This document shows, in pieces, positions 1 to 64,000 of a stretch of DNA of 64,000 nucleotides (positions within the stretch are counted from its first letter, which is position 1; the number at the start of each line of letters is the position of its first letter). The notes below the pieces were generated by a model. The model saw only the letters and a program-made list of their open reading frames with translations. It was not told the DNA's origin and searched no databases. A program made the position numbers and the translations under genes. Source of the DNA: a bacterium (GTDB lineage: Bacteria > Verrucomicrobiota > Lentisphaeria > Victivallales > GWF2-38-69); the NCBI GenBank assembly GCA_021781705.1, contig JAJXWI010000004.1, forward strand, positions 1 to 64,000, given 5' to 3'.

Positions 1-22
1 ATGTGAATTTTTTTGTTTTCAT
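1..22 (-). CDS. Start of a gene running off the left edge
   Basis: Only the first seven codons are visible, reading MKTKKIH on the minus strand. The start is supported by an AAAAGGAG Shine-Dalgarno sequence about six bases before the ATG. The lysine-rich beginning would suit a signal peptide, but this is a guess. The family cannot be recognised. Confidence 0.45.
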
Positions 23-222
23 TTTTTCTCCTTTTACGTTTTCTTTGTTTATTATCTTATATTTTTTGTGTTTTAACATAAGAAGCTTTGATATTTTTCT
101 TCATTGCTTCACTAATACGCAGAGATTATATAAAGACAGCTGGGTAGTGTCAATAGAAAATGCTGAAAGGTTGGTATAAAATCCCATTTTTTTATCGAAA
201 CAGCCCTTTTAGTGGCAATTTA

Positions 223-313
223 GGTAGGGACGGTTCGCCGAACCGTCCGATAAGAGAGTAGCGGCGCCATCGGCGCCTTGCTAAAACGCATGGCTAAAGG
301 ATGTCGCCCTACC
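223..313. repeat. BIME/REP-like palindromic repeat, type I copy 1
   Basis: A 91-bp unit bounded by GGTAGGG and its inverse CCCTACC. It contains a 10-bp arm palindrome (GGACGGTTCG / CGAACCGTCC, one-base centre), then a GGCGCC...GGCGCC palindrome and the conserved core CTTGCTAAAACGCATGG. A second unit of the same length and ends lies at 2815-2905. The GTAG-plus-hairpin design resembles REP sequences mobilised by RAYT-type transposases; no such transposase gene is in the window. Confidence 0.8.
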
Positions 314-318
314 TTGGG

Positions 319-580
319 AAAATATGGCGCGTAAGAGTTCAGTAACGTATGTGTCTAGTTTGACTATCATCAATTTTGCGGGGAAATGTGTTGTCACAAA
401 ACTAAAAGTGTCGCCGCTCCCTGCGTGAGGGCTTGATTTTTATGTTATAATGTTTTCCACGGGCTCACGCCCGAGGCTATGATATAAAAATAGACATACT
501 AGCCACGGGTGTAAGCCCGTGGAATATGAAAAAGAGAGATAACCAAGCTCTCCTAAAAGGAGTTGCGACATAAAAGCTTA
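319..580. repeat. Long direct repeat (~250 bp), copy A
   Basis: Begins AAAATATGGCGCGTAAGAG and ends near AAAGCTTA. It is matched over nearly its whole length by 3806-4056 in the same orientation. Inside lie two mutually inverted hairpin units at 455-480 and 499-525 built from CCACGGGC / GCCCGTGG, and an AGCTCTCCT...AGGAG hairpin. Copy B lacks roughly a dozen bases of the first hairpin. I see no open frame in it; it looks like a non-coding mobile or amplified element. Confidence 0.8.
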
Positions 581-658
581 ATTCTTCAGTGAATATTCGA
601 TACGGCGCTTTACGACACCTTGCTAAAAGTTTCTCCTTGTAATGCGTGGATGGAATGT

Positions 659-738
659 GGAGGGCCCTGCTTCGTCAGGGCCGAAAGGACGCGGACGCAA
701 CTGCCTTGCTAAAACGCATGGTAAAAGTGCGTCCCACC
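659..738. repeat. BIME/REP-like palindromic repeat, type II copy 1
   Basis: An ~80-bp unit starting GGAGGG and ending CCCACC. First hairpin: GGCCCTG, loop CTTCGT, CAGGGCC. Second stem: GGACGCA pairing with TGCGTCC, enclosing the core CTTGCTAAAACGCATGG. The sister unit at 40519-40604 keeps both stems with different bases. The rest of the stretch from 23 to 814 holds only repeats of this kind and AT-rich filler; I find no convincing gene there. Confidence 0.75.
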
Positions 739-750
739 ATATGGAACCGT

Positions 751-799
751 AAAAGATGCGGACGAGACGACCTTGCTAAAGCGCATGGTTAACCTACCA
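751..799. repeat. Partial repeat unit (second half only)
   Basis: Carries the GCGGACGAG start and the core CTTGCTAAAGCGCATGG of the type II repeat, then ends in CCTACC, but lacks the first hairpin. It directly follows the full unit at 659-738 and lies just beyond the stop codon of the neighbouring membrane protein gene. Confidence 0.55.
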
Positions 800-814
800 A
801 CTACGAACCACCAA

Positions 815-2548
815 CTATTTCCGTTTTTTGATAAACAATATTCTTTGTTTAATCTTTTCCTGAATTGCCGAGATATTAAGGACTTTGAGTTTTTCATATA
901 GGGTTAATGCTTCTTTATAATTTTCTTTTTGGAAGAAATATTCGGCTTTGTTGTAGAGGTAAAGCGTGTTATCTGTTAGGGTTGCCCCTGTTAACGAGTC
1001 CAATAAAATTCCGGCCTCATCTGTTTTTTTGCAGACCAGGAGAGCGGAAGACAACTGCAAAGTTATTAGCGTATCAGTTGGATTAGAGAGGTGAAGTTTT
1101 TCAAGGACGTTTGAAGCCTCCGTAAAATGCCCATGGCTCATCAGTATATCTGCATATTTCAAGGCTATTTTGATGGATTCGCTGTTAGCCTTATAAGCCT
1201 CTCCATAAGCGTAGGATATTCTTGCATCTTCGGGATTCTGGATTTCTAAAGCCCTGGCAAAAGTGACAAAATCAGAAGCCCTGTAAAACGGAGCGGGATT
1301 CAATTTCGTTTGGATCGCAAAACTTACTGCCAGTAAGAGAATAATGGACAAACCTTTTGTTTTGTTTTTTTGTCTCATAAATCTGGCAAGTTCGAAAAGT
1401 AGCCAGACAGACATTATGCACAACAAAGGAGAGTAAACTATTGTATACCTGGACAATGGTACAAATACGATCAATGGTAGTGCTAGGGAAACAAAATAGA
1501 TTCCGCACATTAATGAAACCTTTCGATTCCTATACAATGCCAGATAAATGAAAAATGCTGGAATTCCCACAGCATACAGCAAAAATGGAGAAAACATATA
1601 TTTCAGAGGAATAAGCCCATCCTTGACAAAATAATAGTTTATATTGTCCGGAACCTCAGCTGAAGATAGAAGCGAAAAAGTTTTTTTAAAGTAGGGATAA
1701 ATATCTATAGCTCTATCGAAAGACTGATCGTTGTTTAGGGTTTGAATCGACTCATTCAGGGTTGTTATTTCTCTTTGAGCTCCAACATTGATTACATAAC
1801 TAAGCCATCTGCTATCAGAAATGTTATTGATAATAGGAAAAACTCTAAACCCGCTGGCGGAGAAAAGCGCAACAAGTATTATCAGAATTGTTGCCGGATA
1901 TATAATCAAGCTTTTCAGGTTTTCTTTCGTTTTAAAAACGACGAATATCTGCCATAAATAAACGAATGAAACAAAGCAAATTGAAGCAAAATTTGCAAAA
2001 AGAAGGAGGGCTGCAAACAACCCCGAACATAGGGCTGAAATCTTTTTATGTTTTGTATTCTTGTAGAATAATAAGGCCGTAAAAAGCAGGCCTGTTGTCA
2101 GGAATGTGCAAAGTGTATTTTTAAGGAGAAATCCTTCGTACATCAGCAGTGGTGCGTAGCAGGCTATGATTATGCTTGAAATGGAAGCTGCGGCTTTCGA
2201 TTCGGAGATTATCCATGCAATGTAAACGGATAACAGAACCGTTCCTATCCCAAGAACCAGTTGGAGAATGATGATTATGTTTATTGTAAAAATGCTGCCA
2301 TTAGTTAGTCTCACGATTAACGAGATAAGGTGTACATAAAGGTTATTTGCCATTTCTCCTTTAGCGGTAGAGTTCACGCCCCAGTTAAGGAGCGCTTGCA
2401 TATCCAGTCCTTTCACGAAGCAGTAGTATTTAAATGTTGAATTTGTCCATGAAAGATAAAAAATAATTCTTATGATCAGAGCAACAATTATCGGAATAAT
2501 AAAATATGGCGCTGTAAGCTTGCTGTCTCCGTTTCTAGTAAGACTCAT
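815..2548 (-). CDS. Polytopic membrane protein with C-terminal TPR region (GT-C glycosyltransferase-like)
   Basis: About 577 residues. The first ~410 residues contain around ten hydrophobic segments. The last ~150 residues are soluble and look like tetratricopeptide repeats (AYGEAYKANSESIKIALKYA, then LEKLHLSNPTDTLITLQLSS and KAEYFFQKENYKEALTLYEK). This layout is typical of GT-C (family 39-like) glycosyltransferases or O-antigen-ligase-type proteins with TPR tails; I see no motif that decides the donor or acceptor. I use the ATG at 2548: the frame runs on to a TTG at 2596, but that stretch is repeat sequence. The gene is surrounded by repeats on both sides and has no operon partner. Confidence 0.65.
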   Translation of the reverse strand: MSLTRNGDSKLTAPYFIIPIIVALIIRIIFYLSWTNSTFKYYCFVKGLDMQALLNWGVNSTAKGEMANNLYVHLISLIVRLTNGSIFTINIIIILQLVLGIGTVLLSVYIAWIISESKAAASISSIIIACYAPLLMYEGFLLKNTLCTFLTTGLLFTALLFYKNTKHKKISALCSGLFAALLLFANFASICFVSFVYLWQIFVVFKTKENLKSLIIYPATILIILVALFSASGFRVFPIINNISDSRWLSYVINVGAQREITTLNESIQTLNNDQSFDRAIDIYPYFKKTFSLLSSAEVPDNINYYFVKDGLIPLKYMFSPFLLYAVGIPAFFIYLALYRNRKVSLMCGIYFVSLALPLIVFVPLSRYTIVYSPLLCIMSVWLLFELARFMRQKNKTKGLSIILLLAVSFAIQTKLNPAPFYRASDFVTFARALEIQNPEDARISYAYGEAYKANSESIKIALKYADILMSHGHFTEASNVLEKLHLSNPTDTLITLQLSSALLVCKKTDEAGILLDSLTGATLTDNTLYLYNKAEYFFQKENYKEALTLYEKLKVLNISAIQEKIKQRILFIKKRK

Positions 2549-2599
2549 TGTTAGTGCCCTTATTCGTAAGAGTTCAGTGAAGTATGCGCCAAACAAAAC

Positions 2600-2695
2600 G
2601 GACAGCTCGGAGATCTGTCCCTACCAAGTTCTTGGAAGATCCATATTGGTAGTGTGATTTCTTCAGCCATGTGTTTTAGCAAGGCGCCGAAAATG
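2600..2695. repeat. Inverted fragments of the type I repeat
   Basis: 2600-2625 reads as the reverse complement of GGTAGGGACAG...CTGTCC, and about 2672-2695 as the reverse complement of CGGCGCCTTGCTAAAAC. Just upstream (2573-2590) is a fragment of the long repeat (CGTAAGAGTTCAGTGA). The region 2549-3032 has no convincing gene and seems to be a graveyard of repeat pieces. Confidence 0.6.
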
Positions 2696-2814
2696 CGGCA
2701 TTTAACTGAACTCTGTACCTTATTTGTATGGTTTAAACATTAACTTGTTTGGGTATAATATCATCATTCGCGTAGATTCCAATATCAGATTGGTGTGTTA
2801 CTTTCTTGGGTTTG

Positions 2815-2905
2815 GGTAGGGACGGTTCGCCGAACCGTCCGAGAAAGAAAATACGGCGCCCTCGGCGCCTTGCTAAAACGCATGGCTAAAGAATGTAGCC
2901 CTACC
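2815..2905. repeat. BIME/REP-like palindromic repeat, type I copy 2
   Basis: A 91-bp unit with the same GGTAGGG/CCCTACC ends, the same first palindrome and the same core as the unit at 223-313. The linker between the two palindromes is diverged (GAGAAAGAAAATA instead of GATAAGAGAGTAG), so selection or recent spread preserved ends and stems better than linkers. Confidence 0.8.
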
Positions 2906-3032
2906 AAGAAGCTCTCTGCCACAGGAAAATGAATTGAATATTGATGCTCAGTATCGACAAATGCGTAATTGATGTTTAATTTATTTGCGAGTATTTTTTT
3001 GAAAAACCTAAAAGGTAAGTTGTTATATTCAA

Positions 3033-3776
3033 ATGTCATCTCAAAACTCATTGCGGTTAAACAAGTTTATTAGTGAAAGCGGAATATGCTCCAGGCGAGA
3101 AGCTGACAGATTTATAGAGGAGGGCAAGGTTCTTATTAATGGTATAAAAGCGAAGGTCGGACAGCAAGTTTGTATGGGCGACAAGGTCGTTTTTAATGGC
3201 AAAGCAATAAAACCGCGCAAGAAGGAAGATTTAATTATCCTGGCATTCAACAAGCCGCCCGGGATAACCTGCACTACCGCCCTTGACGTTAAAAGCAATA
3301 TAATTGACTACATCAACTATGGCGAGCGGATTTTTCCTATAGGCCGGCTGGACAAAGACTCACAGGGGCTCATTTTTCTTACCAACAATGGAGATATTGT
3401 TAATAAAATACTGCGTGCAGGTAATAATCATGAAAAAGAGTACGTCGTGACTGTGAACAAACCTATTACAGACCAATTTGTTCTTGACATGTCAAACGGA
3501 GTGCCGGTTTTAGGCGTAATTTCAAAGAAATGTCCGGTAAAGAAAGAGGGCAGGTTTGTTTTCAGAATTACTCTAGTGCAGGGAATGAACAGGCAAATTC
3601 GCAGGATGTGCGAGTATCTTGGATATACGGTTACGAAGCTTGAGCGCGTCAGAATTATGAATGTAAAACTTGGCAAACTCACACTCGGACATTGGCGCAA
3701 ACTAATCTCCAAAGAACTTGATGGCATATTTAAACTGCTGGAAAAGTCTACATCAGCCCCTGAATTTCCTTCTTAG
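3033..3776 (+). CDS. rluF: 23S rRNA pseudouridine synthase RluF
   Basis: 247 residues. An S4 RNA-binding domain occupies about residues 8-60 ([20 protein letters not shown]). The pseudouridine synthase domain follows, with the catalytic aspartate D107 in [10 protein letters not shown] and the C-terminal motif [16 protein letters not shown]. The close match to E. coli RluF through [16 protein letters not shown] and LERVRIMNV supports RluF (U2604 of 23S rRNA) rather than RluB or RluE. Only a weak AAAAGG ribosome-binding site lies upstream. The gene stands alone between repeat blocks; its stop codon is followed at once by a repeat hairpin that may act as its terminator. Confidence 0.88.
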
Positions 3777-3804
3777 GGTAGGGACAGTTCGCCGAGCTGT
3801 CCGG
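3777..3804. repeat. Half unit of the type I repeat, possible rluF terminator
   Basis: GGTAGGG followed by a GGACAGTTCG / CGAGCTGTCC palindrome, starting on the base after the rluF stop. Compared with the full units the stem has changed G to A on one arm and C to T on the other, keeping the pair. There is no clear T tract, so a terminator role is only possible. Confidence 0.6.
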
Positions 3805-3805
3805 T

Positions 3806-4056
3806 AAAATATGGCGCGTAAGAGTTCAGTAACGTATGTGTCTAGTTAGGCTAGCATTGATTTTGCTGGGAAATGCGTTGTAGAAAAAACTCAAAGTACC
3901 GCCGATCCCTGCATGAGGGCTTGATTTTTCTGTGACAACGTTACGCCCGAGGCCATAATATAAATATAAAGATACTAGCCACGGGCGTAAGCCCGTGGAA
4001 TAGGAAAAAGAGACATAACCAAGCTCTCCTAAAGGGAGTTGCGATATAAAAGATTA
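3806..4056. repeat. Long direct repeat (~250 bp), copy B
   Basis: Same order of blocks as 319-580: GCGCGTAAGAGTTCAGTAAC, the GAGGGCTTGATTTT block, the GCCACGGGC/GCCCGTGG hairpin and the AGCTCTCCT...GGAGTTGCGA block. It ends in the stop codon of the radical SAM gene. Copies A and B are direct repeats about 3.5 kb apart and enclose the membrane protein gene and rluF. Confidence 0.8.
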
Positions 4057-5910
4057 AATTATTTTTTTAATCATATTCGGCGAAACAGTGACTTTTGGAA
4101 TTTTGAAATCAAACCAATCTTTTACCGGATGATCCAGGCAATTGTTGTGCATATAGTTGTAGAGAGCTTTCTTAAGACCGAAACTAAACATGCCGTGATC
4201 GCAACCCTCGGCGTCTAAAAAAGGCTGCTCGTTGTTGGCAAAGGTTCCGAGCGGAGAATCAACAACCTTTACATTGTATTTTTTGGGACACTTTCCGATC
4301 GGGCTGTGAACGGTCATAGCAAAACGGTGCCAGTATGCGCTTTTTATTAGATTATGCTTAAAAAATTGCCTCACAATCTCCAATGAATTAACTGTTTCTT
4401 GTGCTGTTTGTGTAGGGAAGCCGTACATCAGATACGCATGCACCATAATGCCGGAACTGCTGAAATTATGAGTCGTTTTTACGGCCTGCTCAATAGTGAC
4501 GCCTTTATTCATTTTTCTAAGCAGACGGTCTGATAAAACTTCCAAACCTCCCGAAACAGCTATGCATCCGGACCTTGCCAAGAGCTCGCAAAGGTCACGA
4601 GTAAAGTTCGATTCAAATCTGATATTGGTCCACCAGGTGATTTTGATGTTTCGTTTAATTAGTTCCAGCGCCAGATCTCTGAGCACTTTTGGCGGGGCTG
4701 CCTCATCTACGAAATGAAATTCATTGTTAGAAGTTTGTTTAATTACCGCTTCAATACGATCGCATAAGATATGGGTTTCCAGAGCATTATATTTACTGAT
4801 GTATTCTAGGGAAGTGTCGCAAAACGCGCACTTATGCCAATAGCATCCCTGAGCTATCATCAACTTATTCCAGCGGCCATTGCTCCAAAGACAGTGCATG
4901 GGATTAACCATTTCCACCGCAGAAATATATTTTTTCAAATTAAGATCAGAATAATCTGGAGTTCCGCTATCTCTAGGCTCAATATCAGATAGTGATTCGT
5001 TGTTAAGATAAACAACTTTTCCATTTTCACGAGCAAAAGTTCTTACAAGATTGTTTTTTGGTTCATTATTAATAAGATGTTTTAAGAGTTGCAATAACGG
5101 TCGTTCCCCAAAGTCTAAACAAACATAATCGACATAATCGAAAAAAAATGGATCAGCCAATTGCCGCAATTCTGTATTAACCCAGCCGCCGCCGACAATT
5201 ATTGGTAATTTAGGAAAATTTTTCTTGATATAGTGAGCGAGTTTTAATGCGGACAAAAGATTTCCCGGGAATGGGATAGTAAAAGCAATAGTCTTTGGCG
5301 CATAGCTCTTAATAGCCTCGGCAAGAAGTTGACACATTGTCTCTGTAAGCAATGTGTTTTGATTAATTTTAGCTTCAACTGACTTAAAAGAGCGCGGGCT
5401 TATCCCGATTTGTTCCGCATACCTGCTGAACCCAAAATCGGTATCAACTTGAGCAGTGATAAGGTCGCCGATCTCTTCAACAAAAATTGTAGCTAAGAAT
5501 TTAGCTTTTGTATTTGTGTCGGATTTCTTAAATAATCCTGCCAAAGCTCCCGAAGCTTTATACCGTTTTCCCTTTGGTAAGATGCCGTCACAGATAGTAG
5601 TTGCGTAAGATTCATTATTTCCCTGAAGAAAAGAAATTACTTCATCAACTAAGGAGCAATATTTTTCTTTCGAGTCGAGCATCCTAGCGTGATATGGAGA
5701 GAGTAGATCTGGTTTTGCCTCAATAAAATTAAAGATGTCTCTCAGCCCTTTTTTAGAAAATATTGTCGCAATAGTTTCTATACTCAGGTCAAATTGTCTT
5801 GCGGAAAACCCCTCTTTTGCTAAAAATCCCTTTAGAAAAACAGTTGCCGGATAAGGAGTGTTGAGCTGAGAAAATGGAGGCGTTATTAAAAGTATGTCTG
5901 CAGTTGCCAT
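4054..5910 (-). CDS. B12-binding-type radical SAM protein
   Basis: 618 residues from the ATG at 5910 (MATADILLITPPFSQLNTPY). The N-terminal half resembles a cobalamin-binding Rossmann region (ILLITPP..., IVGGGWVNTEL, VDYVCLDFGERPLLQLL). The radical SAM core carries the cluster motif GCYWHKCAFCD, which is CX4CX2C rather than the usual CX3CX2C, followed by FHFVDEAAPP and GGLEVLSDRLLRKMNKG. Substrate unknown; relatives methylate or rearrange small molecules, often lipids or pigments. The frame extends to a TTG at 5955, but the ATG fits the usual start of this family. A long repeat touches its 3' end. Confidence 0.8.
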   Translation of the reverse strand: MATADILLITPPFSQLNTPYPATVFLKGFLAKEGFSARQFDLSIETIATIFSKKGLRDIFNFIEAKPDLLSPYHARMLDSKEKYCSLVDEVISFLQGNNESYATTICDGILPKGKRYKASGALAGLFKKSDTNTKAKFLATIFVEEIGDLITAQVDTDFGFSRYAEQIGISPRSFKSVEAKINQNTLLTETMCQLLAEAIKSYAPKTIAFTIPFPGNLLSALKLAHYIKKNFPKLPIIVGGGWVNTELRQLADPFFFDYVDYVCLDFGERPLLQLLKHLINNEPKNNLVRTFARENGKVVYLNNESLSDIEPRDSGTPDYSDLNLKKYISAVEMVNPMHCLWSNGRWNKLMIAQGCYWHKCAFCDTSLEYISKYNALETHILCDRIEAVIKQTSNNEFHFVDEAAPPKVLRDLALELIKRNIKITWWTNIRFESNFTRDLCELLARSGCIAVSGGLEVLSDRLLRKMNKGVTIEQAVKTTHNFSSSGIMVHAYLMYGFPTQTAQETVNSLEIVRQFFKHNLIKSAYWHRFAMTVHSPIGKCPKKYNVKVVDSPLGTFANNEQPFLDAEGCDHGMFSFGLKKALYNYMHNNCLDHPVKDWFDFKIPKVTVSPNMIKKII

Positions 5911-6037
5911 TATTAAAACCCGAAATTCTTCATGGAGTTTAGTTATTTTTTGCAATTATTCCGAAAGTGATGGACAGCCATAAATATACAATGGCTTTAC
6001 GAAAATATCTGGAGGTATTTGCTAAAGGATTAAATTT

Positions 6038-6568
6038 TTATTCGTCAGCACTTTTGAGACGGTAGCAGAATATTATTATCGCAGCGGCAAGGGTAAAAAG
6101 TGAATATGTATACGGGACGGTTTTAATATGGCGCAACAGTGTTAGCGCTCCATCCAGAGGGGGCATCCAATAAAGAGGCAAGCATCCGATAGTAGAGTAC
6201 AAAAAAGACCAAAAAATAAGGAATAGAAATTTCTTTCTCAGCGGGTTGTCTGTAATTCGTTGAGAGTCTGTATTAAATTTTAATACAACAAAAATTGCTA
6301 TGGCTAAAGTTAATCCTGCAATTGTTGTCGCATTTTTTTCGACATATAAATAAATGTCTAATTCAACATCATGTGGAGGTATTTTTGTGTTTAACGCAAG
6401 AATTATGTTTATTATAAAGTTGACAATCGGTCCAGCAAAGACAATAAATAGCAATCTTTTTTCTAGAAGAAAAGAGTATCCTACCATCTTAGCCCATAAA
6501 AACAGCCAAAACAATATGCCGAATCCGTAGATAACTACTGCCGAATAATCAACTTCTAATTGGGTCAT
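6038..6568 (-). CDS. Small polytopic membrane protein, faintly site-2-protease-like
   Basis: 176 residues with about five membrane segments. FAGPIVNFIINI resembles the AGPxxN segment of M50 intramembrane proteases, and LYWMPPLDGALTLL resembles their PPLDGG segment. No HExxH zinc motif is visible, so if related it would be a truncated or inactive form. No good ribosome-binding site precedes the ATG. It sits between the radical SAM gene and a transporter on the same strand but with gaps that argue against a tight operon. Function unknown. Confidence 0.5.
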   Translation of the reverse strand: MTQLEVDYSAVVIYGFGILFWLFLWAKMVGYSFLLEKRLLFIVFAGPIVNFIINIILALNTKIPPHDVELDIYLYVEKNATTIAGLTLAIAIFVVLKFNTDSQRITDNPLRKKFLFLIFWSFLYSTIGCLPLYWMPPLDGALTLLRHIKTVPYTYSLFTLAAAIIIFCYRLKSADE

Positions 6569-6781
6569 GATAGTTTTTGTATAAATTCGTTTATTATATA
6601 GTTTTTTGTAGAAATCTATACGCCTTTTGACTTGCGCCTAGCTAAGTCTTTCCGTTTCTTCATTTATTATCATAAATAAACTTTGTTCGGGTCATTGTAA
6701 CTCAAAGGGAGTAAAATTTCAAATTTTCTCACAATTATGAGGAATTCTTTTTGCCATACTAAACCCATGAACCTTTCAGTC

Positions 6782-8134
6782 TTAATTGCTTTCAACTAAA
6801 TCAGAGGATAGGACAAATTCTTTGTTTTCTTCATGCTCTTTTCTTTTTAATATTTTAGCATTCACGTTGATTCTACGGTTTTCCTCTTTTGCTATTACAG
6901 CCATAAAACATATACCGCATGCTATAGCTATCCACATGGAGGTAAATACTGAAATCCAGCCAAAATAATCAGACATATAGCCCAATGCTACTTTAGCTAA
7001 AAGATCTCCTCCGAGGTAGCCAAATGTTCCTGTCAATCCATTTGCTGTTGCAATTGCTTTTTTGGGAACAAAATCCACTATTGCTACTCCTATCAGAAGT
7101 TGCGGGCCAAAGATCAATCCTCCCATTAGCCCCAGGCAGATATATATACCTATCAGATTTGTTATATGAGAATATATTAAAATGATAAAAGCAAGAGGAA
7201 TAAAACAAATAATACACACCATAGCTCGTCTACCCTTGAATAGGTCGCTTAAAAATCCCCATATAAATGTTCCTGGAATTGCTGCCATTTCAAAACATGT
7301 AAACCCCCACGCAGCTTGTTTATTGGTAAATCCCAAAGAAGGCAGATAAATCGTTATCCATTGATCAAGGCCGATTCTTACAACGTATACAAAAATATTT
7401 GATACGCAGAGAAGCCATACGAATTTATTATTAAATACGTATTTTTTAAGAATCTCTGTTAGCGGCATGTTTTCAAATTGGCTGTTTTTTCCTTTTTCCC
7501 CAGCTTCTTTATAATGGTCTTCGACGGAAGGAAGGCCTGCGGCTTCAGGTTTGGAATATCCGACAAAGATGGTGTACATAGAAATAACTATTGCTATTAT
7601 TCCAGGAAATATAAACATTCCTTGGACATTCCCGGAAAAAAGGCTTAACCCTAAAAGCGCAACGGCTGCGGCCAAAGCTCCTCCTATATTGTGCGAAATA
7701 TTCCAGAATCCTAATGCTGTGCCGCGTACTTTTTGAGGGAACCATCTGCTTATTGTAGCGTATGACGCAGGCCCCCCAGCACTTTGAAAGAAACCATTAA
7801 GTGCCCAGAAAAGCATCATCATCCATATTCCGCCAAGGAAATAGGCAAGACATATATTAAATATTCCGCCAAATAAAAGTAATATGCCAACAACTTTTTT
7901 TGCGTTGGTCTGATCTGCTATGAATCCGATTACAAATTTGCCTATTCCATAGGGGATGGTAAAAGCAGCCGCGATAAGACCGATCTGACCATTAGAAAAG
8001 TGATATATATCTTTGAGATATGGTGCTGCAATATTAAAATTCTTCCTAATCAAGTAAATAGCCATGTACCCGAAAAAGACTGCCGAATACGCCAACAGGC
8101 TATGAATGATGTACTTTCTTTGATTTTCTTGCAT
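6782..8134 (-). CDS. MFS transporter of the organophosphate:phosphate antiporter family (UhpT/GlpT-like)
   Basis: 450 residues, twelve predicted membrane segments. The N-terminal YLIRKNFNIA (R30) and the later VVRIGLDQW carry the two arginines that bind phosphate in GlpT/UhpT. LGFWNISHNIGGA is the family signature. Likely role: exchange of a phosphorylated sugar or glycerol-3-phosphate against phosphate at the inner membrane; the exact substrate cannot be told. An AAGAGGAGC ribosome-binding site precedes the ATG. It is preceded by a ~240-base leader that is shared with the APC permease gene at 46.4-48 kb, suggesting joint regulation. Confidence 0.85.
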   Translation of the reverse strand: MQENQRKYIIHSLLAYSAVFFGYMAIYLIRKNFNIAAPYLKDIYHFSNGQIGLIAAAFTIPYGIGKFVIGFIADQTNAKKVVGILLLFGGIFNICLAYFLGGIWMMMLFWALNGFFQSAGGPASYATISRWFPQKVRGTALGFWNISHNIGGALAAAVALLGLSLFSGNVQGMFIFPGIIAIVISMYTIFVGYSKPEAAGLPSVEDHYKEAGEKGKNSQFENMPLTEILKKYVFNNKFVWLLCVSNIFVYVVRIGLDQWITIYLPSLGFTNKQAAWGFTCFEMAAIPGTFIWGFLSDLFKGRRAMVCIICFIPLAFIILIYSHITNLIGIYICLGLMGGLIFGPQLLIGVAIVDFVPKKAIATANGLTGTFGYLGGDLLAKVALGYMSDYFGWISVFTSMWIAIACGICFMAVIAKEENRRINVNAKILKRKEHEENKEFVLSSDLVESN

Positions 8135-8173
8135 TTCGTCCCAATAGCTCCTCTTTAAAATGATTTAAATTTT

Positions 8174-8388
8174 AAATAACAAGGCCCCGGCCAGATCTTT
8201 GAATATAATAAATCGATAATCTGACCATCTGGGTGGTGTGAAATCCACCCGTTCCACACTAGGTTCTCTCCGCCTTTACTCTTTCACTTTTTTATGACTT
8301 TTAATTTGTATTTTTATTTTTTTAAATCATTTCTTTGTGAAGTTTATTCCCTTTTTTTAGGAATAAAGAATATTTGTGTAGTTATTTC
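8174..8388 (-). promoter_or_regulatory. Conserved 5' leader, copy A (candidate cis-regulatory RNA)
   Basis: Read on the minus strand towards the transporter start at 8134. It shares ordered blocks with 48025-48326: GAAATAACTA, then CTTCACAAAGAAAT, an A-rich block with ACAAATTAAAA and GTGAAA, then CAGATGG.CA, AAATCT-like/AGATCT, and CCGGGGC(C/T)TTGTTATTT near the start codon. TTCAC can pair with GTGAA across the A-rich loop. Unique to this copy, GTGTG/CACAC and GGGTGG/CCACCC overlap so that they could form alternative helices or a pseudoknot. I do not recognise a known riboswitch class. The rest of 8389-8637 shows nothing clear. Confidence 0.6.
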
Positions 8389-8637
8389 TCGTAGTTCCGA
8401 AGAAAATTGTTTTTAAGAAACATCTTTTATGTCTATTTTTAGTATTTTGACAGCAGAAATCTGTTGCGTTTATTGACGTTTGAACGGGTGCGATTTAATT
8501 TTACCGTTCTCATTAAAAATGAGTTCAAAGTTAACGCTTCAGCCAAAATGGTACGATGATAGTTTGCAATTAGCAAAATGGTCAAGGGGTAAGCGGAGGG
8601 GGGCTTAGTAATTCTTGACAAAACAAGATGAGAAAAA

Positions 8638-8712
8638 TGGTAGCGGGGGTTGGACTCGAACCAACGACCTTCAGGTTATGAGCCTGACAAGCTACCTCTG
8701 CTCCACCCCGCA
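8638..8712 (-). tRNA. tRNA-Met(CAT), initiator type
   Basis: A full cloverleaf on the minus strand beginning TGCGGGGTGGAGCAG, anticodon CAT in loop CTCATAA, T arm GTTGG TTCGAGT CCAAC, and an encoded CCA end. Positions 1 and 72 are T and T and do not pair, the mark of bacterial initiator tRNA. The anticodon stem has two G-C pairs next to the loop and an A-T third pair, where most initiators have three G-C pairs. Confidence 0.9.
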
Positions 8713-8810
8713 TCGAATGAAGGCTATTAAGATATTCGCAAAGAAAGATATTTCAAACGCGAAAAGAAACTTTTTAGTTATTTTTACTAGGGGTAGAATA
8801 ATTTTTACAC

Positions 8811-9374
8811 TTATATGTGCATTAATTCTTTTTCTTTTGCAGCGAGTATTTTATCTATTTCAGAGATGCTGCTATCCGTAATTTCCTGTATTTCTTCCAG
8901 CATTGTTTTTAGTTCATCCTCTGTTATTTCGCTGCCTTTTTGAGCTTTTTTAGCCAGGTCATTGCCTTCTCTTCTTATATTTCTCACAGCAACTCTGGTT
9001 TCTTCAGCTTTTACGGCAACTTGCTTTGAAAGAGACGCCCTTCTATCTTCACTTAATTCTGGAATTGGGAGTCTTAATATTTTGCCGTCATTTATCGGGT
9101 TTATTCCAATATTTGAAGCGCGAATGGCTTTTTCAATAGTTCCTGTGGAGCTGGGATCATAAGGCTGGACTACCAAAAGCCTTGCTTCGGGAGTTGTTAT
9201 TCCTGCTAATTCTCTGAGCTTTACGGTCGTTCCATAATAATCAATTTGAATATTTTCTATGAGAGCGGGGGAGGCCTTGCCAGTTCTTACTGCTACGAAA
9301 TCAGCCTTCATGTGGTCTATTGCCTTATCCATTTTGTCCATCAATAGCTCTACAAGTTTATTGACATTGCTCAT
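8811..9374 (-). CDS. frr: Ribosome recycling factor
   Basis: 187 residues from the ATG at 9374 (MSNVNKLVELLMDKMDKAID), preceded by AGGTGAG. It splits post-termination ribosomes together with EF-G. Family landmarks: VRTGKASPALIENIQIDYYG, VQPYDPSS, LSEDRRASLSKQV and the final helix EITDSSISEIDKILAAKEKEL. Length matches the family (~185). In many genomes frr follows tsf and pyrH; here it stands alone, with the initiator tRNA gene downstream on the same strand. The frame also allows a GTG at 9383, which is less likely because it lies inside the ribosome-binding site. Confidence 0.95.
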   Translation of the reverse strand: MSNVNKLVELLMDKMDKAIDHMKADFVAVRTGKASPALIENIQIDYYGTTVKLRELAGITTPEARLLVVQPYDPSSTGTIEKAIRASNIGINPINDGKILRLPIPELSEDRRASLSKQVAVKAEETRVAVRNIRREGNDLAKKAQKGSEITEDELKTMLEEIQEITDSSISEIDKILAAKEKELMHI

Positions 9375-9597
9375 AAATCTCACCTTATTTATTTTTTAAA
9401 AAAATAGCTCTACTTTGATATTGTAATTATATAAAAAATATACACAAGGCGGATTTTGACAAGATTTTTTTAATTAAAATACGACATTTTGGCAATTGAA
9501 AGATTTCTGACAAAAATGGTGTAGTATAATTAGGACTGGTATTTTAGTTATGACAAGTACTGCTTCTTGAGTTATGTAAAAACAGATGGAGGGAATT

Positions 9598-10395
9598 ATG
9601 TCTATTGCTTCTCAAAATAAAACAAATGGAAAGTTTCAAGATTTTTTTCGATCTATTCAGGGTGTCGCAGCTTGTGTTTCAGGCAGGATAGAAGTATTGG
9701 GAAATTATACTGCGTATAATGAAGGATTAGTGCTTAGTACTGCAACTGATAAGGATTCTTATTTTTCAGCAAACCTTGTTGATGAAGAAATAGCTAAAGA
9801 TAATTTAATATTGTGCGATTTTAGAGAATTTTCTATTATAGACAAAGTAAAATTTTCTCCTGATTATCTATTTGTCATAGTTGATTCCATGGTTAATCAA
9901 GAATTTGTCGAATCAGATTATAAATTGAGAAGAGAGAGCTGTGAAAGGGCTGTTGAGTGTATAAAGAAAAAATATCCGCGTATCAAGGCGCTCAGAGATG
10001 TTTCCTCTGTGATGCTTAAAGATGTCAAAAATTTACTGGACCTTACCGATTATAAAAGAGCTTCTCACATAGTTTCGGAAAATGACCTGGCCTTAAAATG
10101 TATGCAGGCGCTGAAGGATGGTGATATAGAACGCTTCGGTTCATATTTGTATTTATCGAATGAGAGTTCCAGAAACTACTTCGAGAATAGCTGCCATGAG
10201 CTTGACTATCTTGTAGAACTTTCGAAATCTATTCCAGGGTGTGTTGGCGCCAGACTCAGCGGGTTGGGGTTTGGCGGTATTTCTATTCATGTCGTCAAAA
10301 AAGAAGAGGCTGACAGATACAGCGCAAGAATTGCGACAGCCTTTAAATTGTTAACGAATACAGAACCTCAAATAATTGTTTGTGGTGGCGGGTAA
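9598..10395 (+). CDS. Galactokinase-like GHMP protein lacking the catalytic core
   Basis: 265 residues against about 385 in GalK. The beginning matches GalK in order but with changed ligands: GRIEVLGNYTAYNEG (29-43) stands where GalK has GR.N.IGEHTDYN.G, so the galactose-binding Glu and Asp are gone. ESDYKLRRESCERA (105-118) and GARLSGLGFGG (217-227) match the later GalK motifs. The stretch with the ATP-binding GLSSSAS loop is missing without any frame break. It is therefore unlikely to be a kinase; a regulatory or sugar-sensing role is possible. Start chosen at 9598 because GGAGGG lies four bases before it. Convergent with the DJ-1 gene. Confidence 0.7.
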   Translation: MSIASQNKTNGKFQDFFRSIQGVAACVSGRIEVLGNYTAYNEGLVLSTATDKDSYFSANLVDEEIAKDNLILCDFREFSIIDKVKFSPDYLFVIVDSMVNQEFVESDYKLRRESCERAVECIKKKYPRIKALRDVSSVMLKDVKNLLDLTDYKRASHIVSENDLALKCMQALKDGDIERFGSYLYLSNESSRNYFENSCHELDYLVELSKSIPGCVGARLSGLGFGGISIHVVKKEEADRYSARIATAFKLLTNTEPQIIVCGGG

Positions 10396-10426
10396 TGGAT
10401 TGTTTTTTAGTGGTTTCAAAGCTAGG

Positions 10427-10972
10427 TTAATTATTGAAAAACATATCGATATAGGTCTTTTGTCCTTCTTTTTCTTTTCCGAGATATTTTGCTATGGCCA
10501 AGGCAAATTCAGCCGAAACGCCAGGCCCTTTTCCTGTAATTATGTTATTGTCAATTTCTATCCTGTTTTCCGTGCAGTTTGAACTCTTGAAAGAATCCTT
10601 TACTGAAGGGTGAGCCGTATGTTTTTTCCCTTGCAAGATGCCTGCTTTATCTAGAGCTATTGGTGCCGCACAAACAGCTGCTATCAGTTTGTCTTCTTTG
10701 TAAAACCGTTTAATCATATTTATGACCGGAGCATTATCTCTAAGATTTATAGATCCTGGCATCCCCCCAGGCAGTACAAGCGCGTCAAAATCGAAAGAAG
10801 CATCTTTAAGCAATTTATCTGTTTTTACGGTTATTCCGTGTGACCCCGTAACTTCTATAGCTGAAAGGCCTGCCAGAGTTAATTTAAAGTTTAATCTTCT
10901 CAAAAAGTCCACCGGCAACAAGGCTTCTATTTCTTCAAATCCATCTGCTAAGATAAATAATATTTTTTCCAT
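10427..10972 (-). CDS. DJ-1/PfpI family protein (YajL-like)
   Basis: 181 residues. DGFEEIE (E16) and AAVCAAP (C101) match the conserved Glu and nucleophilic Cys of the DJ-1/YajL group, and LVLPGGMPG is the family loop. Members act as glyoxalase/deglycase-like or redox-protective proteins; which applies here is open. The ATG at 10972 is preceded by GGAG with six bases spacing; an upstream GTG at 10984 would include the ribosome-binding site. Single gene, convergent with the galactokinase-like gene. Confidence 0.85.
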   Translation of the reverse strand: MEKILFILADGFEEIEALLPVDFLRRLNFKLTLAGLSAIEVTGSHGITVKTDKLLKDASFDFDALVLPGGMPGSINLRDNAPVINMIKRFYKEDKLIAAVCAAPIALDKAGILQGKKHTAHPSVKDSFKSSNCTENRIEIDNNIITGKGPGVSAEFALAIAKYLGKEKEGQKTYIDMFFNN

Positions 10973-11119
10973 AAGATTCTCCACAATTTTTATTTAGTTT
11001 TTGTATAAGATTGTAGTCATATATTCAAAAAGAAAAAGCCCGCAACCTCGGAGAGTAGTTTTTTAATAGAATTCAGGTATAATTATTACACGTCAGAGAA
11101 AAAGGAGATGACAACGGAA

Positions 11120-11773
11120 ATGAAAACTTTGTTGGTTTCTGAGACTTTCACTAGTATTCAATGCGAGTCTACATATATCGGAAGACCTTGTTTTACAATA
11201 AGACTGGCTACATGTAATCTAAACTGTACTTATTGCGACACGAGATATGCTTTAAATGCGGCAGATGCCAAGGAGTGTAGTGTAGAAGAGCTTGTATCTA
11301 TGGCAGTTGTCAGCGGGGTATCTTTTGTTGAAATAGCTGGGGGTGAACCTCTTTTTCAGAAAAACACATGTTTGCTCGCTAAAGAACTTCACAAAAACAA
11401 TTTTACGGTTCTTCTTGAGACTAACGGGTCGCTTTCTGTTTCTGATGTTCCACGAGGTGTAATTAAGATAATTGACTGCAAATGTCCCAGTTCAGGAGAA
11501 TCAGAAAAGATGCTTTTCGAAAATTTTTACCTTCTAAAAAAAGAGGACGAGGTAAAATTTATTATGCGTGGTGAGGAAGATTATAAATATGCCGTTAATA
11601 TCATAACTTCGTTTAAGCTATTAAAAAGAACAAGAAAGATACTGTTCAGTCCCGTTATAGATAAGTTGCCGGTAAAGTTTTTAGCTAACTGGATGATAAG
11701 AGATAAGATTCCTGCTATTTTACAGCTCCCGCTTCATAGGATTGTCTGGCCAGGGGTAGAACGCGGCGATTAA
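11120..11773 (+). CDS. queE: 7-carboxy-7-deazaguanine synthase
   Basis: 217 residues. A short radical SAM enzyme with the cluster motif C32-NLN-C36-TY-C39, the SAM-binding EIAGGEP and the queuosine-family features QCESTYIGRPCFTIRLATCN near the N terminus and KIIDCKCPSSGE. QueE converts carboxy-tetrahydropterin to 7-carboxy-7-deazaguanine in queuosine/preQ1 synthesis. AAAGGAG touches the first ATG (11108) but lies twelve bases before the second (11120), so I start there. A TATAAT box at 11078-11083 is a plausible -10. No queC, queD or queF is in the window. Confidence 0.9.
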   Translation: MKTLLVSETFTSIQCESTYIGRPCFTIRLATCNLNCTYCDTRYALNAADAKECSVEELVSMAVVSGVSFVEIAGGEPLFQKNTCLLAKELHKNNFTVLLETNGSLSVSDVPRGVIKIIDCKCPSSGESEKMLFENFYLLKKEDEVKFIMRGEEDYKYAVNIITSFKLLKRTRKILFSPVIDKLPVKFLANWMIRDKIPAILQLPLHRIVWPGVERGD

Positions 11774-11841
11774 TATTTTTTGTTCTGGATTCTGCGTTTT
11801 AAGTGTTAAGTTTTCAACAAGCTAAAGTTTGTACTTCTTTT

Positions 11842-12417
11842 TTATTTTACGCAGCGATAAATAAAAGCAGGAGGAATATTTCTCCAGACAACCTTTGAAG
11901 TTTCCACTCTGTGAAAATATTTTTTAAGAAGTCTTCTGAATTTTATTGCACTAGGCAATAGCGCGCCCTGAATATAAGAAAAGGTCGTAAATATTCCATT
12001 TGGTTCTAACGAAGCATGGATCGCTTCCATAATGATGTTTTGATCATGAGGCGGAAATGATGCCCAGGGGAGTCCCGATATTATAGTTTCTATATGTTCA
12101 AGTTCCTCTTCTTTTTTAAGCAATTCCAGGTTAGCCGCTGATTCATTATAAACTTTTATTGTTGGATATTTATCTTTGACAATATTGCATAATTCAGGGT
12201 TTAGCTCCACTACGAAAAATTTTGCATTATATTTTTTCTTTTTTATGATATATTCGGTAAAAACTCCGGTTCCCGGACCAAGCTCAACTATTGAAGAAGA
12301 TTTTTCAAGATTTATACCTGAGGTTATGGTATTGGCTAGAACAGGGGAGCTAGGCCAGATAGATCCCACAGAAGTTGGAGATTTTAAAAAGTTTTTTAGT
12401 AAAAGAAATCCAGACAT
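11842..12417 (-). CDS. Class I SAM methyltransferase, PmtA-like (phospholipid N-methyltransferase type)
   Basis: 191 residues. The SAM-binding motif I is VELGPGTGVFTEYI, preceded by SPTSVGSIWPSSPVLANTI, a start typical of PmtA-like and rRNA-dimethylase-like enzymes. SGLPWASFPPHDQ and GIFTTFSYIQG match the PmtA/phosphatidylethanolamine N-methyltransferase group, so lipid methylation is likely but not proven. Convergent with queE. The ATG is preceded by a weak GGGAAA site. Confidence 0.7.
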   Translation of the reverse strand: MSGFLLLKNFLKSPTSVGSIWPSSPVLANTITSGINLEKSSSIVELGPGTGVFTEYIIKKKKYNAKFFVVELNPELCNIVKDKYPTIKVYNESAANLELLKKEEELEHIETIISGLPWASFPPHDQNIIMEAIHASLEPNGIFTTFSYIQGALLPSAIKFRRLLKKYFHRVETSKVVWRNIPPAFIYRCVK

Positions 12418-12803
12418 TTTCCCAACATTTTTTAAGTTTGGAGTGAATATAACATCTGAAAAATTATATTAAAGTAGGGATAAAGATATAGATTTTAAAT
12501 TAGTGCACTTCGAAGGGGGATGCTACTAGTGTTTATGTAAGGTTTACTATTCTTTGTTATAACTGGTGTTGTAGTGTTATTATGATGTCAGTCTGTGTTT
12601 GTGGCGGAGTATTTTTCTATATTTATCACATTAGCGAAAGAAAATGGGAATATATAAAACTATAACTTAAAATTGTTTCCTGAGTTGAGTTTTTTCTGTA
12701 ACACGATACTCTTGACAAGAGATGCATTTCTGTTTTTCACTAAATTGTTATGTTTTTGACAGGATGATTGCGTTGAAATTGTAAAAAATTAGGAGTTTTA
12801 AAT
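12418..12803. other. Intergenic stretch between divergent genes
   Basis: No open frame of note. Two TTGACA boxes (12712-12717 and 12756-12761) face the isochorismatase-like gene, but neither has a convincing -10 at normal spacing. I see no repeat here. Confidence 0.4.
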
Positions 12804-13385
12804 ATGGCAAAAATAGTAAAAAGATATGCTCTATTAATAGTAGACATGCAAAATGATCTTGTTATGCCGGGGTCGCCGTTGCGTGTAATCGGGGCTAAAG
12901 CGACAGTGCCGGCTATATTAAAAGCCCTTACTGCTTTTAGAAACTGTAAATTGCCTATTTTTCATGCGGTAAGAGAGTATAGGCCTGACGGCAGTGATGT
13001 GGAAATAACTAAGCTTACCAATTTTATAGAAAAAAACAAAGGGTTGGTTCCCGGTACTAAGGGATGTGAAATCGTAGGTGAACTCAGGCCGCTTCCTGGA
13101 GAATACAAAATAATTAAAAATCGGTTTAGTGCATTCATGAATACTGAACTTGATTTTATGCTCAGAAGGCTTGAAGTAAATCATGTTGTTGTTTGCGGCA
13201 CGCAATATCCAAGCTGTATAAGGACTACCGTGTTTGATGGGATATCTTATGGTTACCATGTAACAGTTCTTACAGATGCTACATCCGCCAAGTCTCAGGA
13301 GATCGCAGAGGCTAATATCAAGGACATGAGAGACGTGGGCGTTGAGTGCTCAGAAACCTCTGAATTTCTAAAGAAGATTAAGTAA
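12804..13385 (+). CDS. Isochorismatase/nicotinamidase-family cysteine hydrolase
   Basis: 193 residues. The catalytic triad of the superfamily is in place: D14 (LLIVDMQND), K105 (IIKNRF) and C138 (CGTQYPSCIRTT). The cis-peptide region before the Cys and the length suit nicotinamidase, ureidoacrylate hydrolase or isochorismatase; the zinc ligands of nicotinamidase are not obvious, so the substrate stays open. AGGAG precedes the ATG. Its stop is eight bases from the stop of the convergent MBL-fold gene. Confidence 0.8.
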   Translation: MAKIVKRYALLIVDMQNDLVMPGSPLRVIGAKATVPAILKALTAFRNCKLPIFHAVREYRPDGSDVEITKLTNFIEKNKGLVPGTKGCEIVGELRPLPGEYKIIKNRFSAFMNTELDFMLRRLEVNHVVVCGTQYPSCIRTTVFDGISYGYHVTVLTDATSAKSQEIAEANIKDMRDVGVECSETSEFLKKIK

Positions 13386-13393
13386 CTGTTCTT

Positions 13394-14182
13394 TCACCCA
13401 ATCAGAACTGGTGTAAGCGGTTTTTCTTGTTCCATCAGGTAAAGTTTTACATCCGTTCTTTCTAACTGGCTTAATTTTTTAGATGCTAATTCATTAACAA
13501 TAGAGTATTTATTGCACTCGTTGCTTAGGTGTCCGAGCATTACTATTTTTGTGTCCTGTGTTATCAGTTCATGGAGCGCATCCATTGCCTGCTCATTGCT
13601 TAAATGTCCGTGTCTACTTTTTATGCGGTGCTTTAGATAGGGCGGTCTTGTTGAATTCATAAGCATCCCAACGTCATGATTGCTTTCCAGGATAGCTACC
13701 TTACAGCCTTTCATTCGCGATTTTGTTATATTGTCGAGATATCCTAAATCCATAGCATATCCGATGTTTATATTTTTTGCATTTATAACAAATCCTACGG
13801 GCTCGATAGCGTCGTGCGAAATTTTAAATGACCTTATAGTGAATGATTCCAGTTTGAATGTATCCCCAGTTCCGAATACAATCTTCTTTTTGCCTGTTTT
13901 TGTTTCTTTTCCTGCGTTCATTGCCTGGAAAGTAGAATGATTGGCAAACATAGGAATGTCGAGGAAGTCGGCGATGACCCTTGCTCCTGAGATATGGTCG
14001 CTATGCTCGTGGGTTATAATCAAGGCTTTTATTATATTGGGATCTATTCCGCAGGTATTCAGCCGCTTCAAGAGTTCCTTTCTACTGAACCCTGCATCTA
14101 TTAAGATGCCATAATTTCCAAGCGAAATAAGTACGGCATTGCCAGAACTTCCGCTACCTAATACAGTAATATTTAAATCCAT
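13394..14182 (-). CDS. MBL-fold hydrolase, WalJ/YycJ type
   Basis: 262 residues. Starts LNITVLGSGSSGNAVLI, typical of the WalJ (YycJ) group, with the metal site THEHSDHISG, later histidines in SRHGHLSNEQAM and MLGHLSNE. The group is linked to DNA-end processing or cell-wall-coordinated division in other bacteria, usually beside the walKR genes; those are absent here. Followed downstream on the same strand direction by unrelated genes, so probably its own unit. Confidence 0.85.
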   Translation of the reverse strand: MDLNITVLGSGSSGNAVLISLGNYGILIDAGFSRKELLKRLNTCGIDPNIIKALIITHEHSDHISGARVIADFLDIPMFANHSTFQAMNAGKETKTGKKKIVFGTGDTFKLESFTIRSFKISHDAIEPVGFVINAKNINIGYAMDLGYLDNITKSRMKGCKVAILESNHDVGMLMNSTRPPYLKHRIKSRHGHLSNEQAMDALHELITQDTKIVMLGHLSNECNKYSIVNELASKKLSQLERTDVKLYLMEQEKPLTPVLIG

Positions 14183-14265
14183 CTATATATAACAACTGGT
14201 AATTAACAATTAATAAAATTTAAGGTTAGAAAATACAGATATTATTTCATAGTGCAAGGTGTTTT

Positions 14266-15111
14266 TCATTCTATCATACCGTAAAGCAATTCTATTTCTT
14301 CTTTCCAGAGAGTTTCATCTATGGTTTCAAGAATGATTGGCATATTGTCAAATCTTGAATCGTTTATGAATCGTTTGAAGAAGTCTAGTCCCAGATACCC
14401 TTTGCCGAGGCTTTCATGTCTGTCTTTTTTTGAGGCAAGGGGTACTTTCGAGTCATTGAGGTGAATTCCTGTTAGATATTTCAATCCTACGATATCTTCG
14501 AATTTCTTCATGGTCTCTTTGTATTTTTTAGGATCTTTTATGTCGTATCCAGCTGCAAAAGTATGACACGTATCAATGCAGACCCCAATTCTGGGTTTGT
14601 CTTTTACCCTTTCAATGATTTGTGCCAGATGCTCGAACTTATATCCGATATTAGAGCCTTGTCCTGCAGTATTCTCGATTACTATTTTTATGCCTTTTAC
14701 GGCGTCTATACCCTGTTCTATGCTATCAGCTATCAAGTTAATGCATTCATCTTCGCTTATTTCATTTAAATGACTACCCGGATGGATGTTTAGATATTTG
14801 AGTCCTAGTTTTGAGCACCTGAACAGCTCATCTACAAAGCTTTCCACTGATTTTTTTCTGTTTTCGCCATTAGGACTGCCTAAATTTATAAGATAGCCGG
14901 CATGAGGCAGAATGTATTCAGGTTTAAAACTATGTGCGGTTATGCTTTCTTTGAAGCTCAATACCGTTGCGTTATCCAGAGGTTTTGCTGCCCATTGTCT
15001 CTGGTTTTTGACAAAGATAGCAAATGCTTTTGCATTTATATCAAAAGCATTTTGGGCGGCATTATATACTCCGCCTTCAGTACTTACATGTGCTCCAATA
15101 TATTTTGTCAT
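14266..15111 (-). CDS. nfo: Endonuclease IV (AP endonuclease)
   Basis: 281 residues, the usual family length. It cleaves DNA at abasic sites using three zinc ions. Landmarks: IGAHVSTEGG at the start, YLNIHPGSHL, VIENTAGQGSNIGYKFEHL, GVCIDTCHTFAAGYDI, IHLNDSKVPLASKKDRHESLGKGYLG and IILETIDE, covering the zinc-binding His, Asp and Glu residues. Sits upstream of the WalJ-type gene on the same strand with an 83-base gap. Confidence 0.95.
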   Translation of the reverse strand: MTKYIGAHVSTEGGVYNAAQNAFDINAKAFAIFVKNQRQWAAKPLDNATVLSFKESITAHSFKPEYILPHAGYLINLGSPNGENRKKSVESFVDELFRCSKLGLKYLNIHPGSHLNEISEDECINLIADSIEQGIDAVKGIKIVIENTAGQGSNIGYKFEHLAQIIERVKDKPRIGVCIDTCHTFAAGYDIKDPKKYKETMKKFEDIVGLKYLTGIHLNDSKVPLASKKDRHESLGKGYLGLDFFKRFINDSRFDNMPIILETIDETLWKEEIELLYGMIE

Positions 15112-15303
15112 CGTTAGTCAACTGTTAGATATTAATGTTTCTGTCGTATTAATCAATAGCCCGTAGGCTGCAGACTATAGACTGCGGATTTTTTTCAGCT
15201 AATAACTTATGCTGCTGCCCAATTTATACAAAACATTTTTTGAATCTTTATCCATAAGATCCTCTTGAAAAATAGAGGCTCTTATCTTTGTTATTTTATG
15301 TCC

Positions 15304-15331
15304 TTGACAAAGGGATTACTTTAATTAGAAT
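15304..15331 (+). promoter_or_regulatory. Sigma-70-type promoter for the exported protein gene
   Basis: A perfect -35 TTGACA, 16 bases, then TAGAAT (five of six matches). It lies 65 bases before the start codon at 15396. The rest of 15112-15395 shows no gene; a short CTGCAG...CTGCGG hairpin lies near 15169-15186. Confidence 0.65.
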
Positions 15332-15395
15332 GACTGTGACGTCGAAAAATATCATGATGAATCTGAACGAATTTGAAGATTAGGTGAGGAGTAAT

Positions 15396-15887
15396 ATGAA
15401 GATTAAAAAAGTCAATAGGTTTCTATTTGTATTAATAATTGGCTTACTTGCGAGTAGCGTGTCTGTAATGCATGGCAAAAATGTAAAAATAGATCTAAAG
15501 GATGATATGAAAAGAATTGAGTTAGTCCTAAATGTACCACAATATCTTGCGATGACTAGATCAGATGAGTCTGTAATTGTCGAAGTATTCGACCTACGCA
15601 ATGAGACGGTAAATACCGTCCAAATAGTACAGAAAGGCAATGGCAGCCTTGAGAGTATTCCAGACCAATATTTTGAAATTATAAGCCCTGCTAAATACAT
15701 TGACTCGTCAAATGTTTATATGATATCATTCACTACAGCTTCTCGATCATCCCAATCAAAAGTGAGAATTTTTGAAATTTCCAAAAACACAATTTCCTAT
15801 GACGATTCTCTTTTTTCCTGTAAAAGGATTGTTTCTTTTTTATCTTTTACTAAGGTTATAAACTACCGTCCCATAGATATAAAATGA
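15396..15887 (+). CDS. Exported protein of unknown function
   Basis: 163 residues. A signal peptide covers about the first 25 residues (MKIKKVNRFLFVLIIGLLAS). The mature part is beta-rich (IELVLNVPQYLAMT, ESVIVEVFDL) and shows a slight resemblance to AMIN-type envelope domains that start with a short beta-strand run, but I cannot assign it. A GAGGAG site precedes the ATG. It has its own promoter and no operon partner. Confidence 0.6.
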   Translation: MKIKKVNRFLFVLIIGLLASSVSVMHGKNVKIDLKDDMKRIELVLNVPQYLAMTRSDESVIVEVFDLRNETVNTVQIVQKGNGSLESIPDQYFEIISPAKYIDSSNVYMISFTTASRSSQSKVRIFEISKNTISYDDSLFSCKRIVSFLSFTKVINYRPIDIK

Positions 15888-16022
15888 TTTGCTATAATTA
15901 TCTCTATGGTATGCGTATAGTGTTTTTTTACTACGCTTGCGCCAAATTAAAGGCTTTGCATTTTGTGTATAAGCAGCCAAGAATCCTAAAAATGGCATCT
16001 TCGCTAGATAAAAGCTGTCATA

Positions 16023-16937
16023 TTATTTATTTTTTTCTGTAGATATTTTTAGTATGCCGAAAATGATCATGGCGGAGCCGATCCACTGAACGAGCGTAAG
16101 CTGAGTTCCGTTGATAAGGTAGTCAAGGATTATTACGCTGAAAGGGAGCGCCAGCTCTCCCATAGAGGAAACCATGGCTTTGACTTTCTTTAGGCCGTAA
16201 TAGTAAATATACATAGAGACAGGACCCAGAGTAATAAACGATACGAGGAATATTATCCAGTTATTAGTTGTCATTTCTTTGAAAGACCATATTGTGCCGC
16301 TAAAAATACAAATAATTATGCTAAATATTGTTCCCAACAAAAAACGGCCGAAAATCATTGTTGAAAATTGAATGCTAGCTGTCAAATATTTACTCACTAT
16401 TGTGTTTATTGAAAAAGAGAAAGCAGAAAGAATAGACAAAGAACATGCAATAAGGAAAACACTTTTTCTGTCAACTGCCGGTAGATTTAGGCCGAAAGTT
16501 ATTAAATATATTCCAGCCAGGACTATTATACTCCATAGCCAAAATCTGACGGAAACTTTTTCCCTTAGAAAAAATGAAGCAAGCGTAATCGTAAATATGG
16601 GTTGGATTTTTTGCACTAGAACAACAAGCGAAAGCTGGTGAAAATTTACAAGGAATAAAGCTTTTACTATTGCCAAAATTCCAATAACTCCGGAAAAAAG
16701 CGAAATAATGGACAGAAGGAAAAAGTCTTTTTTCGGCAACTTCAGGACGTTTACATACTCCTTGAACATAAAACAGCTCATTATCGCAAGAGGCACCAGA
16801 TTCTGCATGAGAACTACAAAATTAGTTGAGAGGTTATAGAGCCTTGGCAGCAGGACTACCGAAGAAAATCCCCAGCATGTTGCAGCTGTAATAATAAGAC
16901 AAAGGCCAGTTTTACTATGTTCTTTTATGTTTTGCAT
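16023..16937 (-). CDS. DMT-superfamily (EamA) transporter
   Basis: 304 residues with ten membrane segments in two EamA halves (first half about 12-140, second half about 150-300). LGPVSMYIYYYGLKKVKA in the second half is typical. Substrate unknown; the family exports amino acids, nucleosides or drugs. I use the ATG at 16937; the TTG at 16949 would add only four residues. Monocistronic, downstream of pyrEF on the same strand with an 85-base gap. Confidence 0.82.
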   Translation of the reverse strand: MQNIKEHSKTGLCLIITAATCWGFSSVVLLPRLYNLSTNFVVLMQNLVPLAIMSCFMFKEYVNVLKLPKKDFFLLSIISLFSGVIGILAIVKALFLVNFHQLSLVVLVQKIQPIFTITLASFFLREKVSVRFWLWSIIVLAGIYLITFGLNLPAVDRKSVFLIACSLSILSAFSFSINTIVSKYLTASIQFSTMIFGRFLLGTIFSIIICIFSGTIWSFKEMTTNNWIIFLVSFITLGPVSMYIYYYGLKKVKAMVSSMGELALPFSVIILDYLINGTQLTLVQWIGSAMIIFGILKISTEKNK

Positions 16938-17022
16938 TTTATTCCACAACTTATAAGCGCAAATTTCCGAATTTTGCTTGGATATTGGGTTTCCTCTGGT
17001 GATTATTGGACATTCGATTCCA

Positions 17023-17793
17023 TTATTCCGGAATAAACCTAGCCATGTCTTTTAATATTTCTAATCCGGCGCGGATTCTCTCTTTTGAGCTCTTGTGAGC
17101 AGTTATTGTTCTTCCTGCTACGAGAATTGTGGCTCCATCTTTTATAGCGTTTCCCGGAGTAAATATTCTTTTCTGATCTGCTCCGGCGGTGGAGGCTTCA
17201 TGGATTCCTTTTATTCCAGGCGTGACAAATATAAAACTTTGCGGCAATTTGTCTTTTATCGCGTATAAGTCTGCTGCTGAACATACTACGCCATCTAGTC
17301 CGGCCTGTTGTGTGAGTTTTGCCAGTCTTAATACTTGCTCTTCCACTGGGCATGGTACGTTGATTTCATTATTAAGAATATTTGAATCAATGCTAGTAAG
17401 AACTGTAACGGCAATAATTTTAGGGCGCCTTATCTTCTGTCTTTCTGAAACAGAATTTGCTCCGTCAAGCGCAGCCTTCATCATTTCAAGGCCACCCAAA
17501 GCATGTACATTGAACATATATACTCCAAGTTCAGTGGCCGCCGCCGCCGCGCCTTTCACCGTGTTGGGGATATCATGGTATTTGAGGTCTAAAAAAACTT
17601 CCCTTCCATGCTCCTGGATAAGTTCTATTACAGTTGGACCAAAACGCGTAAAAGATTCTTTTCCAATTTTAAAGAGTCCGACGACATCTTTAAGTTCATC
17701 TACGCGTTCTCTTATCTCTTCCAGAGAGTTTAACCCATCAAGAGGCAGACAGAGCCTTTTTCTTGCCAATTTTTCTTTGTGTGAAAGATTCAT
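17023..17793 (-). CDS. pyrF: Orotidine 5'-phosphate decarboxylase
   Basis: 256 residues. Last step of UMP synthesis. LCLPLDGLNSLEE at the start, the catalytic FLDLKYHDIPNTV (Asp-Lys-His-Asp motif) and the phosphate-binding end region VTPGIKG and VAGRTIT are present. Two bases separate it from the pyrE stop, so the pair is cotranscribed and probably translationally coupled. The longer frame to 17835 lies inside pyrE. Confidence 0.95.
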   Translation of the reverse strand: MNLSHKEKLARKRLCLPLDGLNSLEEIRERVDELKDVVGLFKIGKESFTRFGPTVIELIQEHGREVFLDLKYHDIPNTVKGAAAAATELGVYMFNVHALGGLEMMKAALDGANSVSERQKIRRPKIIAVTVLTSIDSNILNNEINVPCPVEEQVLRLAKLTQQAGLDGVVCSAADLYAIKDKLPQSFIFVTPGIKGIHEASTAGADQKRIFTPGNAIKDGATILVAGRTITAHKSSKERIRAGLEILKDMARFIPE

Positions 17794-17795
17794 AA

Positions 17796-18473
17796 TTATT
17801 TCAAAACTTTCGGGAATCCTGCTTTTGCCCCCCATTCGAACGGATCAAGCCTCCATTCTCTGAGAATCTGGGCTTGCTTTTTTGTGACATATTTTGTTTT
17901 GACGGCTGCTTCTATGAGAATGTCATAGGTGAGCACTGGAATGACTTTGCAAGGTTTGCTGAGATTGTTGAACTCATTAACGGCATTGAGAAGGCCATAG
18001 CTGAATATCGAAAGGCAATAGTCCGCTGCACCGTTGGCATTTCTAACTGCCTGAATAGCCTTAGCCGAGCTGCCGCCAGTAGAAATTAAATCTTCAATTA
18101 CCACAGTTTTTTTTCCCGCAAGATCGCTATCGGCATCTATTCCTTCTATTTGATTTTTGAGACCATGCGGCTTTGGCTTTTCGCGTATATAAATAAACGG
18201 AAGATCTAATTTATTAGCTAGAGATACACCATGCGGAATTCCGGCTGTACTTGTTCCTGCAATTACTTCAGCTTTTATGTCTTCAGTTTTAATTATGTCG
18301 AGAAACCCATCAATAATTAATTTCCTGTATTCGGGATAAAATAGAAACATCCTATTGTCGTTATAGATAGGCATAAAATAACCTGAAGCCCATTGGAACG
18401 GTTTTTCTGGATTGAGCTTCATCGCTTTGATTTTCAATCCGGCCTCAGCAAGTTTTAATGCAAAGTTATTCAT
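17796..18473 (-). CDS. pyrE: Orotate phosphoribosyltransferase
   Basis: 225 residues from the ATG at 18473, chosen because AGGAG lies eight bases before it (the ATG at 18491 precedes that site). Converts orotate and PRPP to OMP. The PRPP loop is VVIEDLISTGGSS, with AEVIAGTSTAGIPHG and FIYIREKPKPHG upstream. First gene of the pyrEF pair; no other pyr genes are in view. The upstream region 18474-18761 between it and divergent gdhA holds no gene. Confidence 0.95.
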   Translation of the reverse strand: MNNFALKLAEAGLKIKAMKLNPEKPFQWASGYFMPIYNDNRMFLFYPEYRKLIIDGFLDIIKTEDIKAEVIAGTSTAGIPHGVSLANKLDLPFIYIREKPKPHGLKNQIEGIDADSDLAGKKTVVIEDLISTGGSSAKAIQAVRNANGAADYCLSIFSYGLLNAVNEFNNLSKPCKVIPVLTYDILIEAAVKTKYVTKKQAQILREWRLDPFEWGAKAGFPKVLK

Positions 18474-18761
18474 TGACTTAACTCCTGACATTTTGTTTGC
18501 TCGTCATGGCAAATAAGTTTCATGCTTGCCATCCCGTGCACTTGTCGAACATATTTTCATTTTAAACTGTGCAGGAATCTTATCACACTTTAGTAAATTA
18601 TCGAGCCTATATAAGTACATTTGGGGAAGAAACAATTCTTCTAAGATTTAGATGTATAGAAATTTCACATAAATAGTTATATATCTCACTTGCTTAAGTA
18701 AAATGATGACATAAAGTGGAAATAAGGTTAGCCTTTAAAATTAAAAAACAAAGGAGACGAA

Positions 18762-20099
18762 ATGTACGAACTAGATAAGTTCATGATGGAGCTTGAAAGG
18801 AAAAATCCAGCACAGCCGGAATTCATTCAAGCGGCAAAAGAAGTTATTGAAACCGTTATTGACTTTGTTAATGAAAACCCTCGTTATGTAAACGGTAAAA
18901 TCTTAGAAAGAATAACTGAACCGGACAGAGTTTTTAGTTTTAAAGTTGAATGGGAAGATGATAATGGAGATATTCAGATTAATAAAGGTTATCGTGTTCA
19001 ATTCAACAATGCAATTGGTCCATATAAGGGTGGTTTAAGATTTCACCCAAATGTAACTTTAGGAACTTTAAAGTTTCTAGGGTTTGAGCAGATGTTTAAA
19101 AATAGTTTGACTACATTGCCTATGGGGGGAAGCAAAGGCGGCTCTGATTTTAATCCTAAGGGCAAGTCAGAATCTGAAATTTTGAGATTTTGTAGATCCT
19201 TTATGACTGAGCTTCAAAAATATATAGGGCCCGAAACAGATGTTCCTGCAGGAGATATTGGTGTTGGCGGAAGAGAGATCGGCTATATGTATGGGCAATA
19301 CAAAAGAATAAGGAATGAGAATACTGGAGTATTAACTGGTAAAGGTATTAATTGGGGAGGTTCTCTGGTGCGGCCAGAAGCTACAGGTTTTGGTTCGGTT
19401 TATTATGCCAATGAAATGCTAAAAGTTCAAAACGATACTTTTAAAGGGAAAAGGGTTTCTGTTTCCGGTTTTGGCAATGTTTCCTGGGGTGTGTGTATAA
19501 AAGCTACTGAACTAGGTGCAAAAGTTGTTACGATATCTGGTCCTGATGGATATATTTTAGATGAAAATGGTGTAGGCACTCAAGAAAAATGGGACTACTT
19601 ATTAGATCTTAGAGCTTCTAATAATGATGTTGTGGCGCCTTATGCTGAAATGTTCGGTGCTAAATTTTTCCCCGGCAAAAAACCTTGGGAAGTAAAAGTA
19701 GATATGGCATTTCCATGCGCAATTCAAAATGAGCTTGATGAAAAAGACGCTAATGCGCTCATTGCCAATGGATGCAAATATGTTGTAGAAACTTCTAATA
19801 TGGGATGTGCCGCTGATGCTGTAACTGTATTTCATAATGCAAAAATTCTATTTGCGCCAGGGAAAGCGGCTAATGCCGGTGGAGTAGCAACATCCGGACT
19901 TGAAATGACGCAAAATAGCATGAAGCTGTCATGGACGAAAGAAGAAGTTGACGCTAGACTAAAACAGATTATGGTAGCTATTCACGAAGCCGGCTTAAAA
20001 TATGGCAAAAGAGATGATGGCTACATTGATTATGTTAAAGGTTCTAACATTGCCGGGTTCAAAAAAGTTGCTGACGCAATGCTTGACTTAGGTTATTAG
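18762..20099 (+). CDS. gdhA: Glutamate dehydrogenase, hexameric, probably NADP-dependent
   Basis: 445 residues, the length of the bacterial hexameric class. The catalytic region shows KGGLRFHPNVTLGTLKFLGF and LPMGGSKGGSDF with the active-site lysines, PAGDIGVGGREIGYMYGQY, and the Rossmann motif VSVSGFGNVSWG. Interconverts 2-oxoglutarate plus ammonium and glutamate; in anaerobes it serves ammonium assimilation or glutamate fermentation. AAAGGAG precedes the ATG. It ends at a strong terminator. Confidence 0.95.
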   Translation: MYELDKFMMELERKNPAQPEFIQAAKEVIETVIDFVNENPRYVNGKILERITEPDRVFSFKVEWEDDNGDIQINKGYRVQFNNAIGPYKGGLRFHPNVTLGTLKFLGFEQMFKNSLTTLPMGGSKGGSDFNPKGKSESEILRFCRSFMTELQKYIGPETDVPAGDIGVGGREIGYMYGQYKRIRNENTGVLTGKGINWGGSLVRPEATGFGSVYYANEMLKVQNDTFKGKRVSVSGFGNVSWGVCIKATELGAKVVTISGPDGYILDENGVGTQEKWDYLLDLRASNNDVVAPYAEMFGAKFFPGKKPWEVKVDMAFPCAIQNELDEKDANALIANGCKYVVETSNMGCAADAVTVFHNAKILFAPGKAANAGGVATSGLEMTQNSMKLSWTKEEVDARLKQIMVAIHEAGLKYGKRDDGYIDYVKGSNIAGFKKVADAMLDLGY

Positions 20100-20129
20100 T
20101 TTTCCTTTGTTTGTGCCCAAAGTGATAAC

Positions 20130-20171
20130 AACAAGTCTCCATGGCGGTTATCCCTCCCGTGGAGGCTTGTT
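20130..20171. terminator. Intrinsic terminator between convergent genes
   Basis: A 12-bp stem AACAAGTCTCCA / TGGAGGCTTGTT (one G-T pair) with an 18-base loop, followed by a short T-rich run. It serves gdhA and, because the flanks are A/T on both sides, possibly the convergent gene ending at 20191. Confidence 0.8.
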
Positions 20172-20190
20172 TATTTAAGGCGTTAGTTTT

Positions 20191-23100
20191 TTAAGAATTC
20201 GTTGGTTTGCAGACAATTCCCTTGCTTTTTCTCCCATCAATTTTTATAACAGCTGGGTGTAAGAATTGTACATGGCGCACATATTTATTTTCAAAAAGTT
20301 CTTTTTGTTTATTAAGGAAGGCTACATCATAAAATCCATCTTTAATGAAAGAATTGATGGTGAAATAGCCGACTTTAAAAGATGTGAGATTTTGGAAAAA
20401 GTGAGTGCCCTGGCTTGGATCAATATGATAATTATTCAAGCCCGATTCAATAATAAGCCGAGCGGCTGAAATTTGTGACCATTTTACGGGTATTCCCAGC
20501 CATGGATCGTTTGGCCCCCATCTCCCCGGACCTATGAGGATGTAATTTTTCTTGTCCTCGATAAAACGAGAGTTGAGCTTATCGATAGTAGTTGCAATAA
20601 GTTTTGTATCAGCAGGGTTAAAAGCTTCAGGTTTCACGTACACGATATCAAAGACATTATCGATAACTCCGTTGCCTAAAGCCTGATTACTGGAAAGAAT
20701 TATTTTTTCCTCAGTATATTGCTCCAAGTTTATCTGATTTGTTTCTTCGCTTTCAACAATGGGGCGGATTTGCAGAACATGAAAAGTTTGTGGCTGGCCT
20801 TTTTGAGTATCGAGACTGGCTGAAAATTCTATTTCTACCTGACAGTTCATCTCCTGCTGTCCGATTGTCAACAACTTTTGAAGAATATCTGCTAGCGGGA
20901 ACGAGTTATATTTTAGGATATTAGCAAAAGTGATAATCTTTTTGCCGCCTTCATGTATCCCGTCGCGAATAGTATGATCATGGTAATCAAAAGTTGATGC
21001 CACGAGTTTGAATGATCTATCATTTTCTGCGTGCTTAATGTTGAGTTTTAGAAGGTTAACTGCTTCGTTTACAGATGGGTGGAATTTCTCAGGGGAAAGG
21101 TCAAGAGCATAAAATTCATTTTGGCTGTTGTTGGAGGGTAAATCAGATGTTGTGAGTTGCAATATCTTTTTAGGATATTTAGGGCAAAATCTCATGGAAC
21201 AACCTCCATCAACAATTATTTTTCCCAGCCCGAAAGCTATATTAACGATTCCGTCTTCGTATTTTTCTGGTTCAATGGGGTAGAAATTGACAGAACGGGC
21301 TACTCCGGAAATTGCAGGATAAAAGCGATTTTCATATTTTCCGCCAGATATTTCTTGTATTACTATCCCCATTTTTTCTTGATCTATAACATTAGCTGTA
21401 GCTGCTATATAAGCCTTGCTCTCCTTGAAGAATACCGACGCATATACGCTTTTAATCGCCTGTTCCAATTGGTAGCACCTTACATTTTTATCATGGTGGT
21501 TATTCGGAATCATGAATGTTGAGTAAACACCTGCAAAAGGTTGGTAGTGGCTGTCTTCCAATAAGCTTGAAGAGCGCACGGCTAATGGGGATTTTATTGC
21601 CTCACATATTTCTTTTACATATTCCTTCGTTCGCAGCGGCACGGCAGCCCTGCTGAACCGCTCAATAACCTTCTCATCAGTTGTATCTGAGATAGCAAAT
21701 TCATAAAGATTATTATCCTCAATAAATTCATCGTAAAGATCCGTAGTAAGTACTACTGTGCGTGGAATGGTAACTATAACATTACTCCATGCAGGCATCA
21801 GCTTATATTTGTTTATAAAAGAGTCAATAAATGCAATGCCCCTGGCTTTCCCACCCAGTTGTCCATCTCCCAGTCGGGTAAATATGGCGTATTCGTCCAG
21901 GCGATTTGCAATAATTCCGCGCCCCATTGTTTTTCTGTAATTTTTTATAGTATCGAAGAGGTAACTCCTGATTTCTTCTATGTTATTAAAGTCTTCAGTA
22001 CTTTTCTGTGCGAACAAGTCGGCAATGGAGAATAATGCCCTTGCTTTAAACCAGCGTGAAAAGTGATTGTTAGATACATGGTACATTAGGGATTTTGCAT
22101 CAATTTCTGAAATTTTTACCTGAAGTGACCTTAAGTTGTTGGCTTTATTTAATACAATATCTTTTTCAGGATCTCTGAATGCAAAATCTCCAAACCCATA
22201 ATTTCCCTTGATATAGTTTTTCAGTTCAATAAGCAGAGTTTTTGAATACTTGTTGATAAAGTTTAAGCCTAATTCTTTCATTGTCCCAAGCTCCCAAGTT
22301 TCTGAAGATTGGAGTAATATGGGTATTCTTGAACCATCCTTTCTGATTAGTCGGGCTAGTTTAATACCTGCTTCCTTGTCCATTTGTCCTTGTACGCAAT
22401 AGGAAATATCAGAAATGACTCCCAAAAGGTTGTTCTTATATATTTTGTAAAGATGAGCGGCTTCTTCAAAGGTTTTAGCTAGTAAAATTTTGGGTCGTGC
22501 TCTCATTCGAAGTGTTTTTTGGTGTTCGTTGAGCCCCTCTGTCATCAGTTCAACAGTTTGATCAAAAATCGCCTGATAGATAGTAGGTAAATAAGACGAA
22601 TAATACCTCACAGAGTCTTCCACGAGTAAAATAGCCTGTACTCCCTTCTGATTTATATCATAGTCGGCATTCATTTTATCTTCTAACAGCTTAATGATAG
22701 CTAGCAACAAACTGGGATTGCCTAACCAGCAGAAAACATAGTCGATAGAACTGAGATCTTCATTGATAAGTTTAATAGATACTTCTCGTGAAAAGTGTGT
22801 GAGGGCTACAACAGGAATGTCTTTGGATCTTTCTTTAACTTTTTTTGCCATTTCAAAAGCATCAGTCTTGCCAATGTTGAGCATGGTTATTACTAGGTCA
22901 AACTTTTTCTTTTCTAGAAGTTCAAAGGCTTTTTCTGATGAGCTTACCTGAGTAAATTGGGGAGGATACCGAAAATTTTTAGATGCATACTCCAGGAATA
23001 TCTTTTCGTTTATACGGCCATCTTCTTCAAGTATAAATGCATCATAATTAGAGCAAATTAGAAGCACATTAATGATACGCCATTGCATGAGGTTTTGGTA

Positions 23101-23202
23101 TGATATGTCATTGAACTCATAACTGTCGGTAGAATAAAGTTCATTGTAGTTGTGTTTTGTGTAAGATTTACTAGTATGAATGATTTTATTTTCTCTGTGC
23201 AC
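20191..23202 (-). CDS. Double receiver-domain protein fused to a PPDK/PEP-synthase N-terminal domain
   Basis: 1003 residues. Residues ~45-175 are receiver-like but degenerate: DLVITMLNIG has Met where the phospho-Asp should be. Residues ~189-335 form a second receiver with LLVEDS and a likely phospho-acceptor D265 (VISDISYC). From about 440 on comes a PEP/pyruvate-binding ATP-grasp domain: LGDGQLGGKARGIAFID, LAVRSSSLLEDSHYQPFAGVYSTF and GPGRWGPNDPWLGIPVKW. The swivelling phospho-His domain and the PEP domain of true PPDK/PEP synthase are absent. Similar proteins occur in Bacteroidetes and others without a known role. Start is a GTG preceded by GGAG; single gene. Confidence 0.75.
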   Translation of the reverse strand: MHRENKIIHTSKSYTKHNYNELYSTDSYEFNDISYQNLMQWRIINVLLICSNYDAFILEEDGRINEKIFLEYASKNFRYPPQFTQVSSSEKAFELLEKKKFDLVITMLNIGKTDAFEMAKKVKERSKDIPVVALTHFSREVSIKLINEDLSSIDYVFCWLGNPSLLLAIIKLLEDKMNADYDINQKGVQAILLVEDSVRYYSSYLPTIYQAIFDQTVELMTEGLNEHQKTLRMRARPKILLAKTFEEAAHLYKIYKNNLLGVISDISYCVQGQMDKEAGIKLARLIRKDGSRIPILLQSSETWELGTMKELGLNFINKYSKTLLIELKNYIKGNYGFGDFAFRDPEKDIVLNKANNLRSLQVKISEIDAKSLMYHVSNNHFSRWFKARALFSIADLFAQKSTEDFNNIEEIRSYLFDTIKNYRKTMGRGIIANRLDEYAIFTRLGDGQLGGKARGIAFIDSFINKYKLMPAWSNVIVTIPRTVVLTTDLYDEFIEDNNLYEFAISDTTDEKVIERFSRAAVPLRTKEYVKEICEAIKSPLAVRSSSLLEDSHYQPFAGVYSTFMIPNNHHDKNVRCYQLEQAIKSVYASVFFKESKAYIAATANVIDQEKMGIVIQEISGGKYENRFYPAISGVARSVNFYPIEPEKYEDGIVNIAFGLGKIIVDGGCSMRFCPKYPKKILQLTTSDLPSNNSQNEFYALDLSPEKFHPSVNEAVNLLKLNIKHAENDRSFKLVASTFDYHDHTIRDGIHEGGKKIITFANILKYNSFPLADILQKLLTIGQQEMNCQVEIEFSASLDTQKGQPQTFHVLQIRPIVESEETNQINLEQYTEEKIILSSNQALGNGVIDNVFDIVYVKPEAFNPADTKLIATTIDKLNSRFIEDKKNYILIGPGRWGPNDPWLGIPVKWSQISAARLIIESGLNNYHIDPSQGTHFFQNLTSFKVGYFTINSFIKDGFYDVAFLNKQKELFENKYVRHVQFLHPAVIKIDGRKSKGIVCKPTNS

Positions 23203-23361
23203 AATCTATTTCTCCAGGTAAAAATCGCATTCCTAACTAAGCATATCTTAAAGATGGTGTCGAGTCAAGAATAAGGTACAAGGAATTAAAATGCCGATTT
23301 TAAGTTTTTCATTTCTTCTTTTATTGGAACTTCGAGCTTCGGCATGGGGTTCGGCATCTTT

Positions 23362-24390
23362 TTAAAATTCTAATTCTTTTGTTTTTCTTTTTCCAGAAAC
23401 GTCCCAGTAAATTCTACATTTCTTGTTATTCATGTCAAGAGCCAATGTCCAAATGGTTTTAATGTCTGAAAAATTTTGGCAAGTATAACTTCCTGGTATT
23501 CCCAAAATCTTAATGATGCTGTCAATCTTAAATTTGGCTTTCTCAAAATTTATTTTCTGCAAAGTTTCATAATATCTGATGAAAGTGTTATGGGTGGGAA
23601 CTCGTTTTAATACTGTATCTTCTTCTGCTAATTCGTTATCAACATAATGATTAGTCTGAATTAAAACATCTTCTTTTGGATAGATAACTTTGAATTTTTT
23701 TGAGGTATGTTCAATTATTGCCATATCTCCATTTTTGTCAGCGATAAAGAAGTTTTTTGGGCAGCAAAGCGGAACTCTTTCAAAAACTTTTATTGCCTCT
23801 TTTACTGTTTCGCAGCTTTCCGCAATAATTTTTGTCATGTGGATACAAGAAACTCCATACGCCCATTGATCCGCGTACGCGAATGTAATTCCGATAAATA
23901 ATCCCTTATTGTTTATTGTGTCATCTGCGTTATAAAAGAAATATTTTGGCTTTGCTGTAGAGCGACTGACAATCCCCATATCAGTTATTGCTATAAAAGA
24001 ATTTCTTTCGGGATTAATAACTTTATATGCCTCGAATATTTTATCAGTTTCGGGAATCCAATCATAATTTCTACCTACAAAAAGATTATTTTTGACTTTA
24101 CAGCCAAAGATTGTGCACGCCTTATCTAATCCAAAACTGTTTCTATAATAAAAAATTTCGCTCGTTATAAAATCATAAATCAGCTTTTCCTTATCAAAAT
24201 CCCCACACATGGCCATGCCGCTAAATTCTTCTAATATTTCAGGATAGTACTTTTTATAAACATTAAGTTGTTTTTTATGAAGAACGGGGTCAATTTTGAC
24301 TTTGTCAAAATTCATTCCGTTTGCTTTGAAAATCTTGCCCTGCTGTTGGCCAATTTCGAAAAAATTACCTTTGAATGTTTTGATGTTCAT
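23362..24390 (-). CDS. C45/choloylglycine-hydrolase-like Ntn hydrolase
   Basis: 342 residues. The pattern KGNFFEIGQQQGKIF at the start, LDKACTIFGCKVKNNLFVGRNYDW in the middle (the Cys before TIFGC is the likely nucleophile exposed by self-cleavage) and QTNHYVDNEL later fit the acyl-CoA:6-aminopenicillanate acyltransferase-like (C45) family. Such proteins hydrolyse or transfer acyl groups on amines; the substrate here is unknown. No signal peptide. It follows the SAM methyltransferase gene on the same strand after a 74-base gap. Confidence 0.7.
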   Translation of the reverse strand: MNIKTFKGNFFEIGQQQGKIFKANGMNFDKVKIDPVLHKKQLNVYKKYYPEILEEFSGMAMCGDFDKEKLIYDFITSEIFYYRNSFGLDKACTIFGCKVKNNLFVGRNYDWIPETDKIFEAYKVINPERNSFIAITDMGIVSRSTAKPKYFFYNADDTINNKGLFIGITFAYADQWAYGVSCIHMTKIIAESCETVKEAIKVFERVPLCCPKNFFIADKNGDMAIIEHTSKKFKVIYPKEDVLIQTNHYVDNELAEEDTVLKRVPTHNTFIRYYETLQKINFEKAKFKIDSIIKILGIPGSYTCQNFSDIKTIWTLALDMNNKKCRIYWDVSGKRKTKELEF

Positions 24391-24464
24391 CAGCCTCTTT
24401 ATTTCAACCTTTTTAGCGCCAGGATACCTGTCTTATATTTTTTCAAATTCTATGGCGGATCTAT

Positions 24465-25079
24465 TCAACTACGCTCCAGCTTCGTCGCTACCGCCTCTAT
24501 AAATGATGACTTATATTCATGATAAACTGATGACGTTTTTCTTAACCTGATAATTTTAAAGCCTTTCAGTTTTTCTGTCATATATTCTTTTGTGAAAAAA
24601 TGTCTGACATGGCCTTTTCGGTACATATTTTCCCCAACTTTTTCACCTTCCCCAAAAAGCGCATCGTCAACTGACTTACACTTTATAAAAAACAACCCGC
24701 TTTTTTTCAAAATGCTAAAGGAGTTATCAAAAATTTTATTTATAGTTTCGTCATTAAAATAATGTAAACTCAAATGAGCGTAAATTACATCAAAAGAATT
24801 TTCTCTAAAATTGATAGCTCTGATATCTTCTGAAATATATTTTATTTTTTTGCTTTGCAATTCTATTTTACTAATTCCGCCATCGGCAAAGTCAACTGCA
24901 GTAACTGACAAGCCTTTATTGGAAAAATAAACTGAATCTCTGCCGTCTCCACAGCCCAAATCTAATAACGATCTAAGTTTTTTAGGCCTAATGAGTGCGT
25001 ATGCACTCTTGGCAAAATTATTCGCTGGTTCTGTTGGACGACCTACCCATTTATTTTCCCAATAGCTTAATTCGCTCAT
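24465..25079 (-). CDS. Class I SAM-dependent methyltransferase (TehB-like)
   Basis: 204 residues from the ATG at 25079 (MSELSYWENKWVGRPTEPAN). Motif I is LLDLGCGDGRDSVYF, followed by VTAVDFADGG and IYAHLSLHYF. Closest in style to TehB/UbiE-type small-molecule methyltransferases; substrate unknown. Further ATG (25097) and TTG (25118) starts are possible; GGAA seven to eight bases before 25079 favours the short form. Confidence 0.75.
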   Translation of the reverse strand: MSELSYWENKWVGRPTEPANNFAKSAYALIRPKKLRSLLDLGCGDGRDSVYFSNKGLSVTAVDFADGGISKIELQSKKIKYISEDIRAINFRENSFDVIYAHLSLHYFNDETINKIFDNSFSILKKSGLFFIKCKSVDDALFGEGEKVGENMYRKGHVRHFFTKEYMTEKLKGFKIIRLRKTSSVYHEYKSSFIEAVATKLERS

Positions 25080-25227
25080 ATTTATTTCCAACAACATGTT
25101 CAAGAAAGAGTTTTTCAATATGTCTGGCAGAGAGAGTGGGGCTAGCTACGCTTAAAATTCGTCGGATAAATATTCGTTTTTAGGTATTGCTTTTCCACGC
25201 AGATATATCCGTCAAAACTTTAGTTTA

Positions 25228-25317
25228 TGGCGGAGAGAGTGGGATTCGAACCCACGGTAGAGTTTCCCCTACACAGCATTTCCAATGCTGCGCCTTCGAC
25301 CACTCGACCATCTCTCC
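25228..25317 (-). tRNA. tRNA-Ser(GGA)
   Basis: A class II tRNA of about 90 bases with acceptor GGAGAGA/TCTCTCC, anticodon GGA in loop TTGGAAA, a long variable arm (TGTAGGGGAAACTCTACC), T loop TTCGAAT and an encoded CCA. Confidence 0.95.
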
Positions 25318-25509
25318 ATAAAATTTAAACAACGAACTGGTAATGTATACGTAATGAAATAATTAGCAAGTTTAGATCCTAAAACAAATTATAGCTTTTT
25401 CTTGAAGATTCTGAGGTAGTGTAAATTCTTTTCTGTAAACTCAAAATTTGAATAGAGGGGGCAAATAATCATTCTTTAAACTAATTACAGGGGTGAACCC
25501 ACTTTATAC

Positions 25510-25893
25510 TCACAGGATTTCTATTTCTCTCTGGTAATCTGTGGCGTCCAGCAATAACTCCAGTTCATCCGGTTCATCAACTTCCATTTCAAAAAGCCAC
25601 CCGTCTTTATACGGAGAAGCTTGAAGAAGCTCAGGCTGTCGCCTCAAAGAGGGATTGGCTTTTGTTACCCTGCCGGTAAGCGGGCATGGTAAGTCATATA
25701 GTCCTCCGGTGTGGTGAATTGTAATACAGTTGTCTCCAATATATAATTCATCACCTACTTTTGGAAGATCTACGGCCTCTATTGATTCCAAGATATCCTG
25801 TAAATCATCGGTAATACCTATGACGACGAGATTGTCATTTACTTTTACCCAGGCGTGTTCAATTGTATACAATAAATTTTTAGGTACGTGCAT
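25510..25893 (-). CDS. GcvH-like protein without the lipoyl lysine
   Basis: 127 residues, the size of glycine cleavage H protein. HAWVKVNDNLVVIGITDDLQD, VDLPKVGDELYIGD, CPLTGRVTKANPSL and PYKDGWLFEMEV follow GcvH from end to end. Where GcvH has ESVKAAS with the lipoylated lysine, this protein has HHTGGLYD with no lysine, so it cannot carry lipoate at the usual site. No other gcv genes are near. The fold may be reused as a scaffold or in a different transfer reaction. GAGG precedes the ATG. Confidence 0.75.
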   Translation of the reverse strand: MHVPKNLLYTIEHAWVKVNDNLVVIGITDDLQDILESIEAVDLPKVGDELYIGDNCITIHHTGGLYDLPCPLTGRVTKANPSLRRQPELLQASPYKDGWLFEMEVDEPDELELLLDATDYQREIEIL

Positions 25894-26118
25894 TCAAAAT
25901 CCTCAATTTATGGACAGGTTGATATTTTGTATTTACATATAGATATAATGAATCCGAAAAAACATTGCAAGAAGAGTAGGTAAAAAAAATAAAATTTTAT
26001 GCAAAAAAACAAAAACTTTTAAAGAATTTCGCGATTTTAGTGAGATAAAAGAGGATTGGAGAAGCATTTATTACGTCGCCGTTAATGAGTTTTAAGAAGA
26101 GGCGGCTTTCAAAGACTG

Positions 26119-26146
26119 TTGTTCCTACTGAAAATTATTGTATAAT
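26119..26146 (+). promoter_or_regulatory. Sigma-70-type promoter
   Basis: TTGTTC, 16 bases, TATAAT (perfect -10). It lies about 65 bases before the ATG at 26212 and should drive the small exported protein gene. The rest of 25894-26211 shows nothing else. Confidence 0.6.
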
Positions 26147-26211
26147 ACATTTTGAGAAGTGGGGTGGTACATTTCTAAATAAGAAATAAAAAATATAAAA
26201 GGAAGCAAGTC

Positions 26212-26616
26212 ATGAAGAAGCCAATTTTATATCTCATCGGCGGGCTGCTGGCTAGTTTTGCAGTCTCAGCACAACAATTTGAGGATACAATCACAGGTAG
26301 GGAAGGCGATGAAGGCGTACAGCAAATACAAGACAAAAGTGATGTATCCATATATGGACTAATTGCACAAAATTTAGAAGTGCTTAATCAAAACATAGCT
26401 GTTGCGGAGGCCGCTATAATATCCAGCAAAGTAGATATAGCAATCAATAAGGCGGTTATAAAAATAAAACAAACAAGAAACCTCACGGATAAGGATGAAG
26501 ACGACAAAATGGTCGATGCGGTTAGAAAATTAGCCGAAAAGATACTTCAAGATAAGAGTAATAACTATTCCGATAAACCAGGGCCTATCCGCAAATCCCA
26601 GGATTTTGGCAGATAG
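26212..26616 (+). CDS. Small exported protein of unknown function
   Basis: 134 residues. A signal peptide with probable cleavage after AVSA (about residue 20) is followed by an acidic linker and a helical, probably coiled region (IAQNLEVLNQNIAVAEAAII). The C-terminal tail is charged. No family recognised. AAAGGAAG precedes the ATG, and a good promoter lies upstream; it is a single gene. Confidence 0.6.
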   Translation: MKKPILYLIGGLLASFAVSAQQFEDTITGREGDEGVQQIQDKSDVSIYGLIAQNLEVLNQNIAVAEAAIISSKVDIAINKAVIKIKQTRNLTDKDEDDKMVDAVRKLAEKILQDKSNNYSDKPGPIRKSQDFGR

Positions 26617-26717
26617 AAAATTCTAGATAGAGATGAGATGTATAGACAACTTGTTTTTGATGAAATTTTGCAAAAATTGCTGTACATGAATTTATTGGAA
26701 TTAATTTACAGCATCAT

Positions 26718-27557
26718 CTATTTCGATTTCTTGGGATAAATATCTCTCCATCTTCTGGCAGCCCAGAGCCATTGAGAAGGATTTTCTCTAACTATCTGTT
26801 CGAGTTCATCATTGATTTTTTGCGTTAATATCTGTGCATCTTTGGCCATATCTCCTGATGGAGTTATGGTAAAAGGGCCTCTCATAAGCAATTCAAAGTG
26901 AAAATGATCATCAAGCCTTTTTGTTACGATAAGAAGCAATGGAGCGCCGGTCTTCAAGCTTAGCAGGGCAGGGGTATCATGAGTCCTCACTGGCAGAGAG
27001 AAAAACGTGGTTGCTGCTCCATTATTGTCCCCCGGATGCTGGTCTATTAATATTCCCAATAATTTATGCTGTTTAAGCCCGATAAGGAGTCGCTTTAGTG
27101 CTCCTTCTTGGGGATATATTTCCTGTTTGAATGATTTTCTCTTAGAGAATATATATTCGCTTAACTTGGGATTGTCCATTGGTCTTCCCACGCTTACTAT
27201 ACCTCGAAAAAGAAGAGATAAGCTTAGCCCTGAAATTTCCCAATTTCCATAATGAGCGCTTGCGCAAACTGTTCCTCTCGGATCTGCCAACGCCTGCTTT
27301 ATTTCCTCAGAAATATTATATGTGACATATTTGTTTATATTTTCAGGTGTAAAAATCTGATCAAGTTTTACAAATTCTACAGCAACCTTCCCGAGATTAA
27401 TGAAATTGTTTAAAGCTATATTTTTGGCTTCTTCATAATTGTTGGCGACGCCTGCGTGCAAAATATTTTTAATCGTGCGATTTCTATGTTTCCTATCACA
27501 GAAAAACCCTATTCGTGATGCCAGATTTGCAATGAAATACGCCACGCGCAGAGGCAT
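26718..27557 (-). CDS. Lipid A biosynthesis acyltransferase (LpxL/HtrB family)
   Basis: 279 residues from the first ATG. The HX4E-like active site is SAHYGNWEISGL, with GRPMDNPKL, ILIDQHPGDNNGAATTFFSLPVRT and the end SQWLWAARRWRD, all typical of LpxL/LpxM late acyltransferases at the inner membrane. The coding pattern clearly continues upstream of this ATG: EFIPAKIGIEIVRAM is LpxL-like, yet no ATG, GTG or TTG exists before the stop at about 27657. An ATT at 27635, five bases after GAGGG, would give ISKNKGNTIINLEF... as the N terminus. Real start therefore uncertain. Confidence 0.85.
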   Translation of the reverse strand: MPLRVAYFIANLASRIGFFCDRKHRNRTIKNILHAGVANNYEEAKNIALNNFINLGKVAVEFVKLDQIFTPENINKYVTYNISEEIKQALADPRGTVCASAHYGNWEISGLSLSLLFRGIVSVGRPMDNPKLSEYIFSKRKSFKQEIYPQEGALKRLLIGLKQHKLLGILIDQHPGDNNGAATTFFSLPVRTHDTPALLSLKTGAPLLLIVTKRLDDHFHFELLMRGPFTITPSGDMAKDAQILTQKINDELEQIVRENPSQWLWAARRWRDIYPKKSK

Positions 27558-27692
27558 GGCCCTGACTATTTCTATTCCAATCTTGGCTGGTATGAACTCA
27601 AGATTGATTATAGTGTTACCTTTATTCTTGCTAATAATGCCCTCAATTTCAGGGTGTTAAACCCTGCTTAAAAATTAAATAACTAGCTTATG

Positions 27693-27729
27693 AAAAGCAT
27701 AAAAAAAGACATTCTTAATCTATGCTTTT
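27693..27729. terminator. Intrinsic terminator after the symporter gene
   Basis: A 9-bp stem AAAAGCATA / TATGCTTTT with a 19-base loop, A-rich on one side and T-rich on the other. It lies downstream of the symporter gene (minus strand). Confidence 0.55.
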
Positions 27730-27786
27730 TTTATGAGTATGCAATAAAAAAGAAGTGAAAAGTAGTTTTTATCCGGAGATGTGTAT

Positions 27787-29100
27787 CTAGGAGATATCTG
27801 TGTTCCTACTCTCTTTTCCTGCAATAATCGAGATTGCGGCGCAGCTTATTACTGAGTTGAGAAGGAAAAGAAGGCCATTAAAAAAAGGTTCAAAAAGCAT
27901 TAAAGCAAGAATTATAGGAGATGATGGTATTCCCAAGGGGTCTAGTACTATTTTTATTAAAGCTACCCACAAGACGGCCGCTGCTCCCAGTGCTGACAAA
28001 CCTGCAGCGATAGAGCCCACAAAAATTATTATTATTTCTGAAAATCCTATAGGTATACCATACAATTGCATTGTAAAAATTGACGCGGCAGCAAACAATG
28101 CGATATCCGCATGAATTTCCATTCCCATCCAGAGCGGTGCGGTTGAGCCCACTTTGTTTTTGTCGAACCCAAGTTTTTTTGTCATTACTTTTATTAATGA
28201 GGGCATAGCGACAATATTTTCTGCTACAAATGACAGAACCATTGGTTCTTTAAGGGCTTTTAATATTGTAGCGAACGATTTTTTTGATGCATATTTTACA
28301 ATTAAGATACTTATTATAAATATAATGAGAAACACAAATGCCAAAAGTGCTCCGAGGTTTAGCAGGGAAAAGAATATATTAAAGTCCAAACCAGTCGTTT
28401 CATTAGACATTAAGGAAATAATACCGAATGGTAAAAGATATAAAAGAAGCGTAAGAAAAATATTAAAAGCTTCAAATAGACTGTCGCATAAATTGATAAG
28501 AAATGCGCATGTAGTTGGGGGTATATACTTGAAAAGTAAGCCGAAAATAATAGAGAAAATCAGTATCTCGACCGTTTTTTTGTTAGCCAGAGAACTAAAT
28601 ATGTTGCTAGGGAAAAAACCTGCTATAATTTTTAGTATGCTGGTCTCCTTTTTCTTAACTTCTTTTTCTGTGTCGAGTTCCTTAATGAAATAATAGTTTT
28701 TAAGGATGCTTTTGTCTTCTATATTGTGGTTTTCCCCGCTGTTTATTATAAGCTTTCCTAAATTCTTTGTAGTTTCTGCAGTTGGAGCAGTAATTGGAGA
28801 TATTATAAAGGTTGACAGAATACTTACTCCAGAAATCGCAGAAAAAGTAAGAAACAGAGTAATAAAAATTTTTATTATGAATCCCGAAGAATCCTTAGAT
28901 ATGATAATTTTCCCTATGCTTGATATTATTATGATAGGAAGCATGATCGTACAACACATTTCGATTAACTTAAAATATATTTCACCGAACGGTTCAATCG
29001 CTTTTGTAACCACCGGCGCATAAACTCCGATTATGACTCCCAAAGCCAGAGAGATAATAATGGTCCAATAGCTACTTAATATGTACTTAAGCCTTTTCAT
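27787..29100 (-). CDS. Dicarboxylate/amino acid:cation symporter (DAACS, GltP/DctA-like)
   Basis: 437 residues, about eight membrane segments plus re-entrant loops. The N-terminal WTIIISLALGVIIGVYAP and GEIYFKLIEMCCTIMLPIIIISSI match GltP-type transporters. The second half (STAPLWMGMEIHADIALFAAASIFTMQLYG and AGLSALGAAAVLWVALIKIVLDPLGIP) corresponds to the HP2/TM8 substrate region, though the usual NMDG motif is not evident, so the substrate may differ from glutamate or C4 acids. It follows the solute-binding lipoprotein gene by 11 bases with its own AGGAG site, so both form an operon. Confidence 0.8.
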   Translation of the reverse strand: MKRLKYILSSYWTIIISLALGVIIGVYAPVVTKAIEPFGEIYFKLIEMCCTIMLPIIIISSIGKIIISKDSSGFIIKIFITLFLTFSAISGVSILSTFIISPITAPTAETTKNLGKLIINSGENHNIEDKSILKNYYFIKELDTEKEVKKKETSILKIIAGFFPSNIFSSLANKKTVEILIFSIIFGLLFKYIPPTTCAFLINLCDSLFEAFNIFLTLLLYLLPFGIISLMSNETTGLDFNIFFSLLNLGALLAFVFLIIFIISILIVKYASKKSFATILKALKEPMVLSFVAENIVAMPSLIKVMTKKLGFDKNKVGSTAPLWMGMEIHADIALFAAASIFTMQLYGIPIGFSEIIIIFVGSIAAGLSALGAAAVLWVALIKIVLDPLGIPSSPIILALMLFEPFFNGLLFLLNSVISCAAISIIAGKESRNTDIS

Positions 29101-29111
29101 TTATCTCCTCA

Positions 29112-30023
29112 CTATTCGCATTTATATGCTTCTGGATATTTTTCAATAAGATCATCTACATTAAAGTAAAAATCATGAGATTCCAAGTATAAATTAATAT
29201 AGTCAAACAGATTGGGATTTTTAGGTGAAATTCCGATAGCAATATTGTCATTTTGGTATTTTAATACGTAAGCAGTAGCTGTCAGAGCAATTTCAGGATG
29301 TTTTCTGGAAAGCAATGTTATTTCATTTTCATCACCTAGCACAGCAAGTATTTCATGATTAGTTAGTGCGTTTAACGCTTCTTGAAGTGTAGGGTATTCA
29401 TATATTTGTGCTTTTGGGAAAAGATTATCCGCAAATTCTGCATAGACACTTTCATGAACTCCGATTTTAAATGCATTTTTACACATGTATTTATAGGGAT
29501 TTTCTCTTATGTTGAGCTCTATAGCTTCTTTTTTGCAAACGATTAAGGACTGGCGCAGCCGAGCATATGTGTTGGAAAAGTAAACATATTTAGATCTATC
29601 GAATGTGTGGCTAAGTTCCCCTACAGCTATATCTATTTCTCCAGTATGAAGCTTTTTGAAGAGTTCAGTCTGGTTTGCTATATTATTATCAAATACTGCT
29701 TTTACTCCCAAATGCCTCGCCAAAGAGGTGCTTATTTCTATGTCAAGCCCATCTATGATTTTACCTTCACTATCCTTTATAAGGAATGGAATATCGCCAC
29801 CTTGATATATGCCAACGTTCAAAGTGCCTCTTGTTATTATTTTTTTAATATCTGGGAATACTTCGGACTTAGAATATTGTTCATATCCCATGCTTGTTTT
29901 TTTGATAAGTTTGCCAGAACTATTTTTTGTTTTATCAGTATGTTGTTTTACGTTTTCCTTTCCACATCCTGTCAGGAATATAAGAAATGTCACGACGCAA
30001 AGAGCATATATAGTTTTTTTCAT
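29112..30023 (-). CDS. Extracellular solute-binding lipoprotein, family 3
   Basis: 303 residues. Lipoprotein signal with lipobox LTGC, acylated Cys at position 20. The mature domain is a family 3 (amino acid/cyclohexadienyl dehydratase type) binding protein: RGTLNVGIYQGGDIPFLIKDSEGKIIDGLDIEISTSLARHLGVK, then GEIDIAVGELSHTFDRSKYVYFSNTY. Such proteins normally feed ABC transporters; here the next gene is a secondary DAACS symporter and no ABC genes are near. First gene of the two-gene operon. Confidence 0.85.
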   Translation of the reverse strand: MKKTIYALCVVTFLIFLTGCGKENVKQHTDKTKNSSGKLIKKTSMGYEQYSKSEVFPDIKKIITRGTLNVGIYQGGDIPFLIKDSEGKIIDGLDIEISTSLARHLGVKAVFDNNIANQTELFKKLHTGEIDIAVGELSHTFDRSKYVYFSNTYARLRQSLIVCKKEAIELNIRENPYKYMCKNAFKIGVHESVYAEFADNLFPKAQIYEYPTLQEALNALTNHEILAVLGDENEITLLSRKHPEIALTATAYVLKYQNDNIAIGISPKNPNLFDYINLYLESHDFYFNVDDLIEKYPEAYKCE

Positions 30024-30211
30024 CTATCTATTCCTCTGACTACAATATTTTGATGTTTGGACAGGTGTTAGCTGTAATCGTAGCATACCTGGGGGCGTTA
30101 AACAAGAGCAAAAGGGTAGTAAGAAAATAGGAAATATTTATTAAGGTGCCTGCTCTCTACATAATTAAGTATCAAATTACTGTGAGCGTAATAAAATTGA
30201 AACAAACAGAC

Positions 30212-30823
30212 TTAACATAGTTCGCTTGAGAGGCATAATGAATTAATCCATTTTTCTAATATCAGATAGTACTCTCTTGTTAATGCCGGAAATTCGCTGC
30301 CATTAAGAATGTGGTTTATTAACAATGAGAGGAAGTTCTTATTTCTTTTTTGATCTTCCTGAGAATATGCCAGGTCTTCAGGTAGAAGTCCGTTTTCGTA
30401 AAGGTATGCAAGTTTAATGAAAAATTGTTGGCATCGTTTGTTGTTCGTTAAAGAATCAATATACCGCAATAATGATTTGTAGAGAACAGGACACGATACT
30501 CCATAGTGTTTGTTTCTCATAATGAATGGCACAATTTCAAAGGCTTCTGTGAATCTTTCTGGTGCGTTTGCAAGAGCATCATGGGTTTTTAAAAGTTCTA
30601 GAGTTGTGGGCGATATTAATGCCTTATTTCTATCATAAAAGCTTACCGAAAAAACTCTGAAATAATCGACTTCAGGAAAAGATGTTTTAGAAATTCTTCT
30701 AGCGCCTTTTAAAATAAAATCTATTTTTCCCACATCTGGGCTTAGCCCGGAAACAATAAGACTGCTCTCCTGGTAGGCAGTTTTTCTTAATACTATAAAT
30801 TCTGTAGAAATAAAACGGTTCAT
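30212..30823 (-). CDS. recO: DNA repair protein RecO
   Basis: 203 residues, shorter than the usual 230-250. The N-terminal OB fold fits RecO (EFIVLRKTAYQESSLIVSGLS, GKIDFILKGARRISKTSF). The helical C-terminal part follows, but the zinc-finger cysteines of many RecO proteins are not present. RecO works with RecR to load RecA on SSB-coated DNA. Single gene; its identity rests on the N-terminal half. Confidence 0.75.
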   Translation of the reverse strand: MNRFISTEFIVLRKTAYQESSLIVSGLSPDVGKIDFILKGARRISKTSFPEVDYFRVFSVSFYDRNKALISPTTLELLKTHDALANAPERFTEAFEIVPFIMRNKHYGVSCPVLYKSLLRYIDSLTNNKRCQQFFIKLAYLYENGLLPEDLAYSQEDQKRNKNFLSLLINHILNGSEFPALTREYYLILEKWINSLCLSSELC

Positions 30824-30991
30824 AAAATAAAATTAACTCTTTTAGACTCTTGCAATAAGATAGCACACTTTTACAGGCGTTTATAGATAAAAAGTGTTGA
30901 ATCCTTTGAGTATTGAAACATACTTGTTATCTGGTAGTATAATTTGTATTCATTAATGACTCAGCATGTCAGTATTTAAGGAATAGGAGCT

Positions 30992-32668
30992 ATGAACAGT
31001 ATAGAAGATAGGCAGCTTAAGATAACCTTTGATAATAAAGAAGAAACAACCTGTTTTCCGGGGACTCTAGTAAAAAATATTATCAAGAAACATAGAACCT
31101 ATGATCCGGACCGTACTTATATAGGCGCATTGGTAAATAACAGGGTGGTAACCATGACCTACCCGGTGGACGTAGATTCAGAAATAACAATGCTAACGAT
31201 GGCTGACTCTCATGGCTGGCGTGTTTATAGAAACTCTGTGGCTTTTCTCCTTTCTAAAGCGGCCTATGAATGTTTTCCTGAGTATCAGTTGGAAATCAAG
31301 CATTCCCTGAACGAAAGCTTTTACTGCTCCTTTGATGGCGTTGAGGAAAAAAAACTGCCCGAAATTTTGGTCAAGATTGAGCAGCACATGCGAAAAGATG
31401 TTGAAGATAGGCTTTCTATAGTGAGAAGAAAAGTTCTTCTTGAAGATGCTATTTTTCATTTTGCGTCGAAGGGAAGGGAAGATAAATGTAATCTTTTAAG
31501 GTTTCAGAACCCCCCCAAAGTTGCCGTTTATCTCTGTGGAGATTTTGTAGATCTTGCTCACGGAGCGCTCTCAGAGGATACAAAAGATCTGGAGCACTTT
31601 AAACTTTTGCCCTATGACTCAGGGTTTATTTTGCAATTTCCAGAAAAAAAACTGCCGATACAATTTGTGGAATTCAAAGAGCAGAAGCATCTGTTCGATA
31701 TATTCAAAGCCTATTCAAAATGGGGAAAAACGATAGGAATAAAGACTGTCGGCAATTTAAATGAAATAATAATTCGTGGAGAATTTAAAAGGCTGGTTGA
31801 TGTCGAAGAATGTTTTCAGGAAAAGAAAATAGCTGAAATAGCTGATTGCATATATGCTCGCAAAGATGACGTAAAATGGGTGCTTATTGCTGGTCCGTCT
31901 TCATCAGGGAAAACTACATTTGCATATAGGCTTTTGACTCAGCTTAAGGTTAATGGGATAACACCTGTTGTAATATCAGTGGATAACTATTTTGTAGACA
32001 GGGAAAAAACGCCGAGAGATGAAAGTGGCGACTACGATTTTGAACACATAAATACTCTTGATCTTGATTTGCTGCAAGAGCACTTAAGTCTGCTGGATAA
32101 AGGAGAGGAGGTAGAGATTCCGATATTTGACTTTAAAGAAGGCAGGCGGATGTGGACGGGGCATAGAATCAAGCTTAAGGATCATGAGGTTGGAGTCATA
32201 GAGGGCATACATTCCTTAAATCCTGTAATGACCAGCATTTTGCCTCCTGAAAGAAAATATAAGATTTATATTAATGCTCTCACACAGCTTAACCTTGACT
32301 ATAACAACCGCATATCGACTACAGATTGTAGGCTAATAAGAAGAATAATACGAGACCATAGAACAAGGGGCAACAGGGCGCTAAAAAGCATGAAAATGTG
32401 GGAAAGTGTTAGGGTTGGAGAGAAGCGCTGGATATTCCCTTACCAACAGCAAGCAGACATTGCATTTAGTTCAGCCCTTAATTATGAACTTGCGGTACAA
32501 AAGCCGCTGGTAGAGCCGCTTCTCTGTGAAATAAAGCCATGGCATCCGCAATATTCCGATGCTAGAAGAATATTGGATTTTCTTTCAAACTTTGTTCCGG
32601 CTCCGTCTTATGATATCCCTCGAAGATCGCTGGTGAGAGAATTCATTGGAGGTGGAATTCTAGGATAA
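30992..32668 (+). CDS. Nucleoside kinase with N-terminal TGS-like domain (uridine-kinase family)
   Basis: 558 residues. Residues ~8-70 look like a TGS domain as in threonyl-tRNA synthetase (TCFPGTLVKNIIKKH...YIGALVNNRVV), ~75-250 a ThrRS-like additional domain. The last half is a uridine/phosphoribulokinase-type kinase with Walker A GPSSSGKTTF at about 299-308, ISVDNYFVDREKTPRDESG and VIEGIHSLNPVM. This architecture is known in many anaerobes as a putative nucleoside kinase. GGAG precedes the ATG. Monocistronic. Confidence 0.85.
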   Translation: MNSIEDRQLKITFDNKEETTCFPGTLVKNIIKKHRTYDPDRTYIGALVNNRVVTMTYPVDVDSEITMLTMADSHGWRVYRNSVAFLLSKAAYECFPEYQLEIKHSLNESFYCSFDGVEEKKLPEILVKIEQHMRKDVEDRLSIVRRKVLLEDAIFHFASKGREDKCNLLRFQNPPKVAVYLCGDFVDLAHGALSEDTKDLEHFKLLPYDSGFILQFPEKKLPIQFVEFKEQKHLFDIFKAYSKWGKTIGIKTVGNLNEIIIRGEFKRLVDVEECFQEKKIAEIADCIYARKDDVKWVLIAGPSSSGKTTFAYRLLTQLKVNGITPVVISVDNYFVDREKTPRDESGDYDFEHINTLDLDLLQEHLSLLDKGEEVEIPIFDFKEGRRMWTGHRIKLKDHEVGVIEGIHSLNPVMTSILPPERKYKIYINALTQLNLDYNNRISTTDCRLIRRIIRDHRTRGNRALKSMKMWESVRVGEKRWIFPYQQQADIAFSSALNYELAVQKPLVEPLLCEIKPWHPQYSDARRILDFLSNFVPAPSYDIPRRSLVREFIGGGILG

Positions 32669-32791
32669 GAAGAATTTCTTCGCAAATAAGTTGGAATGAA
32701 TTTTTCCGATCAGTTGAACCCTTAAATAAAACTTGCATCTGAGTTGCGTGGTGGCGGGATTAAATTAACAAGATTCAAAATGAGGAGGTTT

Positions 32792-34492
32792 TTAGGACTC
32801 TTTCACTATTTTAGGTGCGAATAAGTCTATGTTACTGATAAAAATATCAACAAGGGTAGGATCAAATAAAACGCCCTTATTTTTTTTAAAAAAATCAGTA
32901 ACTTCATTAATGCTCCAATTGTCCTTGTAGACTCTCTCAGAAATCAATGCATCAAATACATCTACAATAGTAACTATTCTTGCGGATAAAGGAATATCCT
33001 CTCCTGCCAATCCATTGGGATAACCCTTTCCGCACCATTGCTCATGGTGATAAAATGCAATATCTTTAGCCGTACTTAAAAGTAGGGAATTGCTGTTTTC
33101 TAACATTTTGGCCCCAATACTCGTATGACTCTTTATGATTTCAAATTCTTCGGAATCAAGTTTTCCTGGTTTTCTCAATATTTGATCACTAATTCCTATT
33201 TTGCCAATATCGTGCAGCAAGCTGGCCTGCCCTATAATTTCCGATTTCGATTCGTCTAAACCACATTTTCTTGCAAGAAGTTTGGAATATTCACTTATCC
33301 TTTTGACATGGGTTCCGGTATCTGTGTCTCTTTTTTCTGCAGCTATGGCAAGGCGTAAAATGGTATCTTCTCTGGAAAGTTTAAGTTCTTTTGTCCTTTC
33401 GTCTACTAGATCCTCCAACGAGTTGTTGACATTCTTAATCGTTGCTATCATTTTAATAAATTCTTTGGTAAGAGTGCCAATTTCATCTTTTCTTGTTGAG
33501 TCTATATTTACTGTTAAGTCTTTTGTAGTTTGTATGTTGTGGATATTATGCGTTAGACTGGAAATAGGAGTTATTAAAAATTTTTGCACCACTTCGCCGG
33601 AAACCAATAATAATATCACACACGCAATCAGTACTGCTACAACAAAAGAATTCAGGGTTTTGCTGGCAATCAAGTAAATATCTCTGGGGACAATTACTTT
33701 CATTAGCAAAGGATTTTCTTTTCCAAGTACTCCCAAATAAGAATACAAAAACAGTTCATCGTTTTTTTGAACAGCATAAGAAAGATGATAGCTTTTATCT
33801 ATCCCGTCAATTATATCCTTAAAGTTGCCATAGTTATTTCTAGTGATTTCGTACAGTTTAAAGGGAACCTTTATACTATCAGAAAGAGACTTTATATAAT
33901 CGGCGGTAAGAAATCTCCCTGTTATCACACTTCCTCTACAGCTGGTTCTGTCCGATTTTAATATAGGGCTTAATGCAATCATTATCGGCCCGTAGCTGCT
34001 CATCAAAACCCCGGAAATCACATTTTTTTTGTAATTTATCATTTTGTCATTATATAAAAAATTTTCATATTTTGTCAGGATTAAATTATTAACTTTTTCT
34101 AAGGCTATGGTTTCCGATATTCCTGGATTCAAATGTTTATTTAAAACTTTACCCCAGATTAAAACTTTATTTTCATTATAAAAAAGAATAATATCGAGAT
34201 TGTTGTCCGAAAAGGTGCTGGCTGTCAGATTCACATTCTTGTAAGCCTCGTTCCCTGTGTTTACAAAGTTATAAGTATCATCCCACGTCGCCCAATCATG
34301 TGCGGTTTCCGACATGGTTTTTAATGCGTTTTTTATTGTGTCCTGGGAACGTCCGACATCTTTATCAGCTAGTGAAAGTTCTATTTGTTCAATGGATGGT
34401 ATCAGGAAATATTCGTAAGACAATAGAACTATTATTGTGCTTATTATCATGATAGCCAGCAAAATCAAAGAGAACTGATGTCTTAATTTCAT
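32792..34492 (-). CDS. Membrane sensor with CHASE4, HAMP and HD-GYP domains (c-di-GMP phosphodiesterase)
   Basis: 566 residues. One membrane helix near residues 8-28, a periplasmic CHASE4 domain with HDWATWDDTYNFVN, a second helix near 277-300, HAMP, and a C-terminal HD-GYP domain from about 375: EKRDTDTGTHVKRI, SLLHDIGKIGI, KSHTSIGAKML, HHEQWCGKGYPNGLAG and DVFDALISERVYK. The metal ligands are in place; the usual Asp in HHExxDGxGYP is Cys here. Likely degrades c-di-GMP in response to an external cue. Single gene. Confidence 0.87.
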   Translation of the reverse strand: MKLRHQFSLILLAIMIISTIIVLLSYEYFLIPSIEQIELSLADKDVGRSQDTIKNALKTMSETAHDWATWDDTYNFVNTGNEAYKNVNLTASTFSDNNLDIILFYNENKVLIWGKVLNKHLNPGISETIALEKVNNLILTKYENFLYNDKMINYKKNVISGVLMSSYGPIMIALSPILKSDRTSCRGSVITGRFLTADYIKSLSDSIKVPFKLYEITRNNYGNFKDIIDGIDKSYHLSYAVQKNDELFLYSYLGVLGKENPLLMKVIVPRDIYLIASKTLNSFVVAVLIACVILLLVSGEVVQKFLITPISSLTHNIHNIQTTKDLTVNIDSTRKDEIGTLTKEFIKMIATIKNVNNSLEDLVDERTKELKLSREDTILRLAIAAEKRDTDTGTHVKRISEYSKLLARKCGLDESKSEIIGQASLLHDIGKIGISDQILRKPGKLDSEEFEIIKSHTSIGAKMLENSNSLLLSTAKDIAFYHHEQWCGKGYPNGLAGEDIPLSARIVTIVDVFDALISERVYKDNWSINEVTDFFKKNKGVLFDPTLVDIFISNIDLFAPKIVKES

Positions 34493-34660
34493 GCTATATA
34501 AAACCTAAACTACAGATAATATTTAGATAACGATCTAGTCGTACATTATAAATAATAATATCAAATTATACCATGTGCAAAACTCAGAAAACTCGGCTTA
34601 AAATGCATAGTTGGTAAAAAATGCTGTCGTCGTTAAAAAACCAGACACCAGGCGCCTGCA

Positions 34661-34695
34661 ATAAAAAACCCTGAAACTTAGCAGTCTAGTTTCAG
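34661..34695 (-). terminator. Intrinsic terminator
   Basis: On the minus strand CTGAAAC...GTTTCAG (7 bp, 11-base loop) followed by GGTTTTTTATT. It ends the transcript of the exported protein gene at 34729-35376. The rest of 34493-34728 shows no gene. Confidence 0.75.
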
Positions 34696-34728
34696 TGTTG
34701 ATAATATCAAACGATTAAGCTGTATGCA

Positions 34729-35376
34729 TTACTTCATGTCGTCTACCACCCAATCGGAATCATACATTTTTATTCTTAATTTGCTAGGGGAGGTGGAGAT
34801 TTCTGGGAATCGTGAGACACAAGAGGTGTCCCAATTAAAAGCATTACCTGCGTATAGCGAGGTTGTATTTATTCCTGCGGCATATGCATAAGCTTCGATT
34901 GGTGTTTGGTTTCTTCGTATTGTATGATATCTGTTAATCAGATCTTCAGCAGAAAGATTTTCGATATAGTATTTGGATATGTCACCGTATCCTAAGCAGT
35001 AGTTGTGTAACACTCGTATGGCTACATATGGGGATGGGGATAATGAACGCAATTTGCGATATACATCGGACCATTGGATAGTCTTGGCAATGTTCTCTAC
35101 AGTGAAAAGCATTCGTAGGTGCATTGAGTTTGGGCTTGCGCCCGCTGAATGCAGATCTTTTTGGGTGATTATCAGCATTAGGTTGATTACAGTTTGTTTT
35201 AATTGTTCAGGTGTCATATCTCTTATATCTTGAGATATTTTTAGTTTCAGCTCTTCTTCATCTATACTTACCCCGCTTAGGGGATCCAGAGCAGGAGCTG
35301 CTTGCGTTACAGCAGTGGTGCCGAATAGTCCCCATGCTATGAGTCCAATGAAAATGTTTAACATGATTTTATTCAT
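34729..35376 (-). CDS. Exported protein of unknown function
   Basis: 215 residues. A signal peptide covers about the first 26 residues (cleavage probably after TQAA). The mature part is mostly helical (LKLKISQDIRDMTPEQLKQT, LMLIITQKDL) with a loop-rich C terminus containing AYAAGINTTSLYAGNAFNWD. No family recognised. GAGG precedes the ATG and a good terminator follows. A short run (YAAGIN...W) faintly resembles the broken gene at 51790-52267. Confidence 0.6.
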   Translation of the reverse strand: MNKIMLNIFIGLIAWGLFGTTAVTQAAPALDPLSGVSIDEEELKLKISQDIRDMTPEQLKQTVINLMLIITQKDLHSAGASPNSMHLRMLFTVENIAKTIQWSDVYRKLRSLSPSPYVAIRVLHNYCLGYGDISKYYIENLSAEDLINRYHTIRRNQTPIEAYAYAAGINTTSLYAGNAFNWDTSCVSRFPEISTSPSKLRIKMYDSDWVVDDMK

Positions 35377-35522
35377 TTTTTACCTCGCGCGTGTTAATTT
35401 TGTTTGTAGTTTTATTCTCACAATTTGTGCTTAAAATGAATCATTCTTTAATAAAATGGGATATTATATCTCTATTTTTTTAACGGACTAATGGTATTTG
35501 TAAAAAACATGAAAATTTCGTT

Positions 35523-35557
35523 ATCATCTTGCATGACGGCAATTCCAGCAAGATGAT
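35523..35557 (-). terminator. Hairpin downstream of valS
   Basis: A perfect 10-bp stem ATCATCTTGC / GCAAGATGAT with a 15-base loop, 22 bases beyond the valS stop. The T tract on the minus strand is weak, so termination is likely but not certain. Confidence 0.5.
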
Positions 35558-35578
35558 TTGCATTTCAGATAATCCGTG

Positions 35579-38251
35579 TTATGGCTGAAAAACTTTTAGC
35601 ATTTCGTTTACGGAAGAGAGCTTTCCCTCGAGGTCGCAGAGGTGTTCTTTTGCGTTTTCAACCACCTCCTGTGGAGCACCGCTCAAAAACTTTTGATTCG
35701 AAAGTTTGGCTCTGGAACCATTAACCCAACCCTCGAGTTCTTTTTTCTGCTTATTAAGTTTTGCGATCTCTGATGCTATGTCTACGGCATCTTTCAGAGG
35801 GAGAAAAAGAGTGCCGCAGTTCAATACGGCAGAAGGTGTCTGGCCGTCAAATTCTTGAAACGCGCCGCCTGAGAAAATATCTAATTTTTCGGCACTTAGC
35901 ATGTTTTTAATAATCTCGAGTTGCGACCTTATGAAAGCGGAAATTGTTTTGTCTTCAATTTTTAACGCAAAATTCACTTTTTTGCCGGATGGAATATTGT
36001 AGACAGCACGCATGTTTCGGCCTGCCCGGATGATGTCAAATTTTGATTCAACCATAGCTATTGTGGAGGTGTCATCTATTGTCTGGCCTATAGCTGTTTT
36101 CCTGAAAGAAGCTGGGTATTGCGCAAACATTATTGTTTCGCCATCTTCAAGGAATCCCATCAAGTGGGAAAGCTCTTCCGTAATATACGGCATGAATGGA
36201 TGAAGAAGCATCAAAATCTTGTGCAAAACAAAATCAAGAACGGTAAGAACCTGTTCCTTGTCTTTACCATCTGCAAAAATACGTCCTTTCGAAGATTCTA
36301 TGAACCAGTCGCAGAACTCGCTCCAAACAAACTCGTAGAGTTCATGAGTAGCCATGTGAAAACTGAATTTTTCGAGATGATTGGAAACGCTTTCTACCGT
36401 CGAATTAAGCCTTGAAAGTATCCATTTTTCATCAGCGGTGAGCTTTGAAAGGTCTACATTCTCAAGGTGTTTGAACCCTGAAGTTGTTTTGCCATGTATC
36501 TGTCTGAATCTGCAGGCATTCCAGATTTTGTTGGCAAAATTTCTGCCTATCTCGCACTTTTCATTGCTGTACCTGATGTCCAATCCTACTGGAGCTATAT
36601 AAATTATTGAGAATCTCAAAGCGTCAGCTCCGTAGGTAGCAATAACCTCAAGAGGGTCAGGAGAATTGCCGAGAGATTTGCTGAGTTTTCTTCCTTGCGA
36701 ATCCCTGATTATGCTGGTAAAATATACATTGCTGAACGGAATGTCGCCCTTGAATTCAATACCCGCCATAATCATTCTGGCAACCCAGAAGAAAATAATG
36801 TCAGGTCCCGTTACCAGATCATTAGTGGGATAGAAGTATTCCTGTTCGGGTGTTTGTTCCGGCCATCCCATAATAGAAAACGGCCAGAGCCATGAGCTGA
36901 ACCAGGTATCAAGAACATCTTCTTCCTGTTTCCAATTGCCTGAAGCCGGTGATTCCATTCCTACATAAATTTCATGGGTTTCCTGATTGTGCCAGGCGGG
37001 GATTCTATGCCCCCACCATATTTGACGGCTGATGCACCAGTCCTGAATATTTTCCATCCAGTTAAAATAAACTTTTGACCACCTGTCAGGATAAAATTTT
37101 ATTTTGCCGGAGCGAACAGCTTCTATTGCCGGCCTTGCCAGCTCTTTCATGTTGACAAACCACTGAGCGCTGACTCTCGGTTCAATCGGAACATCGCCTC
37201 TTTCGGAAAACCCGACATTATGCTTATGACTATCGGCTTTTACGAGAAGCTCTTGATCTTTCATCATGGCAAGAACTTTTTTGCGGCATTCAAAACGGTC
37301 CATGCCGCAAAATTCGGCGCCAGCATTTTCATTCATTGTGGCATCGTCGTTCATTATATTCACAACTTCGAGATTATGCCTTTTTCCAACAAGAAAGTCG
37401 TTGGGATCATGTGCCGGCGTAATTTTTACACAGCCTGTTCCGAATTCCATCTCTGCTATTTCGTCAGCTATGACCGGAATCTTTCTTCCTATTAGAGGCA
37501 AGTCTACTGTTTTTCCAATCAAATGTTTATACCTTTCATCGGCAGGATTAACAGCTACAGCCGTATCGCCAAGCATGGTTTCTGGTCTTGTTGTAGCTAT
37601 TTCCAGGAATCCGCTGCCATCAGAAAGAGGATATTTAAAATGGTAGAACGTGCCGTTAACTTCTTTGTAGATAACTTCTTCATCAGAAAGTGCCGTCAGG
37701 GATGTCGGGCACCAGTTTATCATTCTAACCCCGCGGTAAATATATCCTTTGTTATAAAGGTCAATAAAAACCTTGTTTACAGCCTGGTTTAACCCTTCAT
37801 CCAGTGTAAAACGCTCTCTTTCCCAGTCGCACGAGCAGCCTAGTTTTTTAAGTTGTTCGATAATTGTTCCGCCGTATTCCTTTTTCCACGTCCAGACCTT
37901 TTCTATAAATGTATCGCGTCCGAGATCGTGCCTGGTTTTTCCTTCCTTCTCTCTTAACATTTTTTCAACACGACTTTCGGTAGCGATGCCAGCGTGGTCA
38001 GTCCCGGGGAACCAGCAGGCAGAATACCCCTGCATCCTTTTCCATCTTATCAGAATATCTTGAAGTGTATTGTTTAGGACATGTCCCAGCGTAAGTATCC
38101 CCGTAACATTTGGCGGAGGAATAACTATAGAATATGGCTTTTTATTCTTATCAACTATACCCTTAAAGTAGCCCCTCTCTTTCCATAACGGAAACCATTT
38201 CGCCTCAACACTGGCAGGCTCGTATGCTTTTGGGATCTCTTTTGAACTCAT
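35579..38251 (-). CDS. valS: Valyl-tRNA synthetase
   Basis: 890 residues, the full class I enzyme. The HIGH-type motif is PPPNVTGILTLGHVLN, the KMSKS-type motif is GRKLSKSLGNSPDP, with CWFPGTDHAGIATE and the editing-domain TTRPETMLGDTAVAV. The C terminus has the coiled-coil arm (IASEIAKLNKQKKELEGW). A TAATGAG start follows GGAG at moderate distance. It lies downstream of rpmB, separated by the rpmB terminator, so it is probably transcribed on its own. Confidence 0.97.
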   Translation of the reverse strand: MSSKEIPKAYEPASVEAKWFPLWKERGYFKGIVDKNKKPYSIVIPPPNVTGILTLGHVLNNTLQDILIRWKRMQGYSACWFPGTDHAGIATESRVEKMLREKEGKTRHDLGRDTFIEKVWTWKKEYGGTIIEQLKKLGCSCDWERERFTLDEGLNQAVNKVFIDLYNKGYIYRGVRMINWCPTSLTALSDEEVIYKEVNGTFYHFKYPLSDGSGFLEIATTRPETMLGDTAVAVNPADERYKHLIGKTVDLPLIGRKIPVIADEIAEMEFGTGCVKITPAHDPNDFLVGKRHNLEVVNIMNDDATMNENAGAEFCGMDRFECRKKVLAMMKDQELLVKADSHKHNVGFSERGDVPIEPRVSAQWFVNMKELARPAIEAVRSGKIKFYPDRWSKVYFNWMENIQDWCISRQIWWGHRIPAWHNQETHEIYVGMESPASGNWKQEEDVLDTWFSSWLWPFSIMGWPEQTPEQEYFYPTNDLVTGPDIIFFWVARMIMAGIEFKGDIPFSNVYFTSIIRDSQGRKLSKSLGNSPDPLEVIATYGADALRFSIIYIAPVGLDIRYSNEKCEIGRNFANKIWNACRFRQIHGKTTSGFKHLENVDLSKLTADEKWILSRLNSTVESVSNHLEKFSFHMATHELYEFVWSEFCDWFIESSKGRIFADGKDKEQVLTVLDFVLHKILMLLHPFMPYITEELSHLMGFLEDGETIMFAQYPASFRKTAIGQTIDDTSTIAMVESKFDIIRAGRNMRAVYNIPSGKKVNFALKIEDKTISAFIRSQLEIIKNMLSAEKLDIFSGGAFQEFDGQTPSAVLNCGTLFLPLKDAVDIASEIAKLNKQKKELEGWVNGSRAKLSNQKFLSGAPQEVVENAKEHLCDLEGKLSSVNEMLKVFQP

Positions 38252-38302
38252 TATCTTCTGCGCTCCATAAAGTCTGTGTTAATTTCAATTATTGTATAAA
38301 CA

Positions 38303-38334
38303 ATAAAAAAAGCAGTCGGGCTTACCAGACTGCT
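38303..38334 (-). terminator. Intrinsic terminator of rpmB
   Basis: On the minus strand AGCAGTC (with further GG/CC pairs) and GACTGCT form a stem followed by TTTTTTATTG. Placed between rpmB and valS. Confidence 0.85.
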
Positions 38335-38366
38335 CTAACTTCCAAAGCAAATAAATTTTTCAGACA

Positions 38367-38594
38367 CTATGCTTTCTGAACTTTGCCTGAACGAATGCAA
38401 GACGTGCAAACCTTTACTCTCTTTACTTGGCCATTCACGCTAGCTTTAGCCACTTGCAGATTAGGTTTGAATGTTCTTTTGTTGTTTTTTACAACGTGCA
38501 TTCCAATCCCGCCTTTTTTCTTGGCAAGACCTTTTCTTGTAATTGTACCGCCAACAACTTTCGTTTTGCCGCAGATATCACAAACAGTACTCAT
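38367..38594 (-). CDS. rpmB: 50S ribosomal protein L28
   Basis: 75 residues from the ATG at 38594 (MSTVCDICGK). The zinc-binding form, with CDIC near the start and CTSC near the end. VVKNNKRTFKPNLQ is the L28 core. AAGGAG lies nine bases before this ATG; the upstream ATG at 38603 touches the site and would not be used efficiently. The tRNA-Lys gene lies 48 bases upstream on the same strand. Confidence 0.95.
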   Translation of the reverse strand: MSTVCDICGKTKVVGGTITRKGLAKKKGGIGMHVVKNNKRTFKPNLQVAKASVNGQVKRVKVCTSCIRSGKVQKA

Positions 38595-38642
38595 TTCGGC
38601 CATCTCCTTCAAAAAATATATAAACAACTATAATACTAAAAA

Positions 38643-38718
38643 TGGTGGGTTTGCTGGGATTCGAACCCAGGACCCCCTGCTTAAAAGGCAGGTGCATCTA
38701 CCACTGAGCTACAAACCC
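38643..38718 (-). tRNA. tRNA-Lys(TTT)
   Basis: 76 bases including an encoded CCA. Acceptor GGGTTTG/CAAACCC, anticodon TTT in loop CTTTTAA, T arm CTGGG TTCGAAT CCCAG. Directly upstream of rpmB on the same strand. Confidence 0.95.
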
Positions 38719-38840
38719 GAAAAACAGAGCTAATAAATTACTAACTATTGAAATCTAATCAAGCTGTAAAACGAAAAAATACCTTATTTTTTTAACTTAA
38801 AATTCTAATCACTTAAGTTTGTTATAACTTGCAGTTAAAC

Positions 38841-39749
38841 TTATCCTTTCTTTTCAGTATCAAGAGAAGCATCCCAAATGCGCGTACAATTTCGCCCAGA
38901 ACGTTTTGCGGCATACAATGCTCTGTCAGATCTCTCGATGGATTGCTCGGCCGTGACATCTGCGTCAATAAGCGTAAGTCCAAATGATGCGGTAATGCGG
39001 ATTTCCTTGCCTTCGTAAGAAATACTGCTTGCGGCAATCCCTTCACGCAATAGTTCAATAATCTTTAACCCTGATTTTATGTCAGTATTTTGCATGACAA
39101 TTAGAAATTCTTCTCCCCCATAACGAAACAGCTTGTCGTACGGCCTTAGGTTAAGCATTATATGGTTTGCTACCGAGGCTAAGACCTGGTCGCCTGCCAG
39201 ATGCCCATGAATGTCATTGATCGACTTGAAATGATCCAGATCCACCATCGCAATGCAGCATGACTCAACATTTCGTTTAACAAGTTCCTGCAATTCATGC
39301 AATTTAGTCAACATGCCAATACGTGTGCAAGCGCGGGTGAGCGGGTCATGATTATACAATAAATCCTCAAGTTCATATTTCAGTGTCTGAAGCTGGAGGC
39401 GCAGATTATTAATCGAATTACTAAAATTTTCGTAATCAATAAAGGAAATTGCCTCACCAGTACTCTTTTTTATTAGCAATTTTGCGGCAAGCCGATGCAT
39501 ACGCTCATGCTCAGTCTCTATCGCAATAAAACCTGAATGCCCCGATTTGTGAAGGTCTTGAGCATAGAACCACTGTCCAAAACGGCACTTTCTGTGCGCA
39601 TCATTTTCCACATCGCGTCCGTCGGGCGACATGCTGCATATCAAAGTGCGTAAAAGAGACTCATACCATTGATTGTGGTTATAAAGGGCTTGATCTAATT
39701 GCAACAGAGTATCCCTCAATTCGTTATTGTTTAAGTTCAGCATAGTCAT
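38841..39749 (-). CDS. dgcZ: Diguanylate cyclase with zinc-sensing CZB domain (DgcZ type)
   Basis: 302 residues from the ATG at 39749, eight bases after AGGAGG. The N-terminal CZB domain keeps the DgcZ zinc ligands H25, C55, H81 and H85 (FGQWFYA and HERMHRL). The C-terminal GGDEF domain has DPLTRACTRIGM, VDLDHFKSINDIHGH and YGGEEF, so it should make c-di-GMP. In E. coli DgcZ, zinc binding inhibits the cyclase. By eye its codons are richer in G/C than those of its neighbours, which may point to transfer. Confidence 0.87.
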   Translation of the reverse strand: MTMLNLNNNELRDTLLQLDQALYNHNQWYESLLRTLICSMSPDGRDVENDAHRKCRFGQWFYAQDLHKSGHSGFIAIETEHERMHRLAAKLLIKKSTGEAISFIDYENFSNSINNLRLQLQTLKYELEDLLYNHDPLTRACTRIGMLTKLHELQELVKRNVESCCIAMVDLDHFKSINDIHGHLAGDQVLASVANHIMLNLRPYDKLFRYGGEEFLIVMQNTDIKSGLKIIELLREGIAASSISYEGKEIRITASFGLTLIDADVTAEQSIERSDRALYAAKRSGRNCTRIWDASLDTEKKG

Positions 39750-40132
39750 TTCGTGTGCCTCCTTTTTTAATAAATAAAGCATTTACTCATGGCAGGTATT
39801 TTTTTGAGTAATTTTAAGTATATACTAATTCAGTGCAAGCTGTCAACCTTCTTAAGCTTAAATGCATTCAATTTACATTTAATCGGACGAAACAGAGGAC
39901 AAGTATTATTCGGCAAAACAGAAAATTTATAGCATCTTCAAGAAGTTTAAGGATAAATTGGAAACGTAGAAAACCAGCAAATCTAACTCATACGCTTTTG
40001 CCGATGTCAGAAGAAAAACCAGAAATTTTATTCTGGCAGCTATATCTGAGCGTTCATCTTGATTATATTAATAATGAGAAAAAGAGAAGTTCTGAGCTAG
40101 TTACAAATAATAATAACATAAGGATTTTTAGA

Positions 40133-40360
40133 ATGCCTATTTTTGAATATCAGTGCAAAGGATGTGGAAAAATTTTTGAAAAATTAACTTTTGATAGGGT
40201 TAAAATACCGGAATGCCCCTCCTGCAAATCTAGTGATACGGAAAAGAAATTGTCTATGTTTAGCGGAATAGTGTCAGGCTCAGATAAAAGCTGTCCTGCA
40301 AAAAGCACCTGCGAATCGTCAGGTCATACCTGCGGCAGCTGCTGCCCAATGCACCATTAG
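40133..40360 (+). CDS. FmdB-type zinc-ribbon protein
   Basis: 75 residues from the ATG at 40133 (MPIFEYQCKGCGKIFEKL). The first half is the FmdB/CxxC-CxxC zinc ribbon (CKGC...CPSC) with FEKL as usual; the tail is rich in Cys, Ser and His (SCPAKSTCESSGHTCGSCCP). Role unknown; often called a putative regulatory protein. The frame stays open further upstream to 39833, but that part has no family resemblance and no good start. Confidence 0.75.
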   Translation: MPIFEYQCKGCGKIFEKLTFDRVKIPECPSCKSSDTEKKLSMFSGIVSGSDKSCPAKSTCESSGHTCGSCCPMHH

Positions 40361-40518
40361 GATAGTTGGTGGTTGGTGGACAAACTAACAACAGTCAGCT
40401 GTAAACTTATAGATAAAAAGCGTTGCTGCACTCTGTCCAGAAAACGCTATTTATTCGTGCAGCTTAGCAATAAAAATTAACTAAACTAGTACAAATGTCG
40501 AATGCTGGTGAATGAGAT

Positions 40519-40604
40519 GGAGGGCCTCGCTTCGTCGAGGCCGAAAATAAGTGCGGACGAGCCGACCCTGCTAAAACGCATGGTAAAAGCTCGTCCCTCC
40601 CTCC
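40519..40604. repeat. BIME/REP-like palindromic repeat, type II copy 2
   Basis: Starts GGAGGG and ends in CCCTCC. First hairpin GGCCTCG, loop CTTCGT, CGAGGCC; second stem GGACGAG / CTCGTCC enclosing CCTGCTAAAACGCATGG. Both stems differ from the copy at 659-738 but stay paired. The surrounding stretch 40361-40857 has no convincing gene. Confidence 0.75.
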
Positions 40605-40857
40605 ATATGATTTACCGAACTCTTACGATTAGCAAGGCCGCTTTCGCTCGAAAAAATAGTGAGCTTCATACAAACACACATTTACTAATCAAAACTAAAG
40701 ACTGTTCGGACGAAACCTTATACTCCACATTTTTAGCTAAATGGGAACTGCAGATTTCGTGGCTTGAGCTGTCGGTGAGTTTGAAATCGTTTTCCTATAT
40801 GCCGTTAAAAAGTTGCCAACGATGAAAGGCTTACTTAACTGCTTAAATTGAAATGTA

Positions 40858-41493
40858 TTATGAGCCCTTGTTATGCGCAGTTTCTATTTTGCGTTTTTCA
40901 ATCCAGGTCTTCATATTTTCTATTATCTCACTAAAAGGTAGCGCTTCAAAATCATTTGAATCAAGGCCCGCTTTTTTTAATACTTTGTCATTTTTATAGC
41001 TAAAGTCATTATATTCTAACCATATTTCCTTATATCCAGGAATATTTGTTTTTTGGGTCTTGAACCAATCTCTAACGACCTTAATTATTTTTTCAGGGTT
41101 GTTTTCGTGTGCAAAGATATCATTACCTGAAATATCTGATATAACTTGCTTGTATCTGTGCTTTTCTTTTTCAAGTATTAAAATTTTTTTATCAGAGTAC
41201 AATTTATCATCAGATAATTTCAAACCAAAATCAATACCACATTCAAAAGGCATGTTAAATCTTGGAAGATCATTATCTTTTAATGGCTCCATCCTGGACA
41301 AATCATGAATTGAGTATTTTGAGTTAGATATCAATCTCTTAATTTGTGAAAGTCTAAATTCTCCGCTATCTGATGTTTCTGATATTTGAGGATTAATATT
41401 ATTATATATCAGTGTAAATAATAATGGTTTTAAAAGTGGAAAATATGAATTATCAAATGGACAATTTATGAAAGCATTTTCCTGGTAAATCAT
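40858..41493 (-). CDS. Deoxyribosyltransferase/TIR-like protein, possible defence or toxin effector
   Basis: 211 residues. AFINCPFDNSYFPLLKPLLF, then RLISNSKYSIHDLSRME with D64, then FNMPFECGIDFGLKL with E84. This order matches the Rossmann-like fold of nucleoside 2-deoxyribosyltransferases and TIR-type NAD-consuming domains, in which a Glu in the later segment is catalytic. The family is widespread but not characterised as far as I know. Its partner, a DUF2188 protein, lies 13 bases upstream in the same operon, and a repeat unit lies near its 3' end. A toxin or immune role is inference. Confidence 0.55.
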   Translation of the reverse strand: MIYQENAFINCPFDNSYFPLLKPLLFTLIYNNINPQISETSDSGEFRLSQIKRLISNSKYSIHDLSRMEPLKDNDLPRFNMPFECGIDFGLKLSDDKLYSDKKILILEKEKHRYKQVISDISGNDIFAHENNPEKIIKVVRDWFKTQKTNIPGYKEIWLEYNDFSYKNDKVLKKAGLDSNDFEALPFSEIIENMKTWIEKRKIETAHNKGS

Positions 41494-41506
41494 CGCTAAT
41501 ATTTTT

Positions 41507-41905
41507 TTATTTCTTTTTTACAGTTGAATTATTAAGGATAATTTCAGAAGCCGACATATTAATCGCCTCATTTAAAGCGCTATCTATAGTTGAAAAAGTA
41601 GAAGTAACTTTCTTTAATCCTACAGGTTGCACTATCCATGAATCTTTTTTATTTAAAATTCTAACTCTCTTATTATTTGTGAAGGCTCCGTCACTTTTAT
41701 GAACAACAATAGAAGACGCTGATTTTATATTTGCAGCAACTTTTAATGCATTAAATTCGGATGGTTTAATCACTAATGCTTTTTTAGCTCCTTCCTTTTT
41801 TACTGACCATCCATCTAAACTTTCAATAATATGAACAGTTCCACTGTTTACGGTTGCAGCTTGTCTAAAGCTTTCTAATAATTTGTTTTGCCTTAATTTT
41901 GCCAT
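41507..41905 (-). CDS. DUF2188-domain protein
   Basis: 132 residues. VHIIESLDGWSVKKEGAKKA, a helix with AANIKSASSIVVHKSDG and FTNNKRVRI follow DUF2188, a small alpha/beta fold. A second, weaker half (DSWIVQPVGLKKVTSTFSTI...ALNEAIN) looks like a repeat of the same unit. No enzyme motif. First gene of a two-gene operon with the deoxyribosyltransferase-like gene, so it may be its partner or neutraliser. AGGAAG precedes the ATG. Confidence 0.65.
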   Translation of the reverse strand: MAKLRQNKLLESFRQAATVNSGTVHIIESLDGWSVKKEGAKKALVIKPSEFNALKVAANIKSASSIVVHKSDGAFTNNKRVRILNKKDSWIVQPVGLKKVTSTFSTIDSALNEAINMSASEIILNNSTVKKK

Positions 41906-41943
41906 ATCTTCCTGTATATTTTTATGTTGGTATTATTTGCATA

Positions 41944-44388
41944 TCAGATAAACAAAGTTGTGGAGCTTTGTTCGGAGAGTGCGGCAAAATTTGCTACTCC
42001 TGCTATTTCAACGCCATCAATGAGTTCTTCGGGTTTGATTCCCATTACATTCATGGCCATATCACAGGCAAGAAATTTTACGCCTATTTCTTGCGCCTGT
42101 TTCATGAGCTCTGGAAGAGTCCCGACATTCTTATTCTTCATTACATGCTTCATCATAGCAGTTCCCATTCCCATCATGTGCATTTTTGAGAGAGCCAACT
42201 TTCCCGCGCCTCTCGGCATCATAAAGCCAAACATCCTGCTCAATAAGTCTTTCTTTACTAATGGTGGACTTTCTTTTCGAAGCACGTTTAAACCCCAGAA
42301 TGTGCAGAATATTGAGACACCGTGCCCGAGCGAAGCAAAGCCTGTCGCAATTATCATTGCGGCCATAGCCTTATCCAGGTCATTTGAAAAAAGAACAATT
42401 GTGCTCTTTTTATTTTTCACCGTATTGCAGCTCGTATTGGTTTGAGAAATACAAGCCTCAGTTTTTCTGATAAGAGCCTCTATTCTATTTCCATCTTTTT
42501 TAATATCTGTCAAAACATTTCCGGTGGAACTGCACCAGGAAGGTAAATCTTTGAAAAACCCGATGTCATTTGCGATAACTTTTAGTACTTGCCCTACACT
42601 CAATAAATTTAAAGCTTCCCTTACTTTAACTATCGGACCTGGACACTGTAATCCGCAAATGTCTATTTCTTTGTCAAAATTCGGCGCCATATTCTCCTCA
42701 GTTTCAGACTTAAAAACGCCTTTTGTTGTAAAATAGTCATCACTAACTGCTGTAAAGGTTGTGGGCTGGTAAAGTTTCCAGACAAGATATCCTCCGCTCA
42801 AATTCTTAACTTTATAGCCATTATTCTTAAAAATTCTTTCCGCGATGTATCCTCGTAATCCGACTCTGCAAAATACAACAATCAGTTTTTCTTTTTGAAA
42901 TCTACTAAGATTTTTCCTTACTGCTCCAAGGGGAATGTTTACTGCTCCCGGAATAGTCCCTGCCTCAAACTCATCCGGCCCTCTTACATCGACAAGGAAA
43001 GCATCTTCAGGAATATTATCGGAATTCACAATTTCAGATTTTCCGCTCAAAATATCCGAGCCGACAAAACCTGCAATATTGATGGGGTCTTTTGCGGAAT
43101 TGTAAGGCGGGGCATAAGCCAGTTCGAGTTCTTCAAGATCATGCAAAGCAAGGCCGGTTCTTATTGCAATTGCGAGTGCATCTATTCTTTTATCTACACT
43201 CTTTCCGCCTACAATCTGAGAGCCAAGTATTTTTCCGGATTTGTCCGCTATTATCTTAACGAACATGCTCTCTGAACCAGGATAATACGAGGCATTCGAT
43301 CCCGGCACTACATAATACTTGAAGTAATCAACTTTTTCAGCTTTCAACTTTCTCTCGTTGCATCCGACACAGGCGGCAGTAAGGTTAAATACCTTGCATA
43401 TTGCAGTTCCAAGCGAACCTTTATATTCTTTTTCTGCTCCAAAAACATTGTCCGCTGCAATTCTTCCCTGCTTGTTAGCCGGACCTGCCAACGGGATCAT
43501 AGTTTGTTTATTGAGGATCAAATCATTTACTTCTGCAGCATCACCAACAGCAAAAACATCAACGACATTTGTTCGAAGACATTTGTCAACGACTATTCCG
43601 CCTCTTGAATTAAGTTTTATTCCAGAATCCTTTAAGAATTCGGTATTTGGCGTCACGCCTATGGAAAATATTACGATATCTGCGGTTATGCATGAACCTT
43701 TGTCTGTGGTAAGTATAAACTTTTTGCTCGCATCTTTATCTATCTTAATAACGGATGTGTTGAGCATAAGATTTATGCCATTTGAAATCATTTCTTTTTC
43801 AAGAATAGAAGCCATTTCCTTGTCAAACGGGGGCAGAAGCTGATCAATTTTTTCGATGATAGTTGTTTTTATTCCCAGTCCAGCCAGGTTTTCGGCAACT
43901 TCAATACCGATAAAGCCTCCGCCCACGACTACCGCATTTCTGGCTCCATCTTTTATTTTTGCAATAATCTTGTCCATATCAGGAATGGTCCAGAGAACGT
44001 CTACATCGTTGTCTTTTATGCCTGGAATATCTGGAATAAATGGCATGGATCCGGGAGAAAGTATAAGTTTATCGTATGATTCGGTATAAACTTTTCCGTT
44101 TGATAAGTCTTTTACTGTAATTTCTTTTTTACTAGGAGAGACACTGATGACTTCATTTTTTATCCTGACTTCGATATTAGCCCGTTTTTTTAAAGCTTCC
44201 GGAGTCATTACCAGGAGGTCTTCTCTCTCTCTTATTACCTTTCCCACATGGTAAGGAAGCCCGCAGTTGGCAAAAGAAACATATTCCCCTTTTTCAAACA
44301 ATATTATTTCTGTATCTTCACTGTTTCGCCTTGCTCTTGCCGCAGCACTGGCTCCGCCCGCAACTCCGCCAACTATTAAAAGTTTCAT
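41944..44388 (-). CDS. CoA-disulfide reductase fused to rhodanese, TusA and DsrE domains
   Basis: 814 residues, four domains. Residues 1-~450: FAD/NAD(P)-dependent oxidoreductase of the CoA-disulfide-reductase group, with VGGVAGGASAAARARR and the active Cys C42 in FANCGLPYHVG. About 460-555: rhodanese with the Cys loop VVFCRVGLRGY. About 575-650: TusA/SirA with DICGLQCPGPIVK. About 660-814: DsrE/DsrF-like domain (STIVLFSNDLDKAMAAM...). It should reduce persulfide- or CoA-linked sulfur and pass sulfur between carriers. AAAGGAG precedes the ATG; single gene. Confidence 0.88.
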   Translation of the reverse strand: MKLLIVGGVAGGASAAARARRNSEDTEIILFEKGEYVSFANCGLPYHVGKVIREREDLLVMTPEALKKRANIEVRIKNEVISVSPSKKEITVKDLSNGKVYTESYDKLILSPGSMPFIPDIPGIKDNDVDVLWTIPDMDKIIAKIKDGARNAVVVGGGFIGIEVAENLAGLGIKTTIIEKIDQLLPPFDKEMASILEKEMISNGINLMLNTSVIKIDKDASKKFILTTDKGSCITADIVIFSIGVTPNTEFLKDSGIKLNSRGGIVVDKCLRTNVVDVFAVGDAAEVNDLILNKQTMIPLAGPANKQGRIAADNVFGAEKEYKGSLGTAICKVFNLTAACVGCNERKLKAEKVDYFKYYVVPGSNASYYPGSESMFVKIIADKSGKILGSQIVGGKSVDKRIDALAIAIRTGLALHDLEELELAYAPPYNSAKDPINIAGFVGSDILSGKSEIVNSDNIPEDAFLVDVRGPDEFEAGTIPGAVNIPLGAVRKNLSRFQKEKLIVVFCRVGLRGYIAERIFKNNGYKVKNLSGGYLVWKLYQPTTFTAVSDDYFTTKGVFKSETEENMAPNFDKEIDICGLQCPGPIVKVREALNLLSVGQVLKVIANDIGFFKDLPSWCSSTGNVLTDIKKDGNRIEALIRKTEACISQTNTSCNTVKNKKSTIVLFSNDLDKAMAAMIIATGFASLGHGVSIFCTFWGLNVLRKESPPLVKKDLLSRMFGFMMPRGAGKLALSKMHMMGMGTAMMKHVMKNKNVGTLPELMKQAQEIGVKFLACDMAMNVMGIKPEELIDGVEIAGVANFAALSEQSSTTLFI

Positions 44389-44594
44389 ATAACTCCTTTA
44401 TTTCTAGAATTCCGGCACTACATAGTTGCGGAAGACTGATAAATTACTTTACATCTTTTTGCGCAGGCATCAAACGTCTGCGCGGATTTCTTCGACTCCA
44501 CCACCACTGTTTTATCTAATAGTTCGCGTACTTTTTCTGCCATCATGATGGCTTATGAGTTGTATAATTATAGTAAAGGCAAAAAAAGCAAACC

Positions 44595-44798
44595 CTAAAT
44601 TTTATTAGAATAAACAAGTCTGGCAAAATGTTCAAAAGATCTGTCGTAAGTAGCTTCTGATTCAGCATTGAAACAGCATCCTGGAAGTTCTCTGTTTTTT
44701 AAATGATGACTCAAACATTCACAACATACGCCTTTTCTGGGACACGGGTCATAAGTACAATTACAGTGTTCTTTATTTGTATCTTTTTTACAGTTCAT
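44595..44798 (-). CDS. Small cysteine-rich protein (DUF6485-like)
   Basis: 67 residues with nine cysteines in CNCTYDPCPRKGVCCECL and GCCFNAE, which look like a metal-binding knuckle. Matches the small DUF6485 group common in anaerobes. It sits 20 bases downstream of the apgM start side on the same strand order (apgM ends at 44819 and this gene starts at 44798), so it is probably translated from the apgM transcript. Confidence 0.65.
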   Translation of the reverse strand: MNCKKDTNKEHCNCTYDPCPRKGVCCECLSHHLKNRELPGCCFNAESEATYDRSFEHFARLVYSNKI

Positions 44799-44818
44799 AA
44801 AACTCTCTATTTAGATAT

Positions 44819-46027
44819 TCATTTAATATTCAGAAGCAATTTTATTAACTCGTTGTTTTTCATTAGACCTAAAGATCCTTTTTCTGCTTCTTTTTCAGAA
44901 TAAGAGGTTATGGAATCAGGAGAAACATAAGGGGAAATTATCGCCACCGGAACCGGAGTTCTGGTATGCTTCTTGAGCTTTACAGGAACAGGATGGTCTG
45001 GCAATAGGGCAAACGATATGTCGTTTCTTCCTTCAAGCGCAGAAAGCACAGGGCCGACTATTTTTGAGTCGTAATCTTCTATGGCCTTTAATTTTAATTT
45101 AAGATCTCCCATGTGAGAGCATTCATCTATCGCTTCAACGTGCAGATAAACAAAGTCATGATCCTCGAGGGCACTGACTGCGGCGTCAGCCTTCCCTTTA
45201 TAATTTGTATCAATAAACCCTGTAGCTCCCGGCACTTTTATCACATCCATTCCAGCGCAAATGCCAAGTCCGAATATTACATCCACAGCGCTAATAATTG
45301 CACCTTTTTTCCCTTCATACAAATCTTTGAATTTCGGCAATGCCGGACTTTTACCCGGGCTGTGCACCCATATCGAGTTTGCCGGATTTTTAACACCCTT
45401 GTTTAAATGATGTTTTGCCAAGAACTCGGCAGTTTTAGTTGTTATTTCTTTTATAAATTGAACCGTTATTTTTGCTTCAAAAGAATTATCTGTAAACATA
45501 GGATCAAGCTCTGAAAGTTTCATGCCCTGGCATGAATCGGGTTTCTGGCACTCTATATTTAAAGAAAACTCTTTTCCGTGCAACACCATTATATTTCTGT
45601 AGCTTACGCCGGAATGAAAAGTGACCTTGTCACTGCCAAAGTGCGCCTGAATATCTAACATCATAGCCTCAGCACTTTCATTTAGTACATGGCCGGCAGA
45701 ATAATCTACAAGTACCCCGTCTTTTGTATGAACTAAATTACACCTGAACGCAATATCATCCGGAGCAAGTTTGATTCCCTGGCTTACAGCTTCTATCGGT
45801 CCTCTTCCGGGATAGTATTTCGACAAGTCATATCCGAGGATAGACATGTTAGCTACATCTGAAGAAGTCGGAAATCCTTCCGGTAGTGAAAGGAAAAGGC
45901 CATTGGCCCCATTTTTGGCGATCTTGTCCATATTCGGAGTCTTCGCATATTCCAAAGGAGTCTTACCACCGAGTTCTGCCAATGGTTCATCTGCCATCCC
46001 ATCTGCTAAAAACAAAATACTTTTCAT
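44819..46027 (-). CDS. apgM: Cofactor-independent phosphoglycerate mutase, archaeal/ApgM type
   Basis: 402 residues. Starts ILFLADGMADEPLAELGGKTPLEYA, followed by GFPTSSDVANMSILGYD with the phosphorylated Ser and GRGPIEAVSQGI, and later HVEAIDECSHMGD and LLPDHPVPVKLKKHT with the metal ligands. Interconverts 3- and 2-phosphoglycerate. AAGGAT precedes the ATG. Followed by the small Cys-rich gene, probably as one transcript. Confidence 0.93.
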   Translation of the reverse strand: MKSILFLADGMADEPLAELGGKTPLEYAKTPNMDKIAKNGANGLFLSLPEGFPTSSDVANMSILGYDLSKYYPGRGPIEAVSQGIKLAPDDIAFRCNLVHTKDGVLVDYSAGHVLNESAEAMMLDIQAHFGSDKVTFHSGVSYRNIMVLHGKEFSLNIECQKPDSCQGMKLSELDPMFTDNSFEAKITVQFIKEITTKTAEFLAKHHLNKGVKNPANSIWVHSPGKSPALPKFKDLYEGKKGAIISAVDVIFGLGICAGMDVIKVPGATGFIDTNYKGKADAAVSALEDHDFVYLHVEAIDECSHMGDLKLKLKAIEDYDSKIVGPVLSALEGRNDISFALLPDHPVPVKLKKHTRTPVPVAIISPYVSPDSITSYSEKEAEKGSLGLMKNNELIKLLLNIK

Positions 46028-46352
46028 AACAAGTTATCCTTCAAGTTATTCAATTGATTTAGATAAAACAACATCTAAGTATAAGCTGAATAAAGAAAAG
46101 TGCAATTGTAATAAGATTTGTAAAGTGTAATACTTCTGTGCAACCTACACGGGATGCGTTAAATATTCACTAAACTATGTATGTAAGTATTTAGCAAAGT
46201 ACGTTATTAAATCAATCGGACAGATGGTGAAGATTTTGAATTTTAAGTTTTAAAATTTGAGTTAAAAATACAACAATTCAACATTTAGAATTCAATATTC
46301 AAAATTTATTCATAGGGGTGGTTTCTTATACATCTTCCTTGTATATATCCAT
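46028..46352. other. Intergenic stretch
   Basis: AT-rich; contains the near-repeated phrase AATTCAACATTTAGAATTCAATATTC around 46268-46297 (two AATTCAA units). No gene or clear promoter seen. It separates the end of the APC permease unit from the apgM start. Confidence 0.35.
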
Positions 46353-46361
46353 GCTAAATAA

Positions 46362-46391
46362 AACGGGAGTTCTTTTTCAAGAACTCCCGTT
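46362..46391 (-). terminator. Strong intrinsic terminator of the APC permease gene
   Basis: A perfect 13-bp stem (AACGGGAGTTCTT / AAGAACTCCCGTT) with a four-base loop, followed on the minus strand by TTATTTAG. Confidence 0.88.
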
Positions 46392-46406
46392 GATGCCGTC
46401 TAAAAA

Positions 46407-47969
46407 TTAATTATTATCTTTTTTGTAGTAACTATTGATTCCCCAAAAATAGAATATCAGGGACATAATGCATACGACCACATTATCCCAAAAAATTGGA
46501 ATAAGTCCGATTCCTCCGAACTCTTTGCTCCCTAAATATGAGCTGATAGCTGCGAAGATCAGGAACATTATTAACCATAAGCTTGATTTAAATTGTTTAA
46601 AGAGAGAGCCCCACCCTGCTTTATTTTGATAATATACATAAAATACAAATCCGCTAAGACCAAGAAGAATTACTTGTCCGGATAAAGGCCATGTCCCCCA
46701 GTGAAGAAACAGTCCGCATATAACAAAAGCCACAGCGCATATAAAATTGGCGAACGGAAGCTTAAAGGGTCTTTCTGCGTTAGGGCGAGATTTTCTTAAC
46801 GCCATGAGAGCTATAGGCCCGCTGATATAAGTAATTATTTCTGCGACAGACAATACAGCTGCAAATTGTTGCCAGCCTCTGAAGAAAAATAGGAATATGA
46901 AACATACGATAAGGACAGTCCACAAGGCGCCTCTGGGTATTCCGTATTTTGGATTTAGTTTTCCCAGATATTTTGGCATCTGATTATTATGACTCATTCC
47001 ATATAGCATTCTTGACGTAGTTGTAAAATATGTAAGGCCTACTCCGCTGGGAGAGACAAAGACGTCAAGATAGATAAAGAGCAGGAGCACGTTCAAGTTC
47101 AGAGTAATTGCAAGTTGAGCGAAGGGCGATCCCATTGAAATTCCGCTCCACCCTTTTGCGAGATCTGAAGGAGAAAGAGCTCCGACAAATGCCACATGCA
47201 GGCCAAGATATATAATAAGGCAGAAAGCAATACTGCTAACAAGGGCGATTGGGATGTTTCTTCCGGGGTTTTTTACTTCGCCGGCAAGGTTGGCAGGTGT
47301 TTGAAATCCATTAAACGCGTAAATTATCCCGCATGCTGGTATAGCTGTAAGAACAGCATCCCATCCGTATGGAGTGAGCGTATTATTTACCACTGTGAAA
47401 TTTCTATCATGAAAAGCGACAACAATGAGTGATATAATTGTAAAGAGCGGGGTAAATATTTTAAGACAAGTAATGTAAGACATGAATTTTATAAAAAACT
47501 TGAAAGACCAGTAGTTTAAAAGGAAATAAACGAGAAGTAACAGCGATGTTGCAAGTAGTCCGCTAGTAGTAAGGTCTCCGGTAGCGTTATCGAAAAGCCC
47601 TTTTGTCCATGAGAAGTTCCATGATGAGAGGTATTGGATAGAAGCGAGCGCTTCTGTTGCAATTACAGGAGCTATGCCAAGAAAGTTTATCCATGCTGCA
47701 AAAAATCCGGCAAGCTCACCATGCGATTCATACATATAATGAACCATCCCTCCAGATTTCGGAAACATTGCGCCAAGTTCAGCTATCGTCAGGGCTATAA
47801 TCATTACTGCCACGCCACATATTGTCCAAGAAAAAATAGCTCCTGGTCCTGCCATTTTTGCGGCGGCCCCTATCCCAAATAGCCATCCGGACCCGATTAT
47901 ACATACGATGCCCGATAGGATAAGAGAAAATAGACCTATCACTCGTTTTGGTTCATTCTTATTTTCCAT
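46407..47969 (-). CDS. APC-family amino acid permease (GadC/AGT-like)
   Basis: 520 residues from the ATG at 47969 (MENKNEPKRVIGLFSLILSG), preceded by AAAGGA. About twelve to fourteen membrane segments. GIVCIIGSGWLFGIGAAAKMAGPGAIFSW is the unwound-helix signature of APC permeases, and FNGFQTPANLAGEVKNPGRNIPIAL is the loop found in glutamate:GABA-antiporter-like members. Substrate not certain. Ends at a strong terminator and is preceded by a ~300-base leader shared with the organophosphate-type transporter at 6782. Confidence 0.85.
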   Translation of the reverse strand: MENKNEPKRVIGLFSLILSGIVCIIGSGWLFGIGAAAKMAGPGAIFSWTICGVAVMIIALTIAELGAMFPKSGGMVHYMYESHGELAGFFAAWINFLGIAPVIATEALASIQYLSSWNFSWTKGLFDNATGDLTTSGLLATSLLLLVYFLLNYWSFKFFIKFMSYITCLKIFTPLFTIISLIVVAFHDRNFTVVNNTLTPYGWDAVLTAIPACGIIYAFNGFQTPANLAGEVKNPGRNIPIALVSSIAFCLIIYLGLHVAFVGALSPSDLAKGWSGISMGSPFAQLAITLNLNVLLLFIYLDVFVSPSGVGLTYFTTTSRMLYGMSHNNQMPKYLGKLNPKYGIPRGALWTVLIVCFIFLFFFRGWQQFAAVLSVAEIITYISGPIALMALRKSRPNAERPFKLPFANFICAVAFVICGLFLHWGTWPLSGQVILLGLSGFVFYVYYQNKAGWGSLFKQFKSSLWLIMFLIFAAISSYLGSKEFGGIGLIPIFWDNVVVCIMSLIFYFWGINSYYKKDNN

Positions 47970-48024
47970 ACTTTTGTCCTTTTTTTTAAAATTCAATATT
48001 TTATTAATTCTACTGTAAAATTAA

Positions 48025-48326
48025 AAATAACAAAGCCCCGGGTAGATTTTTATCATAAATAGACCGAGTATGCCCATCTGTATTGTACCTAAATTCCCCC
48101 ATTGCTATTCTGTCGACTATCTAATCACCACGTGAACCTTGCGAAATGCGTTCGTATCGTAACCACGTTTCTCTTTTGAATGGTGAAACTCTTATCCAGC
48201 TTATCGCTACATTATACTTTTTCACTTTTTCATGATTTTTAATTTGTGTTTTTATTTATTTTTTTATTTCTTTGTGAAGGTTGTTCTCTTTCTTGAAAAA
48301 TAATCCATATTTTGCATAGTTATTTC
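48025..48326 (-). promoter_or_regulatory. Conserved 5' leader, copy B (candidate cis-regulatory RNA)
   Basis: Read on the minus strand towards the permease start at 47969. It carries the same ordered blocks as 8174-8388: GAAATAACTA, CCTTCACAAAGAAAT, the A-rich block with ACAAATTAAAAATCAT, AAAAGTGAAAAAG, CAGATGGGCA, AAAATCTACCCGGGGCTTTG and TTATTTTT. The middle is longer here and has its own pairing arms (TTTCACCA/TGGTGA, ACGTG/CACGT). The remaining 48327-48552 towards the epimerase gene is AT-rich and shows no gene. Confidence 0.6.
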
Positions 48327-48552
48327 GCATGCTTGGCAAGAATTTTATGTGTTGTACTACATGAATATTAAAAAATCAAAAAAGAAGGGAGTACAGTTTT
48401 TGAAAAATGATTAACTGTTTTAAGTGTTGAACCTTTGAGCTTGTAACTTTTTATAATTTAAGATAGAGTAACAAAAGTTATTTACTTTTGCCGGCTCCGG
48501 CCCTAATTTTGCAATGTTTTTGTTAATAATATTAAGTCTAAGGTATAAAGTT

Positions 48553-48951
48553 ATGAAAAAACTGGATCATATCGGAATCGCGGTTAAATCCATAGAAGAG
48601 GCTTTAAAGCTTTACTCGGGACTTTTGGGATATCAGTCAAAAGGGGAAGAAGTGCTTGAAACCAGGGGCATAAAAGTATGCTTTCTTGATGTTAATGGAA
48701 CAAAGATAGAATTACTTCAGCCAGTAAGAGAAGATTCAGATATTTCAAAGTATCTCGAAAAGAAGGGCGAAGGCCTTCATCATCTCGCGTATAGCGTTGA
48801 TAATGTTCAGGAAATGATAGACAAGGCTAAAGCAATGGGGCTTACGACGCTAAGCGATACGCCTAAACCAGGCGCGCATAATACTCTTATAGCTTTCATA
48901 CATCCGAAATCGGCAAATGGTGTCTTAACAGAACTTGTTCAACATAATTAA
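48553..48951 (+). CDS. mce: Methylmalonyl-CoA epimerase
   Basis: 132 residues, a glyoxalase-fold enzyme. MKKLDHIGIAVKSIEEAL, the metal His in LDHIG, GTKIELLQP and EGLHHLAYSV, and the C-terminal VLTELVQ fit the family. It interconverts the (R) and (S) forms of methylmalonyl-CoA. I start at 48553 because the longer frame to 48514 has no family resemblance. First gene of the operon with the decarboxylase subunits, 14 bases before the next start. Confidence 0.93.
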   Translation: MKKLDHIGIAVKSIEEALKLYSGLLGYQSKGEEVLETRGIKVCFLDVNGTKIELLQPVREDSDISKYLEKKGEGLHHLAYSVDNVQEMIDKAKAMGLTTLSDTPKPGAHNTLIAFIHPKSANGVLTELVQHN

Positions 48952-48965
48952 GGAGATTCTGAAGA

Positions 48966-50534
48966 ATGTCTAACTGTAATAATAACGATGCTCTCGGACA
49001 TATACTTGATGCACTTAAGGCCAGAGATCAAAAACTTGACCTCGCCGGAGGCGAAGCAGCTATAGAAAAACAGCACGCGCAGGGCAAGCTCACAGCAAGG
49101 GAAAGAATCCTGGCTTTGGTAGATGAGGGATCCTTTCAAGAGATAGATAAGTTTGTCAAGCATAGAGGTACATACTTCGGTTTGGATAAAAAAGAAATAC
49201 CTTACGATGCGGTAGTTACTGGATTTGGGACTGTTAATGGGCAGAAAATTGCTGTTTTTTCCCAGGATTTTACAGTTCAGGCAGGTTCTCTCGGCGAAAT
49301 GCACGCCAAGAAAATTATAAAGCTGCAGGATCTTGCGCTAAAATATAGCATTCCGATTATCGGAATAAACGACTCGGGCGGCGCCAGGATACAGGAAGGT
49401 GTAGATGCTTTGTTCGGGTACGGCGGGATTTTTCTTAGAAATACTCATGCTTCGGGTGTGATTCCACAGATTTCAATAATTTCAGGTCCGTGCGCCGGAG
49501 GAGCAGTTTATTCTCCCGCTATTACTGACTTTATAATAATGGTAGATGAGATTTCTCAGATGTTTATAACCGGGCCGGCTGTCGTCAAGGCGGTTACCAA
49601 TGAGGATATAGACAAGGACGGGCTCGGAGGAGCAGTGATTCACAATAGCGTAAGCGGCGTTGCTCATTTCATAGCAAAGAGCGATGAAGACGCTATGAAT
49701 TTGACAAGAAAGATTCTTTCTTATATTCCGTCGAACAATCAGTATAAAGTTGAAGATAGTGAATACGATGTCGACCAAAAACTTGACGAAAAAATTTATA
49801 ATATAGTTCCGGTTGATCCTAAAAAAGCGTTTGATGTAAGAGATATTATAACTGTGGTTTTTGATTCTGGAACTTTTCTTGAAGTGCAGCCATATTTCGC
49901 CCAGAACATAGTTGTAGGTTTTGCTAGAATTGCCGGAAAATCCGTCGGAATAATTGCAAATCAGCCGAATATTTTGGCCGGCGTACTGGATATTAACGCT
50001 TCGGATAAATCCGCAAGATTTATCCGGTTCTGCGATGCGTTCAATATTCCGATTATCACATTTGTTGATACCCCTGGGTTTTTGCCCGGCGTAGGGCAGG
50101 AGCACAGCGGAGTAATCAGGCATGGAGCAAAACTGCTTTATGCTTATTCAGAAGCTTCCGTTCCTATGGTTTCCATTATTCTTAGAAAATCTTACGGCGG
50201 CGCTTACATTGCAATGGCATCACAACACCTTGGTGCTGATTTTGTTTACGCATGGCCTGGCGCTGAAATTGCCGTGATGGGAGCTAATGGTGCCGCGAAC
50301 ATTATTTTTGCGAGGGAAATAGCCGGTTCTTCAAACCCTGAAGAAACGCGTGACGCAAAAATAGAGGAATACAAAAATAAGTTCAGTAATCCTTATATCG
50401 CGGCAGAACGAGGCTATATCGAAGGCGTTATAGACCCTATAGACACAAGAAAAGTGATTATAAAAGCTCTTTCTTTCGCGGAAGATAAAGCTGAAATAAG
50501 ACCCAAGAGAAAACATGGGAATATTCCTCTTTAA
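48966..50534 (+). CDS. mmdA: Acyl-CoA carboxyltransferase alpha subunit (methylmalonyl-CoA decarboxylase / propionyl-CoA carboxylase type)
   Basis: 522 residues. Two carboxyltransferase halves: KQHAQGKLTARERILALVDEGSFQEID, FSQDFTVQAGSLGEMHAKKI, GINDSGGARIQEGVDAL and GPCAGGAVYSPAITDF in the first; FVDTPGFLPGVGQEHSGVIRHGAKLLYA and RKSYGGAYIAM in the second. With the adjacent biotin carrier and the small subunit-like gene, the context is that of the sodium-pumping methylmalonyl-CoA decarboxylase; a propionyl-CoA carboxylase role cannot be excluded. AAGGAG precedes the ATG. Confidence 0.92.
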   Translation: MSNCNNNDALGHILDALKARDQKLDLAGGEAAIEKQHAQGKLTARERILALVDEGSFQEIDKFVKHRGTYFGLDKKEIPYDAVVTGFGTVNGQKIAVFSQDFTVQAGSLGEMHAKKIIKLQDLALKYSIPIIGINDSGGARIQEGVDALFGYGGIFLRNTHASGVIPQISIISGPCAGGAVYSPAITDFIIMVDEISQMFITGPAVVKAVTNEDIDKDGLGGAVIHNSVSGVAHFIAKSDEDAMNLTRKILSYIPSNNQYKVEDSEYDVDQKLDEKIYNIVPVDPKKAFDVRDIITVVFDSGTFLEVQPYFAQNIVVGFARIAGKSVGIIANQPNILAGVLDINASDKSARFIRFCDAFNIPIITFVDTPGFLPGVGQEHSGVIRHGAKLLYAYSEASVPMVSIILRKSYGGAYIAMASQHLGADFVYAWPGAEIAVMGANGAANIIFAREIAGSSNPEETRDAKIEEYKNKFSNPYIAAERGYIEGVIDPIDTRKVIIKALSFAEDKAEIRPKRKHGNIPL

Positions 50535-50558
50535 ACTTAATTAAGGAGTTGTTAAGTT

Positions 50559-50711
50559 ATGAGTAAAGATAACATAAGACTTGACGAGGAAATTGTTGCG
50601 GTAATAACAGCAGCTGTCTCTGTTTATATGGGACACGAGAATTTTACGGTCAGGAGTATTAAGCCTTCTGTGCCGGAGCTAGGGAAATTAAAATTGAATA
50701 CTGGGAATTAA
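50559..50711 (+). CDS. Small decarboxylase subunit-like protein (MmdE/OadG-tail-like)
   Basis: 50 residues, MSKDNIRLDEEIVAVITAAV.... The pattern EIVAVITAAVSVYMGHENFTVRSIKP matches the C-terminal region of OadG/MmdD-type gamma or delta subunits (IAAAIAAY...VRSIRR). It stands between the carboxyltransferase and the biotin carrier, with AAGGAG eleven bases before the ATG. No membrane helix is present, so it resembles the short epsilon subunit rather than a whole gamma subunit. Confidence 0.75.
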   Translation: MSKDNIRLDEEIVAVITAAVSVYMGHENFTVRSIKPSVPELGKLKLNTGN

Positions 50712-50739
50712 ATTTTGTTAATTAGAAAGGCGTTTTTAT

Positions 50740-51117
50740 ATGAAAGTGTTTAAAGTAAAAGTTAATAATACATCTTACGATGTGGAAGTTGAAGAAGTAA
50801 AATCCGGAACTTCGTCCGTTCTGGCGGTTGGCGTGAAGCCGGCGCCAGTTACGGCAAATATTAAAAAAGTTGTATCTTCTAAGGGTAAAGTTGCGGGCGG
50901 CTCTTTTGTAATAAAGGCTCCGCTTCCTGGCTTGATCGTAGAAATTGCTGTTGAAACAGGGAAGGCCATAAAACAAGGCGAAAAAGTACTCGTGCTTGAG
51001 GCTATGAAAATGGAAAATACAATTCTGTCTCCTGTTAGCGGGACTGTTGATAAAATAATTGTAAAAGTTGGAGAATCTGTTAACAGCAGTCAGGAAATGA
51101 TTGTTATCAAAGCTTAA
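50740..51117 (+). CDS. Biotin carboxyl carrier subunit of the decarboxylase
   Basis: 125 residues. N-terminal KVFKVKVNNTSYDVEVEEV, a linker rich in Ala, Val and Pro, and a biotinyl domain with LVLEAMKMENTILSPVSGTV, the Lys in EAMKM being the biotin site. The counterpart of MmdC/GcdC. AAAGG precedes the ATG. The membrane beta subunit that would make a sodium pump is not in the window. Confidence 0.93.
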   Translation: MKVFKVKVNNTSYDVEVEEVKSGTSSVLAVGVKPAPVTANIKKVVSSKGKVAGGSFVIKAPLPGLIVEIAVETGKAIKQGEKVLVLEAMKMENTILSPVSGTVDKIIVKVGESVNSSQEMIVIKA

Positions 51118-51153
51118 TTCTATGTTGTTTGCTTGGGAATTGGATATTCATGT

Positions 51154-51666
51154 ATGATCTTATCTAAAAGGTTCAAGAGAAAACTTAAAATATATTATTC
51201 CAAGCTTGTCAGATCCAAAGGTTCGATTCACAGCGTAGCGATGGGAATTGCTATTGGTACTTTTATGAGCGTAGCTATTCCTCTTGGTCAGATACTAATA
51301 GCCATTCCATTGGCATTTATTTTCAAGGCCCACAGGGGTATGGCTATTTTGTTTACTTTTATTTCCAACCCGTATACTACGCCGATTTTATACCCTGTTG
51401 CTTGTCTCGTTGGAGCTAAAATGCTCGGCATAAGTTTGACTTTAGCTCAGGTGCAGTTGTCAGTTCATGAAGTTTTTTCTTCTTTTAGATTTCATGAGAT
51501 TTCCGAAATAGGCTGGGACCTTTTTATTTCGTTTATGATTGGCGGTCCGATTATTGGATTGGCTATGGCTGTTCCGGGATATTTCATATCTGTCCGTATT
51601 ATTTTCGCGTACAGAAAAAGAAGAGATTATCACAGAATGCTAAAGAATCTTACTGGAAAAGAATAA
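51154..51666 (+). CDS. DUF2062 membrane protein
   Basis: 170 residues with three to four membrane segments. SIHSVAMGIAIGTFMSVAIPLGQ and FTFISNPYTTPILYPVACLVGAKMLG are typical of DUF2062. Function unknown; sometimes next to glycosyltransferases. I use the ATG at 51154, since the earlier TTG at 51133 has no ribosome-binding site. It begins 36 bases after the biotin carrier and may be the last gene of the operon. Confidence 0.8.
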   Translation: MILSKRFKRKLKIYYSKLVRSKGSIHSVAMGIAIGTFMSVAIPLGQILIAIPLAFIFKAHRGMAILFTFISNPYTTPILYPVACLVGAKMLGISLTLAQVQLSVHEVFSSFRFHEISEIGWDLFISFMIGGPIIGLAMAVPGYFISVRIIFAYRKRRDYHRMLKNLTGKE

Positions 51667-51789
51667 AAGACGTCCTTTATGAGAACAAAGCCGATTTTCA
51701 TCGGCTCCGGCGACAGGTCTAATTTTTCTGGAAGAAAAATTATTTAACATTGCTGAAATTGTTAACCAAAAATTGAGATTTTTGAGCTA

Positions 51790-52267
51790 CTATGGTGACA
51801 GCTGCCATTGAGAGTCATAATTATTTAAATAGAGTGCGTAGTTTACTTCGTGCTTGTAATAAATCATGTTTTGTGCATTATTGAATTTTTTCGTTTGTGC
51901 ACCGATGTGCCAACTGATGATCTCTCTTGCTATGTCTGGTTTATCATCGTCGGTAGCTGTTACCCATTTGATCCCATCCTCAACCCCTCCAGAGGAATTT
52001 TTTCTGCGGTTTATTGGTGGTGGGGTAGGTTTTGTGAGGCTTTCGTATGCTTGACCAGCTAAATTTTGATCAGGGTAAAGTGTCTCGTTTTGGATACAAT
52101 CATTGGAATGCAGAATGTCTGATTCCCATGGGAAGTATATCTTTGCTTGATCGGCTGCATAGTTTACTCCCGCTGCGTAATATATAATATTTGTTTATTT
52201 CCTATTCTTTCCTGGTATTTAATCCATTGATTGATCTGAAAGGCTAGCAATTTTTTAGTGTCTTCAT
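51790..52267 (-). pseudogene. Broken gene of unknown family, two frame breaks
   Basis: On the minus strand an ATG at 52267, with AGGAC eight bases before it, reads MKTLKN and then stops. One base later in frame comes LLAFQINQWIKYQERIGNKQ, and a second shift leads into a 133-codon open frame (IYYAAGVNYAADQAKIYFPW..., ending YLNNYDSQWQLSP) that has no start codon of its own. One missing A in a run of six and one missing base in an AT run near 52188-52195 would restore a single ~160-residue protein. It may be a true pseudogene or two sequencing errors. Lies downstream of mraZ and the 59-residue gene on the same strand. The rest of 51667-52350 shows only a TCGAGC-type hairpin near 52322-52340. 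Confidence 0.6.
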
Positions 52268-52350
52268 TTTGTTTGTCCTATCTTGGCGACTTTATTATTA
52301 TATTAAGGAAGAGCTTACGAGTGTATCACACGCTCGAGGGTTCGAGCACG

Positions 52351-52530
52351 TTATACTATAGACAATTCATTTTTCAGCAAAAGATAAGAAGAACCATTAA
52401 TCATAACGTCAAAATAATTAGGATTGTACCTGTTTCCATAAATCCCCATTATTATGCCTGTCTGGTTGTGAACTATTTTGTTTTGCTGATTTAGTGGTTT
52501 TACTTTTACGAATCTATTAATTGTAAGCAC
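52351..52530 (-). CDS. Small protein of unknown function downstream of mraZ
   Basis: 59 residues from a GTG at 52530, preceded by the strong site TTAGGAGGAG. It reads as an SH3-like small beta protein (TGIIMGIYGNRYNPNYFDVM then SSYLLLKNELSIV). The gap from the mraZ stop is 25 bases, so it is cotranscribed with mraZ. No family recognised. In most genomes rsmH follows mraZ; here it does not. Confidence 0.6.
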   Translation of the reverse strand: MLTINRFVKVKPLNQQNKIVHNQTGIIMGIYGNRYNPNYFDVMINGSSYLLLKNELSIV

Positions 52531-52555
52531 GTTTCTCCTCCTAAAAGCTGGTTTG

Positions 52556-53032
52556 TTATTTTTCAAGCAACAGGTCTTTTGCCATTTCTCTGTTAGCTTT
52601 TTCATTCATGTGTTCATTAATTTTGGTAAGCTCTTCTGTCCAGCGGTCTAGCCTCCAGATTTCTACTCCTATTTCACATCCGACAATCATTACTTCAGCC
52701 CCAGGTTTTATACCGCTGAAATCACGGTACCCTTGCGGGATAGTTACTCGTCCCTGGGCAGAAATTCTCTCTGTTTGAGAGAATGATCCGAATCTTCTTA
52801 AATTCCTTCTATAAACTATGCTGGATGCAGCTTTTTCCGTCGGATTTAACTCGCCCTCTCTCATTTTGAGATAAACAGCTTCCGGATAGACTCCTATGGC
52901 TCCTTCGGGAAGACAGTGCAGAACAACCTCAAATCCTCCATTGTTCTCAAAATCATTGAGAACTCTCGGACTGAGTTTTATTCTGCCATTAGAATCTATC
53001 AGAGCTTTGTCTTGTCCACAAAAATGGAGCAT
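52556..53032 (-). CDS. mraZ: MraZ-like transcriptional regulator (double AbrB domain)
   Basis: 158 residues with two SpoVT/AbrB-type halves: DKALIDSNGRIKLSPRVLNDF and, around residue 87, QTERISAQGRVTIPQGYRDF. Length and two-fold design match MraZ, which binds DNA as a ring-shaped oligomer and represses its own promoter. Here it is far from a division and cell-wall cluster: no rsmH, ftsL or murE follows, only a small gene and a broken gene. Its promoter carries evenly spaced TGGAN boxes. Confidence 0.82.
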   Translation of the reverse strand: MLHFCGQDKALIDSNGRIKLSPRVLNDFENNGGFEVVLHCLPEGAIGVYPEAVYLKMREGELNPTEKAASSIVYRRNLRRFGSFSQTERISAQGRVTIPQGYRDFSGIKPGAEVMIVGCEIGVEIWRLDRWTEELTKINEHMNEKANREMAKDLLLEK

Positions 53033-53039
53033 GTTTTTC

Positions 53040-53091
53040 TCCAGTTTATTCCATTACAATCCATTATATTCCAATATTTTCCTAAAAACAA
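53040..53091 (-). promoter_or_regulatory. mraZ promoter with MraZ-type operator boxes
   Basis: On the minus strand: -35 TTGTTT (53086-53091), 17 bases, then a perfect -10 TATAAT (53063-53068). TGGA boxes begin at 53073, 53063, 53053 and 53043, exactly 10 bp apart, with a fifth weaker AGGA at 53083. Known MraZ operators are TGGGN repeats with 5-bp spacers. The boxes cover the -10, the likely start point and the ribosome-binding site. Confidence 0.75.
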
Positions 53092-53317
53092 CGGTATAAA
53101 TAACTCTTTGTTAGAAAAAATATGAAAAGCGCAGATTATCTTTTCAATAGAAGAGTCAAGGAATATAGATTGACTGCTAGAGTAGAACACATTCGCGGTT
53201 TGTCACCTGCTGTTCCACAAACTCATACTGTACGTTACTTAGCTACAAGTTAGCAAAAAATGGCAAAACAGCTGGAACTTGAAATTTAAGAACTTGTAAA
53301 GAAATCTTTAATAGAAA

Positions 53318-53926
53318 TCAGGGCGAGTTTTCCCCTTCAGATTTTGTATTAGTGCAAATAGAAATGAATTCATTGAAAGATTTTTTATATCTTACAAGAT
53401 CATCCTGATTGAAAGATTTAAAAATTCTATCCCTATATTTATTGATTGCGGGGGCAGCTTTTTGTATAAGCTCAGCAGTGTTTTGGCATATGCTCAGTTC
53501 GCTGTTGGTAAATATTTCGTCAACAGATTTAAGTTGAGAAGAAATTTCGCTGCCTATGAAATTACTAAGTTGTTTTTCTTCCTGAAATATGATCATTTCA
53601 TGAGTAATGAGTGCATGCGCGGCCTGTATAGTATCTTTTAGGAGTAGAAGATATTGAGTGAGCGGGTCTTTCTTTCTTTCATAGTGCGATGGGAAAAAAG
53701 AGAGGGAATGTCTTGCTTCTAATGCAATATTTAATAGTTTTAGCGTGGTCTTATATATATTCTTTCTTTCTTCCTGGTTTTTAGAAAATACATTACTGCT
53801 AAAAACACTTATGGCCTGGTCATATGCCGCATCAATTCGGCCGGTAAGTGCCGGGAGATTCAGATGGGACAGCGTACTGTCTTTTTCTTGAGACGCTGTT
53901 TTTTTATTGCCTAACGAGAAAATCAT
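53318..53926 (-). CDS. Protein of unknown function, helical
   Basis: 202 residues from the ATG at 53926; a TTG at 53992 would add 22 residues with a possible short hydrophobic start (IIKRKISQILAVNFMIFSLG). The protein is almost wholly helical (LLKDTIQAAHALITHEMIIF, LKSVDEIFTNSELSICQNTA) and ends in a charged tail. No family recognised. Neither start has a clear ribosome-binding site. Single gene. Confidence 0.5.
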   Translation of the reverse strand: MIFSLGNKKTASQEKDSTLSHLNLPALTGRIDAAYDQAISVFSSNVFSKNQEERKNIYKTTLKLLNIALEARHSLSFFPSHYERKKDPLTQYLLLLKDTIQAAHALITHEMIIFQEEKQLSNFIGSEISSQLKSVDEIFTNSELSICQNTAELIQKAAPAINKYRDRIFKSFNQDDLVRYKKSFNEFISICTNTKSEGENSP

Positions 53927-54309
53927 AAAATTCACTGCAAGTATTTGTGATATTTTCCTCTTTATTATACCTAAAAACGATTGAATGGTCAATGCTTTTT
54001 TGTATTTTTTTCAATGATGAGGTAAAATACATAAAAGTAGTCTTATTGAGAATTTACAAATGATCTAATACGGGAAGAGATAAAAATTAAGCGAATAAAA
54101 ATCTCTATTTCTGAATAGATTAGGTAAAATATATGCGGAATTCGTGATAGTTGATTACTATAGTTAAATTTTTTCATAAAGTTGTTCGATTATAACCTCA
54201 GGATATTTTTGTTTGGCAATTGAAGTTTTTTGTTTTAGCCTTATTCTAATCGGGTTTAATTTTATACTTTTTGACTGTTATAAATAATTAATATAAAGGA
54301 GACTATCTA
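53927..54309. other. Intergenic stretch before the envelope operon
   Basis: AT-rich, no open frame. It should hold the promoter of the operon that starts at 54310; candidate -10-like boxes are many because of base composition and none stands out. Confidence 0.35.
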
Positions 54310-55446
54310 ATGCAAGTGCCTCTTCTGGACCTTAAGGCTCAATATAGACCGCTAAAACAAGAGATAATGAAAGCTGTCGATGAACTTTGTGATTCTCAAT
54401 ATTTTATACTTGGGAAAAGAGTAGAAGATTTTGAGGTAAAAGTTGCTCAATACTGCGGATGTAAATATGCTGTTGGGGTTAGTTCTGGGTCTGATGCGCT
54501 CTTAATAGCTTTGATGGTTGAGGGGATTGGTGCAGGGGATGAGGTTATTACGACTCCCTTTTCTTTTTTTGCAACGGTCGGAGCAATTGCGAGAGTTGGA
54601 GCAACCCCAGTGTTTGTTGATATCAATGAAAATGATTTTAATATTAATCCTGACCTGATAGAAGCTAAGATTACAAAAAAAACAAAGGCTATTATTCCTG
54701 TTCATTTATACGGCCAGATGGCTGCAATGGACAAGATAATGGAAATAGCCAAGAAGCACAATCTGGTAGTTATAGAAGATGGCGCGCAGGCTATAGGTTC
54801 CGAATATCAGGGCAAAAGGGCAGGAAGTTTTGGTGATTATGGTTGTTTCTCTTTCTTCCCAAGCAAAAACCTTGGTGGTTTTGGCGACGGCGGAATCGTT
54901 ACCACAAACAGCCAGGAGCGGTATGAACTTCTGAAAATGTTCAGAAACCACGGTGCTAGTCCGGTTAATAAATATTTATATAAATACATTGGAGGGAATT
55001 TCAGACTTGATGCTCTTCAAGCTGCAATTCTTGATATTAAGCTTAAATATCTTGACGGATGGAGCAAAGCAAGAGAGAACAATGCCGATGATTACCGTGA
55101 GTTATTTGAGGCTTCGAAAATTGGCGATAGAGCAGTTCTTCCCACACGTGTAAAAAATGCTACAAGGCATATTTATAATCAGTTCTGTGTTTTGTTTAAA
55201 AACGACCAGAGAGATAATGTGAAAGCTGGTCTTATGAAAGCAGAAGTGGGCGCTGATATTTATTATCCGCTTCCATTGCACTTACAGGAATGCTTCAGCT
55301 ATCTTGGCGGCAAAAAAGGGGATTTTCCTGTAAGCGAAAAAGTGGCTAATCAGATATTGGCGCTGCCTATATATCCTGAAACCACGCATGAGCAGAGGGC
55401 TTATGTGGTTTCCTCAATCGAAAAGATTGTTTTAGGGCAAGGTTAA
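54310..55446 (+). CDS. DegT/DnrJ/EryC1/StrS-family sugar aminotransferase
   Basis: 378 residues. PLP enzyme with the Schiff-base lysine in FFPSKNLGGFGDGG, the family start VPLLDLKAQYRPLK, GVSSGSDALLIALM and EDGAQAIGSEY. Members aminate nucleotide-linked 3- or 4-keto sugars; the sequence style is close to WbpE (UDP-3-keto-GlcNAc(A)). Placed two bases before msbA and upstream of skp and lpxD, so it probably contributes to lipid A or surface polysaccharide sugars. AAAGGAG precedes the ATG. Confidence 0.88.
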   Translation: MQVPLLDLKAQYRPLKQEIMKAVDELCDSQYFILGKRVEDFEVKVAQYCGCKYAVGVSSGSDALLIALMVEGIGAGDEVITTPFSFFATVGAIARVGATPVFVDINENDFNINPDLIEAKITKKTKAIIPVHLYGQMAAMDKIMEIAKKHNLVVIEDGAQAIGSEYQGKRAGSFGDYGCFSFFPSKNLGGFGDGGIVTTNSQERYELLKMFRNHGASPVNKYLYKYIGGNFRLDALQAAILDIKLKYLDGWSKARENNADDYRELFEASKIGDRAVLPTRVKNATRHIYNQFCVLFKNDQRDNVKAGLMKAEVGADIYYPLPLHLQECFSYLGGKKGDFPVSEKVANQILALPIYPETTHEQRAYVVSSIEKIVLGQG

Positions 55447-55448
55447 TA

Positions 55449-57371
55449 ATGCGGATAGATAATATTAGACGGCAGTCTTACTATAGATTGCTGGGTTATG
55501 TTAAGCCATATACTTTAGTTTTGGCAATAGGAATATTTGCAGGCATACTGACCGGGGGATTTTTTGGAGCCAGCTTTTTCTGGATAAAAGGTTTTATACA
55601 GCCTTTTGAAAAATCCCAAACTGCGCTTGTTCAGCAGGGCCAGTCTATTACTAATAAGCCATTTGACAGCAAAGATATCATAAATAAAGCCGGCAATATG
55701 AAGGTAACGGATCAGATGGATTCCATACTCTCTTTTGCGGATAGCGTTGGAATAAAAACGCAGAATGCCCAGGGTAAGATGACACTTTTAGGCTTGTTGA
55801 TATTTGTTGGGTCCTTTGTCATAGTTTGGTTTTTTAAAAATATTGCTGACTACATAAACAACTATTGCATGAGATGGGTTGGGACCAAAGTAGTGACAGA
55901 CATGAGAAGTGAGGTTTTTAGTAAACTTCTCGATCAATCTTTGGTCTTTTATGGTAAGGCTGACGTTGGGCAGCTCATAAGCAGGTGCATTGAGGATACG
56001 GGGCAGATACAGTCCGCAGTATCCAATAGTATCGCGGACTTGACTAGTTGTCCTTTTCAAGTGTTGAGTTGTGCGGGGTTTATAATTCTTGTCAGCGTTC
56101 AGACTCATAACTTTTTTTTGCTGATTATAATGATTTTTGCCGGGTTGCTAGTATTGCTGCCCATTGTTATTGTGGGGAAAAAGGTCAGAACTGTTTACAA
56201 GCGGGCATTTCAGCGCATAGCTGAGGTTATGTCGAGAATGCACGAGGTATTTACTGGTATAATATTGGTGAAGGCATACCATACTGAAAAATATGAGTAC
56301 AGCAACTTTCAGAAAGTTAATATTTCCTACTTTCGTTCTCTAGTAAAGGCGATGAGATCTGAGCTTTTAATGAGCCCATTTACTGAATTCCTCGGGGTCG
56401 CTGCCGTAGCTGTATTTTTTATGTACAGTTATCTTACGGGTATTCAATTGAGCGACATAGTTGTTCTTGTTGTTCCTGCGATGCTCGCGTACCAGCCATT
56501 AAGAAGCCTGGCGAAGGTTAATTCTAACATACAAAAGTGTATGGCTGCGGCTGACAGATATTTTGATCTGATAGACACGGACACTAAAATAGTTGAAATT
56601 GAAAATCCAAAGAGGGTTAGAGAATTCAAAGAAGCTGTTAGTTTCAATAATGTTGGTTTTGCGTATGGAGAAGGAAGAAATATTCTCAACGATATAAATT
56701 TTACTCTTGAAAAGGGCAAAGTGGTTGCAGTTGTGGGTGAAACAGGTTCAGGAAAAACTACCATAGCCAATCTTATTGCCAGATTTTATGATATTTCTTC
56801 CGGTTCTGTGACCATTGACGGTGTAGATATCAGAGAGTTAAAGATAAGCGATATAAGAGACCTTGTTGGTATAGTGACTCAAAATACCATTTTATTTAAT
56901 GACACGATAGCCAGCAATATTGCCTACGGTAATCCAAGTACTCCAAGGGAAGAAATAATAAAGGCGGCAAAACAGGCCAATGCCCACGACTTTATTGTCG
57001 GTGGTAATCATGCGGAAGGGTATGATACTGTGGTTGGAGAAAAGGGATTTAAGCTTAGCGGCGGGGAAAAGCAAAGAATAGCCATAGCGAGAGCTATTCT
57101 TAAAAATCCTCCGATTTTAATTTTAGATGAGGCCACGAGTGCCCTTGATACAGTAACAGAAAAACTTGTTCAAGATGCTTTGAATAATCTTATGCAAAGC
57201 AGAACAGTTTTTGCGATTGCGCATAGGCTGAGCACTATTAGGCATGCCGATATCATTCTTGTTATGGACAAAGGCATGATAGTTGAATCAGGGTCTCATG
57301 AGGAACTTCTAGCTAAGCCCGATGGAAGATATAAACATTTGTATGATATACAATTTTTAAAGAATGTGTAA
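55449..57371 (+). CDS. msbA: ABC transporter, MsbA-like lipid A flippase
   Basis: 640 residues. Six-helix exporter domain (~1-380) with an unusual ~80-residue insert after the first helix (residues ~40-110, FIQPFEKSQTALVQQGQS...), then the ATPase domain: Walker A VVGETGSGKTTI, signature LSGGEKQRIAIARAI, Walker B ILILDEATSALD and the His switch FAIAHRLS. The neighbours (aminotransferase, skp, lpxD) support a lipid A role, though an MsbA-like exporter of another substrate is possible. Starts two bases after the upstream gene. Confidence 0.85.
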   Translation: MRIDNIRRQSYYRLLGYVKPYTLVLAIGIFAGILTGGFFGASFFWIKGFIQPFEKSQTALVQQGQSITNKPFDSKDIINKAGNMKVTDQMDSILSFADSVGIKTQNAQGKMTLLGLLIFVGSFVIVWFFKNIADYINNYCMRWVGTKVVTDMRSEVFSKLLDQSLVFYGKADVGQLISRCIEDTGQIQSAVSNSIADLTSCPFQVLSCAGFIILVSVQTHNFFLLIIMIFAGLLVLLPIVIVGKKVRTVYKRAFQRIAEVMSRMHEVFTGIILVKAYHTEKYEYSNFQKVNISYFRSLVKAMRSELLMSPFTEFLGVAAVAVFFMYSYLTGIQLSDIVVLVVPAMLAYQPLRSLAKVNSNIQKCMAAADRYFDLIDTDTKIVEIENPKRVREFKEAVSFNNVGFAYGEGRNILNDINFTLEKGKVVAVVGETGSGKTTIANLIARFYDISSGSVTIDGVDIRELKISDIRDLVGIVTQNTILFNDTIASNIAYGNPSTPREEIIKAAKQANAHDFIVGGNHAEGYDTVVGEKGFKLSGGEKQRIAIARAILKNPPILILDEATSALDTVTEKLVQDALNNLMQSRTVFAIAHRLSTIRHADIILVMDKGMIVESGSHEELLAKPDGRYKHLYDIQFLKNV

Positions 57372-57404
57372 TTCTAACTTTTTTGGAGGCAGTGTACAGA
57401 ATCG

Positions 57405-57992
57405 ATGAAATGTGTTGCAGGTTGTTTTATTGTTTTATTGTTTATAATAGGTTCAGCTGTTATTGCGGCAGATCAGAAAAGTACTGCGGCAGATCAGAAA
57501 ATTTGTGTTATAGATATGGAAAAGATATTTACCAACTACTATAAAACAAAGCTTGAAGATGCAAAAATAAAAAAACAGACGGAAGTTTTTAAGGATTACC
57601 TTAAAGTAATGGGTGATGCGAGGGGAAAAGTTGAAGCAAGCTACATAGAACTTAGAGATTCATCTCAAAATATAGGGTTGAGTGATGTCGAACGCGAAAA
57701 AAAGAGAATCGATGCTCAGGATAAATACAGGGAATTGCAGGCCAAAGATGTTGAAATTCAGCAATATAACCAACAGAAAAGGCAGTTTCTTGTTAATGAA
57801 TATGAAAGAATCAGAAAAGAATTGATAAAAGAGATTACAACAGTTATACAAAGCAGAGCAAAAAGAGAAGGATATACTTTTATATTTGATTATTCCGGAA
57901 ACTCAATGAACAATATTTCAACTGTTGTTTATTATGATCAGTCCAAGGATATTACTGATGCCGTGCTGAAAGAAGTGAATTTGGGAAATTAA
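57405..57992 (+). CDS. OmpH/Skp-family periplasmic chaperone
   Basis: 195 residues. Signal peptide of about 22 residues, then ICVIDMEKIFTNYYKTKLED and long charged helices (KKRIDAQDKYRELQAKDVEI) as in Skp tentacles, and a C-terminal beta part (YTFIFDYSGNSMNN). Just after the signal peptide the seven-residue unit AADQKST is followed by a second AADQK, a short direct duplication. Escorts outer-membrane proteins through the periplasm. GGAGG precedes the ATG at some distance. Skp next to lpxD is a classic arrangement. Confidence 0.85.
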   Translation: MKCVAGCFIVLLFIIGSAVIAADQKSTAADQKICVIDMEKIFTNYYKTKLEDAKIKKQTEVFKDYLKVMGDARGKVEASYIELRDSSQNIGLSDVEREKKRIDAQDKYRELQAKDVEIQQYNQQKRQFLVNEYERIRKELIKEITTVIQSRAKREGYTFIFDYSGNSMNNISTVVYYDQSKDITDAVLKEVNLGN

Positions 57993-58006
57993 ATAAAGGA
58001 GTTTTT

Positions 58007-59047
58007 ATGAAAACAATAAGTGCCGGAGATCTTGCAAAAATACTGAATTCAGAAGTTATTGGCAATAGAGACGTACTTGTAGATGGAGTTAATTCTCTTT
58101 CAGAAGCAACAGCTACAGAAGTCTCTTTTTTGGGAAATATGAGATATAAGAGTCAGTTGGAGTCTACCAAAGCTTCAGTAATAATAGTTTCTAAAGAAAT
58201 GGGAACGAGTGTACCGGAAGGCAAGGCTTGGATTATTAGCGACTCTCCAAATATAGCTTTTTCAAAAGCAATCAATTTCTTTGCGCCTCCTTTGCCTGCT
58301 TATTTGCCGGGCATACACCCTGCCGCAGTTGTTTCAAAGAGCGCTAGAATTCCGGAAACTTGCCACATTGGCCCATGCGTGGTTATAGAGGATGGAGTTG
58401 AGCTTGGAGAAAATACAAAAATTCTAGCAGGGACATTTATAGGGGAAAATACTAAAATAGGTAAAGATTGTTTGCTGTACCAGAATATAGTTATCCGTGA
58501 AAGGGCGCAGATTGGAAACAGAGTAATAATTCATCCTAACACCTGTATAGGCGCAGATGGTTACGGATACGAAGCAGGTCCTTTCGGAATAGTAAAAATA
58601 CCGCAAGTGGGCATAGTAAAAATAGATGATGACGTGGAAATAGGCGCAAATTGTGCAATAGACAGAGCTAGATTCGGGAAAACCTGGATTAAGATGGGGG
58701 TTAAAATGGATAATATGGTTCATGTAGCCCATAATGTTACCGTAGGTGAGTTTTCTATGTTGATTGGGCAATGCGGAATCGCCGGAAGCGCAAAAATCGG
58801 ACAAGGAGTTATTATCGCAGCTCAGGCAGGAATAACCCATCACATAACAATTGGGGATGGCGCAAAAATTGCCGGCAAATCTGGTGTTACTAAAGATGTT
58901 CCTCCAGGCGGTGTTTATGCAGGGACTCCGGCTGAACCTGTAAGAGAGTTTATGGAAAGACTGACGCTTCCGAAATCCGTAAGAAAGCTTAAAGATAAAA
59001 TCAAGGCTCTCGAAGATTCTGTTAAATCGCTAGAAAATAATGGCTGA
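58007..59047 (+). CDS. lpxD: UDP-3-O-(3-hydroxyacyl)glucosamine N-acyltransferase
   Basis: 346 residues. N-terminal uridine-binding domain, then hexapeptide repeats forming a left-handed beta helix from about 105 to 320 (IPETCHIGPCVVIEDGVELG, CLLYQNIVIRERAQIGNRVI). The catalytic His is in VHVAHNVTVGEFSM and GANCAIDRARFGKT is typical of LpxD. C-terminal coiled helix (KLKDKIKALEDSVKSLENNG). Third step of lipid A synthesis. AAAGGAG precedes the ATG, 14 bases after skp. Confidence 0.95.
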   Translation: MKTISAGDLAKILNSEVIGNRDVLVDGVNSLSEATATEVSFLGNMRYKSQLESTKASVIIVSKEMGTSVPEGKAWIISDSPNIAFSKAINFFAPPLPAYLPGIHPAAVVSKSARIPETCHIGPCVVIEDGVELGENTKILAGTFIGENTKIGKDCLLYQNIVIRERAQIGNRVIIHPNTCIGADGYGYEAGPFGIVKIPQVGIVKIDDDVEIGANCAIDRARFGKTWIKMGVKMDNMVHVAHNVTVGEFSMLIGQCGIAGSAKIGQGVIIAAQAGITHHITIGDGAKIAGKSGVTKDVPPGGVYAGTPAEPVREFMERLTLPKSVRKLKDKIKALEDSVKSLENNG

Positions 59048-59084
59048 AGTTGAGACGTAGACGAACCACAAACCACGAACTAAT

Positions 59085-60905
59085 ATGGGACGGATCAATA
59101 TACTTTCGGAAAATGTTTTTAACACAATAGCCGCGGGAGAAGTTATAGAACGGCCTGCTTCTGTTATAAAAGAACTTGTTGAGAATTCCATAGATGCAGG
59201 GGCCTCTTCTATAAAAATCGGAATAGAGAAGTCGGGGATAAAAACAATTTCCGTGCTTGATAATGGTTCGGGAATGGACAATGAAGACGCTTTGCTCTGT
59301 TTTGAACCTCATGCTACCAGTAAGATTAAAAATGAAGAAGATATATTTAATATCAGGACAATGGGATTTAGGGGGGAGGCTTTGCCTAGCGTTGCCGCGG
59401 TTTCAAAAGTACGGCTTCGCACAAGGCTGCAGAGTGCCTTGGAAGGTAGAGAGATTGTAATTAATGGTGGAAAGTTTGTGGCAGAACGGCCTGCCGGGTG
59501 CGCCCCAGGAACTGAAATAATAATCTCCGACCTGTTTTATAATGTTCCTGCCAGGAAGAAATTCTTAAAAGGTGAAATTACCGAAGAGAAGCATATACAC
59601 GAAGTAGTTACTCTTCTTACATTAGCTCACCATGAAATATCATTTGAATTTAAAGCAGATGGCAAAGTGATATTTTCTTCTCCTAGTGCAAATAATTTAG
59701 CGCCGAGATTGGCTTTGTTGTTGGGTAAAGAAGTTGCAGAGAATTTAGTTTTTATTGATGGTAAAAACTTTAATGTTGCTGTTTCAGGATACGTTTCAAA
59801 GCCAGGCATGGTAAGAAATACCAGAAGGGATCAGAGGTTTTTTGTAAACCGACGCCCAGTCAGATCTCAGCTCTTGTATTCTGCGATAAAAGAAGCATAT
59901 AACGCTTTGATAATGGGGAATGTTTTTCCTATAGTCACTTTGTTTGTTGATATTGATCCTTCCGATATTGACGTGAACGTGCATCCGGCAAAACATGAAA
60001 TAAGATTTAGAAAAGAAAAAATAGTTGTGGAAACCGTTGTTGAAGCTATTAAAAAAGCTCTCTGTGAATCTATAAAATCCATTCCTTCAGTAAATGCCAC
60101 AAAAGTGCCCTTCAATGCTTTTATGTCGTCGGCAAAAGTAGAATATGAAGTGAATTCCAATAAACCGATAAATGCTGAATTTTTCTCAGAAGCGATTGCT
60201 GGGGCACCCAAAAATTATCTGCAGACCTCATTTGTAAAGAATTTGGAACACGAGGAGTCCAATTCTGAAAGAGAGTCAGTTACAAATAATGAAATTACTG
60301 TTAAAGATTTAGATAAACTTTCCTTGCCGGGCTGTGGATACATTGAAGTTGTTGGAATTCTCGACAAAACCTACATAGTCGGGCTATCTGATGTCGGTTT
60401 GATAATAATTGACCAGCACGCGGCTCACGAGAGAGTAATTTTTGAAAAACTGCTAAAAGACCACACAACGCTGAACTTATCCCAAGAACTCTTGATTCCG
60501 ATTACAGTAGAACTTTCAAAGAGTGAAATTAATTTTCTTAAAAAATATATAGAACTGTTCAGAAAAATTGGCTTTGGGCTTGAGTTCTTTGGTAACGGAA
60601 CTTTGCTTGTAACAGCTATTCCAAAAGCTATTGAAATGAACAATGTGTCAGGGATGATTTCCGATTTATTGAATGCTTTGATAGAAGATAAAGAATCCTT
60701 AAAGAAAGTTGATGAAGAAGCAATAGCCAGATGTTCATGCAAGATTGCAGTAAAGGCTAATGACAAACTTACTCTTCTTGAATCAAGAAAATTGATCTCG
60801 GACCTTTCTAAGTGCGATCTGCCTTTCTCCTGTCCCCACGGCCGGCCTACCGTAATAAATGTTTCTAGAACAGAGCTCGAAAAGCGCTTTGGTAGAGTTT
60901 TGTAA
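59085..60905 (+). CDS. mutL: DNA mismatch repair protein MutL
   Basis: 606 residues. GHKL ATPase N terminus with IAAGEVIERPASVIKELVEN, DNGSGM and TMGFRGEALPSVAAV; middle domain with QRFFVNRRPVRS and VNVHPAKHEIRF; C-terminal dimerisation domain. The endonuclease motif DQHA(X)2E(X)4E is present in part as DQHAAHERVIFEK, and ACR/C-P-H-G-like SCPHGRPT at the end suggests a metal-dependent MutL nickase. Starts 37 bases after lpxD with no evident ribosome-binding site; mutS is not in the window. Confidence 0.95.
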   Translation: MGRINILSENVFNTIAAGEVIERPASVIKELVENSIDAGASSIKIGIEKSGIKTISVLDNGSGMDNEDALLCFEPHATSKIKNEEDIFNIRTMGFRGEALPSVAAVSKVRLRTRLQSALEGREIVINGGKFVAERPAGCAPGTEIIISDLFYNVPARKKFLKGEITEEKHIHEVVTLLTLAHHEISFEFKADGKVIFSSPSANNLAPRLALLLGKEVAENLVFIDGKNFNVAVSGYVSKPGMVRNTRRDQRFFVNRRPVRSQLLYSAIKEAYNALIMGNVFPIVTLFVDIDPSDIDVNVHPAKHEIRFRKEKIVVETVVEAIKKALCESIKSIPSVNATKVPFNAFMSSAKVEYEVNSNKPINAEFFSEAIAGAPKNYLQTSFVKNLEHEESNSERESVTNNEITVKDLDKLSLPGCGYIEVVGILDKTYIVGLSDVGLIIIDQHAAHERVIFEKLLKDHTTLNLSQELLIPITVELSKSEINFLKKYIELFRKIGFGLEFFGNGTLLVTAIPKAIEMNNVSGMISDLLNALIEDKESLKKVDEEAIARCSCKIAVKANDKLTLLESRKLISDLSKCDLPFSCPHGRPTVINVSRTELEKRFGRVL

Positions 60906-61008
60906 ATAGTTGTACTTTTTGCCTTCACTTTTTTGTTCCTTTCTTTTGGATGTTATTTTTTGTTCTAACTTAATAGAATCCAAATGATTGGACCAATCCC
61001 TAATTTTT

Positions 61009-61197
61009 CTATTTAGAACTTTTGGGTTTTATGTATGATTTTGAAAAATCAAACCCTTCAGCCTTTACGAGTTCCATTCTCTTTTTGGCATCTTTACACT
61101 CAAGAACTTTCTTTCTGAATTCCTCATCGGTTTTCATCCTTAAACCATTCGGCTCAAATCTTGTTTTTTTATTGTAGGCACTTATAATCCTAATCAT
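61009..61197 (-). CDS. Small protein, faintly Nif11-leader-like
   Basis: 62 residues, or 42 if started at the ATG at 61137. DEEFRKKVLECKDAKKRMEL then VKAEGFDFSKS recalls the Nif11-type leader helix ending in ...A.eeGFdFs, found in peptide precursors and stand-alone proteins. No double-glycine core and no modification enzymes are near. Convergent with mutL. Ribosome-binding signals are weak for both starts. Confidence 0.45.
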   Translation of the reverse strand: MIRIISAYNKKTRFEPNGLRMKTDEEFRKKVLECKDAKKRMELVKAEGFDFSKSYIKPKSSK

Positions 61198-61235
61198 TAG
61201 GAATTATTTCTTTAGGCATAAAAAATAGGAAATTT

Positions 61236-62129
61236 ATGAAGGTAGACTTTGAAAAAATTTTCACCGAAATGCAAGATGGGTTATATGTCACAGATACAAA
61301 CAGAAAAATCATTTATTGGAATAAGGGGGCGGAAGAAATTACTGGATTTGAAGGAAATGAGGTAGTAAATTCCCACTGCTATGACAACATTCTTGTACAC
61401 ATCGACGATAAAGGAGTAAGCCTGTGCAAAGAAGGCTGTCCGCTTGCTGCTTCTATAGCTGACGGGCAGCATCGTTCCGCCGAAGTGTACCTCCAGCACA
61501 AAGATAAGCACAGAAAGCCTGTTCGTGTAAAAACTATTCCCATGAGAGACGAAAAAGGCGAGATTGTAGGATGTGCTGAATTGTTTACTGATTTATCCAA
61601 CGAGAAAGCATACCTTTTGAGAGTAAAAGAACTTGAAAGCATTGTTTTTTTGGATACGCTTACCGGTCTTTTTAACCGACGATATGTCGAGCATTTTATT
61701 GAAACTAAATTGTCAGAAAAAGAAAGAATTGGAATTGATTTTGGAGTTCTTTTTATAGATATAGATAAATTTAAAAATTTTAATGATACGTATGGGCATA
61801 ATTTAGGGGATCTTGCTCTAAAAACAGTAGCGAAGACTCTAAATGCCAATATGAGATCGTATGATATTTGCGGAAGATGGGGAGGAGAAGAATTTGTCGT
61901 TGTTGTGTGCTACACAAATATTACAGAACTCAATGTAATTGCAGAAAGAATCAGAATTCTCATACGTACCAGTTATCTTGATTTTGATAATAAACCTCTG
62001 AATATTACAGCATCTATTGGCTGCTGTTTGGTAGATGCTCATGATAATGCCGCCAGCATAATAGCCAGAGCGGATTCTCTGATGTACGAAAGCAAAAAAG
62101 CGGGGCGAGATCGCGTCACTATCAGATAA
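61236..62129 (+). CDS. PAS-GGDEF diguanylate cyclase
   Basis: 297 residues, no membrane segment. PAS domain at about 5-125 (MQDGLYVTDTNRKIIYWNKG) with three conserved Cys in SHCYDNI, SLCKEGCPLA that may bind a metal or sense redox state. GGDEF domain from about 140: DTLTGLFNRRYVEHFI, FIDIDKFKNFNDTYGHNLGD and GGEEFVVV. Makes c-di-GMP. AATAGGAAA precedes the ATG. Divergent from the small gene at 61009-61197. Confidence 0.87.
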   Translation: MKVDFEKIFTEMQDGLYVTDTNRKIIYWNKGAEEITGFEGNEVVNSHCYDNILVHIDDKGVSLCKEGCPLAASIADGQHRSAEVYLQHKDKHRKPVRVKTIPMRDEKGEIVGCAELFTDLSNEKAYLLRVKELESIVFLDTLTGLFNRRYVEHFIETKLSEKERIGIDFGVLFIDIDKFKNFNDTYGHNLGDLALKTVAKTLNANMRSYDICGRWGGEEFVVVVCYTNITELNVIAERIRILIRTSYLDFDNKPLNITASIGCCLVDAHDNAASIIARADSLMYESKKAGRDRVTIR

Positions 62130-62184
62130 GCCTGTCTAAATTTTTCAAAAATAATGTGCTATATTCTAGCAGATTTTGATGTTT

Positions 62185-62922
62185 TTAAGGAATATAATAG
62201 AATGGGTTTGGATATTTAAATCCCTTGTCGTAAAAACCACCTTGAAAATCGCTGTATTGGTCTCCAATATTTAAAATTATTCTGTACCCATCTTTTATAA
62301 TTTTCTCGCGTTCCTTTATTTTGAAATCAGCAATAAATGCCGGCCTTACATCGTTTGGCCTCATAATAAGTTTTGTCCAATTTTCATATCCGGTTCGTTT
62401 TAGGTTAGCTGTTGTCGACTCTCTATATTCTTCTCTTCTTCCTGTAAGAAATATTACAGAGACCCCTTGCTTTTGTGCCTGGATAACTAATTTAAGAGTT
62501 GGCTGTATGGCCGGTTCTCTTCCTGATCGTATAAACTGGTCGTACTTAACGGCGTCATGCGAGAAGTCCATTTCTTCTGCTAACTGGTATGATGATAGCG
62601 CAACTTCATCTATATCCAAAACTATTGCAAGTTTACCAGGCATGTTTTTACTGCTTTTTAAGCATTCGAGAGCCGCGTCGCCCACCTGATTGATAGTTTT
62701 ATCATATCCTCCAGAATAATAATAGGCCTTAAGTTCCTGCTTCAGCAGACCAATATTTTGAGGAGTCTTGTATCCCGATACATACGGAGTTTCATTTTCT
62801 GGAATAGAAATAGCCGCAGCTTCATCCTTGTTAGTGAACGAAGCACATCCTGATAGAAAGTATATTGCTGTTCCGCATATTACGTAAGAACAAGCAATTT
62901 TTAGATATTTTATTTTTTGCAT
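62185..62922 (-). CDS. Lipoprotein acid phosphatase of the HAD class B/e(P4) group
   Basis: 245 residues from the ATG at 62922, after AAAGGAAA. Lipobox LSGC with acylated C26. HAD motif I is VLDIDEVALS (D103, D105), followed by FLTGRREEYRESTTANLKRT and the C-terminal NIGDQYSDFQGG. Such outer-membrane phosphatases release phosphate from nucleotides outside the cytoplasm. Begins 21 bases after the nrdJ stop on the same strand, so read-through is possible. Confidence 0.87.
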   Translation of the reverse strand: MQKIKYLKIACSYVICGTAIYFLSGCASFTNKDEAAAISIPENETPYVSGYKTPQNIGLLKQELKAYYYSGGYDKTINQVGDAALECLKSSKNMPGKLAIVLDIDEVALSSYQLAEEMDFSHDAVKYDQFIRSGREPAIQPTLKLVIQAQKQGVSVIFLTGRREEYRESTTANLKRTGYENWTKLIMRPNDVRPAFIADFKIKEREKIIKDGYRIILNIGDQYSDFQGGFYDKGFKYPNPFYYIP

Positions 62923-62943
62923 AACTTTATTTCCTTTCATCAA

Positions 62944-64000
62944 TTAACTGCATTTGCTATAATCGCAGGAAAGACATTTTAAGCAGTTTTCCTGGTTTAT
63001 TAACGTTTTTTCACTGCACATAGGACATATCATAGCATCCACTGTTATGGCCGAGCTTGTATCCTTTTTACCTTTGAGAATTGCCTTGGTTTCCATGAGC
63101 CCTATCTTGTTAAGGTGTTCTTCTATGGCCCTGCCTATGTCTGCTGCCAATGACGGAATGTATTTACCATCGCTGAAATATCCGCCGTTAGGGTCATAAA
63201 TACTTTTTAACTCCTTGACTAGAAATGATGGGTTGGATTGATTTCTAAATACTGCCGATATAAGCCTTGTCATAGCAACTATCCAGCTGAAATGCTGCAA
63301 ATTCTTGGTATTTATGAAAAGTTCATAAGGTCTTACTGTGCCATCTTTTTCAATAATGTCATTTATTGTTACATATAATGCTTCAGATGAAAGCGGTGTC
63401 TTTATTTTATAGGTGGTTCCGGCAAGAGCTTTTGGCCTGTTGACGGTTTCTAATGTCTTCTTTGGCTTTTCTTTTTCATCTTCTTTTTTTATCAGAATGC
63501 CTGTTATATATTTTGACGGCCTGAAGGTTGTGCACCCTTTTAGCCCTTTTTTATATGCCTGCATGTATATGTCTTTGAATTTTTCAAAGGGATAGTCGAC
63601 AGGGATATTTATTGTTTTTGATATTGAACTGTCCACATATTTTTGCAGTATTCCCTGTATTTCGAGATGCTGCAAAGGCGCTATGTCTCCGGCTGAAACA
63701 AAATATTCAGGAAGTTCCTTGTCGTCAATGACTTCTAACCCTTTGAGCTTTAAATATTCTCTGTACGCATAGTCATTTACTTCTACTTCAGAAACATCCT
63801 TTTCTGTCGAGTTTCTGAACTTTCGCTTGTAGTGGAATGCGAAAACCGGCTCTAATCCGCTGGAAACATTCCCTGCAAGCAAGCTTATAGTACCGGTTGG
63901 CGCAATAGAAGTAAGATGTGAATTTCTTATGCCATAGGCCTTAATATCTTCCCGTATCCCTTCAGGTAACGATCTAATAAAATGGCCTTGAGGATATTTT
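62944..64000 (-). CDS. nrdJ: Adenosylcobalamin-dependent ribonucleotide reductase, C-terminal part
   Basis: About 352 residues visible, open to the right edge. SIAPTGTISLLAGNVSSGLEPVFAF is the active-site region of class II reductases; YMQAYKKGLKGCTTFRPSKY follows. The C terminus has a zinc ribbon MICPMCSEK...CLKCLSCDYSKCS that carries the redox thiols. Converts ribonucleotides to deoxyribonucleotides without oxygen, using coenzyme B12. The N-terminal ~half lies outside the window. Confidence 0.92.
   Translation of the reverse strand, partial: KYPQGHFIRSLPEGIREDIKAYGIRNSHLTSIAPTGTISLLAGNVSSGLEPVFAFHYKRKFRNSTEKDVSEVEVNDYAYREYLKLKGLEVIDDKELPEYFVSAGDIAPLQHLEIQGILQKYVDSSISKTINIPVDYPFEKFKDIYMQAYKKGLKGCTTFRPSKYITGILIKKEDEKEKPKKTLETVNRPKALAGTTYKIKTPLSSEALYVTINDIIEKDGTVRPYELFINTKNLQHFSWIVAMTRLISAVFRNQSNPSFLVKELKSIYDPNGGYFSDGKYIPSLAADIGRAIEEHLNKIGLMETKAILKGKKDTSSAITVDAMICPMCSEKTLINQENCLKCLSCDYSKCS

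Follow-up and report, generated by a model that had tools for sequence, protein, structure and literature searches.

The operator of E. coli mraZ, reportedly described by Eraso et al. in 2014, is said to consist of TGGGN boxes with 5-bp spacers. When we checked the sequence upstream of the E. coli gene, TGGG was found three times at 10-bp steps. PMC8475190 calls E. coli MraZ a repressor (citing Eraso 2014), gives the MraZ boxes of Mollicutes as AAAGTG[T/G] direct repeats (citing Fisunov 2016), and places the MraZ motif of M. genitalium only at its own promoter. In Burkholderia cenocepacia the MraZ operator is made up of four 7-nt repeats with 3-nt spacers (PMC7761207). Self-operators of MraZ with a 10-bp period are known, and what we describe here is a paralogue with its own box, present class-wide.

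The MraZ paralogue and its promoter

The gene, which is intact, lies in the window, the whole 64-kb stretch of DNA that was analysed, and we name it mraZ2 (Table 1). The four exact TGGA boxes that the earlier note had placed at 10-bp steps on the minus strand, the weaker AGGA before them and the embedded promoter, with 17 bp between TTGTTT and TATAAT, were correct to the base, and the boxes cover the -10 element and the ribosome-binding site as it had said. The minus strand 5' of mraZ2 reads TTGTTT tt AGGAAAATAT TGGAATATAA TGGATTGTAA TGGAATAAAC TGGAGAAAAAC ATG. Direct repeats with a 10-bp period over the gene's own promoter, as in other MraZ operators, are thus present, and the box is TGGA and not TGGGN. 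To call this the same geometry with an A in the fourth position was right, because E. coli mraZ has 10-bp-spaced TGGG. The array is not a product of chance. When the 200-bp upstream sequence was shuffled 20,000 times with its dinucleotides kept, four boxes in register never occurred, and three did in 4 shuffles; three TGGA at 10-bp steps with at most one mismatch matched 3 times in the window, all within this array, as compared to 0.21 expected.

Table 1. Features of the mraZ2 locus in the window.
Feature	Positions	Strand	Basis and remarks
-35 element TTGTTT	53086..53091	-	Sequence; in most relatives a TTG lies equally far from box 1
Box 1, degenerate AGGA	53080..53083	-	Sequence; starts 8 nt past the -35 start; in the register of the relatives' box 1
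Box 2, TGGA	53070..53073	-	Sequence and relatives' alignment; within the -35/-10 spacer
-10 element TATAAT	53063..53068	-	Sequence; aligned with relatives' promoters
Box 3, TGGA	53060..53063	-	Sequence and relatives; first base is the last T of TATAAT
Box 4, TGGA	53050..53053	-	Sequence and relatives; close to or just past the likely start point
Box 5, TGGA	53040..53043	-	Sequence; overlaps the ribosome-binding site GGAG (53042-53039)
mraZ2, MraZ-fold transcription factor, 158 aa	52556..53032	-	Pfam PF02381 and AlphaFold model
59-aa ORF, GTG start, AGGAGGAG shortly upstream	52351..52530	-	Probably co-transcribed with mraZ2

The product belongs to the MraZ family, with 42.1 bits against Pfam PF02381 (cut-off 23), and scores 27.1 bits against TIGR00242, the equivalog model of MraZ from the dcw cluster, as compared to a cut-off of 98.35. 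A canonical mraZ is also present in this genome, immediately upstream of rsmH (locus L002), and it heads the dcw cluster; mraZ2 does not, and the window gene is a paralogue of MraZ. When solved structures were searched by sequence, MraZ2 had weak matches only, none of them named MraZ, and the canonical copy found MraZ entries. An AlphaFold model (pLDDT 81) was built from the window MraZ2 and three relatives, and with this model the best 16 solved matches in Foldseek were all MraZ, with probability 1.00 and a TM score of 0.58-0.65 by query length. The matches include 9r4j, MraZ with its promoter, and 9sz7, MraZ with a four-box promoter, and the earlier assignment of the product as an MraZ homologue is borne out by them.

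DXXXR-type loops contact DNA in AbrB/MraZ proteins. An alignment of 78 MraZ2 proteins, 12 canonical copies and E. coli MraZ showed that MraZ2 does not have DXXXR in both half-repeats: the first D and R are kept in 78/78, and the second loop is [ST]XXXR in 78/78. Residue 91, in this second loop, is S or T in every MraZ2 and D in all 12 canonical copies and in E. coli. In MraZ2 the first loop reads mostly D-x-N-G-R-x-[KR], as compared to D-x-Q-R-R-x-A in the canonical copies, with N at residue 15 in 71/78 against Q in 12/12, and K or R at residue 19 in 78/78 against A in 12/12; the second is [ST]-x-Q-G-R as compared to D-x-Q-G-R. Single residues may correspond to single bases of the box, and the roughly 78 protein-operator pairs offer a way to decipher how MraZ recognises its boxes.

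The array in relatives and in the genome

Among 60 close relatives, 38 have MraZ2, and in a sample of 388 genomes drawn from the phylum it occurs in 80, 62 of which belong to the same order (own family included) and 18 to the same class. Outside the class no relative was found among the 388 genomes at E 1e-15. Canonical MraZ is present in 58 of the 60 relatives, with or without MraZ2. A viral origin of MraZ2 was considered and rejected, as no relative was found among viral contigs.

Altogether 78 mraZ2 promoters were compared, the first 40 loci and 40 later ones (38 new, 2 repeats) that were fetched once the motif had already been defined. At period 10 the best run of exact TGGA had a mean of 3.35, as compared to 1.01-1.08 for six other periods (7-9 and 11-13); the later 40 loci alone gave 3.15 as compared to 1.05-1.12 at the other periods. 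According to the earlier note, the operator would be refuted if close relatives that keep the gene intact no longer had the 10-bp period. The period is kept, at least partly, in 77/78 promoters, with at least three exact TGGA at period 10 in 67. The array stands upstream of mraZ2 in all of the first 40 loci, and in all of the later ones except that of G111, with only two boxes left in G362. The G111 locus (L209) holds an MraZ2 homologue with neither array nor operon. In one promoter, L021 of G003, TGGA is replaced by TGGT four times with the 10-bp spacing kept, and no matching change was seen when the loops of its MraZ2 were inspected by eye; TGGT is also abundant in L201 (G250) and L194 (G331).

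The register of the promoters is mostly common, with a TTG at -35, box 1 following 7-8 bases on, box 2 in the spacer and box 3 beginning with the final T of the -10 element, and the window promoter agrees with it if AGGA is taken as box 1. When 36 promoters of relatives were aligned, the second base A and the last T of TATAAT proved invariant, and the first T is kept in 97%. The T, G and G of the box carry 1.8-1.95 bits, its A 1.3 and the spacer positions 0.4-1.1, and since T, G and G stand so far above the spacers, the boxes are not kept by close kinship alone.

Within the whole 2.58-Mb genome, the four-box pattern with 0-1 mismatch occurs only at the mraZ2 promoter. With 2-3 mismatches it has 19 scattered matches, as compared to 9 for a reversed control pattern, and 10 of the 13 one-mismatch triples elsewhere in the genome fall within ORFs that are 90 aa or longer. 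A wider MraZ2 regulon in this genome was therefore rejected, the remaining three- and four-box mismatch matches being few, scattered and mostly coding; a regulon reached through fewer or weaker boxes may nevertheless exist. Exact four-box runs, found as overlapping exact triples, occur in 19 of the 60 genomes (own included), each time beside mraZ2, and none was found in those of the 60 without mraZ2.

The earlier comparison with known MraZ operators stands as far as E. coli is concerned, but the natural comparator is the canonical copy that these genomes also have, with the box AGGKG. Thirty canonical promoters have WGGDG boxes, mostly AGGTG or AGGGG, with a mean run of 2.83 at period 10 as compared to 0.97-1.2 at other periods. 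The two boxes do not mix: the TGGA run upstream of canonical mraZ is 0.57, and the WGGDG run upstream of mraZ2 is 0.54, which in both cases means that the array is absent. The canonical array of the own genome is degenerate (AGGGT, AGTAG, AGGAG, AGGAG). Because the boxes of mraZ2 differ from those of ordinary mraZ, the two copies seem to have been split into separate self-controlled switches.

Genes next to mraZ2

Across much of the class, three genes stand downstream of mraZ2 and encode a membrane protein of about 90 aa with one span, a PBP_dimer protein and an FTSW_RODA_SPOVE (SEDS) protein. The PBP_dimer protein has about 195-260 aa, and a transpeptidase domain was not found in its sequence; the SEDS protein, of about 370-440 aa, is the third FtsW/RodA protein of the genome. 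At several loci (L113, L117, L106, L109, L034, L118 and others) the operon lies 0.5-2.7 kb downstream. The nearly complete operon genomes that were checked (G003, G006, G020, G035, G048, also G017) have at least three SEDS proteins, and genomes without the operon, the own one together with G001, G002, G005, G024 and G032, have two. In the less complete G014 and G026 two SEDS proteins were seen, one within the operon. Family f4 mostly has mraZ2 and the small protein only.

The description of the gene as an orphan is true of the own genome and of its family neighbour G001, where neither the small membrane protein nor the PBP_dimer and SEDS genes were found beside mraZ2, but not of the class elsewhere, where it heads a cell-wall operon. 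The orphan state is therefore most likely a loss. A search of the own genome with one query found no PBP_dimer protein of 230 aa. Before the detached SEDS loci of G008, G009 and G012 (L171, L169, L170) there is no TGGA array, and thus control of the SEDS genes is shown only through their membership of the operon. In G012 and G009 a PBP_dimer gene accompanies the detached SEDS gene.

The 59-aa ORF is the only one downstream of mraZ2 before genes on the opposite strand. A longer ORF in its frame gave no known family, and a profile of the relatives' small membrane protein did not match the 59-aa ORF. In four loci (L003, L004, L006 and L007, f3 g19) one more gene is inserted directly after mraZ2, and its product, about 75 aa long, has paired cysteines and is zinc-ribbon-like. 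Upstream of mraZ2 in the window, on the same strand, is a 224-aa ORF (53318-53992, minus) with no Pfam match. The plus strand at 48514-51117 carries a gene of the glyoxalase fold, resembling methylmalonyl-CoA epimerase, and the genes after it look by sequence like those of a biotin-dependent decarboxylase (carboxyltransferase, small subunit and biotin carrier).

Proposed self-repression by MraZ2 and comparison with known systems

It is highly probable that the array is the autorepression operator of MraZ2, a paralogue with a diverged and insulated specificity. We infer that MraZ2 binds the array DNA as a ring and represses the promoter, and that mraZ was duplicated. As there is one TGGA per helical turn (10 bp), the ring would lie on a single face of the DNA, with each of its subunits reading one box. 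It would cover the promoter from just past the -35 element as far as the ribosome-binding site, with the -10 and the start point in between, so that RNA polymerase is excluded. Such a placement of the boxes on one face is what would be expected from the MraZ of E. coli and Mycoplasma. MraZ2 would have arisen by the duplication, its specificity drifting to WTGGAA; as canonical MraZ would read TAGGKG, the two circuits would stay apart. The repressed unit would, in most of the class, also include the small membrane protein, many genomes would add the protein with the PBP-dimerisation domain and the third SEDS (FtsW/RodA-type) protein, and in the own genome the self-controlled regulator alone would be left. 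Simple self-repression is the most economical explanation because the only such array of the genome is at mraZ2 itself. Against it speak the low TIGR00242 score, the lost Asp of one DXXXR loop, the detached SEDS loci and G111 without an array, and the two boxes of G362.

That MraZ2 activates its own operon, or both activates and represses it, is very unlikely. The direction of control cannot be read from the sequence, but a ring bound to these boxes, which extend from the spacer over the -10 and the start point to the ribosome-binding site, would stand in the way of the polymerase, and E. coli MraZ, with its 10-bp array close upstream of the gene, is called a repressor in PMC8475190 (citing Eraso 2014). 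Still more improbable is that another regulator, or canonical MraZ, binds the array and that MraZ2 acts elsewhere. It is conceivable since binding by MraZ2 is a prediction and nearly all relatives (58/60) have the canonical gene; however, the promoters of that gene have AGGKG and not TGGA, the genomes with canonical MraZ and without mraZ2 lack an exact four-box TGGA run, and the array is at no other site in the own genome. The least probable explanation is that the A/T-rich spacers, which are indeed phased at about one helical turn, act as A-tracts separated by GG that bend the DNA and strengthen the promoter with no MraZ bound, since T, G and G and not the A's are most conserved, canonical mraZ in these genomes has a promoter array of 10-bp period with a different G-rich core, and exact four-box runs were found only beside mraZ2 in the genomes searched.

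It is somewhat more probable than an even chance that a class-wide duplicate of MraZ with its own insulated operator code runs a parallel, stripped-down division operon, a second switch for cell-wall synthesis beside dcw, and that the family of the window lost the machine and kept the switch. The parts of this operon are the small membrane protein, a PBP-dimerisation domain without transpeptidase and a third SEDS synthase, so that a SEDS synthase would be paired with a PBP pedestal domain under an MraZ of its own. Genomes that hold both copies also offer a natural example in which two MraZ paralogues go with two different putative operators. A search of the open-licence literature, which leaves most subscription papers outside, found no description of such a two-operator MraZ pair or of a SEDS/PBP_dimer operon of this kind.

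MraZ2 shares with E. coli MraZ the family, the 10-bp direct repeats before its own gene, a G-rich core of four bases and self-control, which for mraZ2 is predicted. It differs in the box, TGGA as compared to TGGG, in the loops, DSNGR and SAQGR in the window protein as compared to DSKGR and DGAGR, and in the place of the gene, E. coli mraZ being the first of the dcw cluster, next to rsmH. The Mollicute MraZ, with the complexes 9r4j and 9sz7, is alike in its fold and multi-box promoter (4 boxes in 9sz7), but its box sequence is another and its gene sits in the division cluster. The operator of B. cenocepacia has the same 10-bp period and also overlaps the start point, but it repeats a GTG motif and belongs to the dcw promoter. 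Finally, the canonical MraZ that these Victivallales-type genomes encode belongs to the same family and has a 10-bp array over its own promoter, but with the box AGGKG, the loops DxQRR and DxQGR, and, in the own genome, a place beside rsmH.
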